Below are positions 1 through 45,143 of a DNA stretch of 45,143 bases, one piece after another. Every line of letters starts with the position of its first letter. Positions within the stretch are counted from its first letter, which is position 1. The notes under the pieces are model-generated. The model searched no databases, was not told the DNA's origin, and worked only from the letters and a program-made list of their open reading frames with translations. A program made the position numbers and the translations under genes. Origin of the DNA: an uncultured Bacteroidales bacterium. GTDB taxonomy: Bacteria; Bacteroidota; Bacteroidia; Bacteroidales; Paludibacteraceae. The stretch lies in assembly GCA_946186735.1 (NCBI GenBank), contig CAMHOK010000003.1, positions 1-45,143 on the forward strand. Reading direction: 5' to 3'.

Positions 1-80
1 TTCAGCGCAGCGGTCTTTCAGCGCAGCGGTCTTTCAGCGCAGCGGTCTTTCAGCGCAGCGGTCTTTCAGCGTAGCGGTCT
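1..80. repeat. Tandem array, 5 x 16 nt (ttcagcgcagcggtct), last copy with one mismatch; runs off the window start
   Basis: Direct reading: units at 1-16, 17-32, 33-48, 49-64, 65-80 (ttcagcgtagcggtct). Confidence 0.97.
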
Positions 81-89
81 CAAAACCCT

Positions 90-104
90 CCCACTTCACC
101 CCAC
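90..104 (-). promoter_or_regulatory. Candidate MraZ-box half: CCCAC-N5-CCCAC (GTGGG-N5-GTGGG on minus strand)
   Basis: CCCAC at 90-94 and 100-104, 10-bp periodicity as in described MraZ operators. Confidence 0.4.
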
Positions 105-200
105 CACACTATCATCTCCATCAACTCGCTATCAATCTTCACTTTACACTCTTTCAACACAAAACACAAACATGTTAATAACCGTGTTGAAAAAAAAAGT

Positions 201-215
201 GTGGGGCAAAGTGGT
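201..215 (+). promoter_or_regulatory. Candidate MraZ-box: GTGGG-N5-GTGGT upstream of mraZ promoter
   Basis: GTGGG 201-205, GTGGT 211-215; just upstream of TACCTTTGC at 235-243. Confidence 0.45.
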
Positions 216-234
216 GTAATTCAGATTTTTTTCC

Positions 235-243
235 TACCTTTGC
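235..243 (+). promoter_or_regulatory. Bacteroidetes-type -7 element (TACCTTTGC) upstream of mraZ
   Basis: Matches TAnnTTTG consensus, 23 nt before the mraZ ATG. Confidence 0.7.
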
Positions 244-265
244 AACCGAATTCAGTAACGAAAGT

Positions 266-715
266 ATGACAACATTCATTGGAAAAACAGAGGTTAAGGC
301 TGACGAGAAGGGACGGATCTTCATCCCCGCTTCCTATCGTAAGATACTGGCTCAGACCGGTCAGCGACGCCTCGTTATGCGTAAAGAAGCTGATAATGAA
401 TGTTTAGTAGTCTTCACCGAAGATATTTGGACAGCACGAGTGGAGTCCCTCGCAAGCAATCTCAACGAGTGGGACCCTAACGACCAGATGATACTCATGC
501 AGTTCGTAGGAGAAGCCGAGGTGCTCGATATCGACAACCAAGGACGCATACTCATCTCTAAAAAGAACCTGCAGTCTATCGGAGCCGCACAAGACCTCTT
601 GCTCGTCGGAATGATGAACAAGTTCGCCATCTGGGACCGTCTCACCTACGAGAACAAGATGGCAAGCGCCGAGGAGTTCGCCACCGTCCTTACCAACAAG
701 ATGAAGAGAAATTAG
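266..715 (+). CDS. mraZ: Transcriptional regulator / division protein MraZ
   Basis: 149 aa; MraZ-like (FIGKTEVKADEKGRIFIPASYRKIL); first gene of the dcw cluster. Confidence 0.95.
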   Translation: MTTFIGKTEVKADEKGRIFIPASYRKILAQTGQRRLVMRKEADNECLVVFTEDIWTARVESLASNLNEWDPNDQMILMQFVGEAEVLDIDNQGRILISKKNLQSIGAAQDLLLVGMMNKFAIWDRLTYENKMASAEEFATVLTNKMKRN

Positions 716-761
716 CACCTAACTACGCCATTAAATATCAAACCTTTAACTACTGTCCGCC

Positions 762-1673
762 ATGATGGAGAACCAAGTGTATCATATCCCAGCCTTGCTT
801 GGTCCGACCTTAGAGGGCATGGCAATACGCCCCGACGGCACCTATGCCGACCTCACCTTCGGAGGAGGAGGACACTCTAAGGCCATCATGCAACAACTCA
901 ACCAACGCGGACGATTGTTTTCATTCGATCAAGACATAGACGCGTACGCCAATCGCTTGGACGATACGCGTTTCTGTTTTGTGCACGGCAATTTCCGATA
1001 CCTCAAGAACTTCATGCATTACTATGGCGTCAGCGCACTTGACGGCATACTCGCTGACCTCGGCGTCTCTTTTCATCATTTCGACACCGCACAAAGAGGC
1101 TTCTCTTTCCGATACTCCTCACCGCTCGACATGCGCATGAACACTTCGGCTGCAATCACCGCCGCCGACATTGTAAATACCTATACCGAGGAACAACTAA
1201 CCAATATCTTCCGACTCTATGGAGAGTGCGCCAACCCCAAACGAATAGCACACACCATCGCTCTCAAAAGGCAGACAACACCCATCACCACTACCAACCA
1301 ACTCGTTGACCTGCTCTCTACCGTCATCCTCCACGACAAAGAGAAGAAAGAGATGGCACGAGTGTTCCAGGCACTGCGCATCGAAGTGAACGACGAGATG
1401 GGAGCTCTCAAACAAATGCTCAACGCCGCGCTCGACATGCTACGACCGGGAGGACGACTCGTCATCCTTACCTACCACAGCATCGAAGACCGCATAGTCA
1501 AGAACTTCATGAGAAGCGGAAATATAGAAGGAAAAATAGAGAAAGACTTCTACGGCAACACGCTCTCACCTTTCCTTATCATCAATAACAAAGTCATCAC
1601 CGCTACACCCGAAGAGGTGGAAAGTAACCCAAGAGCACGGAGCGCCAAACTAAGAATAGCTCAGAAAAAATGA
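762..1673 (+). CDS. rsmH: 16S rRNA (cytosine1402-N4)-methyltransferase
   Basis: 303 aa; YHIPALLGPTLEGM, DLTFGGGGHSKAI, GILADLGVSFHHFD, SIEDRIVKNFM. Confidence 0.97.
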   Translation: MMENQVYHIPALLGPTLEGMAIRPDGTYADLTFGGGGHSKAIMQQLNQRGRLFSFDQDIDAYANRLDDTRFCFVHGNFRYLKNFMHYYGVSALDGILADLGVSFHHFDTAQRGFSFRYSSPLDMRMNTSAAITAADIVNTYTEEQLTNIFRLYGECANPKRIAHTIALKRQTTPITTTNQLVDLLSTVILHDKEKKEMARVFQALRIEVNDEMGALKQMLNAALDMLRPGGRLVILTYHSIEDRIVKNFMRSGNIEGKIEKDFYGNTLSPFLIINNKVITATPEEVESNPRARSAKLRIAQKK

Positions 1674-2029
1674 TCGACGAGAAAACCAACGGCAAACCCG
1701 ATGCCGACAACAAGAAGAACAAGAAGATAGATATCCGCGATTTCTTCAATGGCAATATCTTCACCAAAGAGTTCGTACAGAAACAGTACGGACTTATTCT
1801 TCTTATCAGTTTTCTCTTCCTCCTCTATATCAACAACGGTTACCAGAGCGAGAAACAACATGCACATATCGTACAACTCAAGACACAACTGCAAGACCTA
1901 AGATACGAATATCTCACCCTCGAAGCCGAGCTGGTCAACCTCAGCAAACAATCAACCATCTCCGAACAACTCCGACAATCAGGCAGCAAGGTCAAAGAGT
2001 CAACACAACCACCTGTAGAAATAAAGTAA
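1670..2029 (+). CDS. ftsL: FtsL-like cell division protein
   Basis: 119 aa, single TM plus coiled coil, position between rsmH and ftsI, 4-nt overlap with rsmH. Confidence 0.8.
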   Translation: MIDEKTNGKPDADNKKNKKIDIRDFFNGNIFTKEFVQKQYGLILLISFLFLLYINNGYQSEKQHAHIVQLKTQLQDLRYEYLTLEAELVNLSKQSTISEQLRQSGSKVKESTQPPVEIK

Positions 2030-2046
2030 CCTGAACCTACACCACT

Positions 2047-4158
2047 ATGTCAGAAACAAGAAAACGACTCATATTAAGGTTTGGAGCGGTATTCGTCTTT
2101 ATTGCTTTAGGCTTCGTGATGGTGCTCGTCAAGATTGTGTTGCTGCAGACCAAAGAGCGCGACGACTATCTCAAATACGAGCAGAAGCAGACCAAAGCCA
2201 CCCAGGTCATCGACTCCAAAAGAGGCAACATCTTCGACGCCAACCACCGTCTACTTGCCGGTAGTATCCCCACCTACACCTTCTATATGGACACCAAAGC
2301 CGAGTCGCTCAGAGGCAACAACGGCGAGCTGTTCTTCAACTATATCGACTCGCTCTCACACGCGCTCTCCCTCCTCTTCCCAGACCGCACCGAGCAACAA
2401 TACCGCCAACTCCTCGCCAACGGATATAAGAACGGAGAGCGGCGACTCCGACTCAACACTCAACGAGCCACTTATACTCAGTTCAAAGCCTTCAAGCAGC
2501 AGCCCCTCGTCAACCAAGGACGAAGCAAGAGCGGCATCTATTGGGAAGAAGGACACCGACGCATCAAACCCTTCGGCTCGCTGTGCTCCAGAACGATAGG
2601 CAGTATCTACACCGAGACAGGCAAGGGCAACTCCGGACTCGAGCTGAGCTTCGAGCAACCGCTCGCCGGCACACCCGGATGGGGTATCAAACAGCGGGTG
2701 GGCAACCGCATGGAAGTGCTGCCACTCGCCGCTCCTATCGACGGACAAGACATCGTTACCACTATCGATGCTTACCTGCAAGACATCACCGAGACCGAGC
2801 TCCGTCGCACCTTGTCTCAGACAGGAGGCAAATGGGCATGCTGCGTGCTCATGGAGACGGCCACCGGACAGATAAAAGCTATCACCAACCTCGACAGACA
2901 AGCCGACGGCACCTATGCCGAACAACTCAACCATGCCGTCACAAGGATGGAACCCGGCTCGATGTTCAAGACCATAGCACTGCTCGCCACACTCGATGAC
3001 GGCAGAGTGCAACTCGCCGACACTTTTCATGTGCCAAAGGGAGCCAAATGGGTCTATCAAGACAAAAAAACACCTATCTCCGACTCACACGAGATAGAAG
3101 AACTCAAGGGTGTCTATACCGCCAAGCAAGGACTCACAGCCTCGTCTAACATAGTACTCGCAAAGATAGTCACCAAATCGTACGAAGGCAATGCCGAACG
3201 CTTCGTTAAGAAACTGCAGAACATGGGCTTCCGCGACACTTTCCGCTGCGAGATACCCGGCTGTCAGGCCCCGAAGATAGAAGTGCCGAAGAAAGGCGAC
3301 AAAGAGACACTCTCGCGTATGTCCTTCGGCTATAACGTCGAGCTGCCACCGCTCTACACCCTTATGTACTACAACGCTATCGCCAACAACGGGAAGATGA
3401 TAGCACCATATATCGTTCAAAGGATTGAAGACCAAGACTCTCCCGTCAAAGAGTTCCGACCCAAGACCATCAACTCCTCTATCTGCTCCCGGCAGTCGCT
3501 CCAAGACATCAGAGAGTGTCTCGAGTCCGTCGTCTGGGACTCCTTAGGAACAGCCGCGGCTCGCCGATGGTCCAACAAAGCACAGAGCAAGGAAGTGCAT
3601 ATAGCCGGCAAGACAGGCACCGCACGAGTCTTCGAGAACGGCAGATATATCAACTACCGACACCGTATAGCCTTCTGCGGCTACTTCCCCATGGAGCAAC
3701 CAAGATATACATGTATCTGTATCATACACGATGTCTCACAACGAGATGCCGGAAACGACTGCGGTGGAACAGTCAGGAGAGTGGCTGAAAGAGTGATGGC
3801 ACACCACGCCGTCAAGCTCAAGAAGAACAACGACAACACACCACAAGACAACATACCTGCTATCAAAAGAGGTATGCAGAGCGCTTTCTCTGTAGTCAAC
3901 CGTGGACTCGATCTCGACCTGCCCACCTCCGACAGCCAATGGGCTCGTATCGACACCGAAGGACTCAACCACGACCTGCAGATATCCTCCTCGCTCGTGC
4001 CATCCGTCATCGGCATGGGAGCCAAAGATGCAGTCTTCGCTATTGAGCGTACAGGCATGATAGCATCGCTCAGCGGCAAAGGTAAGGTTATCTCTCAGAG
4101 CGTCAACGAAGGTAGTGTGCCACTCAGAGGAGGCACCGTCTATCTGCAACTCAGATAA
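2047..4158 (+). CDS. ftsI: Penicillin-binding protein / division transpeptidase with C-terminal PASTA domain
   Basis: 703 aa; SxxK in EPGSMFKTIA, SSN in TASSNIVLA, KTG in AGKTGTARV; PASTA-like C-terminus. Confidence 0.93.
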   Translation: MSETRKRLILRFGAVFVFIALGFVMVLVKIVLLQTKERDDYLKYEQKQTKATQVIDSKRGNIFDANHRLLAGSIPTYTFYMDTKAESLRGNNGELFFNYIDSLSHALSLLFPDRTEQQYRQLLANGYKNGERRLRLNTQRATYTQFKAFKQQPLVNQGRSKSGIYWEEGHRRIKPFGSLCSRTIGSIYTETGKGNSGLELSFEQPLAGTPGWGIKQRVGNRMEVLPLAAPIDGQDIVTTIDAYLQDITETELRRTLSQTGGKWACCVLMETATGQIKAITNLDRQADGTYAEQLNHAVTRMEPGSMFKTIALLATLDDGRVQLADTFHVPKGAKWVYQDKKTPISDSHEIEELKGVYTAKQGLTASSNIVLAKIVTKSYEGNAERFVKKLQNMGFRDTFRCEIPGCQAPKIEVPKKGDKETLSRMSFGYNVELPPLYTLMYYNAIANNGKMIAPYIVQRIEDQDSPVKEFRPKTINSSICSRQSLQDIRECLESVVWDSLGTAAARRWSNKAQSKEVHIAGKTGTARVFENGRYINYRHRIAFCGYFPMEQPRYTCICIIHDVSQRDAGNDCGGTVRRVAERVMAHHAVKLKKNNDNTPQDNIPAIKRGMQSAFSVVNRGLDLDLPTSDSQWARIDTEGLNHDLQISSSLVPSVIGMGAKDAVFAIERTGMIASLSGKGKVISQSVNEGSVPLRGGTVYLQLR

Positions 4159-4182
4159 TAGAACCAAAACAAAAAAAACAAT

Positions 4183-5649
4183 ATGAAACTCACCGAACTC
4201 ATATCTCAGTTAAACCCCATACAAGTCATCGGGTCTGCCGATATCGACATCTCTTCTATCTGCTTCGACTCGCGACTCGTCAATCAAGGCTCGCTGTTCG
4301 TTGCACAGACCGGCACCAGCGTTGACGGACACACCTTCATCCCTATGGCCATCAGCAAAGGTGCTGTGGCTGTCGTCTTAGAACAGCTGCCCGACAACAT
4401 GCCCGACAACATCTGTTTCGTTCAGGTCAGCAACTCATCCTATGCCCTCGGCATCATCGCTCATCAGTTCTACGGTGAGCCGTCCAAACAACTCACCTTA
4501 GTCGGCGTCACCGGCACCAACGGCAAGACCACTATCGCCACCCTGCTCTATGAGATGATGCAGCAGTTAGGACACAAAGCCGGACTGCTCTCTACCGTGG
4601 TCAATTATATCGACCGTCAAGCCGTGCCCTCCACCCACACCACGCCCGACTCTATCCAACTCAACGCCCTGCTCCGGCAAATGGTGGATGCCGGCTGCCA
4701 ATATGCCTTCATGGAGGTCTCTTCACACTCTATCGCGCAAGAGCGCATAGCCGGACTATGCTTCGACGGAGCACTCTTCACCAACCTCACACGCGACCAT
4801 ATCGACTACCATAAGACTTTCGACAACTACCGCGACACCAAGAAACGACTCTTCGACTCTCTGTCCGCCACGGCCTTCGCCGTCACCAACAAAGATGACC
4901 GCAACGGATTGGTCATGACACAGAACACCAAAGCACATGTCTATACCTACTCCACCAAGACCGTTGCCGACTTCAATGCACGCATACTCGAAGAGGGCTT
5001 CGACGGCATGCTCATCGAGCTCAACCGGCAACAAGTCTTCGTGCCGCTCGTCGGACGATTCAACGTCGAGAACCTGCTGTGTATCTACGGTGCCGCCACC
5101 TGCTTAGGAGTCGAACCCACAGAAGCACTGCGCGTGCTCTCTATGCTCAAGCCGGTCAACGGACGCTTCGAGACCATACACTCACCCAAAGGGTGGACCG
5201 CTATCATCGACTATGCTCACACACCCGATGCCGTACTCAATGTGATCAACACTATCAACGATATACTGCACTCACAGAACAACCAACAAGACACACCCGC
5301 CCGACTCATCACCGTCATCGGATGCGGAGGCAACAGAGACAAAGGTAAGAGACCTATGATGGCGTCTATAGCAAAGAACAACTCCGACCAACTCATCCTC
5401 ACCTCCGACAACCCACGCGACGAAGAACCACAAGACATCATCAACGATATGCTCGCCGGACTCACACCCGAACAGCAACTATCCACCCTCGTCATCGAAG
5501 ACCGACGACAAGCCATCAGAACAGCTTGCACGCTCGCCAAGAAAGGAGATGTCATACTTGTCGCCGGCAAAGGACACGAGAACTACCAGATCATCAAAGG
5601 CACCAAACACCACTTCGACGACCACGAAGAGGTGCGAGCCATGATATAA
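4183..5649 (+). CDS. murE: UDP-N-acetylmuramoyl-tripeptide synthetase
   Basis: 488 aa; GVTGTNGKTTIATLLYEM, DNPRDEEP, AGKGHENYQ. Confidence 0.97.
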   Translation: MKLTELISQLNPIQVIGSADIDISSICFDSRLVNQGSLFVAQTGTSVDGHTFIPMAISKGAVAVVLEQLPDNMPDNICFVQVSNSSYALGIIAHQFYGEPSKQLTLVGVTGTNGKTTIATLLYEMMQQLGHKAGLLSTVVNYIDRQAVPSTHTTPDSIQLNALLRQMVDAGCQYAFMEVSSHSIAQERIAGLCFDGALFTNLTRDHIDYHKTFDNYRDTKKRLFDSLSATAFAVTNKDDRNGLVMTQNTKAHVYTYSTKTVADFNARILEEGFDGMLIELNRQQVFVPLVGRFNVENLLCIYGAATCLGVEPTEALRVLSMLKPVNGRFETIHSPKGWTAIIDYAHTPDAVLNVINTINDILHSQNNQQDTPARLITVIGCGGNRDKGKRPMMASIAKNNSDQLILTSDNPRDEEPQDIINDMLAGLTPEQQLSTLVIEDRRQAIRTACTLAKKGDVILVAGKGHENYQIIKGTKHHFDDHEEVRAMI

Positions 5650-5670
5650 TAACAATCATCAACTACAACC

Positions 5671-6954
5671 ATGTTATACCATCTTTTTACATACCTTCAG
5701 AGCACCCAACCGCACATCCCGGGAGCCGGACTATGGCAGTTCATCTCTTTCCGCGCCATCGTAGCCGCTATCATTGCACTGCTCACAAGCATGTGGTTCG
5801 GTAAGTATTTCATCGCACTGCTCAAACGCAAACATATCTCCGAGACTCAACGCGATGAGAAGACCGACCCCTTCAACACTCAGAAAGTGGGCGTTCCCAC
5901 TATGGGCGGAATAGTCATCATCACCGCTATCTTAGTGGCTGTACTGCTCGTGGCTAACCTCAAGAACGTGTACATGCTCCTCATGATCATCACCACACTG
6001 CTGCTCGGAACAGTAGGCTTCCTCGACGACTACATCAAGACCTTCCGCAAGAACAAAGACGGACTCAACGGCTGGTTTAAGATCTTCGGACAGGTGCTGC
6101 TCGGACTCATCGTCGGACTCACTCTGCGCTATTGCCCGCAAGCCACCATGAACGAGACGGTAGAAGTGAGGGCACAGAACAACACAGAGGTCGTCTATAA
6201 ATCGCCCGATGTTAAGTCAACCCGCACCACTATTCCTTTCGTCAAGAACCACAACGCCAACTATGCCGACCTCTTCTCTTTCCTCGGACCTAATTGGAAA
6301 TACAAAGCCGGATGGATCTTCTTCGTCTGTCTCATCATCTTCGTTGTTGCAGCCGTGAGCAACGGAGCTAACCTCAACGACGGCATGGACGGCATGTGTG
6401 CCGGCAATAGTGCTATCATCGGGGTAGGACTGCTCGTACTGGCATACGTGAGCGGCTCTACCGTTTGGGCCGACTATTTCGATGTCATGTACATACCCGG
6501 AAGCGAAGAGCTGGTCGTCTTCCTCGCCTCTTTCGTAGGAGCCCTCATAGGCTTCCTCTGGTACAACTCTTACCCCGCACAGATCTTCATGGGAGACACC
6601 GGCAGCCTCACCATCGGAGGCATCATTGCCGTTTGTGCTTGTATCATACACAAAGAGCTGCTCATACCCATACTCTGCGGTGTCTTCCTCATGGAGAGCG
6701 TGAGCGTCATCATTCAGACACAGGTCTTTAAGTTCACAAAGAAAAGAGGACACCCCGTCAGAGTGTGGAAACGCACACCCATACACGACCATTTCCGCAC
6801 ATCGCTCGAGCAAGTACACCAACGCAACCCGCAATGTACCGTGCACTTCAAAGGCTCACCCGTACTCCAACACGAGAACAAGATACCCATACGCTTCTGC
6901 TTGATAACCATACTGCTCGTCGCCTTCACCATCTTGACACTCAAGATACGATGA
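5671..6954 (+). CDS. mraY: Phospho-N-acetylmuramoyl-pentapeptide-transferase
   Basis: 427 aa; PTMGGIVII, GFLDDYIKT, NLNDGMDGMCAG, GHPVRVWKRTPIHDHF. Confidence 0.97.
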   Translation: MLYHLFTYLQSTQPHIPGAGLWQFISFRAIVAAIIALLTSMWFGKYFIALLKRKHISETQRDEKTDPFNTQKVGVPTMGGIVIITAILVAVLLVANLKNVYMLLMIITTLLLGTVGFLDDYIKTFRKNKDGLNGWFKIFGQVLLGLIVGLTLRYCPQATMNETVEVRAQNNTEVVYKSPDVKSTRTTIPFVKNHNANYADLFSFLGPNWKYKAGWIFFVCLIIFVVAAVSNGANLNDGMDGMCAGNSAIIGVGLLVLAYVSGSTVWADYFDVMYIPGSEELVVFLASFVGALIGFLWYNSYPAQIFMGDTGSLTIGGIIAVCACIIHKELLIPILCGVFLMESVSVIIQTQVFKFTKKRGHPVRVWKRTPIHDHFRTSLEQVHQRNPQCTVHFKGSPVLQHENKIPIRFCLITILLVAFTILTLKIR

Positions 6955-6971
6955 TAGAGATGATAGAGATT

Positions 6972-7035
6972 AGAACGCTGCGCTGTTAGAACGCTGCGCT
7001 GTTAGACCGCTACGCTGTTGGAACGCTGCGCTGAA
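6972..7035. repeat. Tandem array, 4 x 16 nt, same family as 1-80 but inverted (agaacgctgcgctgtt)
   Basis: Units 6972-6987, 6988-7003, 7004-7019, 7020-7035; reverse complement of the array at 1-80 is agaccgctgcgctgaa. Confidence 0.95.
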
Positions 7036-7087
7036 AGAACAAAGAATAAAGACTAAACTATAAACCAAATTGTTTTCACCATTAACT

Positions 7088-8422
7088 ATGAAACGAATCG
7101 TCATCTTAGGAGCAGGCGAGAGCGGCGTGGGAGCCGCCATACTCGCACAACAGAAGGGCTTTGAAGTCTTCGTCTCCGACTTCTCTGACATCAAGCCCCT
7201 CTACAAAGCATTGCTCCAACAACACCACATCCCCTTCGAAGAGAAGCAGCACACACTGCCTCTCATCCTCTCTGCACAAGAGGTCATCAAGTCGCCTGGC
7301 ATACCCGAGAACGCCGACATCATCCTGCGTCTGCGCGAGCAGCACACTCCTGTCATCTCTGAGATAGAGTTCGCCGCACGCTACACCAAAGCCAAGATGA
7401 TATGTATCACCGGTAGCAACGGTAAGACCACCACCACCTCACTCATCTTCGACATCCTCCGACGAGCAGGACTCAATGTCGGACTCGCCGGCAACATAGG
7501 CAACAGCCTCGCTCTGCAGGTGGCACAACAAGAACGCGACTACTATGTCATCGAGCTCTCGTCTTTCCAACTCGACGACATGTACGACTTCCGTGCCGAC
7601 ATTGCCATCTTGCTCAACATCACACCCGACCACCTCGACCGATACAACTACGAGTTCCAGAACTATGTTGACGCTAAGCTCCGTATAACACGCAACCAAC
7701 AGTCAACCGAAGCCTTCATCTATTGGTCGGAAGACCCGGTCATCTCTCGTGAGATAGAGAAGCTGCACCCGCGAGCCACACTCTACCCCTTCGGTCTGTC
7801 GCATGGCCACAACATGGCATACACCTCAGCCGACACTCTCACCATACACATACCCTCGCACGAACCCCTGAGTGTGCCCATACCCGAGCTCTCTCTCAAA
7901 GGGCAACACAACCGACTCAACTCTATGGCGGCAGGTCTGGCAGCACAACTGCTCAACATACGCAACTCCGTCATACGCGAGGCACTCACCACCTTCGAGG
8001 GAGTGCCACACCGACTGCAGTATGTGGCTACCGTCAGAGACATACGCTTCATCAACGACAGCAAAGCCACCAATGTCAACTCTTGCTGGTACGCACTCGA
8101 GTCGATGACCACACCCACCGTCCTCATTCTCGGCGGCAAAGATAAGGGTAACGACTATACCGAGATAGACCAACTCGTCAAGGAGAAATGTAGAGCTCTC
8201 GTCTTCATGGGACTCCACAACGAGAAGCTCGAGCAACATTTTGCTTCTTTCAACCTCCCCACCGTCTCCACCGACAACATCCACGATGCTGTCCTTGCAG
8301 CCTATCAAGCAGCACTACCGGGAGACACCGTACTGCTCTCGCCCTGCTGCGCCTCTTTCGACCTCTTCCGCTCATACGAACACAGAGGTGAGATGTTTGT
8401 CAAAGAAGTTCAATCACTCTAA
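7088..8422 (+). CDS. murD: UDP-N-acetylmuramoylalanine--D-glutamate ligase
   Basis: MKRIVILGAGESGVGAAILA, ITGSNGKTTTTSL, NDSKATNV; start set at ATG 7088 rather than 7070. Confidence 0.95.
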   Translation: MKRIVILGAGESGVGAAILAQQKGFEVFVSDFSDIKPLYKALLQQHHIPFEEKQHTLPLILSAQEVIKSPGIPENADIILRLREQHTPVISEIEFAARYTKAKMICITGSNGKTTTTSLIFDILRRAGLNVGLAGNIGNSLALQVAQQERDYYVIELSSFQLDDMYDFRADIAILLNITPDHLDRYNYEFQNYVDAKLRITRNQQSTEAFIYWSEDPVISREIEKLHPRATLYPFGLSHGHNMAYTSADTLTIHIPSHEPLSVPIPELSLKGQHNRLNSMAAGLAAQLLNIRNSVIREALTTFEGVPHRLQYVATVRDIRFINDSKATNVNSCWYALESMTTPTVLILGGKDKGNDYTEIDQLVKEKCRALVFMGLHNEKLEQHFASFNLPTVSTDNIHDAVLAAYQAALPGDTVLLSPCCASFDLFRSYEHRGEMFVKEVQSL

Positions 8423-8435
8423 CACCCTGCCGGAT

Positions 8436-9704
8436 ATGTCTATCAAACAACTCTTTCAGAAAGAACAACGCCAGCACTACGACAAGGTCTTTTGGGTCAT
8501 CATGATCTTTCTGGTTTTAGCAAGCATGTTGGCTATGTACTCTGCCGGCAGTCAGTTGGCACACAAAGCTATTGCCCACGGAATAAGCCATCTATCACCT
8601 TTCTACTCACACATCGTCTTCCTGCTTGCAGGACTCGCCATCGCTTTCTTCGTCCAGCAAGTGCCATCCAAGTATATCCGCATCTGCTCCTACCTTCTGT
8701 TGGGCTTTTCTATCGTCTGCCTCATTCTCATCTTCGTGCCCGGCTTTGGCGTTGAGATCAATGGTGCCAAACGATGGCTCAGGCTGGGTTTCACCTTCCA
8801 ACCCTCTGAGTTGGCTAAGCTCTCGCTCATAGTGGTCGAAGCCGACCTGCTCTCACGCATGGACGGCAAAGCGCCAGAACAGCGACGCAAGCTCTTCCTC
8901 TGGGCACTCGGTCTGGCAGGCCTCGTCTGCCTGCTCATCATGATCAACAACCTCAGTACGGCACTCATGCTCGCAGGCGTCATCTTCATACTCATGTTCC
9001 TCGCACGCGTCGATTGGAAAGTGCTGGTGGGTATGATAGGTATAGCCGCTATCGTGCTCATGGGCAGCTACCTCTTCGTAGAGAAAGTGTATGTCAAACC
9101 CGGCAAACACATGACAGGAGTCTTCCGGCGCGCTGAGACATGGGTACACCGAGTGGACGAGATGATAGACGACTGGGGCAAAGAAAAAGTGGAAGACGAA
9201 GGTATCAACGACTACAACCGGCAAGAGAAATATGCTAAGTTGGCTATAGCTCGCGCTTACAAACGAATGCCCTTGGGAGTAGGTCCGGGCAACAGCCTCG
9301 AACGCGACTATCTGCCCTTGGCTTACGCCGACTATATCTTCGCTATCATAGTCGAAGAATGGGGAATAGTGGGGGCCGCCTTCCTGATCTTCTTATATCT
9401 GGTCATCCTCTTCAGAGCCTGTTCGTCGTCTAACCGTTTCGAGGACAATGCCGCCATGCTCATGGTCATGGGACTCGGTCTCATGCTCACCCTGCAAGCG
9501 TTCATCTCAATGGCTGTAGCTGTGGGCATCGGACCCGTCACCGGACAAGCACTGCCCATGATGTCAAGAGGTGGCTCAGGTATCATCCTCTGCTCCATCT
9601 GTTTCGGCATCATGATGGCTGTATCCAGAGAACAAAGCATACTAAAGGCACAAAGCGACAAGGCTATCAAAGAGAGCCGGGAAGAAGAACCCGAACTCAT
9701 ATAA
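8436..9704 (+). CDS. ftsW: Lipid II polymerase / division protein FtsW (SEDS family)
   Basis: Multi-TM; NGAKRWLRLGFTFQPSELAKL, GVGPGNSLER, LPMMSRGGSGIILCSI; internal start chosen at 8436. Confidence 0.94.
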   Translation: MSIKQLFQKEQRQHYDKVFWVIMIFLVLASMLAMYSAGSQLAHKAIAHGISHLSPFYSHIVFLLAGLAIAFFVQQVPSKYIRICSYLLLGFSIVCLILIFVPGFGVEINGAKRWLRLGFTFQPSELAKLSLIVVEADLLSRMDGKAPEQRRKLFLWALGLAGLVCLLIMINNLSTALMLAGVIFILMFLARVDWKVLVGMIGIAAIVLMGSYLFVEKVYVKPGKHMTGVFRRAETWVHRVDEMIDDWGKEKVEDEGINDYNRQEKYAKLAIARAYKRMPLGVGPGNSLERDYLPLAYADYIFAIIVEEWGIVGAAFLIFLYLVILFRACSSSNRFEDNAAMLMVMGLGLMLTLQAFISMAVAVGIGPVTGQALPMMSRGGSGIILCSICFGIMMAVSREQSILKAQSDKAIKESREEEPELI

Positions 9705-9742
9705 CACACATAACCACGAACTGACATCAAACACTCTATAGC

Positions 9743-10852
9743 ATGAACTATCTTATCTCAGGAGGCGGCACAGGAGGCCATATCTTCCCCGCCATCAGTA
9801 TCGCTAACGCACTCAAGGAGCTCGACCCTAATGCCAACATACTCTTCGTCGGCGCCAACAACCGCATGGAGATGCAACGGGTACCACAAGCCGGATACCG
9901 TATAGTAGGACTGCCCATACGAGGCTTCAACAGAGCCAACCCGCTGAAGAACATATCGGTCTTCATCGACCTGCTACGCTCCATGCGACAGGTGAAGAAG
10001 ATCATCAAAGACTTCAAACCCGATGTGGGTATAGGTGTTGGCGGCTATGCCTCAGGAGCAGCCATGAAACAGGCGGCAAGGATGGGCATACCTATCCTCC
10101 TGCAAGAACAGAACGGCTTCGCAGGCATGACCAACCAACTGCTCAAGAACGATGCCGCTAAGATATGCGTCGCTTACGAGGGCATGGAGCGCTTCTTCCC
10201 CGCCGACAAGCTCATCCTCACAGGCAACCCCGTCAGACAAAACCTGTGCAACGGCACCAAAGAAGAGGCTATCGACTATTTCAACCAAGTGTATGGGGTC
10301 AAGTTCACTAACGACCGGCCTACCCTGCTCATCATCGGAGGCTCACTCGGTGCACGCACCATCAACCAAAGCATACTCGCAGGCATACGACAACTGCTCG
10401 AAGCCCGCATACAGATAATATGGCAGACAGGAAAGAACTATATCGACGAGTGCCGCGAAGGTATGAGTGAGATACAATCTGACAGCATTGTCGTCACCGA
10501 CTTCCTCAGCCGTATGGATCTGAGCTACGCTATTGCCGACCTCGTCGTCTCAAGAGCAGGAGCATCGTCCATCAGCGAGCTCTGCCTGCTGGGCAAACCC
10601 TCCATACTCGTACCCTCACCAAATGTGGCTGAGAACCACCAATACCACAACGCCATGGCTCTGGTCAACAAAAACGCAGCTATACTCGTCGAAGACAAAG
10701 ATGCCGACCAAAAACTCGTCAGCACCATCATCAACACCATCACCGACAAAGACCTATGCCAATCACTGAGCACACATATACTCACACTCGCAGAGAAAGA
10801 TTCGGCTCTGCGAATTGCACGCGAAGTGCTCAAAATTTGCTCAAATAAATAA
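9743..10852 (+). CDS. murG: UDP-GlcNAc--undecaprenyl-PP-MurNAc-pentapeptide GlcNAc transferase
   Basis: 369 aa; ISGGGTGGHIFPAISIA, GGSLGARTINQS, SRAGASSISELCLLGKPSILVP. Confidence 0.97.
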   Translation: MNYLISGGGTGGHIFPAISIANALKELDPNANILFVGANNRMEMQRVPQAGYRIVGLPIRGFNRANPLKNISVFIDLLRSMRQVKKIIKDFKPDVGIGVGGYASGAAMKQAARMGIPILLQEQNGFAGMTNQLLKNDAAKICVAYEGMERFFPADKLILTGNPVRQNLCNGTKEEAIDYFNQVYGVKFTNDRPTLLIIGGSLGARTINQSILAGIRQLLEARIQIIWQTGKNYIDECREGMSEIQSDSIVVTDFLSRMDLSYAIADLVVSRAGASSISELCLLGKPSILVPSPNVAENHQYHNAMALVNKNAAILVEDKDADQKLVSTIINTITDKDLCQSLSTHILTLAEKDSALRIAREVLKICSNK

Positions 10853-10859
10853 AAATGCG

Positions 10860-10868
10860 TACCTTTGC
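10860..10868 (+). promoter_or_regulatory. -7 element TACCTTTGC upstream of mlaE
   Basis: TAnnTTTG consensus 20 nt upstream of the ATG at 10889. Confidence 0.6.
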
Positions 10869-10888
10869 GCACTTAATAAGCGCAAAGT

Positions 10889-11629
10889 ATGAAAATCATC
10901 GAACATATAGGTGAGTACTTCATCTTAATGGGAAAAACATTGCGCCGACCTGACCGTTGGCGCATGTTCTTTCGTCAACTCTCCAAAGAGCTTGAGAAGC
11001 AAGGACTTCAGTCGGTGCTGATAGTGGTCATCGTCAGTTTCTTCATGGGAGCTATCATGACCATGCAGACCAAGCTCAACACCTCCAACCCTCTGCTCCC
11101 GACCTACTCCACAGGTCTGGTCACGCGCGACTGTATCCTCCTTGAGTTCTCATCCACCATCCTCTGTCTGCTGCTCGCAGGTAAGGTCGGCTCCAACATA
11201 GCCTCCGAGATAGGCACCATGCGCATCACCGAACAGATAGACGCCCTCGAGATCATGGGTGTCAACTCCGCCAACTACCTCATCCTGCCTAAGATAGTGG
11301 CGTTTATGCTGATGATGCCTTTCCTCGTTATCATCAGTATGGGTGTAGGACTCTTCGGAGGCTACTGCATAGGTCTGTTCACCGATGTCATCACCGTGGC
11401 AGATTATCTGCTGGGCATCCAGTATGCCTTCATTCCTTTCTATGTGTGGTACTCGCTCATCAAAACAACCGTCTTCGCCTTCATCATCTCTTCTATGGCT
11501 TCTTACTACGGCTATTACGCCTACGGGGGAGCTCTCGAGGTTGGTCATGCCAGCACCAAGGCGGTGGTCAACTCCAGCATCATGATCCTCCTCTTCAACC
11601 TTATGCTAACCAACCTGCTGCTCAACTGA
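10889..11629 (+). CDS. mlaE: MlaE-family ABC transporter permease
   Basis: 246 aa multi-TM; SEIGTMRITEQIDALEIMGVN signature. Confidence 0.92.
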   Translation: MKIIEHIGEYFILMGKTLRRPDRWRMFFRQLSKELEKQGLQSVLIVVIVSFFMGAIMTMQTKLNTSNPLLPTYSTGLVTRDCILLEFSSTILCLLLAGKVGSNIASEIGTMRITEQIDALEIMGVNSANYLILPKIVAFMLMMPFLVIISMGVGLFGGYCIGLFTDVITVADYLLGIQYAFIPFYVWYSLIKTTVFAFIISSMASYYGYYAYGGALEVGHASTKAVVNSSIMILLFNLMLTNLLLN

Positions 11630-11630
11630 C

Positions 11631-12407
11631 ATGATCAAAGTAGAAAACATAGTAAAGAGCTTCGACGGCACCACCGTGCTCGACCATATCTCTGCCGACC
11701 TGCGCGATGGGGAGGTCAACATGATCATCGGACAGTCAGGTTCCGGCAAGACCGTCATGATGAAGAGTATCATCGGACTACACACCATCGACTCAGGACG
11801 AATAGAATACGACTCGCGCAACCTGCCTGACATGAGCGAGAAAGAGGTGCGCTTGCTCAGGCGAGAGGTCGGCATGCTCTTCCAAGGAGCCGCTCTCTTC
11901 GACTCTCTAACAGTGCTCGAGAACGTGATGTACCCCCTTGAGATGTTCTCTGACATGAGCCAAAACGAGATGCGCAAAAGAGCCGTCTTCTGCCCCGAGA
12001 GAGTCAACATGCCCGAGCGTGCCTTCAACCTCATGCCATCCGAGATATCAGGAGGTATGCAGAAACGTGTGGCTATAGCAAGAGCTATATCAATGAACCC
12101 CAAATATCTGTTCTGCGACGAGCCAAACTCCGGACTCGACCCTAAGACCTCGCTCGTCATCGACCAACTCATACAAGACATCACCAAAGAGTATAACATC
12201 TGCACCATCGTCAACTCACACGACATGAACTCCATCATGGAGATAGGCGACAACATCATCTTCCTCAAGAACGGGAAGAAAGAGTGGCAAGGCTCACGCT
12301 TCCAGATCTTCGACGCCGACTCAGAGAGCCTCAACGATTTCGTCTTCGCCAGCCAACTGTACAAGAAAGTGAAAGCCGCTCATGCCGACCTTGCCAACAA
12401 ACATTAA
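11631..12407 (+). CDS. mlaF: MlaF-like ABC transporter ATP-binding protein
   Basis: 258 aa; Walker A GQSGSGKTV, signature SGGMQKRVAIARA, Walker B YLFCDEPNSGLDP. Confidence 0.93.
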   Translation: MIKVENIVKSFDGTTVLDHISADLRDGEVNMIIGQSGSGKTVMMKSIIGLHTIDSGRIEYDSRNLPDMSEKEVRLLRREVGMLFQGAALFDSLTVLENVMYPLEMFSDMSQNEMRKRAVFCPERVNMPERAFNLMPSEISGGMQKRVAIARAISMNPKYLFCDEPNSGLDPKTSLVIDQLIQDITKEYNICTIVNSHDMNSIMEIGDNIIFLKNGKKEWQGSRFQIFDADSESLNDFVFASQLYKKVKAAHADLANKH

Positions 12408-12446
12408 AACCAACATACCAATAATAACTTAATCATCCACGAATAA

Positions 12447-12794
12447 ATGAAACACATACTCAAAACACTCTCTTTTGCTTTGCTGCTCGTGCTTGCCATG
12501 AGTGGGCAAAGCGCACAAGCTGTTCCTGCTACTCCTCATCCCATCGAGATAGTGCAACCCGACGGACAGAAACTCACCATCCGCCTACATGGCGACGAGA
12601 ACTACCACTATCGCACCACTCTCGACGGCATCAGAATAGTAAAGAACAAAAAAGGCTTCTATTGCTATGCTATCAAAGATAAACACGGCAACGATATCGC
12701 CGGAAGAAAGATAGCACACAACCAAGAACAACGAAAGAAAAGCGAGATACGCTATATCAAAAGAATAACCAAAAAGTACTACACCAAAAAATAA
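12447..12794 (+). CDS. Small secreted protein homologous to the N-terminal/propeptide region of the adjacent M6 proteases; no catalytic domain
   Basis: Signal peptide then AVPATPHPIEIVQPDGQKLTIRLHGDENYHYRT; compare AVPAKPGPRQLRQPDGQTITLFAHGDEVHHFYA in 12801..14966 and AVPAWRGPIVRTQSDGTEKTVYLHGDQFFHYLT in 15014..16675. Confidence 0.85.
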   Translation: MKHILKTLSFALLLVLAMSGQSAQAVPATPHPIEIVQPDGQKLTIRLHGDENYHYRTTLDGIRIVKNKKGFYCYAIKDKHGNDIAGRKIAHNQEQRKKSEIRYIKRITKKYYTKK

Positions 12795-12800
12795 CAACAC

Positions 12801-14966
12801 ATGAAACATACTCTTTTCCTCTGTCTGAGCCTCGTCTGCTCTATATCACTCTTTGCCGTACCTGCTAAGCCGGGTCCGCGCCAACTCCGTCAGCCCGATG
12901 GTCAGACTATCACTCTCTTCGCCCATGGCGACGAGGTGCACCACTTCTACGCCGACAACCAAGGCAACATCATGCAAAAAGATGCGCAGGGCTATTGGCA
13001 GCCAAGCGGCGAGAAAGCCACCAAGGCTCTGATCCGAGCTCAGCGCGCCAAGAAAGCACCAAGAGCACGTGCCGCCAAACGCACCAACGTGAGCACATGG
13101 CCCAACAAAGGACTCGTCATCCTCGTCAACTTCTCAGATGTCAAGTTCAAAGCCGCTAACGACAACAAAGCTTTCGACGACCTGCTCAACGGCGACAACT
13201 ACACACATAACGGAGCTACCGGCTCTGTCAAAAAATACTACTCCGACCAGTCTGACGGACAGTTCATTCCCGAGTTCCATGTCTATGGACCCGTCACCGT
13301 GTCGAAAGAGAGGTCATACTACGGCTCCAACAAAAGCAACGGCGACGACAAATATCTCGGAGCTATGGTGGCTGAGGCTTGTCAGCTGGCTTACGAGCAG
13401 TACAACATCAACCTCAAAGATTTCGATCTCGACAACGACGGCTATGTCGATTTCGTTGATATCCTCTATGCCGGTGTAGGCGAGGCCGACTCCGACGAAG
13501 AGAACTCTATCTGGCCATGCGAGTGGTCTCTGTCAGCATCCGACTATAGGAAAGAGCTGACGCTCGGAGGTACTAAGATCGACCTCTTCTCCTGCCATCA
13601 AGAGCTGGAGGGAGGAGCCGATGTGAGAGCCGGCATAGGCACACCTTGCCATGAGTTCGGACATGTGTTCGGCCTGCCCGACTTCTACGACTACGACTAT
13701 CCTACCCTCGGCGAGTGGGACGTGATGGACGGAGGTGCTTATCTGAACAACTCTAACACCCCACCCGCCTTCTCAGGATATGAGCGTATGTTCGCAGGCT
13801 GGGCCAAGCCCGCACTGCTCACCGAGAGCGGCACATACACCCTCAACGAGCTCCAAGGCTCACAACAAGTGTACATCATCTCCACCACCGGGAAGCATAA
13901 CCTCGACGCCGTAGAACCTGACCCCAAGACCTTCTATATCCTCGAGAACAGACAGAACACCAACTGGGACACCTACCTCCCCGGACACGGCATGCTCATC
14001 TGGAAAGTGCAATACAATCAGGATGATTGGTTCAACAACACCGTCAACTCACACCCCACCGCTGAACAAGGTATGGCTATCATGGCTGCCGACGGAGAGG
14101 TCGATCACGAAGTGTATCAAGGCGCTGTCTATACCTATGGCGACGCAGGAGACCCCTTCCCCGGAACAAAGAAAATAACATCTTACACCAAGATCAACAA
14201 CTATAAGATCACCGACATCGCCGAGCAGAACCAACTCATCACCTTCACCCTCACCACTAAGGGTGGCACCACCCCCACTCCCTCAGGCAACTGCGACGAC
14301 TACGAGTACACCTTCTCTGAGAAAGTGGAGGCGGGAACGGTAGAGCTTGACGGCATGCAATGGACTGTCAACACCGATGCCGGCTATTTCGGCTACGACA
14401 CCAACAACAACCCGTCTAAGGGTGCACAGTTCGGCAGCAAGAACAACCCCGCAACACAGCTCACCCTCACCACCTCTGCCACCGCCGATTGTAGCATAAA
14501 GAAAGTGACGGTCAGCGCCTCCACCGGCAGCAAGGGTAACGCCTCGCTCAGCGTCTTCGTAGGCGACACACAGATAGGTACAAGCAAAGACCTCTCTTCC
14601 GCTAACACCGCCTTTAACTTCACTCCCGCCGACGACCAACAAGGCGACCTCACCATACGCATCGACAACAAAGCTAAGGTGGCTGTCTATATCAGCGCTA
14701 TCAATATCGAGTTCGACGAGACTTCCACTGCCATCGCCAACATCGAAGAGAACACACTCCTCAGCGTCAGCACCGAAGAGAACGGACTGCACCTCACAGC
14801 GGCTGACAACCAGACACAAGTGGCTGTATATAACATCATGGGACAGCTCGTCTTCTCTGACATCATCGGTAACCAACCAATCACTATCGATGCAGCTAAG
14901 GGTATATATATCATCTCTGCTCAGCACGCCGACAAGAAACAGATAAAGAAAGTGGTGGTTAAATAA
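12801..14966 (+). CDS. M6 family metalloprotease with T9SS-type C-terminal sorting domain
   Basis: 721 aa; HEFGHVFGLPD zinc site; DLDNDGYVDFVDILYAG; C-term VYNIMGQLVFS...AAKGIYIISA...KKVVVK. Confidence 0.92.
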   Translation: MKHTLFLCLSLVCSISLFAVPAKPGPRQLRQPDGQTITLFAHGDEVHHFYADNQGNIMQKDAQGYWQPSGEKATKALIRAQRAKKAPRARAAKRTNVSTWPNKGLVILVNFSDVKFKAANDNKAFDDLLNGDNYTHNGATGSVKKYYSDQSDGQFIPEFHVYGPVTVSKERSYYGSNKSNGDDKYLGAMVAEACQLAYEQYNINLKDFDLDNDGYVDFVDILYAGVGEADSDEENSIWPCEWSLSASDYRKELTLGGTKIDLFSCHQELEGGADVRAGIGTPCHEFGHVFGLPDFYDYDYPTLGEWDVMDGGAYLNNSNTPPAFSGYERMFAGWAKPALLTESGTYTLNELQGSQQVYIISTTGKHNLDAVEPDPKTFYILENRQNTNWDTYLPGHGMLIWKVQYNQDDWFNNTVNSHPTAEQGMAIMAADGEVDHEVYQGAVYTYGDAGDPFPGTKKITSYTKINNYKITDIAEQNQLITFTLTTKGGTTPTPSGNCDDYEYTFSEKVEAGTVELDGMQWTVNTDAGYFGYDTNNNPSKGAQFGSKNNPATQLTLTTSATADCSIKKVTVSASTGSKGNASLSVFVGDTQIGTSKDLSSANTAFNFTPADDQQGDLTIRIDNKAKVAVYISAINIEFDETSTAIANIEENTLLSVSTEENGLHLTAADNQTQVAVYNIMGQLVFSDIIGNQPITIDAAKGIYIISAQHADKKQIKKVVVK

Positions 14967-15013
14967 CCCCAAACAGTCAGCCACAACACCGCACCAAGAA
15001 AAACACACACGGA

Positions 15014-16675
15014 ATGAAACGCATAATACACATATTTTGTCTTTTCCTCTTACCATGGGCTCTGTGTGCCGTGCCCGCCTGGCGCGGGCCTATCGTTCGC
15101 ACACAGAGCGATGGTACAGAGAAAACAGTCTATCTGCACGGCGACCAGTTCTTCCATTACCTCACCGACGAGCAGGGGCAGGTCATACGCCTCAACGAGC
15201 AAGGTATGTACGAGCAAGCCGAGCAGCTCACCGAAGAGCAGATAGCCTCTCTCAGAGCGCTCTCACCCGCCTTCCAAGCCCGTCAAAGACGCATAGGCAG
15301 ACTCAACCTCGCACCTCGCGGACTCATCATCATGGTCAACTTCAGCGACCTCAGTTTTCGCACGCAGAACACCCGTGAGGCGTTCGACAAGATGCATAAC
15401 GGCACCAACTACACCTACGGCGGAGCAACAGGCTCGGCTCGAGAGTACTTCATCGACCAGTCCTTAGGACAGTATCAGCCCCACTTCGATGTGGTAGGGC
15501 CGGTCAACCTGCCCCATAACATGACCTATTACGGAGAGAACGACCGATACGGCTCCGACCGCAGAGCCACACAGATGATTATCGATGCTTGCGACATGGT
15601 CAAAGCAGAGTACCCCGAGATCGATTTCAGTCAATACGACAACGACCGCGACGGCTTCATTGACTTCGTCTTCGTCGTCTATGCCGGACATAACGAAGCC
15701 AATGGTGCCGACCCAAACACTATCTGGCCTCATAACTACTATATCTACTCAGGCTCAGGCATCACTCATGTGTTGGACGGCGTCAAGCTCGACAACTACG
15801 CATGCTCCTCCGAGTTGCAAGGCTACTCCGGACAGAAAAGAGCAGGCATAGGCACTTTCTGCCACGAGTTCTCACATGTGCTCGGACTGCCCGACCTCTA
15901 CTCCACCAACGGTGCCGCACATAAGACCCTCGGACAGTGGGACATACTCGACTACGGACCATACAACAACAACAGCAACACACCGCCCGCTTACTCCGCA
16001 TACGAGAGGTTCTATATGGGTTGGACCGAACCCGAGGTGCTCGTGGATAGGCAGAACATACGCCTCGAACAGCTACAGTCAAGCAACAAGTGTTACCTGC
16101 TCTGTGAGACGCAAGAGCATAACCTCTATGGCGTCAAACCCTCTCCCGACGATTTCTATCTGCTGGAGAACCGCCAACAGACAGACTGGGACAGCTATCT
16201 GCCGGGACACGGACTGCTAATAACGCATATACGCTATTCTCAATCAAGATGGTCGCAGAACACTGTCAACAACAATGAGGCTACCATGGGCGTGAACATC
16301 GTGGAGGCTGACGGACTCACTCCCACAGCCGGCGAGTATCGTAAAGGCTACCTCGGCAAGCAAGGCGATGCCTTCCCCTACGACACCATCAACTACTTCA
16401 CCGCCTACCCCGACCAACCTATCACCAACATCAAAGAGAGCAACGACGGCATCATCAGCTTCTGGTATAAAGGAGGACGAAGCAACATCATCGACAGCCT
16501 GTGGAACGACCCGCAATATAAGCCGCAGGTCATCAACTACTACACCCCTGACGGCAAACCAACAGGTGCCGACGACCTCAACGACCTCCAACCCGGACTC
16601 TATATCATACAGGTGGACAAAGATCCCGTGTACAACAAAAAAGGCAGAGGAAAGAAAGTGCTCATCGTCAAATAA
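15014..16675 (+). CDS. M6 family metalloprotease, shorter T9SS-like C-terminus
   Basis: 553 aa; HEFSHVLGLPD; YDNDRDGFIDFVFVVYAG; C-term YYTPDGKPTG...LQPGLYIIQV...KKVLIVK. Confidence 0.91.
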   Translation: MKRIIHIFCLFLLPWALCAVPAWRGPIVRTQSDGTEKTVYLHGDQFFHYLTDEQGQVIRLNEQGMYEQAEQLTEEQIASLRALSPAFQARQRRIGRLNLAPRGLIIMVNFSDLSFRTQNTREAFDKMHNGTNYTYGGATGSAREYFIDQSLGQYQPHFDVVGPVNLPHNMTYYGENDRYGSDRRATQMIIDACDMVKAEYPEIDFSQYDNDRDGFIDFVFVVYAGHNEANGADPNTIWPHNYYIYSGSGITHVLDGVKLDNYACSSELQGYSGQKRAGIGTFCHEFSHVLGLPDLYSTNGAAHKTLGQWDILDYGPYNNNSNTPPAYSAYERFYMGWTEPEVLVDRQNIRLEQLQSSNKCYLLCETQEHNLYGVKPSPDDFYLLENRQQTDWDSYLPGHGLLITHIRYSQSRWSQNTVNNNEATMGVNIVEADGLTPTAGEYRKGYLGKQGDAFPYDTINYFTAYPDQPITNIKESNDGIISFWYKGGRSNIIDSLWNDPQYKPQVINYYTPDGKPTGADDLNDLQPGLYIIQVDKDPVYNKKGRGKKVLIVK

Positions 16676-16699
16676 AAAGAAAAGCAAAGAACTCATACA

Positions 16700-17464
16700 A
16701 TGAAAATCATCTCCTACAACCTCAATGGTATACGCTCCGCTATCAGCAAGGGCTTGCTCACATGGCTTGAGCAAGAGTCGCCTGATGTCTTTTGCGTACA
16801 AGAGACCAAAGCGCAAGCCGACCAGATCGACACCCTCGCTTTTGCCGAACTGGGCTACCACACCTACGCCCATTCAGCCGAGAAGAAAGGTTACTCGGGC
16901 GTGGCTATCTTCTCTAAGCGCGAGCCCGACCGTGTCGTTGCAGGAATGGGTGTTCCCGTCTTCGATGCCGAAGGCAGGGTGTTGCGTGCCGACTTCGCCG
17001 ACCTCACCGTCGTCTGCGTCTATGTGCCCTCAGGAACGACAGGCGACATCCGACAAGCCTTTAAGATGCAGTTCCTCGACGCTTTCCTCAACTATCTCAA
17101 CAACCTACGACAAACAAGAGAGAACATCATCGTGTGCGGCGACTATAACATCTGCCATAAACCTATCGACATCAATCATCCTGAACGACAGGTAGGCGTG
17201 AGCGGATTCCTGCCCGAAGAGCGCGAGTGGCTCGACCAACTGGAGGCATCAGGCATGATCGACTCTTTCCGACTCTTCGACACCTCGCCCGAACGCTACT
17301 CCTGGTGGAGCTATCGCTTCCGAGCAAGAGAGAGGAACGCAGGGTGGCGCATCGACTACCACTGGGTCAGCCAACCCTTGCGCAGCCGCATAATGGGAGC
17401 CGACATACTCACCGACGCACAACACTCCGACCACTGCCCAGTCATGGTCGAGATAAAAGAATAA
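16700..17464 (+). CDS. xth: Exodeoxyribonuclease III
   Basis: 254 aa; [35 protein letters not shown]. Confidence 0.95.
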
Positions 17465-17477
17465 AACGCTCAGAACA

Positions 17478-18239
17478 ATGATACTCAGAACCGAACATCT
17501 GATAAAGAAATACGGCAAACGCACCGTGGTCAACGATGTGTCCATTCACCTCGAACAAGGCGAGATAGTAGGTCTGCTCGGACCTAACGGAGCCGGCAAG
17601 ACCACCACTTTCTATATGACCACCGGACTCATCACCGCCAACAACGGGAAGATCTTCCTCGACGACGAGGATATAACCACTTTCCCTATGTACAAACGCG
17701 CCCAACGAGGCATAGGCTACCTCCCGCAAGAAGCAAGCGTGTTCCGCAAGATGTCGGTGGAGGACAACATTAGAGCGGTGCTCGAGATGACTAACTTCAG
17801 CAAAGAGTATCAGAAACAAAAACTCGAACAACTCATCAAAGAGTTCAACCTGGCACATGTGAGAAAGAACTTAGGCGACCGTCTGTCGGGTGGCGAGCGA
17901 AGACGAACAGAGATAGCCCGTTGCCTCGCTATCGAGCCACGCTTCGTCATGCTCGATGAGCCGTTCGCCGGAGTGGACCCCATAGCCGTACAAGAGATAC
18001 AAGATGTCGTGTGGAGACTCAAAGATAAGAACATAGGTATCCTCATCACCGACCACAATGTGGACGAGACCCTGATGATCACCGACCGCGCTTATCTGCT
18101 CTTCGAAGGGAAGATACTCTTCCACGGCACTCCCGAGGAGCTCGCTGCTAACCCTATAGTGAGAAAGAACTACTTAGGTCGCGACTTCGAACTAAAGAAA
18201 AAGACCCGACCCGAAGACAACCAACAAACAGCGTCTTGA
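17478..18239 (+). CDS. lptB: LPS export ABC transporter ATP-binding protein
   Basis: 253 aa; [61 protein letters not shown]. Confidence 0.95.
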
Positions 18240-18961
18240 CCATGAAGCCTCTGCCCTTATATATCATCATGCCCGTCAAAGACTCGTTGGAGATGGCTAA
18301 GAAAGCTATCCGACAGATCGTCTCCACCGGTTATGCCCTCACCGTCTATAACGACAACAGCACCGACGAGAACACCCGCCTGCTCGAGCAGATGGCAGCT
18401 TCCGAGCCGCTACTCACCGTGGTTAATATACGTCAGCTCACTTCCCACCCCTCTCCTAACTACCGTCTCGTCCTGCAACAAGCACAACAGCACGCTCTCA
18501 ACAACAACCAACACCTCGTCATCGTGGAGTCGGATGTGTTCGTACAAAACAACACCTTCGAGCGGATGTACAGCGTGGTGGAGAACAACAAAGAAGGGAA
18601 ATTCGGCCTGGTGGCTGCCGTCACTACCGACCAAGAAGGAACCATCAACTACCCCTACGAGTATGCACGCAAGTACGACATCGGACAGGTCAACACATCC
18701 AAACGACTCAGCTTCTGCTGCACCCTGCTATCGCTGACGTTACTCAAGACCTACTCCTTCAGCAACTTAGACGAGACCAAGAACTGGTACGATGTGTTCA
18801 TCTCGCACATGTCAGTACAGAAAGGACTGAGCAATATCCTGCTCACCGACACACCCGTGGTACACCTGCCACACTCCTCCCGACCTTGGAAGAAACTCAA
18901 ATATACTAACCCTCTGCTCTATTATTGGCGTAAGCTCACCAAGCACTTAGACAGGATATGA
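18236..18961 (+). CDS. Family 2-like glycosyltransferase
   Basis: 241 aa; [28 protein letters not shown]; 4-nt overlaps with lptB and the next gene. Confidence 0.8.
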
Positions 18962-20358
18962 GAACGGTCTCGGTCATAGTTCCGTGTTATAACATGAGTG
19001 CCACTGTCATCGACACTCTCCGTTCTGTGTGTGCCTCCACCTATAAAGACATCGAGGTTGTGGTTGCCGACGACGGTTCGACCGACAACAGCGCCGAGCT
19101 CGTCCTCCAGGCAGCCTCCGTTGACCCCCGCATACATCTCGTTCACTCTAATGCAGGCAATGTGGCTAAGGCTCGCAACTATGCCATCCGGCACTCCTCA
19201 GGCTTTTATATCTTGCCCGTCGATGCCGACGACCGCATATCACCTACCTTCATCCAACATGCCGTAGAGGCTATCGAGAAAGACGAGAACATCAAAGCGG
19301 TAGGCGCAAGAGCCGAGTTCTTCGGAGACAAGACAGGCGAGTGGATCACACCCGATTTCTCACTCCCTCTGTTGGCACGAAAGAACATGATTCCTATCAG
19401 TGCCTTATACCGACGCCTCGATTACGACAAGACAGACGGGTATAACGAACATCTGCCTATACGCGAGGACTGGGACTTCTGGCTGTCTATCTTCGCCAAT
19501 GGAGGAGAGTTTGTGAAGTTGCCTGAGGTCGGACTGTATTATCGGATCCACCAACAGTCCAAGCGCGTTACCGACCGCGACCGCAAGCGAGAGCTCATCA
19601 GTGAGCTCAACCGCCGACATGCACCATTCTTCCGCAAGTACTTAGGCGGACCGCTGCACTACCATCGTTCTTGGTCAAGGCTGCTCAACCTCTTCCGTCG
19701 TGAGACCACGGTGGGCACTTTCGACCACTGGGACGAAGGAGACATCATCTTCGAGCGACGCAACACCCTGCGCCGATACAAAGGTCTGGCCATCAAACAG
19801 TTCGCCACACCCTCTTTCTTCCGCTCATTCATCTACGGCTTCTTCCGCTCGTCTAAAGCTAAGCGCTCTTACGAGCATGCACTATTGCTCGGACAGATGA
19901 CACCTCAGCCTATCGCCTACAAAGAGGTGAGAGTCTTAGGTATGCTCCGAGAGAGCTATTATGTGTCAGAAGAGTCTGCCACCACTCACACCTTCAACGA
20001 CCTTATCGACAACCCCTCTTTCCCCAACCGCTCTCTTATACTGCAACACATAGGTCGCTTCACCGCTCTCATGCACCAAAAAGGACTCTACCACCAAGAC
20101 TACTCCGGCGGCAACATACTCTTCGCTTGCACACCTCCTCTGGTCCATATCGAGGTGGTGGACCTCAACCGTATGCTCACCGCACAGCATATAAACATGC
20201 AACGAGGGTGCCGACAGTTCGAACGACTGCCCGTCGAGCCCGAGGCACTCGACATCATGGCAAGAGCCTATGCCGAGACGATGGCGTTCGACCCCGACCA
20301 ATGCTGCACTCTCGTCAGACAAATGCGATGGTGGAAACATAAACGCAAAAAACAATAG
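18958..20358 (+). CDS. Fusion: GT2 glycosyltransferase plus C-terminal LPS (Kdo/WaaP-type) kinase domain
   Basis: 466 aa; N-term SVIVPCYNMSATV...ADDGSTDNSA; C-term GLAIKQF, YHQDYSGGNIL, VVDLNRM. Confidence 0.85.
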   Translation: MRTVSVIVPCYNMSATVIDTLRSVCASTYKDIEVVVADDGSTDNSAELVLQAASVDPRIHLVHSNAGNVAKARNYAIRHSSGFYILPVDADDRISPTFIQHAVEAIEKDENIKAVGARAEFFGDKTGEWITPDFSLPLLARKNMIPISALYRRLDYDKTDGYNEHLPIREDWDFWLSIFANGGEFVKLPEVGLYYRIHQQSKRVTDRDRKRELISELNRRHAPFFRKYLGGPLHYHRSWSRLLNLFRRETTVGTFDHWDEGDIIFERRNTLRRYKGLAIKQFATPSFFRSFIYGFFRSSKAKRSYEHALLLGQMTPQPIAYKEVRVLGMLRESYYVSEESATTHTFNDLIDNPSFPNRSLILQHIGRFTALMHQKGLYHQDYSGGNILFACTPPLVHIEVVDLNRMLTAQHINMQRGCRQFERLPVEPEALDIMARAYAETMAFDPDQCCTLVRQMRWWKHKRKKQ

Positions 20359-20361
20359 CTT

Positions 20362-21645
20362 ATGTTCGGCAAATATCAAGATATAACGGGTCAGTTGAAC
20401 TTCTATCTCTTTCTTCTTCTTGCCATCTGCCTGCCCTTCAGTTACGACCTGGTAAGGGTGATGTGGACCGTTTGGCTCATCTCATATATCATTGAGTTCC
20501 CGTTCCTCACCACCAACGAAGAAGGTAAGATTGTTTTTGCCCTCAGCAAAAGCAACTTCTTACGCCTTGACAACATCCCTCTGTATGCGGCATGTCTGTT
20601 TGTCGTTTGGGAGGCTGTGTCGCTCCTCTGGACCGGTGCCGACAGCTACGGCTTCCGTGCCCAACATGTCACCTTGCTGCTCTTGCCTATTGCCGCCGTC
20701 TGCGGATTCAACAAATACTATAAATGGAAGACGGTAGCGCGTACACTCGTGGTGGCGTGCGTCGTCTCTTTCTTTGTCTATTGCTTCTGTTTCTATTGGT
20801 TGCAGAACATCAACTACCTGCTCACTCCTTTCTTCGAGGGCACACTCGAGCCTTTCCGGTTCGACTCGTTCGTGCGCTTCGGACAGATCAAGCACCACAC
20901 TTTCTATTGCATCATCATGCTCATAGCTATGGTGTTATGTTTCTTCCTCTTCGACGACAGTTGTAAGCGTTATGGCAAACCCAAAGCCGTCATCATTTTC
21001 ATCGTTTGCCAGACGGTGCTGCTCACGGCTATCATCGCCACCATGTCGCGTGTGGCTCTGCTCTTGCTCCCCCTCTTAGTAGTGGTAGGGGTGATACAGA
21101 ACCTCAGAGGCCGACATCGGTGGATAGCTATCGGAGGCAGTGCCATTGTGGCCATTGCGGTGGCTGTGGCGGTGGTGCTTTTACATCCGCGCTTCGAGGG
21201 ATTCAGTCTCGAACAGATCACTCAGACCGAGCAACACCTCCATGACGAGCAGACCGAGCCGAGACTCAAGATATGGAGTCTGGCATTAGAGACACCTTCC
21301 GACTACTTAGCCCATGGCATGGGAGTAGGCTCCGCCACACCATATATGGCTCATAAATACGAAGAGCACCACTTGTATTATGGTGCTCTGCATTTTGGTG
21401 TTCATAACCAATATCTTGAAGTGATGATGGAGTTAGGCTTAGCGGCTCTGCTCCTGTTCGTTGCCGCTTGGCTGCTCTCACCTCTCACCGTGAGGTCAAC
21501 GGCACGACGCTTCGCCACGCTCTTCGCCACTATCATGGTAGTTACCATGATGTTCGACACCATACTCTCCGTCATACAAGGGGTCGTCTATTTAGGCTTC
21601 ACATGCCTGTTCATCTTACTCATGGAAAGAGAAGAGCAGAGATGA
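20362..21645 (+). CDS. O-antigen ligase/polymerase family membrane protein
   Basis: 427 aa, about 10 TM; periplasmic GMGVGSATPYMAHKY...HFGVHNQYLEVMMELG typical of the Wzy/WaaL superfamily. Confidence 0.85.
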   Translation: MFGKYQDITGQLNFYLFLLLAICLPFSYDLVRVMWTVWLISYIIEFPFLTTNEEGKIVFALSKSNFLRLDNIPLYAACLFVVWEAVSLLWTGADSYGFRAQHVTLLLLPIAAVCGFNKYYKWKTVARTLVVACVVSFFVYCFCFYWLQNINYLLTPFFEGTLEPFRFDSFVRFGQIKHHTFYCIIMLIAMVLCFFLFDDSCKRYGKPKAVIIFIVCQTVLLTAIIATMSRVALLLLPLLVVVGVIQNLRGRHRWIAIGGSAIVAIAVAVAVVLLHPRFEGFSLEQITQTEQHLHDEQTEPRLKIWSLALETPSDYLAHGMGVGSATPYMAHKYEEHHLYYGALHFGVHNQYLEVMMELGLAALLLFVAAWLLSPLTVRSTARRFATLFATIMVVTMMFDTILSVIQGVVYLGFTCLFILLMEREEQR

Positions 21646-21657
21646 TAACCACCCCTA

Positions 21658-21678
21658 CCCCTCCTTAGAAAGGAGGGG
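21658..21678. terminator. Palindrome (CCCCTCCTT-AGA-AAGGAGGGG) between convergent genes, possible terminator
   Basis: Perfect 9-bp stem, 3-nt loop; only a weak T-run follows. Confidence 0.5.
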
Positions 21679-21697
21679 AGTTCTTTACTCCTATTAT

Positions 21698-24127
21698 TTA
21701 TAGTCCCACTTTCAGACTCACTATCAGTCCTCTCGGGATACACAGCGACATGGTCGTACGCGACTCGTAGATCTTATCATCGAAAGTATATTCGGTCAGG
21801 GCGGTGCCGAAGTCATAGATATTGTAGCACACAGCCGACACCTCATACTTCCTTTGATTGGCGGTCCAACGACCGGTCAGACGAAAGTCAAAATCGAAGA
21901 AAGCGTCTTCTCTCTTCCCGAAATGATTATCTGTGAGATTGATACCCTTGGTATCGTCGTTCCATATAGCCGTCTGTGAGCCTGTGGTATTGTCAGTGAC
22001 TGTCTTATACTTGAAGTTAGAGAACGGCACACCATCTTTGAACTTCCCGTTGAAGGTGATAGCTATGTAGTCGTTGATATTGTAGGTGAGCAGTATGCGT
22101 GCTATGTATGCTCGGTCTTGATCGGTCCTGCCATGGATAGGATAAGGTGCGGCTGCATTACGCTCGTTGCGCCATGTGTTGGGGTTGGCTGTCGATTCAG
22201 AGAGCACACCTATGTTGTTGTGCAGCACTCCGTTGCCCAGGGTGCTCACTCCTCCCATCAGGTAGCTCTGCCAACTAACGGAGAAAAGCACATGCTTGCT
22301 CTCAAGCGTATATTTGACCACCGACGAGAGGTAGTAGGGGTTGCTCATTATCCACTTGTCGGACATGGCGGCAGCCTCTTGACGCTTGACCGTGTACTGA
22401 CGCTCTTGTGCCGGAGAGAAGAAAAAGATACCATCGGCATCGTAACTACCGTTGTTGTTCACTCCGTCGGTGAACACCGTCGTCCATTGGTTGTAATAGA
22501 TACGACCTTGCTGCAAGAAACTCAACTCATTCTTCACGTTCTTGCCGAAAGTGAAGCGGAATGGAAAATCGAGGACGAAGTAAGACGGCTGTTGCAACCC
22601 CAGGTTCTTGTCGTAAGCGTGATAACGTCCACCTGTTGTGAGCATGTTGCCGCCGCCCATGTCTGCCACACCGTTGAGGTAGTCGTTAGAGAAGAAACGC
22701 ACATCGTCGATGGTATAGCTCATACGGTTGTGCGAGAGGTTGACATCCAAACGGAACCAAGGACAAGGCTGTATGTCCATCTTCAGACCTGCTATCCAGT
22801 TAGGTGATATTATCGATTTGCGGCTCATGAGCATACCGTCGATAGTCAAGCCGGCATAAGCATTAAGCGAGAAGACCTCATTGAATCGGTGCTCATAATC
22901 GATAGTGAGTTGGTTCTCCAACAGTCCGGCAGTGAAAGCCTGAGCTGTCCAGTTGATGTCATAGAGGTGAGTGGGAGCTATCACGCCCGATGACTTTGGG
23001 TCGTCCATTCCTTGTACATAGATCTCGTTGCTCAAGGTATTGACGTATGGAGAGAGGTGCAAGATCGAGTTGTAGCCTTTCAGTCGGAGCCTTAACCCCT
23101 CTAACCACTCACGAGAGAAGTTGACGGAGGTGTTGACAGCGGTGGTCAGTCCGTCGGTGTACCATGGCTCAAAAGCCTCGCCGTCTTGGTCGATGAGGTT
23201 ACGGCGGAAACTGAGCTGACGGTGCTTCATATCTTGCATCTCGAGCGACACACCGGCATTGAGATAGTCCTGTTGGTTGAGCGTGTCGTTGATGAACATA
23301 CCGAAGGTATAACTCGTCTCTTTGCCCTGCTCGTCAGCGTTGAAGAGGAACTCCGACATCGCATCGTGTCGCTGATTGACGGCGAACAGATAGTTCAGGT
23401 TCTTGACAGGCGATGTTGGTCGGAGCGGTATCTGTCCGTCGGCAGAGAGGTTGAAGTACAGCGATGGCTCCATGCTTGTTATACCATTCCTGTCCCAGGC
23501 AGGTGCCTGTCGATGACCCACCTCTAAGGTGAGGTGTTGGTAGAAGTGTCGGCCGAAGAGCGGCACGGCATAACCGGCTTCTGCCGTTCCCGCACCTGTG
23601 ACAAACGGTCGATAGGTTATCGGACGGTTGTCCAGTATGCGCTCGGTGGCAGCTGTATGGAAGAGGTTGATGAGCTGACGCGTACCCGGTGAGATACCGC
23701 CCAACGCTCCTCTGTTGCCGGTGAAAGCAATGAAGTTCTCGGCATCGGAGGCTCGAGAGAAAGAGAGCGTACCCTCAAGATAATCCATCGTCATGTCGGT
23801 CTGCTGCATGTTCGGACGGAAAGCCGAAGAGCCCGGGTTGAGACGGCTGTCGGTGCGGAAACCCTCGATATAGTATTTCGACTGTTTGAAGGAGTTGCCT
23901 GACACAGAGAACACCAGACGGTCGGAGTGAGCCCACTCGCCCGTGGTCTCTGCCTCGTAGATAGAGTAGTCGGAATAGTTGTCTAAGTAATGCGTGAGAT
24001 CGCCATAATGATACCAACGACGGAAGAACTCGGCAGAGACGCTGTCGTTACCCATCGTAGGAAAAGCCTCTGCCCAAACAGCAAGACAAGAGAGGGTCAG
24101 AAGAGTAAGGATAGTTAATCGTTTCAT
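21698..24127 (-). CDS. Large outer-membrane beta-barrel, TonB-dependent-receptor-like
   Basis: 809 aa; signal peptide; alternating hydrophobic strands through the C-terminus; no clear carboxypeptidase-like N-terminal domain. Confidence 0.7.
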   Translation of the reverse strand: MKRLTILTLLTLSCLAVWAEAFPTMGNDSVSAEFFRRWYHYGDLTHYLDNYSDYSIYEAETTGEWAHSDRLVFSVSGNSFKQSKYYIEGFRTDSRLNPGSSAFRPNMQQTDMTMDYLEGTLSFSRASDAENFIAFTGNRGALGGISPGTRQLINLFHTAATERILDNRPITYRPFVTGAGTAEAGYAVPLFGRHFYQHLTLEVGHRQAPAWDRNGITSMEPSLYFNLSADGQIPLRPTSPVKNLNYLFAVNQRHDAMSEFLFNADEQGKETSYTFGMFINDTLNQQDYLNAGVSLEMQDMKHRQLSFRRNLIDQDGEAFEPWYTDGLTTAVNTSVNFSREWLEGLRLRLKGYNSILHLSPYVNTLSNEIYVQGMDDPKSSGVIAPTHLYDINWTAQAFTAGLLENQLTIDYEHRFNEVFSLNAYAGLTIDGMLMSRKSIISPNWIAGLKMDIQPCPWFRLDVNLSHNRMSYTIDDVRFFSNDYLNGVADMGGGNMLTTGGRYHAYDKNLGLQQPSYFVLDFPFRFTFGKNVKNELSFLQQGRIYYNQWTTVFTDGVNNNGSYDADGIFFFSPAQERQYTVKRQEAAAMSDKWIMSNPYYLSSVVKYTLESKHVLFSVSWQSYLMGGVSTLGNGVLHNNIGVLSESTANPNTWRNERNAAAPYPIHGRTDQDRAYIARILLTYNINDYIAITFNGKFKDGVPFSNFKYKTVTDNTTGSQTAIWNDDTKGINLTDNHFGKREDAFFDFDFRLTGRWTANQRKYEVSAVCYNIYDFGTALTEYTFDDKIYESRTTMSLCIPRGLIVSLKVGL

Positions 24128-24130
24128 AAG

Positions 24131-25258
24131 TCAAAGGGCTAATTCTTGTTGTGCACACCTCAGAGCTCGCTCTACTGTCGGTGCCATGTCATAATACTTA
24201 TATTCTGCCAGTCTGCCACCGAAGATAACATTCTTCTCCTCAGCGGCAAGCTGTTGATACTGAGCAAGGAGAGCGCTGTTCTCGTCATCATTGACGGGAT
24301 AGTAAGGCTCCATACCCTCGCTCCACTCAGTGCTGTACTCTCGCGAGATGACCGTGGACGGCGTCTTGTCCACCTCCGCGCCGAACATCTCGAAGTGTTT
24401 ATGTTCGATGATACGGGTGAAGGGTGTCTCGGCGTCGGTATAGTTGATAACGGCATTGCCCTGATAATTGGCAACGGGCAGCACCTCGGTCAAGAAACTG
24501 ACGGTGCGGTACTTGAGATGACCAAAGCGATATTGATAGAATTGGTCGATAGGTCCGGTATATACCACTTTCTCTGCCAACGATGAGAGATAGTCTCTCT
24601 GGTCGAAGAAGTCGGTGCAGAGTCGCACCTCAACACCTTCGAGCAGAGCGTTGATGAGCCTGTTGTAACCACCTATGGGAATACCCTGATAGGTGTCGTT
24701 GAAGTAGTTGTTGTCGAACACGAAACGCAGAGGCAGTCGTCGGATGATGAAAGCTGGCAACTCGTCGCATCGTCTGCCCCACTGCTTCTCGGTATATCCC
24801 TTGATGAGAGTGAGATAGATGTCTCTCCCGACGAGCAGCAACGCTTGCTCTTCAAGGTTACGGGGTTGAGAGATACGGCAAGCCACCTCTTGTCGCTGCT
24901 CTTCTATCTTCTGCTTAGCCTGCTCAGGAGTGGTAACACCCCACATCTGATAGAAGGTATTCATGTTGAAAGGCAGGTTATAGAGCTTACCTTTATAGTT
25001 GGCAACAGGACTGTTGGTATATCTGTTGAACTCAACAAAACGGTTGACATACTGCCATACCTGCTTGTCGGAGGTATGAAAGATATGGGCTCCGTATCTA
25101 TGCACATTGATGCCCTCTATCTGCTCGCAATAGACATTACCGCCTGCATGGTCGCGGCGGTCGATAACCAAACAACGCTTACCCGCCTGCTTGGCTTCGT
25201 GTGCGAAGACCGACCCGAACAGTCCGGAACCGACAATAAGATAATCAAAAGGTTTCAT
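24131..25258 (-). CDS. glf: UDP-galactopyranose mutase
   Basis: 375 aa; DYLIVGSGLFGSVFAHEA, GGNVYCEQIEGINVHRYGAHIFHTSDKQVW, NLPFNMNTFYQMWG. Confidence 0.96.
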   Translation of the reverse strand: MKPFDYLIVGSGLFGSVFAHEAKQAGKRCLVIDRRDHAGGNVYCEQIEGINVHRYGAHIFHTSDKQVWQYVNRFVEFNRYTNSPVANYKGKLYNLPFNMNTFYQMWGVTTPEQAKQKIEEQRQEVACRISQPRNLEEQALLLVGRDIYLTLIKGYTEKQWGRRCDELPAFIIRRLPLRFVFDNNYFNDTYQGIPIGGYNRLINALLEGVEVRLCTDFFDQRDYLSSLAEKVVYTGPIDQFYQYRFGHLKYRTVSFLTEVLPVANYQGNAVINYTDAETPFTRIIEHKHFEMFGAEVDKTPSTVISREYSTEWSEGMEPYYPVNDDENSALLAQYQQLAAEEKNVIFGGRLAEYKYYDMAPTVERALRCAQQELAL

Positions 25259-26238
25259 TTTTGTGAGTCATTATTGTGTTTGTTAATAAGGTTCACTATA
25301 GCCATGGCAGCCATTGCTTCCACCACCACCGGTGCTCTGAGAGCGACGCACACATCATGTCTGCCTTGCAGGGTTATCTGTTGCTCTGTCACCCGTCCGT
25401 CAGCGTCTATCACGCGCATGGTCTGCGGCTTATGTATAGAGGGTGTGGGTTTGAAAGCCACGCGGCAGCGTATGTCGGCACCTGTGGATATGCCGCCTGA
25501 GATACCGTCGTCTATCTTGTTCGACTCGCTGCCCCGCATCTTGGCGGCAGCGAACCCTGAGCCGTACTCGAACCCTTTGGCGGCAGGTATAGACATCAGC
25601 GCCGATGCCAACACCGCCTGCAACTTATCGAACAGAGGCTCGCCCACACCGGCTGCCATACCTTGTATCAAGAGCTCCACCACTCCGCCTACGCTATCGC
25701 CCTCACGAGCACAACCGGCAAGCAGGTCGGTCGCCTCTGATGAGGGATAAGGCTTACCTCCCACCTCAACAACACGCGCCTCAAGACTCATACCGTGAGC
25801 ACGGAGCAACTGCTTGGCTATGCTACCTCCCACCACACGCGCTATCGTCTCGCGAGCAGAAGACCTGCCGCCACCACGATGGTCGCGTATGCCATACTTG
25901 AGCAGATAAGCCTCATCGGCATGACCCGGACGCAAGACCGACCTAAGCGTCTCGTAGTCAGAAGAGCGCGCGTCACTGTTGCGGATAAGGAAAGCGATAG
26001 GAGTACCCTCACTCACACCGTCTAACACGCCGGAGAGAAACTCAACCTCGTCCTTCTCGCTCTGAGCACGAGACGACACAAAACTCATGTCCTCACCGCG
26101 GCGACGACGAAGGTCGGTCTGCAGAAGCTCCATGTCGATAGTCAGACGAGAAGGACAACCGTCGATAACACCGCCTATCGCCGTGCCATGAGACTCACCA
26201 AAAGTGGTGAGACGAAACAGGTCTCCGAAAGTATTCAT
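25255..26238 (-). CDS. aroC: Chorismate synthase (short form)
   Basis: 327 aa; FGESHG, RPGHAD, DHRGGGRSSARET, KGRHD-like LQGRHDVCVALR. Confidence 0.94.
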   Translation of the reverse strand: MNTFGDLFRLTTFGESHGTAIGGVIDGCPSRLTIDMELLQTDLRRRRGEDMSFVSSRAQSEKDEVEFLSGVLDGVSEGTPIAFLIRNSDARSSDYETLRSVLRPGHADEAYLLKYGIRDHRGGGRSSARETIARVVGGSIAKQLLRAHGMSLEARVVEVGGKPYPSSEATDLLAGCAREGDSVGGVVELLIQGMAAGVGEPLFDKLQAVLASALMSIPAAKGFEYGSGFAAAKMRGSESNKIDDGISGGISTGADIRCRVAFKPTPSIHKPQTMRVIDADGRVTEQQITLQGRHDVCVALRAPVVVEAMAAMAIVNLINKHNNDSQK

Positions 26239-26259
26239 AAGATATGCTTGATTTAGAGT

Positions 26260-26268
26260 GCAAAGATA
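26260..26268 (-). promoter_or_regulatory. -7 element TATCTTTGC for the aroC operon
   Basis: TAnnTTTG consensus on minus strand upstream of 26238. Confidence 0.6.
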
Positions 26269-26298
26269 GTATTTTTTTTGGATATCAGAAAAAAGTAT

Positions 26299-26306
26299 TA
26301 ACTTTG
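26299..26306 (+). promoter_or_regulatory. -7 element TAACTTTG for the FemAB-like/GT cluster
   Basis: TAnnTTTG consensus upstream of ATG 26361. Confidence 0.6.
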
Positions 26307-26360
26307 TGGCGGAGTTATGACTACGCTCCTACATTTATTGACCAACCCAACGACAGTGTT

Positions 26361-27320
26361 ATGACTAACAAAGAACGATATGCTCAGCTGTGCCAAGAGT
26401 ATCCCGAGATCAACTTGTTCATGCAAGAGTGGTGGCTCAGTGCGGTGTGCGCAGGCAAGCAGTGGGATGTCCTTTTCTCTTACGACAAGAGCGGCAATAT
26501 TCAAGGTGCTCTGCCTTACCTCATACGCAAGCGTATGTTGATGCGCTATATCATCATGCCTCAACAGACACAGATAGGCGGTATATGGATACGCCCCGAT
26601 TATGCTGACCGGAGCGAGCGCGTCAAGCTCATCACCGAAGACCTCGTTGCTCAGCTCAAGCAGCTGCACCTGGCTTACTACTACCAACAGTATGCCGAAG
26701 GCAACAAGACGGTGGATGCTATGGTTGAGCAAGGCTTCAAGAAAAGGGAGCGAGTGAGCTATCGCATAGACGACCTGAGCGACATGCAGAAAATTATCGA
26801 CTCTTTCTCGAAAAACAAGAAACGCCAGCTCCAGAAAGCTCTGAGTCTGCATGTTGATTATCAGATGAGCGACGAGGAGTTCTACCGGTTCCACACCCTG
26901 TGCCTCCGGCAACAGAAGAAACGCATCAGCTATACCCGCGAGTTCTTCCTTGTGTTAGCACGCCAGTCGATGTCGCGCCATCAAGGTCAGATCATCGCCA
27001 TCAAAGATGAGAAAGAGCGTACCGCTGCCGCCGCTTTCGTGGTTTGGGACAGCCAACAGATGTATTACCTCATTCCTTGCTACTCGCCTGAGTTCAAAGA
27101 CTCAGGAGCCGGAGCACTATTGGTCTTGGAAGCATTGAAGTTAGCACAGAAGGTTACTCGCGCTTTCGATTTCGAGGGGAGCATGATCAGAGGCGTGGCC
27201 AACCACTATAAGCAGTTCGGCTCCACACCGCATACCTACTATTCCGTACGCAAGTACTACAAGCCTCTGTTTGCCTTCTTCACTTTTCTCAATCGTATAT
27301 CTGTTAGCCGATTAGGATAG
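26361..27320 (+). CDS. FemAB/GNAT-like acyltransferase
   Basis: Internal start MTNKERYAQLCQ; C-term FEGSMIRGVANHYKQFGSTPHTYYSVRKY typical of FemAB-like fold. Confidence 0.75.
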   Translation: MTNKERYAQLCQEYPEINLFMQEWWLSAVCAGKQWDVLFSYDKSGNIQGALPYLIRKRMLMRYIIMPQQTQIGGIWIRPDYADRSERVKLITEDLVAQLKQLHLAYYYQQYAEGNKTVDAMVEQGFKKRERVSYRIDDLSDMQKIIDSFSKNKKRQLQKALSLHVDYQMSDEEFYRFHTLCLRQQKKRISYTREFFLVLARQSMSRHQGQIIAIKDEKERTAAAAFVVWDSQQMYYLIPCYSPEFKDSGAGALLVLEALKLAQKVTRAFDFEGSMIRGVANHYKQFGSTPHTYYSVRKYYKPLFAFFTFLNRISVSRLG

Positions 27321-28436
27321 ATGCGAGTGCTGTTCTTAACCGAGTGGTATCCTCATCGCGACGACTCGATGTTCGGTCTGTTTGTGAGGAAGCATGCCTT
27401 AGCCGCTGCCAAGGCAGGTGTTGAGGTGTGTGTGTTGTATATGCACCACGACAGCCTCATGCAGAGGGCGATAGAAATAGAAGAGAACACAGAAGGAAAC
27501 CTTTGTGAGATACGAGTCTATTATCGCTCTTCTTTCCGCCAAGCCGCCATGGAGGGCTACAAACGCGTGTTGAGAGACGGCAAGCCTGACCTCTGCCAAC
27601 TGAACATCATAGGCAGGAGTGCTCTGCTCGCTCACTATCTGAGGCTCAAGCACCACATTCCTTATTTCATAGTAGAACATTGGTCCGGCTATCTGCCTCA
27701 GAACGGAGCCTACGAGAACAAGCCTTTCCTGACAAAACGTTTCTTTCGCTATACCGTCAAGCATGCCCTTGCAGTGCTCACCGTGTCTGAGATACTGGAG
27801 CGCAACATGAAGCGTTGCCGGCTCAACCACCCTCATTACGGGAGGATACGAAACGTGGTGGAGCCGTTCTTCTTCGCGGCTCAAGAGCGCCGATCAAGCA
27901 CCACTCTCAGATTGCTCCATGTCAGCTGTTTCGATGAGCGTGCGAAGAATGTGTGCGGTCTTGTGCAGGCTGTGAGCCTGCTTGCCCGACAGCGCCAAGA
28001 CTTCTGTCTGCACCTCGTGGGTACGGGCAAAGACATCGACCAAGCGAAGACCTTCGCCCGACAACTGCAAGTGCCTGACAACATGCTCTGCTGGCGAGGA
28101 GAGTTAGAGCCTCGGCAAGTGGCACAAGAGATGGGAGAGGCAAACCTGTTCGTCCTTTTCTCTAACTACGAGACAGCCGGCGTGGTGCTCTCCGAGAGCA
28201 TGGCTGCCGGTCTGCCTATCGTCTCCACACCCGTGGGCATAGCACCCGAGGTGATCAACGCCGACACAGGTCTGCTCACGCCCGTCGGTGACAGCGAACA
28301 ACTGATGAACAACATCAACTTTATGCTTGGTAACCTCCAACGATACTCTCCCGCCATCATCAGCAAGCAAGCTCAACCTTTCAGCGAGAAGGCGGTGGGA
28401 CAACAACTCCGAGAACTCTATGACAGCCTTATCTGA
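27321..28436 (+). CDS. Glycosyltransferase family 4 (GT-B)
   Basis: 371 aa; VLFLTEWYPHRDDSMFGLFVRKHA, LLHVSCFDERAKN, FVLFSNYETAGVVLSESMAAGLPIVSTPVG. Confidence 0.92.
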   Translation: MRVLFLTEWYPHRDDSMFGLFVRKHALAAAKAGVEVCVLYMHHDSLMQRAIEIEENTEGNLCEIRVYYRSSFRQAAMEGYKRVLRDGKPDLCQLNIIGRSALLAHYLRLKHHIPYFIVEHWSGYLPQNGAYENKPFLTKRFFRYTVKHALAVLTVSEILERNMKRCRLNHPHYGRIRNVVEPFFFAAQERRSSTTLRLLHVSCFDERAKNVCGLVQAVSLLARQRQDFCLHLVGTGKDIDQAKTFARQLQVPDNMLCWRGELEPRQVAQEMGEANLFVLFSNYETAGVVLSESMAAGLPIVSTPVGIAPEVINADTGLLTPVGDSEQLMNNINFMLGNLQRYSPAIISKQAQPFSEKAVGQQLRELYDSLI

Positions 28437-29409
28437 CACATACCCATCGTTCACCAACCTTGTGAGCATAGTGGTGCCGGTGCATAACGCCGGCGACAAG
28501 CTCGAGGCATGCCTAAGGAGTCTGAGCAACCAGACCCTCAGGTGCCCCGTCATCCTCGTGCTCGATGGTCCCACCGACGGCTCCGCCGAACGATGCATGA
28601 GACTGGCTGAGCAAGACCCGCTTTTCCGATGCCTCAACAACCAGACACCTCTACATATAGGTCTGTCGCGCAACCGCGGACTCATGCAGGTCAAGAGCGA
28701 GTATGTGTGTTTCGTTGACCACGACGACCTCTGTGCTCCTCAGATGATAGAGCAACTGCTCCGTCGCGCCCTGCTCACCGATGCCGACATCGTCTTCTCT
28801 GCCGTTCAGACAACAGCTAAGGACGACCCCACTAACGGCTTACACCTACCCCAAGACACTACTAACATCCGCCAATGGGCACTACAAGACATCCTCTCAT
28901 CGGGCGGCACCGAGCGACCCGTGTCGCTGCTCAACCCCGTCTTAGGCGCCATCTACAAGACATCGCTGGCACAAGAGGTAAGGTTTGAAGACACAAAGAC
29001 GGTGGCGGCAGAAGACAAGATCTTCAACATCAAAACCATACACTTAGCCAACAAGGTGGCGTTTGTTGACTCTTTCCTTTATACTCATGTCAATCACGAG
29101 CATAACGAAGGTCTGACAATCTCGTACATGGGTCTTGACAAACGCGACAGAGCTATGCGTATTATCTTCGATGAGGTCAACTCGTGGGACGACCGACAGC
29201 TCTATCAGCTCGCAGCTCAACAAGGCTTCTCCAAGCAGGCTTTAGCTCTTATCAAACAAGCCGCACAGCAGTCGCTCATCAGACTTGTTAGAACCATCCG
29301 CCGACTACGACAAACACCTTGGGCAAAACAATTAGCACCCTTAGACAACCCTCAGACTCCGCTATATAAACGCTGGTTGAAACGACAAGCTCTTTTGTGC
29401 CTGAAGTGA
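28420..29409 (+). CDS. Glycosyltransferase family 2
   Basis: LVSIVVPVHNAGDKLEACLRSL, VLDGPTDGSAE, CFVDHDD; start placed at MTALSD, overlapping the previous gene by 17 nt. Confidence 0.88.
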   Translation: MTALSDTYPSFTNLVSIVVPVHNAGDKLEACLRSLSNQTLRCPVILVLDGPTDGSAERCMRLAEQDPLFRCLNNQTPLHIGLSRNRGLMQVKSEYVCFVDHDDLCAPQMIEQLLRRALLTDADIVFSAVQTTAKDDPTNGLHLPQDTTNIRQWALQDILSSGGTERPVSLLNPVLGAIYKTSLAQEVRFEDTKTVAAEDKIFNIKTIHLANKVAFVDSFLYTHVNHEHNEGLTISYMGLDKRDRAMRIIFDEVNSWDDRQLYQLAAQQGFSKQALALIKQAAQQSLIRLVRTIRRLRQTPWAKQLAPLDNPQTPLYKRWLKRQALLCLK

Positions 29410-29434
29410 TTTTTATAAAAAAGCAAGAAAAAAG

Positions 29435-29465
29435 TTTGCAATGTCAGAAAATATATGTATATTTG
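29435..29465 (+). promoter_or_regulatory. Complete Bacteroidetes promoter: TTTG (29435-29438), 19-nt spacer, TATATTTG (29458-29465)
   Basis: Both -33 and -7 elements with canonical spacing, upstream of tonB. Confidence 0.8.
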
Positions 29466-29528
29466 CACCGTGAAATGCGAGTGAAGCATCTTCTTTAACC
29501 TTTGTTCAAACATAATACTCTATAGACC

Positions 29529-30215
29529 ATGGACATTAAGAAATCAAAGAAAGCAAGCCTCGAAGATAAGAAATTTACTTATCTTCTGATGGGTTTCGTA
29601 TTTGTGCTTTCTGTTTGCTTCGTCGCTCTTGAGTGGACCGAAACGATCAAGAAGCACGAGATTGCTGATGTTGACATCGCCTTCGAGGAAGAAGTTGACA
29701 TCGATGTAACAACCCAAGACAACACCCCTCCACCACCACCTCCACCACCTGTACAACAAGAATTGGAGTCTATAGAAGTAGTGGAAGATGATGTTGAGAC
29801 CGAACATGTTGAGGTTAAGGGTGAGGACAATAACGAAGTAGTCGAGATTGCTCCTCCTATCGAGACTAAGGTTGAGGTAGTAGAAGAAGATGAGCAGACC
29901 GTGTTCGTAGTTGTAGAAAACATGCCTGAGTTCCCGGGTGGCACCTCGGCTCTTATGAAATACCTGAGCAGTAGCATCAAGTATCCTGTTATTGCTCAAG
30001 AGAATGGTATTCAGGGTCGTGTCGTTTGCCAGTTCGTGGTTAACAAAGACGGTTCGATAGTAGATATTGAAGTGGCACGCTCGTCAGGAGACGCTTCGCT
30101 CGACAAAGAGGCTGTCCGAGTTATAAAAGCCATGCCTAAGTGGACGCCCGGTAAGCAGCGCGGAAAGCCTGTGAGAGTGAAATATACACTACCCGTTAAC
30201 TTCAAATTGCAATAA
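29529..30215 (+). CDS. tonB: Energy transducer TonB
   Basis: 228 aa; N-term TM, TPPPPPPPPVQQE linker, C-term GRVVCQFVVNKDGSIVDIEVARSSGDASLDKEAVRVIKAMPKWTPGKQRGKPVRVKYTLPV. Confidence 0.93.
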   Translation: MDIKKSKKASLEDKKFTYLLMGFVFVLSVCFVALEWTETIKKHEIADVDIAFEEEVDIDVTTQDNTPPPPPPPPVQQELESIEVVEDDVETEHVEVKGEDNNEVVEIAPPIETKVEVVEEDEQTVFVVVENMPEFPGGTSALMKYLSSSIKYPVIAQENGIQGRVVCQFVVNKDGSIVDIEVARSSGDASLDKEAVRVIKAMPKWTPGKQRGKPVRVKYTLPVNFKLQ

Positions 30216-30226
30216 GATAACAAAGC

Positions 30227-30266
30227 AAAAGAGACGCCCTGCCTCAGGCTCCGGGCGTCTCTTTTT
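30227..30266 (+). terminator. Rho-independent-type terminator after tonB
   Basis: AGAGACGCCC / GGGCGTCTCT 10-bp stem (30230-30239, 30253-30262) followed by TTTT. Confidence 0.9.
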
Positions 30267-30332
30267 GTAATACTTGTAATACGCCTTAACGCTGTAATAC
30301 CCGCCTAAACGCTATAATACCTACCGTACGCT
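30267..30332. repeat. Degenerate tandem repeat, 18-20-nt units (GTAATAC..CC.TAACGCT)
   Basis: gtaatacgccttaacgct (30276-30293), gtaatacccgcctaaacgct (30294-30313), ataatacctaccgtacgct (30314-30332), partial copy at 30267-30275; last copy abuts the ATG at 30333. Confidence 0.85.
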
Positions 30333-31274
30333 ATGAAGAAGATTATCCTCTTATGCCTTTCTATCGCTCTCTGTCTGCCTCTGCTCGCCGCCAAACAAGA
30401 GCAGAAACAGAAAGCCACAGAACAGACTGAACAGAAACAGAAAGAGCCGTCAACGCTCCGCCTGACTTATGCCATGCTCAGGCTCAAGCAGCAGAAAGAC
30501 TATATAGGTGCCATGCAGTATGCCACCTTGTTGCTTGAGCGCAACCGGAAGAACAGCATGGCTCTTATTTTTGTGCACGACAACTGGGACAAGATGACTC
30601 TCCAGGCGCAACAAACCATTGAGGCACATGCACAAGACGACGACCTCGACGATGCCGAGGCGCGTTGTGGTGTGTATGAGCGGCTCGGAGTGATAGAAGA
30701 CAACCTCAAGGGCGTCAGCATGCCTCTTAAGGGCGCTAACAACAGTTGGGTATGGCAGCCCGAGATGCTCTATCAAGAAGGGCAATACAACGCCGAACGC
30801 GAGCGCTTGCTCCGACTCTATCTCAAGAAAGCCAAAGAGGCCCTGAAGAGTTACGATGTGGAGACGGTGAGCCTCATCTACGACCGAGTACTACACTCCA
30901 CCACCCTGCTCGACTCCGAGAAAGAGGGACATAGGCAGAACATGGTCAGTGAGACCAACCGACTCATCCGCCAACTCTTGCCCGACAACTCTATGCGGCG
31001 GAACATTCACGACATGCTCCTCGCATGGGAGTTGTGCTCACTCAGTCAGCACCTCCAACCGGCACAAGAAGAGATAACTCAGGCACAACTGACACTGCAA
31101 AAAGAGATAGAGAAACGCTACCTTGAGTTGTCGGAAGAAGCGTTGCAGCTGGGCGACAGCATCAAAGCTCATGAATATAAGGCAAGTGCCGAAGACTGGC
31201 ACCTCATAGCAGACGAGCAAGAAGAGCAACAAAAACAAGAAGATAAACAAGAAGATAAACAAAAAGAGCAATAA
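30333..31274 (+). CDS. Uncharacterised secreted protein with Q/K/E-rich termini
   Basis: 313 aa; signal peptide; AKQEQKQKATEQTEQKQKE N-term and EEQEEQQKQEDKQEDKQKEQ C-term; helical middle, no recognised domain. Confidence 0.8.
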   Translation: MKKIILLCLSIALCLPLLAAKQEQKQKATEQTEQKQKEPSTLRLTYAMLRLKQQKDYIGAMQYATLLLERNRKNSMALIFVHDNWDKMTLQAQQTIEAHAQDDDLDDAEARCGVYERLGVIEDNLKGVSMPLKGANNSWVWQPEMLYQEGQYNAERERLLRLYLKKAKEALKSYDVETVSLIYDRVLHSTTLLDSEKEGHRQNMVSETNRLIRQLLPDNSMRRNIHDMLLAWELCSLSQHLQPAQEEITQAQLTLQKEIEKRYLELSEEALQLGDSIKAHEYKASAEDWHLIADEQEEQQKQEDKQEDKQKEQ

Positions 31275-31288
31275 GAAGACGAGAAGAG

Positions 31289-32128
31289 ATGATAGGTGTT
31301 TTTGATAGCGGTTTTGGTGGTCTGACCATCCTCAAGAGTATCCGCGAGCGGCTACCTGAGTATGACTACCTCTACTTAGGTGATAATGCTCGCACTCCCT
31401 ATGGCACACGCTCTTTCGAGGTTGTCTATCAGTACACCTTAGAGTGTGTCCGCTACTTGTTCTCACGCGGCTGCCACCTTATCATCTTAGCCTGCAACAC
31501 CGCCTCCGCCAAGGCTCTGAGAAACATACAGCAGAACGACCTGCCTCACCTCTATCCCGACCGCCGTGTGCTGGGCATCATCCGACCTACCGTAGAAGCT
31601 ATCGAGCACTACACCACCACCCGACATATAGGACTGCTCGCCACCCCCGGCACGGTCAACTCGATGTCGTACCCCATAGAGATAAGCAAGCACTGCCAAC
31701 ACATCACGCTCACACAGCAGGCTTGCCCTATGTGGGTGCCGCTGGTCGAGAACAACGAACATCATAATGCCGGAGCCAACTATTTCGTGGAGCAGTATAT
31801 CAACCAACTGCTCTCTACAGATCCGCTCATCGACACTATCCTCCTTGCCTGCACTCACTACCCCCTCTTAGCCGGAAAGATCAACGAGGCTATCAACGAG
31901 TATATGAACAAGCACTCCATCACCGACCACAACATCAACCTGCTCTCGCAGGGCAGTATAGTGGCTGCCTCGCTCGAAGATTATCTGCGTAGGCACCCTG
32001 AGATAGAAAGATATTGTGAGAAGAACGGTGGGGTAGAGTTCCTCACCACCGAGTCGGCAGAACGCTTCTCTGAGTCGGCTGCCATCTTCATGGGCGAGCA
32101 GATAGAGGCGCAACATGTCGAACTCTGA
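31289..32128 (+). CDS. murI: Glutamate racemase
   Basis: 279 aa; IGVFDSGFGGLTILKSI, DNARTPYG, ACNTASAKAL, LLACTHYPLL. Confidence 0.96.
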   Translation: MIGVFDSGFGGLTILKSIRERLPEYDYLYLGDNARTPYGTRSFEVVYQYTLECVRYLFSRGCHLIILACNTASAKALRNIQQNDLPHLYPDRRVLGIIRPTVEAIEHYTTTRHIGLLATPGTVNSMSYPIEISKHCQHITLTQQACPMWVPLVENNEHHNAGANYFVEQYINQLLSTDPLIDTILLACTHYPLLAGKINEAINEYMNKHSITDHNINLLSQGSIVAASLEDYLRRHPEIERYCEKNGGVEFLTTESAERFSESAAIFMGEQIEAQHVEL

Positions 32129-32176
32129 ACTCTGAACCCGAAACTCTGAACTCTAAACTCTAAACCCTAAACTCTT
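32121..32176. repeat. Heptanucleotide tandem array, 8 in-phase units (aactctg/aactcta/aacccta)
   Basis: Direct reading; spans the murI stop codon up to the rnz stop codon. Confidence 0.95.
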
Positions 32177-33094
32177 TTACATCTCCACTACCATACCCTC
32201 GTAGGTGAGACGGGTGTTCTCAAACACCTGCTTGGCCTCGGCGAGCAGTTGTTGCTCGTCTTTTATCCTTGACGAATAATGTCCGATGAGCAGTTGTCCC
32301 ACTCCGGCTTTCTTGGCTATGGTGGCAGCCTCGAAAGCCGTGCTATGCATGTTCTTCTTCGCATGCGCGAGATGCTCTTGCATATAGGTTGCCTCATGAT
32401 AGAGACAATCGACGCCTCTTACCCACTCCACCAACCTCTCGGAGTAGGCGGTGTCGGAGCAATAAGCATAAGAGATAGGCGCAGAGGAGGGTCGTGTGAG
32501 CCGTTGGTTGGGTATGAGTTGTCCGTCTGCAGTGAGGTAGTCCTCGCCGTCTTTGATAGCGGGGATCATAGCAAGAGGGATATTGTATCGCTCGAACATC
32601 TGCGGGATGATATGCGGCGGTCGCTGCTTCTCTGCGAACAGGAAGCCGCAACACGGCACCCTATGCTTGAGGGGGAGCGAGGTGACGGTCATCGTTCGAT
32701 CGTCGTAGATCACTTCTTTCTTGTACGGGTCGATATGATGGAAGTTGACCTCGTATGCCATCCCCTTGCAGAAATAGTCGAGCATGGGTCTGAGCAGTTT
32801 CTCGAGGTCGGCATGTGCATGAATAGTAAGCGAGCGTGTGCGCCCGAGCATACCCAGAGTAGAGATGAGTCCGATGAGTCCGAAACAATGGTCGCCGTGC
32901 AGGTGCGAGATGAAGATGTTGTCCATGCGTGCTTGCTTGACGGCTATGCGCTGCATGTTTATCTGCGTGCCTTCTCCGGCATCCACTAAGAACGACTTAG
33001 AGCACATCTCCACCATCTGTGATGAAGGAGTGTGCTCTTTGGTCGGTTTGGCTGAACCACAGCCTAAGATTGTGATTTTGACTCTATGATTCAC
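32177..33094 (-). CDS. rnz: Ribonuclease Z
   Basis: 305 aa; ILGCGSAKPT, FISHLHGDHCFGL, CSDTAYSE, HSTAFEAATIAKKAG. Confidence 0.95.
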   Translation of the reverse strand: MNHRVKITILGCGSAKPTKEHTPSSQMVEMCSKSFLVDAGEGTQINMQRIAVKQARMDNIFISHLHGDHCFGLIGLISTLGMLGRTRSLTIHAHADLEKLLRPMLDYFCKGMAYEVNFHHIDPYKKEVIYDDRTMTVTSLPLKHRVPCCGFLFAEKQRPPHIIPQMFERYNIPLAMIPAIKDGEDYLTADGQLIPNQRLTRPSSAPISYAYCSDTAYSERLVEWVRGVDCLYHEATYMQEHLAHAKKNMHSTAFEAATIAKKAGVGQLLIGHYSSRIKDEQQLLAEAKQVFENTRLTYEGMVVEM

Positions 33095-33104
33095 TTTTCT
33101 TTGG

Positions 33105-34229
33105 TTAGTCGTTAAGCAACATCGGCATAAGCAACATCACGAGGTTCTCGTTCTCTTGCTGTTCGAAAGGCAGAATGAGTCCGGCGCGTGAGGGATCAGA
33201 GAGCTCGATGCTCACCTCGGTGGACTGTATGGCGCCGAGTATCTCGATAAGGAACTGCCCTTTGAAGCCTATAGCCATCGGTCGTCCTACATACGAACAA
33301 GCGATAGTCTCGTCAGCGCTGGTAGAGAAGTCGATGTCCTGAGCCGATATCTGGATGCTGTTCTCGTTGATAGAGAGCTTGATGAGACCTGTACCCTGGT
33401 TAGCGAAGACGGCCACACGCTTGGCGGCGTTGAGCAGAGTGAGGCGGTCAACGGTGATCTTGTTCTGGTTGTTCTGCGGGATGACGGCGTTGTAGTTAGG
33501 GAAGCGTCCCTCTATCAGACGGCACATAAGGATAGTATCTTTGAACTCGAAGCATACGTTCTTCTGCGAGTAGGTGATGTTCACCTCGTCCGATTCTTTG
33601 GCAAGCACTTGACGGAGGAGCGATGCCGGTTTCTTGGGCAAGATGAAGCTTGAGGGGGTATCCACCTTTACTTGATTTATCTGATAGCGTACCAGACGAT
33701 GAGCGTCGGTAGCTACCATGGTGAGGTTCTCGGGAGTCATGTCGAAATAGATACCGTTCATCACCGGTCTGAGCTCGTCATCAGCCGTGCAGAAGATGGT
33801 GCGGTTGATAGCATTGAGCAAGGTCTCTGCCGGTATGGCCACCTTGTTGCTCTCATCTTCCAAACGAGGCATCTGAGGATATTCGTCACCATTAACACCT
33901 ACGAAACTATACACGCCATTGTCGGAAGTGATGTTGAGGGAGAAATTGTTGTCATCGATATCAAAAGTAAGCATCTGCTCAGGAAACTCCTTGAGAGTGT
34001 CGATGAGGATACGCGCTCCAAAAGCCACTTTTCCTTGTCCTTCAGCCTCTTCTAAAGGCATAGCGGTCTTCATCGTTGTCTCACTGTCAGAGGCGGTGAG
34101 AGTAAGCGTAGTGCCTTCTATTTCGAACAGAACACAATCGAGAATAGAAATGCTGTTTTTCGAAACTATAACTTTGCCCAAAGCCTGAAGTTGAGCAAAC
34201 AACTTAGCACTTGATAACTTGAATTTCAT
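33105..34229 (-). CDS. dnaN: DNA polymerase III beta subunit (sliding clamp)
   Basis: 374 aa; three-fold clamp sequence, NGIYFDMTPENLTMVATDAHRLV, C-term LVMLLMPMLLND. Confidence 0.97.
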   Translation of the reverse strand: MKFKLSSAKLFAQLQALGKVIVSKNSISILDCVLFEIEGTTLTLTASDSETTMKTAMPLEEAEGQGKVAFGARILIDTLKEFPEQMLTFDIDDNNFSLNITSDNGVYSFVGVNGDEYPQMPRLEDESNKVAIPAETLLNAINRTIFCTADDELRPVMNGIYFDMTPENLTMVATDAHRLVRYQINQVKVDTPSSFILPKKPASLLRQVLAKESDEVNITYSQKNVCFEFKDTILMCRLIEGRFPNYNAVIPQNNQNKITVDRLTLLNAAKRVAVFANQGTGLIKLSINENSIQISAQDIDFSTSADETIACSYVGRPMAIGFKGQFLIEILGAIQSTEVSIELSDPSRAGLILPFEQQENENLVMLLMPMLLND

Positions 34230-34318
34230 ATATCTATACTTTTTAAATTATTTGTATCTATTATACTTTTTTTCTGCCGTTATACGCATGTCATGCTCAC
34301 GGCTCACAACTTGCGCTT

Positions 34319-34350
34319 GCAAATATACGAAGATATTCTCATATTTCAAA
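34319..34350 (-). promoter_or_regulatory. dnaN promoter: TATATTTGC (34319-34327) with TTTG -33 (34347-34350), 19-nt spacer
   Basis: Canonical Bacteroidetes -33/-7 on minus strand. Confidence 0.75.
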
Positions 34351-34420
34351 ATCTTACTGAAAGATTTTAATTTTTCCTCAATAAGGAGAGTGTTTATATG
34401 GTCAAACGAGTTTTTTTTCT

Positions 34421-34428
34421 TATCTTTG
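34421..34428 (+). promoter_or_regulatory. -7 element TATCTTTG upstream of the SpoU methyltransferase gene
   Basis: TAnnTTTG 25 nt before ATG 34453. Confidence 0.65.
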
Positions 34429-34452
34429 CGGTCAATAACACCTCTTTTGTTT

Positions 34453-35019
34453 ATGTCTCACAGAAAGCTACAAGTCAGCGAGATGCACCGCATGAGTGTG
34501 GACGAGTTTGTCGGTTCGGAGAAGCTCCGCCTAATCATTGTGTTAGACAATGTGCGTTCTCAGCACAACATAGGTGCTGTTTTTCGCAGTGCCGATGCGT
34601 TTGGTTTAGAGGGTGTGCTGTTGTGCGGTATATGCTGCACCCCTCCCAACCAAGAGATCCATAAGACCGCCTTGGGTGCCGAGTTGTCGGTAGCTTGGCA
34701 GCATTTCGATGACACTCGTCAAGCCATTGCTTTCTTGCGCGAGAGGGGTTATCTCATCTACTCGGTAGAGCAGACCGAGAACTCTCAGACTCTCGACTCT
34801 TTCGAGGTCGCAAGCGACGAGAAAATAGCCGTTGTCTTGGGGCACGAAGTGTTTGGAGTGAGTCAGGAGGTGGTTGACATGTCTGACGGTGTTATTGAGA
34901 TCCCTCAGTACGGCACCAAGCACTCGCTCAATGTGAGTGTGGCAGCGGGAATAGTGATGTATCAGATAAGCGAGAAGATGAGAAGATATGCCTCTGATAA
35001 TGAGAAGAGATGCCACTAA
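34453..35019 (+). CDS. SpoU/TrmH-family RNA methyltransferase
   Basis: MSHRKLQVSEMHRMS start; LIIVLDNVRSQHNIGAVFRSADAFG, VLGHEVFGVSQEV, IPQYGTKHSLNVSVAAGIVMY; start internal to the 34219 ORF. Confidence 0.93.
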   Translation: MSHRKLQVSEMHRMSVDEFVGSEKLRLIIVLDNVRSQHNIGAVFRSADAFGLEGVLLCGICCTPPNQEIHKTALGAELSVAWQHFDDTRQAIAFLRERGYLIYSVEQTENSQTLDSFEVASDEKIAVVLGHEVFGVSQEVVDMSDGVIEIPQYGTKHSLNVSVAAGIVMYQISEKMRRYASDNEKRCH

Positions 35020-35037
35020 TAACGAGAAGATATGCCC
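34980..35037. repeat. 22-nt tandem repeat, 2.6 copies, across a stop/start junction
   Basis: gagaagatatgcctctgataat (34980-35001), gagaagagatgccactaataac (35002-35023), gagaagatatgccc (35024-35037). Confidence 0.92.
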
Positions 35038-38000
35038 TTAAAAGTTTATAAAGCCTCAGCCGGTTCGGGTAAGACCTTTACCTTAGCGCGCGAATATATA
35101 CTCATGCTCCTGAAAGACAAGGAAAGGATGAGTCATCGTCGTATCCTCGGCGTCACCTTCACGCTGAAAGCCACGGCAGAGATGAAAGAGCGTATCATTG
35201 ACTCTCTTTTTGCCTTGTCCACACATTCTGAGAGCAAGTACCGCGAGTGGTTGAGCTCGGCGTTAGGGATGAGCGGAGATCAGGTGGACCGTCGGGCGGG
35301 CGAGTGTCTTAACGACATCCTTCAAGACTACTCGTTCTTCTCTATCAGCACCATCGATAGTTTCTTCCAGCGTATAGTGCGCTCTTTTGCTCACGAGCTG
35401 GGGTGGTCGGGCACCTATAACATCGAACTTGACGAAGATGCTGTTCGCGAGCGTGCTATCGACGATATGCTGTTCGACATCTCTGCTCCCGAGCACCAAG
35501 ACCTGCTCCAATGGGTCACGCAGTTCATGCTTCACCGTATTGACAATGGCGATAAGTGGAACCCGAAGAAGGCCATACAAGCCATCAGTACGCAGTTAGA
35601 CAATAGTCATGTCAGTCAGATCCTTGCCGACACCGACAACATACTGCACGACAAAAAAGCGCTTAGCGAGTACATAAGCACGCTCAAGTCCATCACTTTC
35701 GACATGGACAACCATGTGAGGAAGATAAGGAGCGAGGTCGAGAGTCAATTAAAGGGTTTTGGTCTCACTACCAAGAACTTCTCTAAGGGCATTTTTGCTC
35801 CTCTCTATTGGTCGCCGGCGGAGTACGAGTATCCTCTCAAGCCTAACATGCTCAAGGCTATCAACGACCCGGATAGTTCTGTTCCGAAGACCTCTAAGAC
35901 CTTGAGCAAGGAAGAGCGGGAGTCGGCTCGCTCTGTCTTTGTGCAGCATATCCACCCTCTCTTTGTCGCTTTTGCCGAGCTCATGCAGGAAACTGCTGTG
36001 AGGCGCTATCACACAGCGCGAGTCATACTCAATCATATCTACACCACAGGTCTGCTGTCGGATGTAGCTCGCCAGATCGACCTGAGCAATCATCTTGAGA
36101 ACCGCATGCCTATCTCTGAGACAGCTGCACTGCTCAACCGAGTGGTCAGAGACGGGGCTCCCGCGCCTTTCGTCTATGAGAAGATAGGTCAACGCATCAA
36201 GCACTATATGATTGACGAGTTTCAGGACACCGGTCAGATACAGTGGTCAAACTTCGTACCTCTGCTTCAGGAGAGTATGTCTATTGGCGAAAATAACTTA
36301 GTGGTGGGCGATGTCAAGCAATCGATCTACCGTTGGCGCCAGTCAGACTACCATCTGCTGCAACACGACGTAGAGCAGACCTTCCACCTGAGCAAGGACG
36401 ATATTGTCAATCTGAAGGTTAACTATCGCAGCAGCCGCGATGTGGTGGATTTCAACTCACAGTGCTTCGATGATTATGCGGCTTATGTGCAACAGCATTT
36501 CAACGATCGCAACCCTCAAGCCACTGCTCTGAGCCACGAGGTTACTGACGCTTATGCCGATGTGCACCAGGTTGCCGACAAAGAGCTGAGCGGTCATGTA
36601 CGCTTGTACGAGGTGCCACAAGACACATTCAAAGAGAAGGCTATAGAGCTGATGCTCTTCCATGTTGAGTCGGCTCTGCAGCGCGGCGTTAAGGCATGCA
36701 AGATAGCTGTGTTAGCCTCAAAGAACAGCGAGCTGTCTGTTCTTATCAGTGCTCTTGTTGATAAGGGCTACAAAGTGGCGTCCAACGAAGGGTTAGCCGT
36801 GGGTTCACACCCTGCCGTTGCTTTTCTTCTGACATGCATAAGACTGCTCTATGCCACCAACGACCGGCTCTACAGATATGAGCTCCAACACCTGTGGGAA
36901 GAAGCTATGGGCACTACACCTATGCCCGACCTGCCTAAAGACCTTATCTCCACTCCGCTCATGCAGATGGTAGAGAAGCTCATCTGTCATTTCTCGCTCA
37001 ACACATGGCAATATGCGCAGAGCTACTTGACGGCTTTCTCAGACATCGTCTATCTGTTCTGCTCCACACAGACGGCACACCCTTTAGAGTTCCTCCGCTA
37101 TTGGGACGAGACAGGACACAAAAAGACCTTGGCCGCACCCCGGACCACCGACTCTATTCAAGCCTTGACCATACATAAGTCGAAAGGGTTGGAGTTCGAT
37201 CTCGTGCTCATACCCTTCTGCAACTGGAAAATATGCGAGCCCACCAATAATAACGGTAACATCATCTGGTGCGAGCCTAAGCAAGAGCCTTTCAACCGTA
37301 TGCCTCTGGTGGCTTTAGACTATAGCAAACGACTGCTTCTCACACAGTTCGACCAAGACTATGCCGCCGAAGAGTTGGGCTATGCCATGGACTTCATCAA
37401 CCTCACCTATGTAGCCTTCACCCGAGCCAAGCGCGAGTTGATAGTATGCTGTAAGGCAAACGAGAATGAGCGCATATCACTAACGCCTCACCTCTTACTT
37501 AAATGTCTTAATGACAAGCAGAAAGAGCATCGGGTTGAGGGTGAGACACCTTTCTTCGATTTTGGTTCTGACTCTTTCCGTTTCGACGATGAGCCATCCG
37601 CTGACAGTGCTCCTGCAGACAACGACACTATTGCTTACGGCAAGATGGTGCCTATCGGTCAGCGACTGCGTCAGCGTCATCTGTTAGAGTTGGAGGAGTT
37701 GATAGAGTCGGCCAAGACCGGCACCTCGGCTTTAGAGTTGAGTCATGTGGTGAGAGGTAAGGTGCTACACGATATCCTCTCGTTGATAAAGACTGAGCAA
37801 GACCTTGAGCCTGCTCTTGAGCAGCAGGTAAGAGAGGGGGGGATAAGTGAGAGCGATATGGCGTCACTCAGAGACGAGCTTGAGCAGCTCTTCAGCCTCA
37901 GTAAGCCGTATCATTGGTTTGACGGCGGCTGGGAGCAGCTGTTGCTTGAGCACGACCTCATCCTCGCTGACGGCACCACACTTCGTCCTGACCGACTGAT

Positions 38001-38181
38001 GATAAGAGACGGCGTGGCACATATCATCGATTATAAGTTCGGCGATCATAAGTCAGCAGCCTACCATCGTCAGGTAGGAAGCTACATGGAGCAGTTGACC
38101 AAGATGGGCTACGCGGTGCGCGGCTTCTTGGTGTATGTCCAACTCAAAGAGGTGGAAGAAGTGCTTGCCGAAGGAAGATAA
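35032..38181 (+). CDS. UvrD/AddA-like helicase-nuclease
   Basis: 1049 aa; KASAGSGKTFTL Walker A, YMIDEFQDTGQIQW, GDVKQSIYRWR, TIHKSKGLEFDLVLIPF, YVAFTRAKREL; PD-(D/E)XK RPDRLMI..IIDYKFG. Confidence 0.93.
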   Translation: MPLKVYKASAGSGKTFTLAREYILMLLKDKERMSHRRILGVTFTLKATAEMKERIIDSLFALSTHSESKYREWLSSALGMSGDQVDRRAGECLNDILQDYSFFSISTIDSFFQRIVRSFAHELGWSGTYNIELDEDAVRERAIDDMLFDISAPEHQDLLQWVTQFMLHRIDNGDKWNPKKAIQAISTQLDNSHVSQILADTDNILHDKKALSEYISTLKSITFDMDNHVRKIRSEVESQLKGFGLTTKNFSKGIFAPLYWSPAEYEYPLKPNMLKAINDPDSSVPKTSKTLSKEERESARSVFVQHIHPLFVAFAELMQETAVRRYHTARVILNHIYTTGLLSDVARQIDLSNHLENRMPISETAALLNRVVRDGAPAPFVYEKIGQRIKHYMIDEFQDTGQIQWSNFVPLLQESMSIGENNLVVGDVKQSIYRWRQSDYHLLQHDVEQTFHLSKDDIVNLKVNYRSSRDVVDFNSQCFDDYAAYVQQHFNDRNPQATALSHEVTDAYADVHQVADKELSGHVRLYEVPQDTFKEKAIELMLFHVESALQRGVKACKIAVLASKNSELSVLISALVDKGYKVASNEGLAVGSHPAVAFLLTCIRLLYATNDRLYRYELQHLWEEAMGTTPMPDLPKDLISTPLMQMVEKLICHFSLNTWQYAQSYLTAFSDIVYLFCSTQTAHPLEFLRYWDETGHKKTLAAPRTTDSIQALTIHKSKGLEFDLVLIPFCNWKICEPTNNNGNIIWCEPKQEPFNRMPLVALDYSKRLLLTQFDQDYAAEELGYAMDFINLTYVAFTRAKRELIVCCKANENERISLTPHLLLKCLNDKQKEHRVEGETPFFDFGSDSFRFDDEPSADSAPADNDTIAYGKMVPIGQRLRQRHLLELEELIESAKTGTSALELSHVVRGKVLHDILSLIKTEQDLEPALEQQVREGGISESDMASLRDELEQLFSLSKPYHWFDGGWEQLLLEHDLILADGTTLRPDRLMIRDGVAHIIDYKFGDHKSAAYHRQVGSYMEQLTKMGYAVRGFLVYVQLKEVEEVLAEGR

Positions 38182-38219
38182 AACGGTCTTCTGTTTTACA
38201 ATGCTACGGTTCTGTTGTA

Positions 38220-38678
38220 TTATGGTGATACTGTGAGTCTGCCGTTAGAGAAAGTGGCGGTGTAGCGTCGGAGCATCTCTTTGGATATGCCTTTCGTTGG
38301 GTTAGCTACACCAAAACTGAGGTCATACTCTTCGCCACATTTATCACACACGGCATAGATGCCGTCCACGCGCACGGGTGCGTCACGGTCAAGACAATGC
38401 GGGCAACAGAGGTCTGCCGCCCTGTATTGGTCTCCCATGTCAATCCACAAGAGCAGTCCGGCATAGCCCAGGAAGTCGGTCTCATAGCGTCGCTCAGTGA
38501 AGCAAAGGGTCTGAAAACCGCTCCCCTGCACAAAATAGTTGTACTCACCCCAGATGTTGAGTTGCAGTTGCACCGGATAGGAGGGCACTGAGCTATAGAA
38601 GACGGGGTCGGAGCAAGAGCAGAGCAGCAGCAAGAGCAGGAGCCGGAGCGTGGGAGTATGGCGGTGTGGATGTTGCAT
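38220..38678 (-). CDS. Small lipoprotein with Rieske-like fold pattern and CxH-X16-CxxC ligand set
   Basis: 152 aa; lipobox LLLCSC; DLCCPHCLDRDAPVRVDGIYAVCDKCGEEYDLSFGVANPTKGISKEMLRRYTATFSNGRLTV. Confidence 0.75.
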   Translation of the reverse strand: MQHPHRHTPTLRLLLLLLLCSCSDPVFYSSVPSYPVQLQLNIWGEYNYFVQGSGFQTLCFTERRYETDFLGYAGLLLWIDMGDQYRAADLCCPHCLDRDAPVRVDGIYAVCDKCGEEYDLSFGVANPTKGISKEMLRRYTATFSNGRLTVSP

Positions 38679-38727
38679 GGCAGTTATTCGTCGTTATTAG
38701 TCGTTATCAAACGTTTTCAGATCTTTT

Positions 38728-39252
38728 TTATTGATTTTCAGCGGTCATATCGTCAACGAGTCCCTCAGGCAGCGAGACGGTTATTGAGTGTTGCTCAGTG
38801 TCGATATCTTCAATGAAGTCATCGTGCAGAGGCAGGACGAGTCCGTTATCAAGCAGCATAAGAGTGTTGATGGTGGAGTCGTCGATATCTTTTATCTTCC
38901 CCATCTCACCTCTCTTTTGGTCGATGAGTGTGAAGCCGATGAGAGTAGCAACAACTACTCTGTCGTGCTCTTGTTCCGGCACTTCTCTTCTCAGTGCGTA
39001 GCAAGGAGCGTTGACGAGTTTTCTAACATCGCCCTCGGAGTCCACGTCCTCGAGCTTGAGCAAATAGTCTTGCCCTTTGGTCCTCAGCTCTTCCACCTCA
39101 AAAGGCACATTGATACCATCGATAGTGAGCACGAGAAGATGCGGCTCGAAGAGTTCGAGCAGGTCGTTGTCGGCATCGAGCACCATCTCTCCTTGTTTGC
39201 CGTGCGGCTTACGGATGGTACCGAGAGGGAGCAGTTGGTCGAGGGTAATCAT
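38728..39252 (-). CDS. rimM: Ribosome maturation factor RimM
   Basis: 174 aa; LGTIRKPHGKQGEMVL, LLDNGLVLPLHDDFIEDID. Confidence 0.92.
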   Translation of the reverse strand: MITLDQLLPLGTIRKPHGKQGEMVLDADNDLLELFEPHLLVLTIDGINVPFEVEELRTKGQDYLLKLEDVDSEGDVRKLVNAPCYALRREVPEQEHDRVVVATLIGFTLIDQKRGEMGKIKDIDDSTINTLMLLDNGLVLPLHDDFIEDIDTEQHSITVSLPEGLVDDMTAENQ

Positions 39253-39725
39253 TAGTTGGTCAGAGCAGTGAGGTGAATGTTATATATCAGTGTTGAGTAC
39301 GGCGGCACAAAACTCTCATAGCCTTCCGTTCCTGATCCTTTCTCGCCGTATCCGAGTTTCCAAGGCACATAGACCACCACATCGCCCTGTACGTGAATCT
39401 TCCTTATACCCTCCACAAAACCCGGTATGACGCCCGAGAGCGACATATAAGCATTGGTGGTAGAGTCCAGCACGGCTCCGTTGATGAGTTCGAGCTTGTA
39501 GTCGCACACCACATTGGAGGTGGAGTTGGGCTTGGCATCGGAAGGGTTAGGGTCGGCAATGACCTTATACTGGAGTCCGGTGGCGGTGGTTATGATGTCA
39601 GGACGCTTACCGTTAGCAATCATGAACATCTCGTTCTGCGCTTTCCAATCGATCCAGTTGTCGGTCTTACATGAGCACAGCAGGGCTGCGATGAGAAAAG
39701 GAATGATATAAAAAGAATGTTTCAT
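39252..39725 (-). CDS. FKBP-type peptidyl-prolyl isomerase lipoprotein
   Basis: 157 aa; lipobox LLCSC; GLQYKVI, VVCDYKLELINGAVLDST, VIPGFVEGIRKI, YVPWKLGYGEKG, LIYNIHL. Confidence 0.92.
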   Translation of the reverse strand: MKHSFYIIPFLIAALLCSCKTDNWIDWKAQNEMFMIANGKRPDIITTATGLQYKVIADPNPSDAKPNSTSNVVCDYKLELINGAVLDSTTNAYMSLSGVIPGFVEGIRKIHVQGDVVVYVPWKLGYGEKGSGTEGYESFVPPYSTLIYNIHLTALTN

Positions 39726-39731
39726 AGCTCA

Positions 39732-40907
39732 TTATTTAGTTATCCATAATGATGGGTTCTCTATGTCTCTGTTTTTCCACACTTGGAAGAACAGCTCGGT
39801 CTTATTATCTTCGTCAGGATCGGTAAAGATGGTGCCTATTGTCTGTTTGGCTTTCACTTTTTGTCCGGTCTTGACATTGAGTTTGCTCAGGTTGGCATAG
39901 ACGGTGTAATAGTTGCCATGTCTGACGATGACGGCATTGGTCTGTCCGTCAGAGAAGCATGATGTCACCTCTCCGTCGTACACGGCTCTTGCCGTAGAGC
40001 CGGCTGTTGTCTGTATATATATACCTTTGTTGTTTCGTGTAACCGACTTGAGCACGGGGTCGGGTTGTAGTCCGAACTGTCCTGAGATGAAGCCGTTGTC
40101 GGTAGGCCAAGGCAGTCGTCCTTTGTTCTTCTCGAACCCTCCGGCAAGCAGTTGCTGGTCTTTGGTGAGCGCTTTCTTCCCGGCCTTCTTCTGTTGCTCG
40201 GCAATCATCTTCTCTATCTGCTTCTGCAACTCGTTGGCTTTCTTCTGTTGTTGTTGCTGTTGGGTCTTGAGTTTCTTCTCTTGTTTCTTGAGCGAAGAGA
40301 GCAGTTTCTCTTGCTTACGCATGTCGGACGAGAGTCGGTCTTTCTCTCTGTTTTGCGTCTGCAGAGCCTCTTTCTTTTGTTGTCGGCTGTCGGCAAGTTC
40401 TTGGTTGCGATGGTCGATATCGTCTTGCAGTTGTTTGATTTTTTCTACTTGCTGTTTGTGATAAGCCGATGCCTCAGCCATATATTGCATGCGTCTGACC
40501 ATCTGATTGAAGTTGTCGGCAGAGAGCAGGAAGAGCAGCATTGACTGATTGGAGTGAGCGTGGTAGTTCTGTACGACGAGTCGTGAGTAGGCCTGTTTGG
40601 TTCTCTCTAACTCTTTCTCAAGCGAGTCGGTCTGACGTGTCAGTTCTCTCATCTGCTTATCGAGGGCAGTGATCTCGGAGTTGATGGTAGAGATGAGTTT
40701 GCGTCGTTGGTTGATGTCGCGGTTGATGATATTGAGTTTGTTGGTTGTGGCGGTCTCGTTCTTTTTTGTTTGTTTGAGCATCTTATCGGTGTTCTCGAGT
40801 TGCTGCAGCGCCCTCTTTCGTTGTTGCTGCAGGTCTTTGACGGTCTGTGCTGAGACGGTGATGGCGCTCAGCAGACAGAGGAGGCATATATAGATAACTC
40901 TTTTCAT
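39732..40907 (-). CDS. Murein hydrolase activator EnvC-like (coiled coil plus M23/LytM)
   Basis: 391 aa; long coiled coil then GRLPWPTDNGFISGQFG...GIYIQTTAGSTARAVYDGEV...VIVRHGNYYTVYANL. Confidence 0.93.
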   Translation of the reverse strand: MKRVIYICLLCLLSAITVSAQTVKDLQQQRKRALQQLENTDKMLKQTKKNETATTNKLNIINRDINQRRKLISTINSEITALDKQMRELTRQTDSLEKELERTKQAYSRLVVQNYHAHSNQSMLLFLLSADNFNQMVRRMQYMAEASAYHKQQVEKIKQLQDDIDHRNQELADSRQQKKEALQTQNREKDRLSSDMRKQEKLLSSLKKQEKKLKTQQQQQQKKANELQKQIEKMIAEQQKKAGKKALTKDQQLLAGGFEKNKGRLPWPTDNGFISGQFGLQPDPVLKSVTRNNKGIYIQTTAGSTARAVYDGEVTSCFSDGQTNAVIVRHGNYYTVYANLSKLNVKTGQKVKAKQTIGTIFTDPDEDNKTELFFQVWKNRDIENPSLWITK

Positions 40908-40919
40908 TGAGGGTACGGA

Positions 40920-41744
40920 TTACATAGGAAGGATGGTTTTGATGTCCACCTGTTGCATTTTCTGCAGCGATGGTGCTATGATGTTAAGCGGTTGATTGAA
41001 CTCGATAGGTCCCATCTCCACCACGCACGAGAGGTCGATAGCGGTGGAAGAGACGCCGAGTCGGATGACTGAGGGGAAGACGACCTCGCCGTAGGTCTGT
41101 TCGTTCCGGTAGTCGGCTATGAGAGTGATGAGCGGGTCGGCATGCTCGAGCTTGGTGGTGAGTATATGATGAGTGCTGTTATCGAGTTGATACTCATACT
41201 TGAGCTTGGTCTTTTGGAAGAGCAGCTTGTGTGAGTCGGGGTACGCTTGCTCTTCGAGTTGTGTATTGAGCAGCCACTGCTGACTCTCACCGATGACGAA
41301 GATATGTCTTGTTAGCAGGTCTTCGATGTCGTTATACGAGACGGGTATGGCAGACGAGGCTCGTAGTTGGTCGTAAGTGAGGGTGCAGTAGCGTCGGTTG
41401 AGCTTATCGAGGAGCAGCACCTGCTGTTTGCTTATCTCTACTCTGACGAGCTCTATGCCGAGCATAGGTTGTACGGATACGACGATGATAGAGTCGTGAT
41501 AGATGCTGATGTTGGCAGACGTTGCCACCTTGCGTTGCTGATAATCGACACTGAGGCGTGCTTTTTTTGCCTGAGCCGTTTGGAACTGAGGCTGATTGAG
41601 GATGACCGACTCAACCGTCTTGGCAGTGGTTATCACACGACGAGTGTTGGGCTTGACCGTCTTGTTCTTAGGTGAGCATGCTGTTGAGAGCAGAGCCACC
41701 AATGCGAGCGGCAAGAGCAGAAGGAGGATAGGATATCGTTTCAT
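40920..41744 (-). CDS. DUF4292-like lipoprotein
   Basis: 274 aa; lipobox LLSTAC; position between envC-like and TPR genes as in Bacteroidales. Confidence 0.75.
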   Translation of the reverse strand: MKRYPILLLLLPLALVALLSTACSPKNKTVKPNTRRVITTAKTVESVILNQPQFQTAQAKKARLSVDYQQRKVATSANISIYHDSIIVVSVQPMLGIELVRVEISKQQVLLLDKLNRRYCTLTYDQLRASSAIPVSYNDIEDLLTRHIFVIGESQQWLLNTQLEEQAYPDSHKLLFQKTKLKYEYQLDNSTHHILTTKLEHADPLITLIADYRNEQTYGEVVFPSVIRLGVSSTAIDLSCVVEMGPIEFNQPLNIIAPSLQKMQQVDIKTILPM

Positions 41745-41779
41745 ATCTGGTTGTCTAAGATTTATCGTAGGTTAGGTCG

Positions 41780-43408
41780 TTATTGTTTATTGTTTTGTGC
41801 ATCAATAATCTGCTGATAGTGCGAGAGTATCTCTTTGTTATCTTCGTCAGGTTTCATTTTCTCCATTGCTTGTTTGATATAGAACAGAGCAAAAGCATCG
41901 TCTCCTCTGAGGTGTAGTATCCAAGCATAGGTATCGAGGTAGGTGGGGTTATCCGGTTCTTTCTTTATTGTCTTTTGGCTCATTGCCTCAGCTTTCTTGA
42001 GGTCGTTGCCATAGAGGGCGAGTGTGTAAGCGTAGTTGTTGAGCACATAGATATTGTCGGGGTTGAGAGCGAGTGCTTTCTCGTACGCCTCGAAGCACTG
42101 TTCGTACTGTTCTTGTTGCATGAACAGGTCGCCTTGCAGAGCATAGATAGCGAACATATACATCTGCTCTGTGGGGTTGGTTATCTCAGCTGCGGCTTGT
42201 AGGATGAGCAGGGCACTGTCGGTCTGCTGTTCGGTCAAGGCGGCGGTAGCTCTGAGCAGTTGCCATTTGAGGCTTTTGGGGAAGGTGGCAGAGGCCTCGT
42301 TGATGATCTGTTTCTGCTCGGTGAGAGTACTGTCCATCTTGAGGAGCTGATCGTAGATCTTCTGATAGACCTGTTCGTCGTTGGGAGTGAGTTGGCGAAT
42401 GATATACATCTCCTCCAATGCTTTTCTCTCTTCGTGTTCTTGGCTATAGAACTCTGACAACTGCTTATGTGCGTCCACCTCGAGCGGGTGCTGTTGTACG
42501 AGTTGGAGTAAGATAGAACGGAAGAGGTCGTTGTCGGTGAGGAGCACCGAGCGGAAGATATTGACGACTGTCAGTTTTCTCTGCAGTGTCATGTCGCCGT
42601 AGGTCATGGCATCGCTGAGCTCTTTGAGGGCGTCAGCGGTGTCGTTGACCTGCAGGTAATAATTGACTAAGTGGAGATAGGCATCGGCATTGTCGGGATG
42701 GAGTCGTTTCTCTTCTTGGTAGAGCCGGAAAGCCTCTACGGGTTTGCCCTCTTCGAGCATGAGCTCGGCTTTATACAGTCGGAACCTATCGTCATCGGGG
42801 TTGAGTAGCAGATAGTTGTCGATAACCTCGGCAGCCTCTTTGTTCTTGTGCATATAGAGAAGGAGACGGTATCTACGGGATGCCGAGTAGGCTGTTACGC
42901 CTGTCCTTTTCTCGAGCTTATCTATGCAGCCGAGTGCTTTCTTGGGGTTCATCATCTCCGACGACACATACACCTCCTCGAGCGTGGTGATAGCATCTAT
43001 CTGGTCGGGGTAGTTCTTGACCACCGAGAGTAGCACTTTCTCTGCCTGTTTATACTGTTTGGAGTACCAGAGGGTGTTAGCATAGTCTGACCAGTATGCC
43101 ATCGGCTCGTGCTCGAAGGCTCGGCGCAGGTAGTCGGTCGACCGGTCCATCCGGTTCATGCCCTGATAGAGCAGACCTAAGTTATGCTCGACGGCAGCGT
43201 TGTTCTTGTCGAGTGTCTCGCAATACTCAAACAAAGCGAAAGCAGCGTCGTACTCGCCCATCTTCAGGCAGCGCTCAGCCTCATAGAAATAGTAGTCGAG
43301 TCGTTGCCGGCGTGTGTCGGTAGTGACGGGTTCGGTTTTCACTCTCTTTGCATGCGTCGGCACGGCAAGCAGGAAGAGCAGTAATATGTAAGTCAATCGT
43401 TTGAGCAC
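41780..43408 (-). CDS. Tetratricopeptide repeat protein
   Basis: 542 aa; repeated TPR pattern, e.g. YEQCFEAYEKALALNPDNIYVLNNYAYTLA. Confidence 0.9.
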   Translation of the reverse strand: MLKRLTYILLLFLLAVPTHAKRVKTEPVTTDTRRQRLDYYFYEAERCLKMGEYDAAFALFEYCETLDKNNAAVEHNLGLLYQGMNRMDRSTDYLRRAFEHEPMAYWSDYANTLWYSKQYKQAEKVLLSVVKNYPDQIDAITTLEEVYVSSEMMNPKKALGCIDKLEKRTGVTAYSASRRYRLLLYMHKNKEAAEVIDNYLLLNPDDDRFRLYKAELMLEEGKPVEAFRLYQEEKRLHPDNADAYLHLVNYYLQVNDTADALKELSDAMTYGDMTLQRKLTVVNIFRSVLLTDNDLFRSILLQLVQQHPLEVDAHKQLSEFYSQEHEERKALEEMYIIRQLTPNDEQVYQKIYDQLLKMDSTLTEQKQIINEASATFPKSLKWQLLRATAALTEQQTDSALLILQAAAEITNPTEQMYMFAIYALQGDLFMQQEQYEQCFEAYEKALALNPDNIYVLNNYAYTLALYGNDLKKAEAMSQKTIKKEPDNPTYLDTYAWILHLRGDDAFALFYIKQAMEKMKPDEDNKEILSHYQQIIDAQNNKQ

Positions 43409-43426
43409 AATGGTTATCTATGGTTA

Positions 43427-43468
43427 TTGATCTGTGTTTGTTGATCTGTGTTTGTTGATCTGTTTCAT
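43427..43468. repeat. 14-nt tandem repeat (ttgatctgtgtttg), two perfect copies plus a degenerate third
   Basis: 43427-43440, 43441-43454, 43455-43468. Confidence 0.9.
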
Positions 43469-43472
43469 TTAT

Positions 43473-43907
43473 CTACCTGACTCCAGTATGTCCGAAGCCT
43501 CCCTCTCCTCTCTCTGTCTCATCGAGTGTCTCCACCTCCACGAGTTGTGCTTGTTCGTATCGTGCGATGACCATCTGACAGATGCGCTCTGCGGGTTCGA
43601 TGACGACCGGCTGAGTGGAGAGGTTGATGAGGATGACTCCTATCTCTCCTCTATAGTCGGCATCGATAGTGCCGGGTGTGTTGAGCACTGTTATCCCTTT
43701 CTTGAGAGCCATGCCTGAGCGTGGTCGTATCTGCGCCTCGTAGCCCTCGGGCAGCTGGATGAACAGTCCGGTGGGTATGAGTCGTCGCTCCATGGGTTGG
43801 AGTACGACAGGTTCAAGGAGGTTAGCTCTGAGGTCCATGCCGGCAGAGAGAGGTGTAGCATAGGCGGGCAGAGGGTTAGAGGAGCGGTTGATGAGTCGGA
43901 TAGTCAT
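43473..43907 (-). CDS. dut: dUTP diphosphatase
   Basis: 144 aa; [46 protein letters not shown]. Confidence 0.96.
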
Positions 43908-43955
43908 GATAGAGAGAAGAGTAACAAGTAGAGGTTAGTATTGCGGGAGCTGTTA

Positions 43956-44861
43956 TCAGTATTGTTTTTCTGCGAGCACATATAGTGAGTCGGGCACCAC
44001 CTCGATGCTGACCTCAGCGGGGAGAGTGATAGGGTCGCCATCGAAATGGAAAGGTCCTTCCTGCGGTCGGACGATAGTGAGTTGACGGATCTTCATGGTG
44101 GTCATATACAGGCTCTTGTCGATGGTCTTCTCAAAGAGTCGCAACGCCAGCTCGGGTACGGCATGTAAGGGGAACTTACTCAGCACCGACACATCTAACC
44201 ATCCGTCTTGTATGCTGGCTTTGGGGGCTATGTACGCGGCATTGCCCCACTGGTTAGCGTTGGCACAAGTGATGAGGAAAGCGTCGGTCTCGAGCTCTAC
44301 GGGCTCATCGTTCTGACCAATGCCTCTGATGATATAGTGCTCGGGCTCGTAAGAGAAGAAGTCCTTGACTATATGCTGCAGATAAGTTATTATCCCGCGC
44401 TTGCCGGCAGTGGCAAAATCTTCGCTGATCTTTGCATCGAAGCCCGTACCGGCAGTGGTGAAGAAAGGATGCCCTTCTATCTTTGCAGAGTCCACTAAAC
44501 GCGCTTCGGAGTGGTTGAGCATCTGGATGGCGCGATTGACTCTGAGGGGTATGCCTAAGTGTCGTGCGAAGCCGTTGCCCGAGCCTATGGGGATGATACC
44601 CAGAGCTGTCTTGCTGAAGAGCAGACCCCGAGCCACCTCGTTGACCGTACCATCACCGCCTACTGCCACCACCGCATCGAAACCCATACGAGCGTACTGC
44701 TCGGCAAGCTCGGTAGCATGACCCTTATACTCAGTAAAAACGACATTGGCTGCCCAGATATGGCGATCGAGGTTCTTATCAATAAGTTTGGGAATACGCT
44801 TCTTGTTCTGCGTACCCGAGATAGGATTGACAATGAATGCTATATTCTTCATAATTCTCAC
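43956..44861 (-). CDS. Diacylglycerol kinase-family lipid kinase
   Basis: 301 aa; FIVNPISGT, VVAVGGDGTVNEVARGL, GIIPIGSGNGFARHLGIP. Confidence 0.94.
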   Translation of the reverse strand: MRIMKNIAFIVNPISGTQNKKRIPKLIDKNLDRHIWAANVVFTEYKGHATELAEQYARMGFDAVVAVGGDGTVNEVARGLLFSKTALGIIPIGSGNGFARHLGIPLRVNRAIQMLNHSEARLVDSAKIEGHPFFTTAGTGFDAKISEDFATAGKRGIITYLQHIVKDFFSYEPEHYIIRGIGQNDEPVELETDAFLITCANANQWGNAAYIAPKASIQDGWLDVSVLSKFPLHAVPELALRLFEKTIDKSLYMTTMKIRQLTIVRPQEGPFHFDGDPITLPAEVSIEVVPDSLYVLAEKQY

Positions 44862-44878
44862 TTATGCATATTTAGCGT

Positions 44879-44911
44879 GCAAAGTTAAGTTTTTTTTTTC
44901 AACTCTGCAAA
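44879..44911 (-). promoter_or_regulatory. Promoter of the DAG kinase gene: TAACTTTGC (44879-44887) with possible TTTG -33 (44908-44911)
   Basis: TAnnTTTG consensus, 20-nt spacer. Confidence 0.6.
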
Positions 44912-44957
44912 TATTGTGCATTTATCCTAACACAACATTCATAACCATCAAGCCTTA

Positions 44958-45128
44958 TTATGCCGGTTGCCATTTGCAGCGAACAGGAGAGATAATAGCA
45001 CCTTCTTTCTTCAGTTCGGCGAACGCTTTGTCCACCTCTTTGCGATCAGCGCCAAGGGCTGCTGTCACTTCGCCTGCGCTCACCGGCTTGCCGGCTGCAC
45101 GCATCGCGTTTAATACTTGCTCTTTCAT
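44958..45128 (-). CDS. 56-aa winged-helix-like transcriptional regulator (absent from supplied ORF track)
   Basis: Manual translation: MKEQVLNAMRAAGKPVSAGEVTAALGADRKEVDKAFAELKKEGAIISPVRCKWQPA*. Confidence 0.85.
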   Translation of the reverse strand: MKEQVLNAMRAAGKPVSAGEVTAALGADRKEVDKAFAELKKEGAIISPVRCKWQPA

Positions 45129-45143
45129 AATGATTATTGGTTT

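What the first reader, a model, noticed from the sequence alone, without database searches (positions are those of the whole stretch)
12447..12794. Orphan propeptide-like secreted protein encoded directly before two M6 metalloproteases
The 115-aa product has a signal peptide and the same AVPA..P.....QPDG.......HGD...H......G pattern as the N-terminal regions of both downstream M6 proteases, then ends in a basic tail without a catalytic domain. It sits 6 nt upstream of, and in the same frame as, the first protease. By analogy with propeptide-derived protease inhibitors (for example I29-type versus papain-like enzymes), it could be a trans-acting inhibitor/chaperone of the proteases. It could also be a degenerate remnant of a third protease.
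Basis: partly seen in the sequence, partly recalled or inferred. Interest (0 to 1): 0.65.

Follow-up and report, generated by a model that had tools for sequence, protein, structure and literature searches.

The report
Stand-alone M6 protease prodomain gene
A small exported protein encoded just before two secreted zinc proteases is a complete protease "safety-catch" domain made as a separate gene; it is kept under strong selection across a whole bacterial genus and most likely holds the neighbouring proteases inactive, or helps them fold, from outside, although no binding or inhibition has been shown.

Summary
The 115-aa ORF (12447-12794, "SOLO") is a real, exported, stand-alone copy of the complete N-terminal prodomain that Bacteroidales M6 metalloproteases carry. 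It is not a decayed fragment. In the window's genus 65 of 81 genomes have it as a separate gene, 6 have it fused in frame to an M6 catalytic domain, and 10 lack it. In 57 of 59 stand-alone loci read it lies next to and upstream of an M6 gene (median gap 18 nt). dN/dS is 0.05-0.14. SOLO groups with canonical prodomains of other families, not with the short, divergent N-domains of its neighbours. The strongest evidence is one well-supported clade of M6 catalytic domains that all lack their own N-domain: five have the prodomain fused, five have SOLO next door. One probable further member has neither. Two genomes keep SOLO in its slot without an adjacent protease. Other stand-alone prodomains occur in two further families. 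Best explanation: a prodomain acting in trans (inhibitor and/or foldase) on M6 proteases, analogous to SUB1-ProM, crammer or Spi. Binding, inhibition and chaperoning remain untested, and SOLO is dispensable in some genomes. No Pfam, NCBIfam or PDB counterpart of the domain was found.

The parts
12447..12794 (+). SOLO: stand-alone M6 prodomain protein, 115 aa
   Evidence: conserved in 65/81 genomes of the genus
12447..12521 (+). Signal peptide of SOLO (residues 1-~25), by eye; cleavage site not predicted by a tool
   Evidence: Sequence; helix 2-17 in model; many homologues end in ..AQ, as in the Bacteroidetes Q-rule (PMC5837995)
12522..12782 (+). Mature prodomain: six beta strands and a C-terminal helix (about residues 33-112)
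   Evidence: AlphaFold2 on 32-row alignment, domain pLDDT about 90-97; family model match 1-112, 144 bits
12801..14966 (+). First M6 metalloprotease, 721 aa, with T9SS type A sorting tail; immediate partner of SOLO
   Evidence: TIGR03296 183.7 bits; TIGR04183 28.4 bits
12810..13052 (+). Divergent N-domain of the first protease (model positions 10-91 only)
15014..16675 (+). Second M6 metalloprotease, 553 aa
   Evidence: TIGR03296 193.3 bits
15014..15241 (+). Divergent N-domain of the second protease (model positions 1-83)
10889..11629 (+). mlaE-like ABC permease: upstream edge of the conserved slot
   Evidence: PF02405
11631..12407 (+). mlaF-like ABC ATPase directly upstream of SOLO
   Evidence: ABC ATPase, MlaF model among the best families but none over cut-off; position next to mlaE
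16700..17464 (+). xth, exodeoxyribonuclease III: downstream edge of the slot
   Evidence: TIGR00633
17478..18239 (+). lptB, LPS export ATPase, downstream synteny marker
   Evidence: TIGR04406

Best explanation
SOLO is the prodomain of M6 metalloproteases made as a separate protein. It is exported by its own signal peptide (in one subclade as a lipoprotein), folds on its own, and binds the catalytic domain of the M6 protease(s) encoded next door. There it takes the place of the N-terminal prodomain that those proteases have lost or keep only in a shortened form. By doing so it keeps the protease latent in the periplasm, and may help it fold, until the protease is secreted or the prodomain is removed. 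Shown by computation: the gene is real and conserved; it is a complete M6 prodomain; it is under purifying selection; it is linked to M6 genes; it is interchangeable with a fused prodomain in one protease clade. Inferred: export route, binding, inhibition or folding help, location.
For: (1) In other families the same full-length domain is the N-terminus of M6 proteases: all 31 long-ORF matches examined at locus level carry the M6 domain. (2) Stand-alone in 65/81 genus genomes, fused in 6, absent in 10. (3) 57 of 59 stand-alone loci have an M6 gene directly downstream, median gap 18 nt, 51 within -60..+100 nt. (4) A clade of 10 M6 catalytic domains (SH-aLRT 100) in which none has its own N-domain: five carry the prodomain fused, five have SOLO adjacent. 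(5) An independent fusion in G032. (6) SOLO and fused domains score 107-194 bits over nearly the whole model; separate N-domains of genus proteases reach at most about 62 bits and mostly stop before the C-terminal helix. (7) dN/dS 0.05-0.14, SOLO usually more conserved than its partner. (8) SOLO kept in the slot without an adjacent M6 in G025 and G352, which have M6 genes elsewhere. (9) Stand-alone prodomains also in family f78 (g80 5/5, g183 4/4, g189 1/3) and f79 (2/2, lipoprotein). (10) Confident fold on its own. (11) SOLO is basic (median net charge +9) against a catalytic part of -21, whereas canonical prodomains elsewhere are -2.
Against: No binding or activity data. The pseudo-complex model returned no inter-domain error, so docking is not established. 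Six genomes keep slot M6 genes without SOLO, one of them (G369, 76% complete) with an M6 that lacks any N-domain, so SOLO is not universally needed. Most partner proteases still have some N-domain of their own. The mirror-tree signal between SOLO and the catalytic domain (partial r 0.30) is not clearly above a housekeeping control (mlaF 0.25). One subclade of SOLO lacks the C-terminal helix.
Confidence: 0.64

Rival explanations
1. The domain is not mainly an inhibitor or foldase of the neighbouring protease but a binding or targeting module (for substrate, cell surface or the secretion machinery) that happens also to sit at the N-terminus of M6 proteases; the stand-alone gene serves that role alone.
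For: Retained without an adjacent protease (G025, G352), far from M6 genes in f78/f79, as a lipoprotein in some lineages; no fold match to a known inhibitor.
Against: All long proteins with the full domain that were examined at locus level are M6 proteases; fused or split alternation within a protease clade whose members lack any other prodomain; operon-like linkage.
Confidence: 0.2
2. SOLO acts on other M6 proteases of the cell (the long T9SS cargo proteases elsewhere in the genome) as a general periplasmic M6 inhibitor, the neighbour being only one client.
For: All but one of the 81 genus genomes have M6 genes, usually several; SOLO without adjacent M6 in two genomes; f78/f79 copies are unlinked to M6 genes but their genomes encode long proteins with the domain.
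Against: Strong linkage to slot M6 genes in 57/59 loci; fusions only to slot M6 genes were seen.
Confidence: 0.12
3. Decayed remnant of a third M6 protease.
For: It is a prodomain without a catalytic domain next to two tandem M6 genes.
Against: 65/81 genomes, dN/dS 0.05-0.14, intact reading frames, independent stand-alone copies elsewhere.
Confidence: 0.01
4. Assembly or frame error: SOLO and the M6 gene are really one gene (frameshift, stop read-through).
For: Short gaps, same frame in the window and some loci.
Against: The M6 protein has its own start and signal-like N-terminus; the three frame offsets are about equally common; the same arrangement is found in dozens of independent assemblies.
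Confidence: 0.01

Closest known systems
SUB1-ProM of Plasmodium (PMC6993865)
   Same: Stand-alone propeptide-like protein from a conserved syntenic gene next to its protease genes; shown there to be a fast, potent inhibitor of SUB1.
   Different: Subtilisin (serine) protease and its prodomain in a eukaryote; here an M6 zinc protease and an unrelated prodomain in bacteria; inhibition not tested here.
Crammer and I29-type cathepsin propeptide-like inhibitors (PMC3551606, PMC6010012)
   Same: Free copies of a protease prodomain acting on the enzyme in trans.
   Different: Cysteine proteases, no sequence relation found; not known to me to lie in an operon with the protease.
Spi of Streptococcus pyogenes and staphostatin-like Bfi/Bti of Bacteroides C10 proteases (PMC3462683)
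   Same: Small proteins encoded next to a secreted bacterial protease and co-transcribed with it; in Bacteroides some are lipoproteins and one is predicted periplasmic.
   Different: Cysteine proteases; the Bacteroides proteins are staphostatin-like, not prodomain copies; no sequence relation was seen.
N-terminal prodomain of Bacteroidales M6 metalloproteases
   Same: Homologous over the full length; SOLO groups with these in the tree.
   Different: Here on its own polypeptide with its own signal peptide; strongly basic.
Immune inhibitor A2 zymogen (PDB 4yu5, 4yu6)
   Same: Only solved structures matching the M6 partner by sequence and fold.
   Different: The SOLO model alone did not match these or any PDB entry.

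Membership tests
M6 metalloprotease prodomain (Bacteroidales type) | Sequence homology over the full domain, including the C-terminal R...E..(W/Y)L helix | tested here: met
   Profile matches 1-112, 144 bits in window; tree with 24 canonical prodomains
M6 metalloprotease prodomain (Bacteroidales type) | Found fused N-terminal to an M6 catalytic domain | tested here: met
   31 order-level M6 ORFs and 6 genus fusions
M6 metalloprotease (peptidase) | Catalytic domain with HExxH zinc site | tested here: not met
   SOLO has none; 74 of 77 slot M6 proteins checked have it
Trans-acting propeptide-like protease inhibitor (works-like class) | Stand-alone gene homologous to a protease prodomain, conserved and under selection | tested here: met
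Trans-acting propeptide-like protease inhibitor (works-like class) | Binds and inhibits the protease | not testable with these tools
   Needs proteins; pseudo-complex model gives no inter-domain confidence
Foldase / trans-acting chaperone prodomain | Partner needs it to fold | tested here: inconclusive
   Prodomain-less M6 clade has SOLO or a fused prodomain in 10 of 10 tree members, but a probable further member, G369, has neither
Staphostatin/Spi/I29 inhibitors | Sequence or fold relation | tested here: not met
   No Pfam/NCBIfam match and no PDB sequence or fold match

The most novel reading that the evidence does not exclude
A two-gene ('split') zymogen: in one clade of M6 proteases the latency/folding prodomain is supplied by a separate gene in place of the covalent one, so folding and activation are controlled by a diffusible or lipid-anchored prodomain, with repeated fission and fusion in the genus and parallel stand-alone prodomains in other families acting on unlinked M6 cargo.
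Probability: 0.35. Interest if true: 0.68.

Novelty: new variant of a known kind. Interest (0 to 1): 0.55.

Why it matters
Free prodomains that regulate proteases in trans are known for some cysteine and serine proteases; I found no description for M6 metalloproteases or for type IX secretion cargo. The genus offers natural fused and split versions of the same protease, so it can be asked directly whether a zymogen's prodomain may be supplied from another gene, and whether it serves as inhibitor, foldase or both. It also defines an unannotated domain (no Pfam, NCBIfam or PDB match) at the front of many Bacteroidales M6 proteases.

Tried and rejected
Decayed remnant: rejected by dN/dS and distribution. 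Single gene with read-through or frameshift: rejected, since M6 proteins have their own start and signal and frame offsets are mixed. Weak Pfam hits of SOLO to SNAD4/APOBEC3/Benyvirus P25 (E 0.01-0.4, far under cut-off): chance. Mirror-tree coevolution of SOLO with the M6 catalytic domain: partial r 0.26-0.30, but mlaF, a control, gives 0.25, so inconclusive. Fold search of the SOLO model in PDB and BFVD: nothing below E 0.04. Read-through pseudo-complex (L065 SOLO plus prodomain-less M6): both parts confident, pTM 0.79, but no coordinates or PAE are returned, so docking could not be read. 'Basic tail' as a separate feature: it is the C-terminal helix of the domain. Contig ends and start choice make some slot M6 starts uncertain; G007's 480-aa M6 looked N-domain-less only because of a wrong start and is not counted as such. 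One M6 in G028 has an odd N-terminus, possibly a frame error. Literature searches found no M6 precedent; the library misses most subscription journals.

Full report
WHAT IS THERE. The ORF at 12447-12794 (+) encodes 115 aa with a hydrophobic N-terminus and the core pattern VPA..P....QPDG..L...LHGDE..H...T.DG......KKG.YCYA....G......AHN..R...E..YI. It begins 39 nt after mlaF and ends 6 nt before the first of two M6 metalloprotease genes (12801-14966, 15014-16675; TIGR03296 184 and 193 bits), which are followed by xth and lptB. It has no Pfam or NCBIfam match; representative homologues have none above chance either. In its own genome the only other similar stretches are the N-termini of the two M6 proteins (E 5e-9 and 7e-7). 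I call it SOLO.

IT IS A CONSERVED GENE. A first search of 36 same-genus genomes found short open frames of similar size, mostly just before an M6 gene. With an alignment of 32 of them (A2), 81 genomes of the genus were searched. By my count of the table, 65 have a complete-domain match in a short open frame (101-236 aa stop to stop), 6 have it at the front of an M6 open frame of 595-624 aa, and 10 have neither. Loci of 59 stand-alone and 6 fused cases were read in detail. The slot is mlaE-mlaF-SOLO-(1 to 3 M6)-xth-lptB where both edges were seen. 57 of 59 SOLO genes have an M6 gene next on the same strand; the median gap is 18 nt, 5 are the -4 overlap, and 51 lie within -60..+100 nt. Pairwise dN/dS (Nei-Gojobori) for the closest pairs, where not saturated, is 0.05-0.14, like that of the partner proteases, and SOLO is usually the more conserved of the two (97 vs 81%, 90 vs 69%, 83 vs 72%). 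This excludes a decayed fragment.

WHAT DOMAIN IT IS. In 294 genomes of the order the same profile mostly hits the first ~110 residues of long open frames. All 31 such ORFs examined at locus level (24 distinct) carry the M6 catalytic domain. So the domain is the ordinary prodomain of Bacteroidales M6 proteases. A tree of 148 domain sequences puts the N-domains of the genus' slot M6 proteins in one clade (100/100), and SOLO, the fused genus domains and the canonical prodomains of other families on the other side. Few columns are available and many inner forks are unresolved, but that split is strong. SOLO and fused domains score 107-194 bits over nearly the whole model; the neighbours' N-domains reach at most about 62 bits and often end at positions 64-99 of 114. 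One SOLO subclade (G014, G024, G334, G349, G353, G356, G357, G367; also G344) itself ends before the helix.

FUSED OR SPLIT. In a tree of the M6 catalytic domains, ten genus proteins form a clade (SH-aLRT 100, quick search) and none has its own N-domain. Five carry the complete prodomain in frame (G005, G017, G346, G366, G351). In the other five genomes (G001, G007, G028, G344, G360) it is the separate SOLO gene next door. G032 is a further, separate fusion. Fusion and separation of two parts within one orthologous group is classical evidence that they work together. The exception is G369 (76% complete): by similarity its 504-aa M6 belongs with this clade, but it has neither a fused prodomain nor SOLO. 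Five more genomes (G004, G022, G033, G341, G363) keep an M6 with its own N-domain in the slot and no SOLO, so SOLO can be dispensed with. Conversely G025 and G352 keep SOLO in the slot without an adjacent M6 and have M6 genes elsewhere.

RECURRENCE. Stand-alone prodomains are also found in family f78 (genus g80 5/5, g183 4/4, g189 1/3; two different conserved neighbourhoods in g80 and g183, not beside M6) and in f79 (2/2, as a lipoprotein, not beside M6). A lipobox also occurs in SOLO of G012 (second copy) and G016, and a likely one in their relatives G335 and G345. The tree suggests more than one origin but does not force it.

STRUCTURE. AlphaFold2 of the window's SOLO with the 32-row alignment gives a confident domain (block pLDDT 90-97; six strands and a C-terminal helix) with no similar PDB entry (best E 1.0) and none in BFVD. 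The M6 partner matches only immune inhibitor A2 zymogen structures. A read-through chain of G001's SOLO and its N-domain-less M6 folded with confident domains and pTM 0.79, but neither coordinates nor inter-domain errors are returned, so docking is unproven. SOLO is basic (net +9 median, +12 in the window) and the catalytic part acidic (-21); canonical prodomains of other families are about -2. This fits electrostatic attraction but proves nothing.

MECHANISM. The most likely reading is a prodomain supplied in trans: exported separately, it binds the M6 catalytic domain in the periplasm and holds it latent, perhaps also helping it fold, before type IX secretion or local activation. Inhibitor and foldase cannot be told apart here; many prodomains are both (general knowledge). 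The closest functional precedents are SUB1-ProM (PMC6993865), crammer (PMC3551606), and Spi and the Bacteroides C10-linked inhibitors (PMC3462683). None is related in sequence as far as tested. A mirror-tree test was inconclusive because a housekeeping control gave nearly the same value.

VERDICT. The trans-acting inhibitor/chaperone idea is well supported by genomics but functionally untested. It is a new variant of a known kind (free prodomain regulators), for a protease family where I found no precedent in the library searched.

Noticed in passing
window 18958-20358: A 466-aa ORF joins a family 2 glycosyltransferase (residues 5-160) to a Kdo/WaaP lipopolysaccharide-kinase-like domain (residues 312-406), two genes after lptB; the fusion looks unusual to me.
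   Followed up: no
window 15014-16675: The second M6 has no significant T9SS tail match but ends ..GLYIIQVDKDPVYNKKGRGKKVLIVK, which resembles one by eye.
   Followed up: no
L109, L110, L111, L189 (family f78, genus g80): Stand-alone secreted M6-type prodomain gene conserved in 5 of 5 genomes, before a 624-aa ORF that looks like a topoisomerase IV/gyrase B subunit by eye, with no M6 gene adjacent.
   Followed up: partly
L184-L187 (family f78, genus g183): Another stand-alone prodomain gene in a different conserved neighbourhood (uppP- and truB-like genes by eye, and a conserved 368-aa ORF), 4 of 4 genomes.
   Followed up: partly
L107:5289-5699 and L108:5018-5425 (family f79): Stand-alone prodomain as a lipoprotein, beside what look like heterodisulfide-reductase-like genes, far from any M6 gene.
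   Followed up: partly
L161 (G360), 1491-5037: SOLO lies between two M6 genes, neither with a recognisable N-domain; the upstream 527-aa M6 lacks the canonical HExxHxxGxPD pattern, as do one M6 each in G365 and G368, so inactive copies may exist.
   Followed up: no
L177:1436-2950 (G369): A 504-aa M6 related to the prodomain-less clade with neither fused prodomain nor SOLO in the slot; the one exception to the fused-or-split rule.
   Followed up: partly
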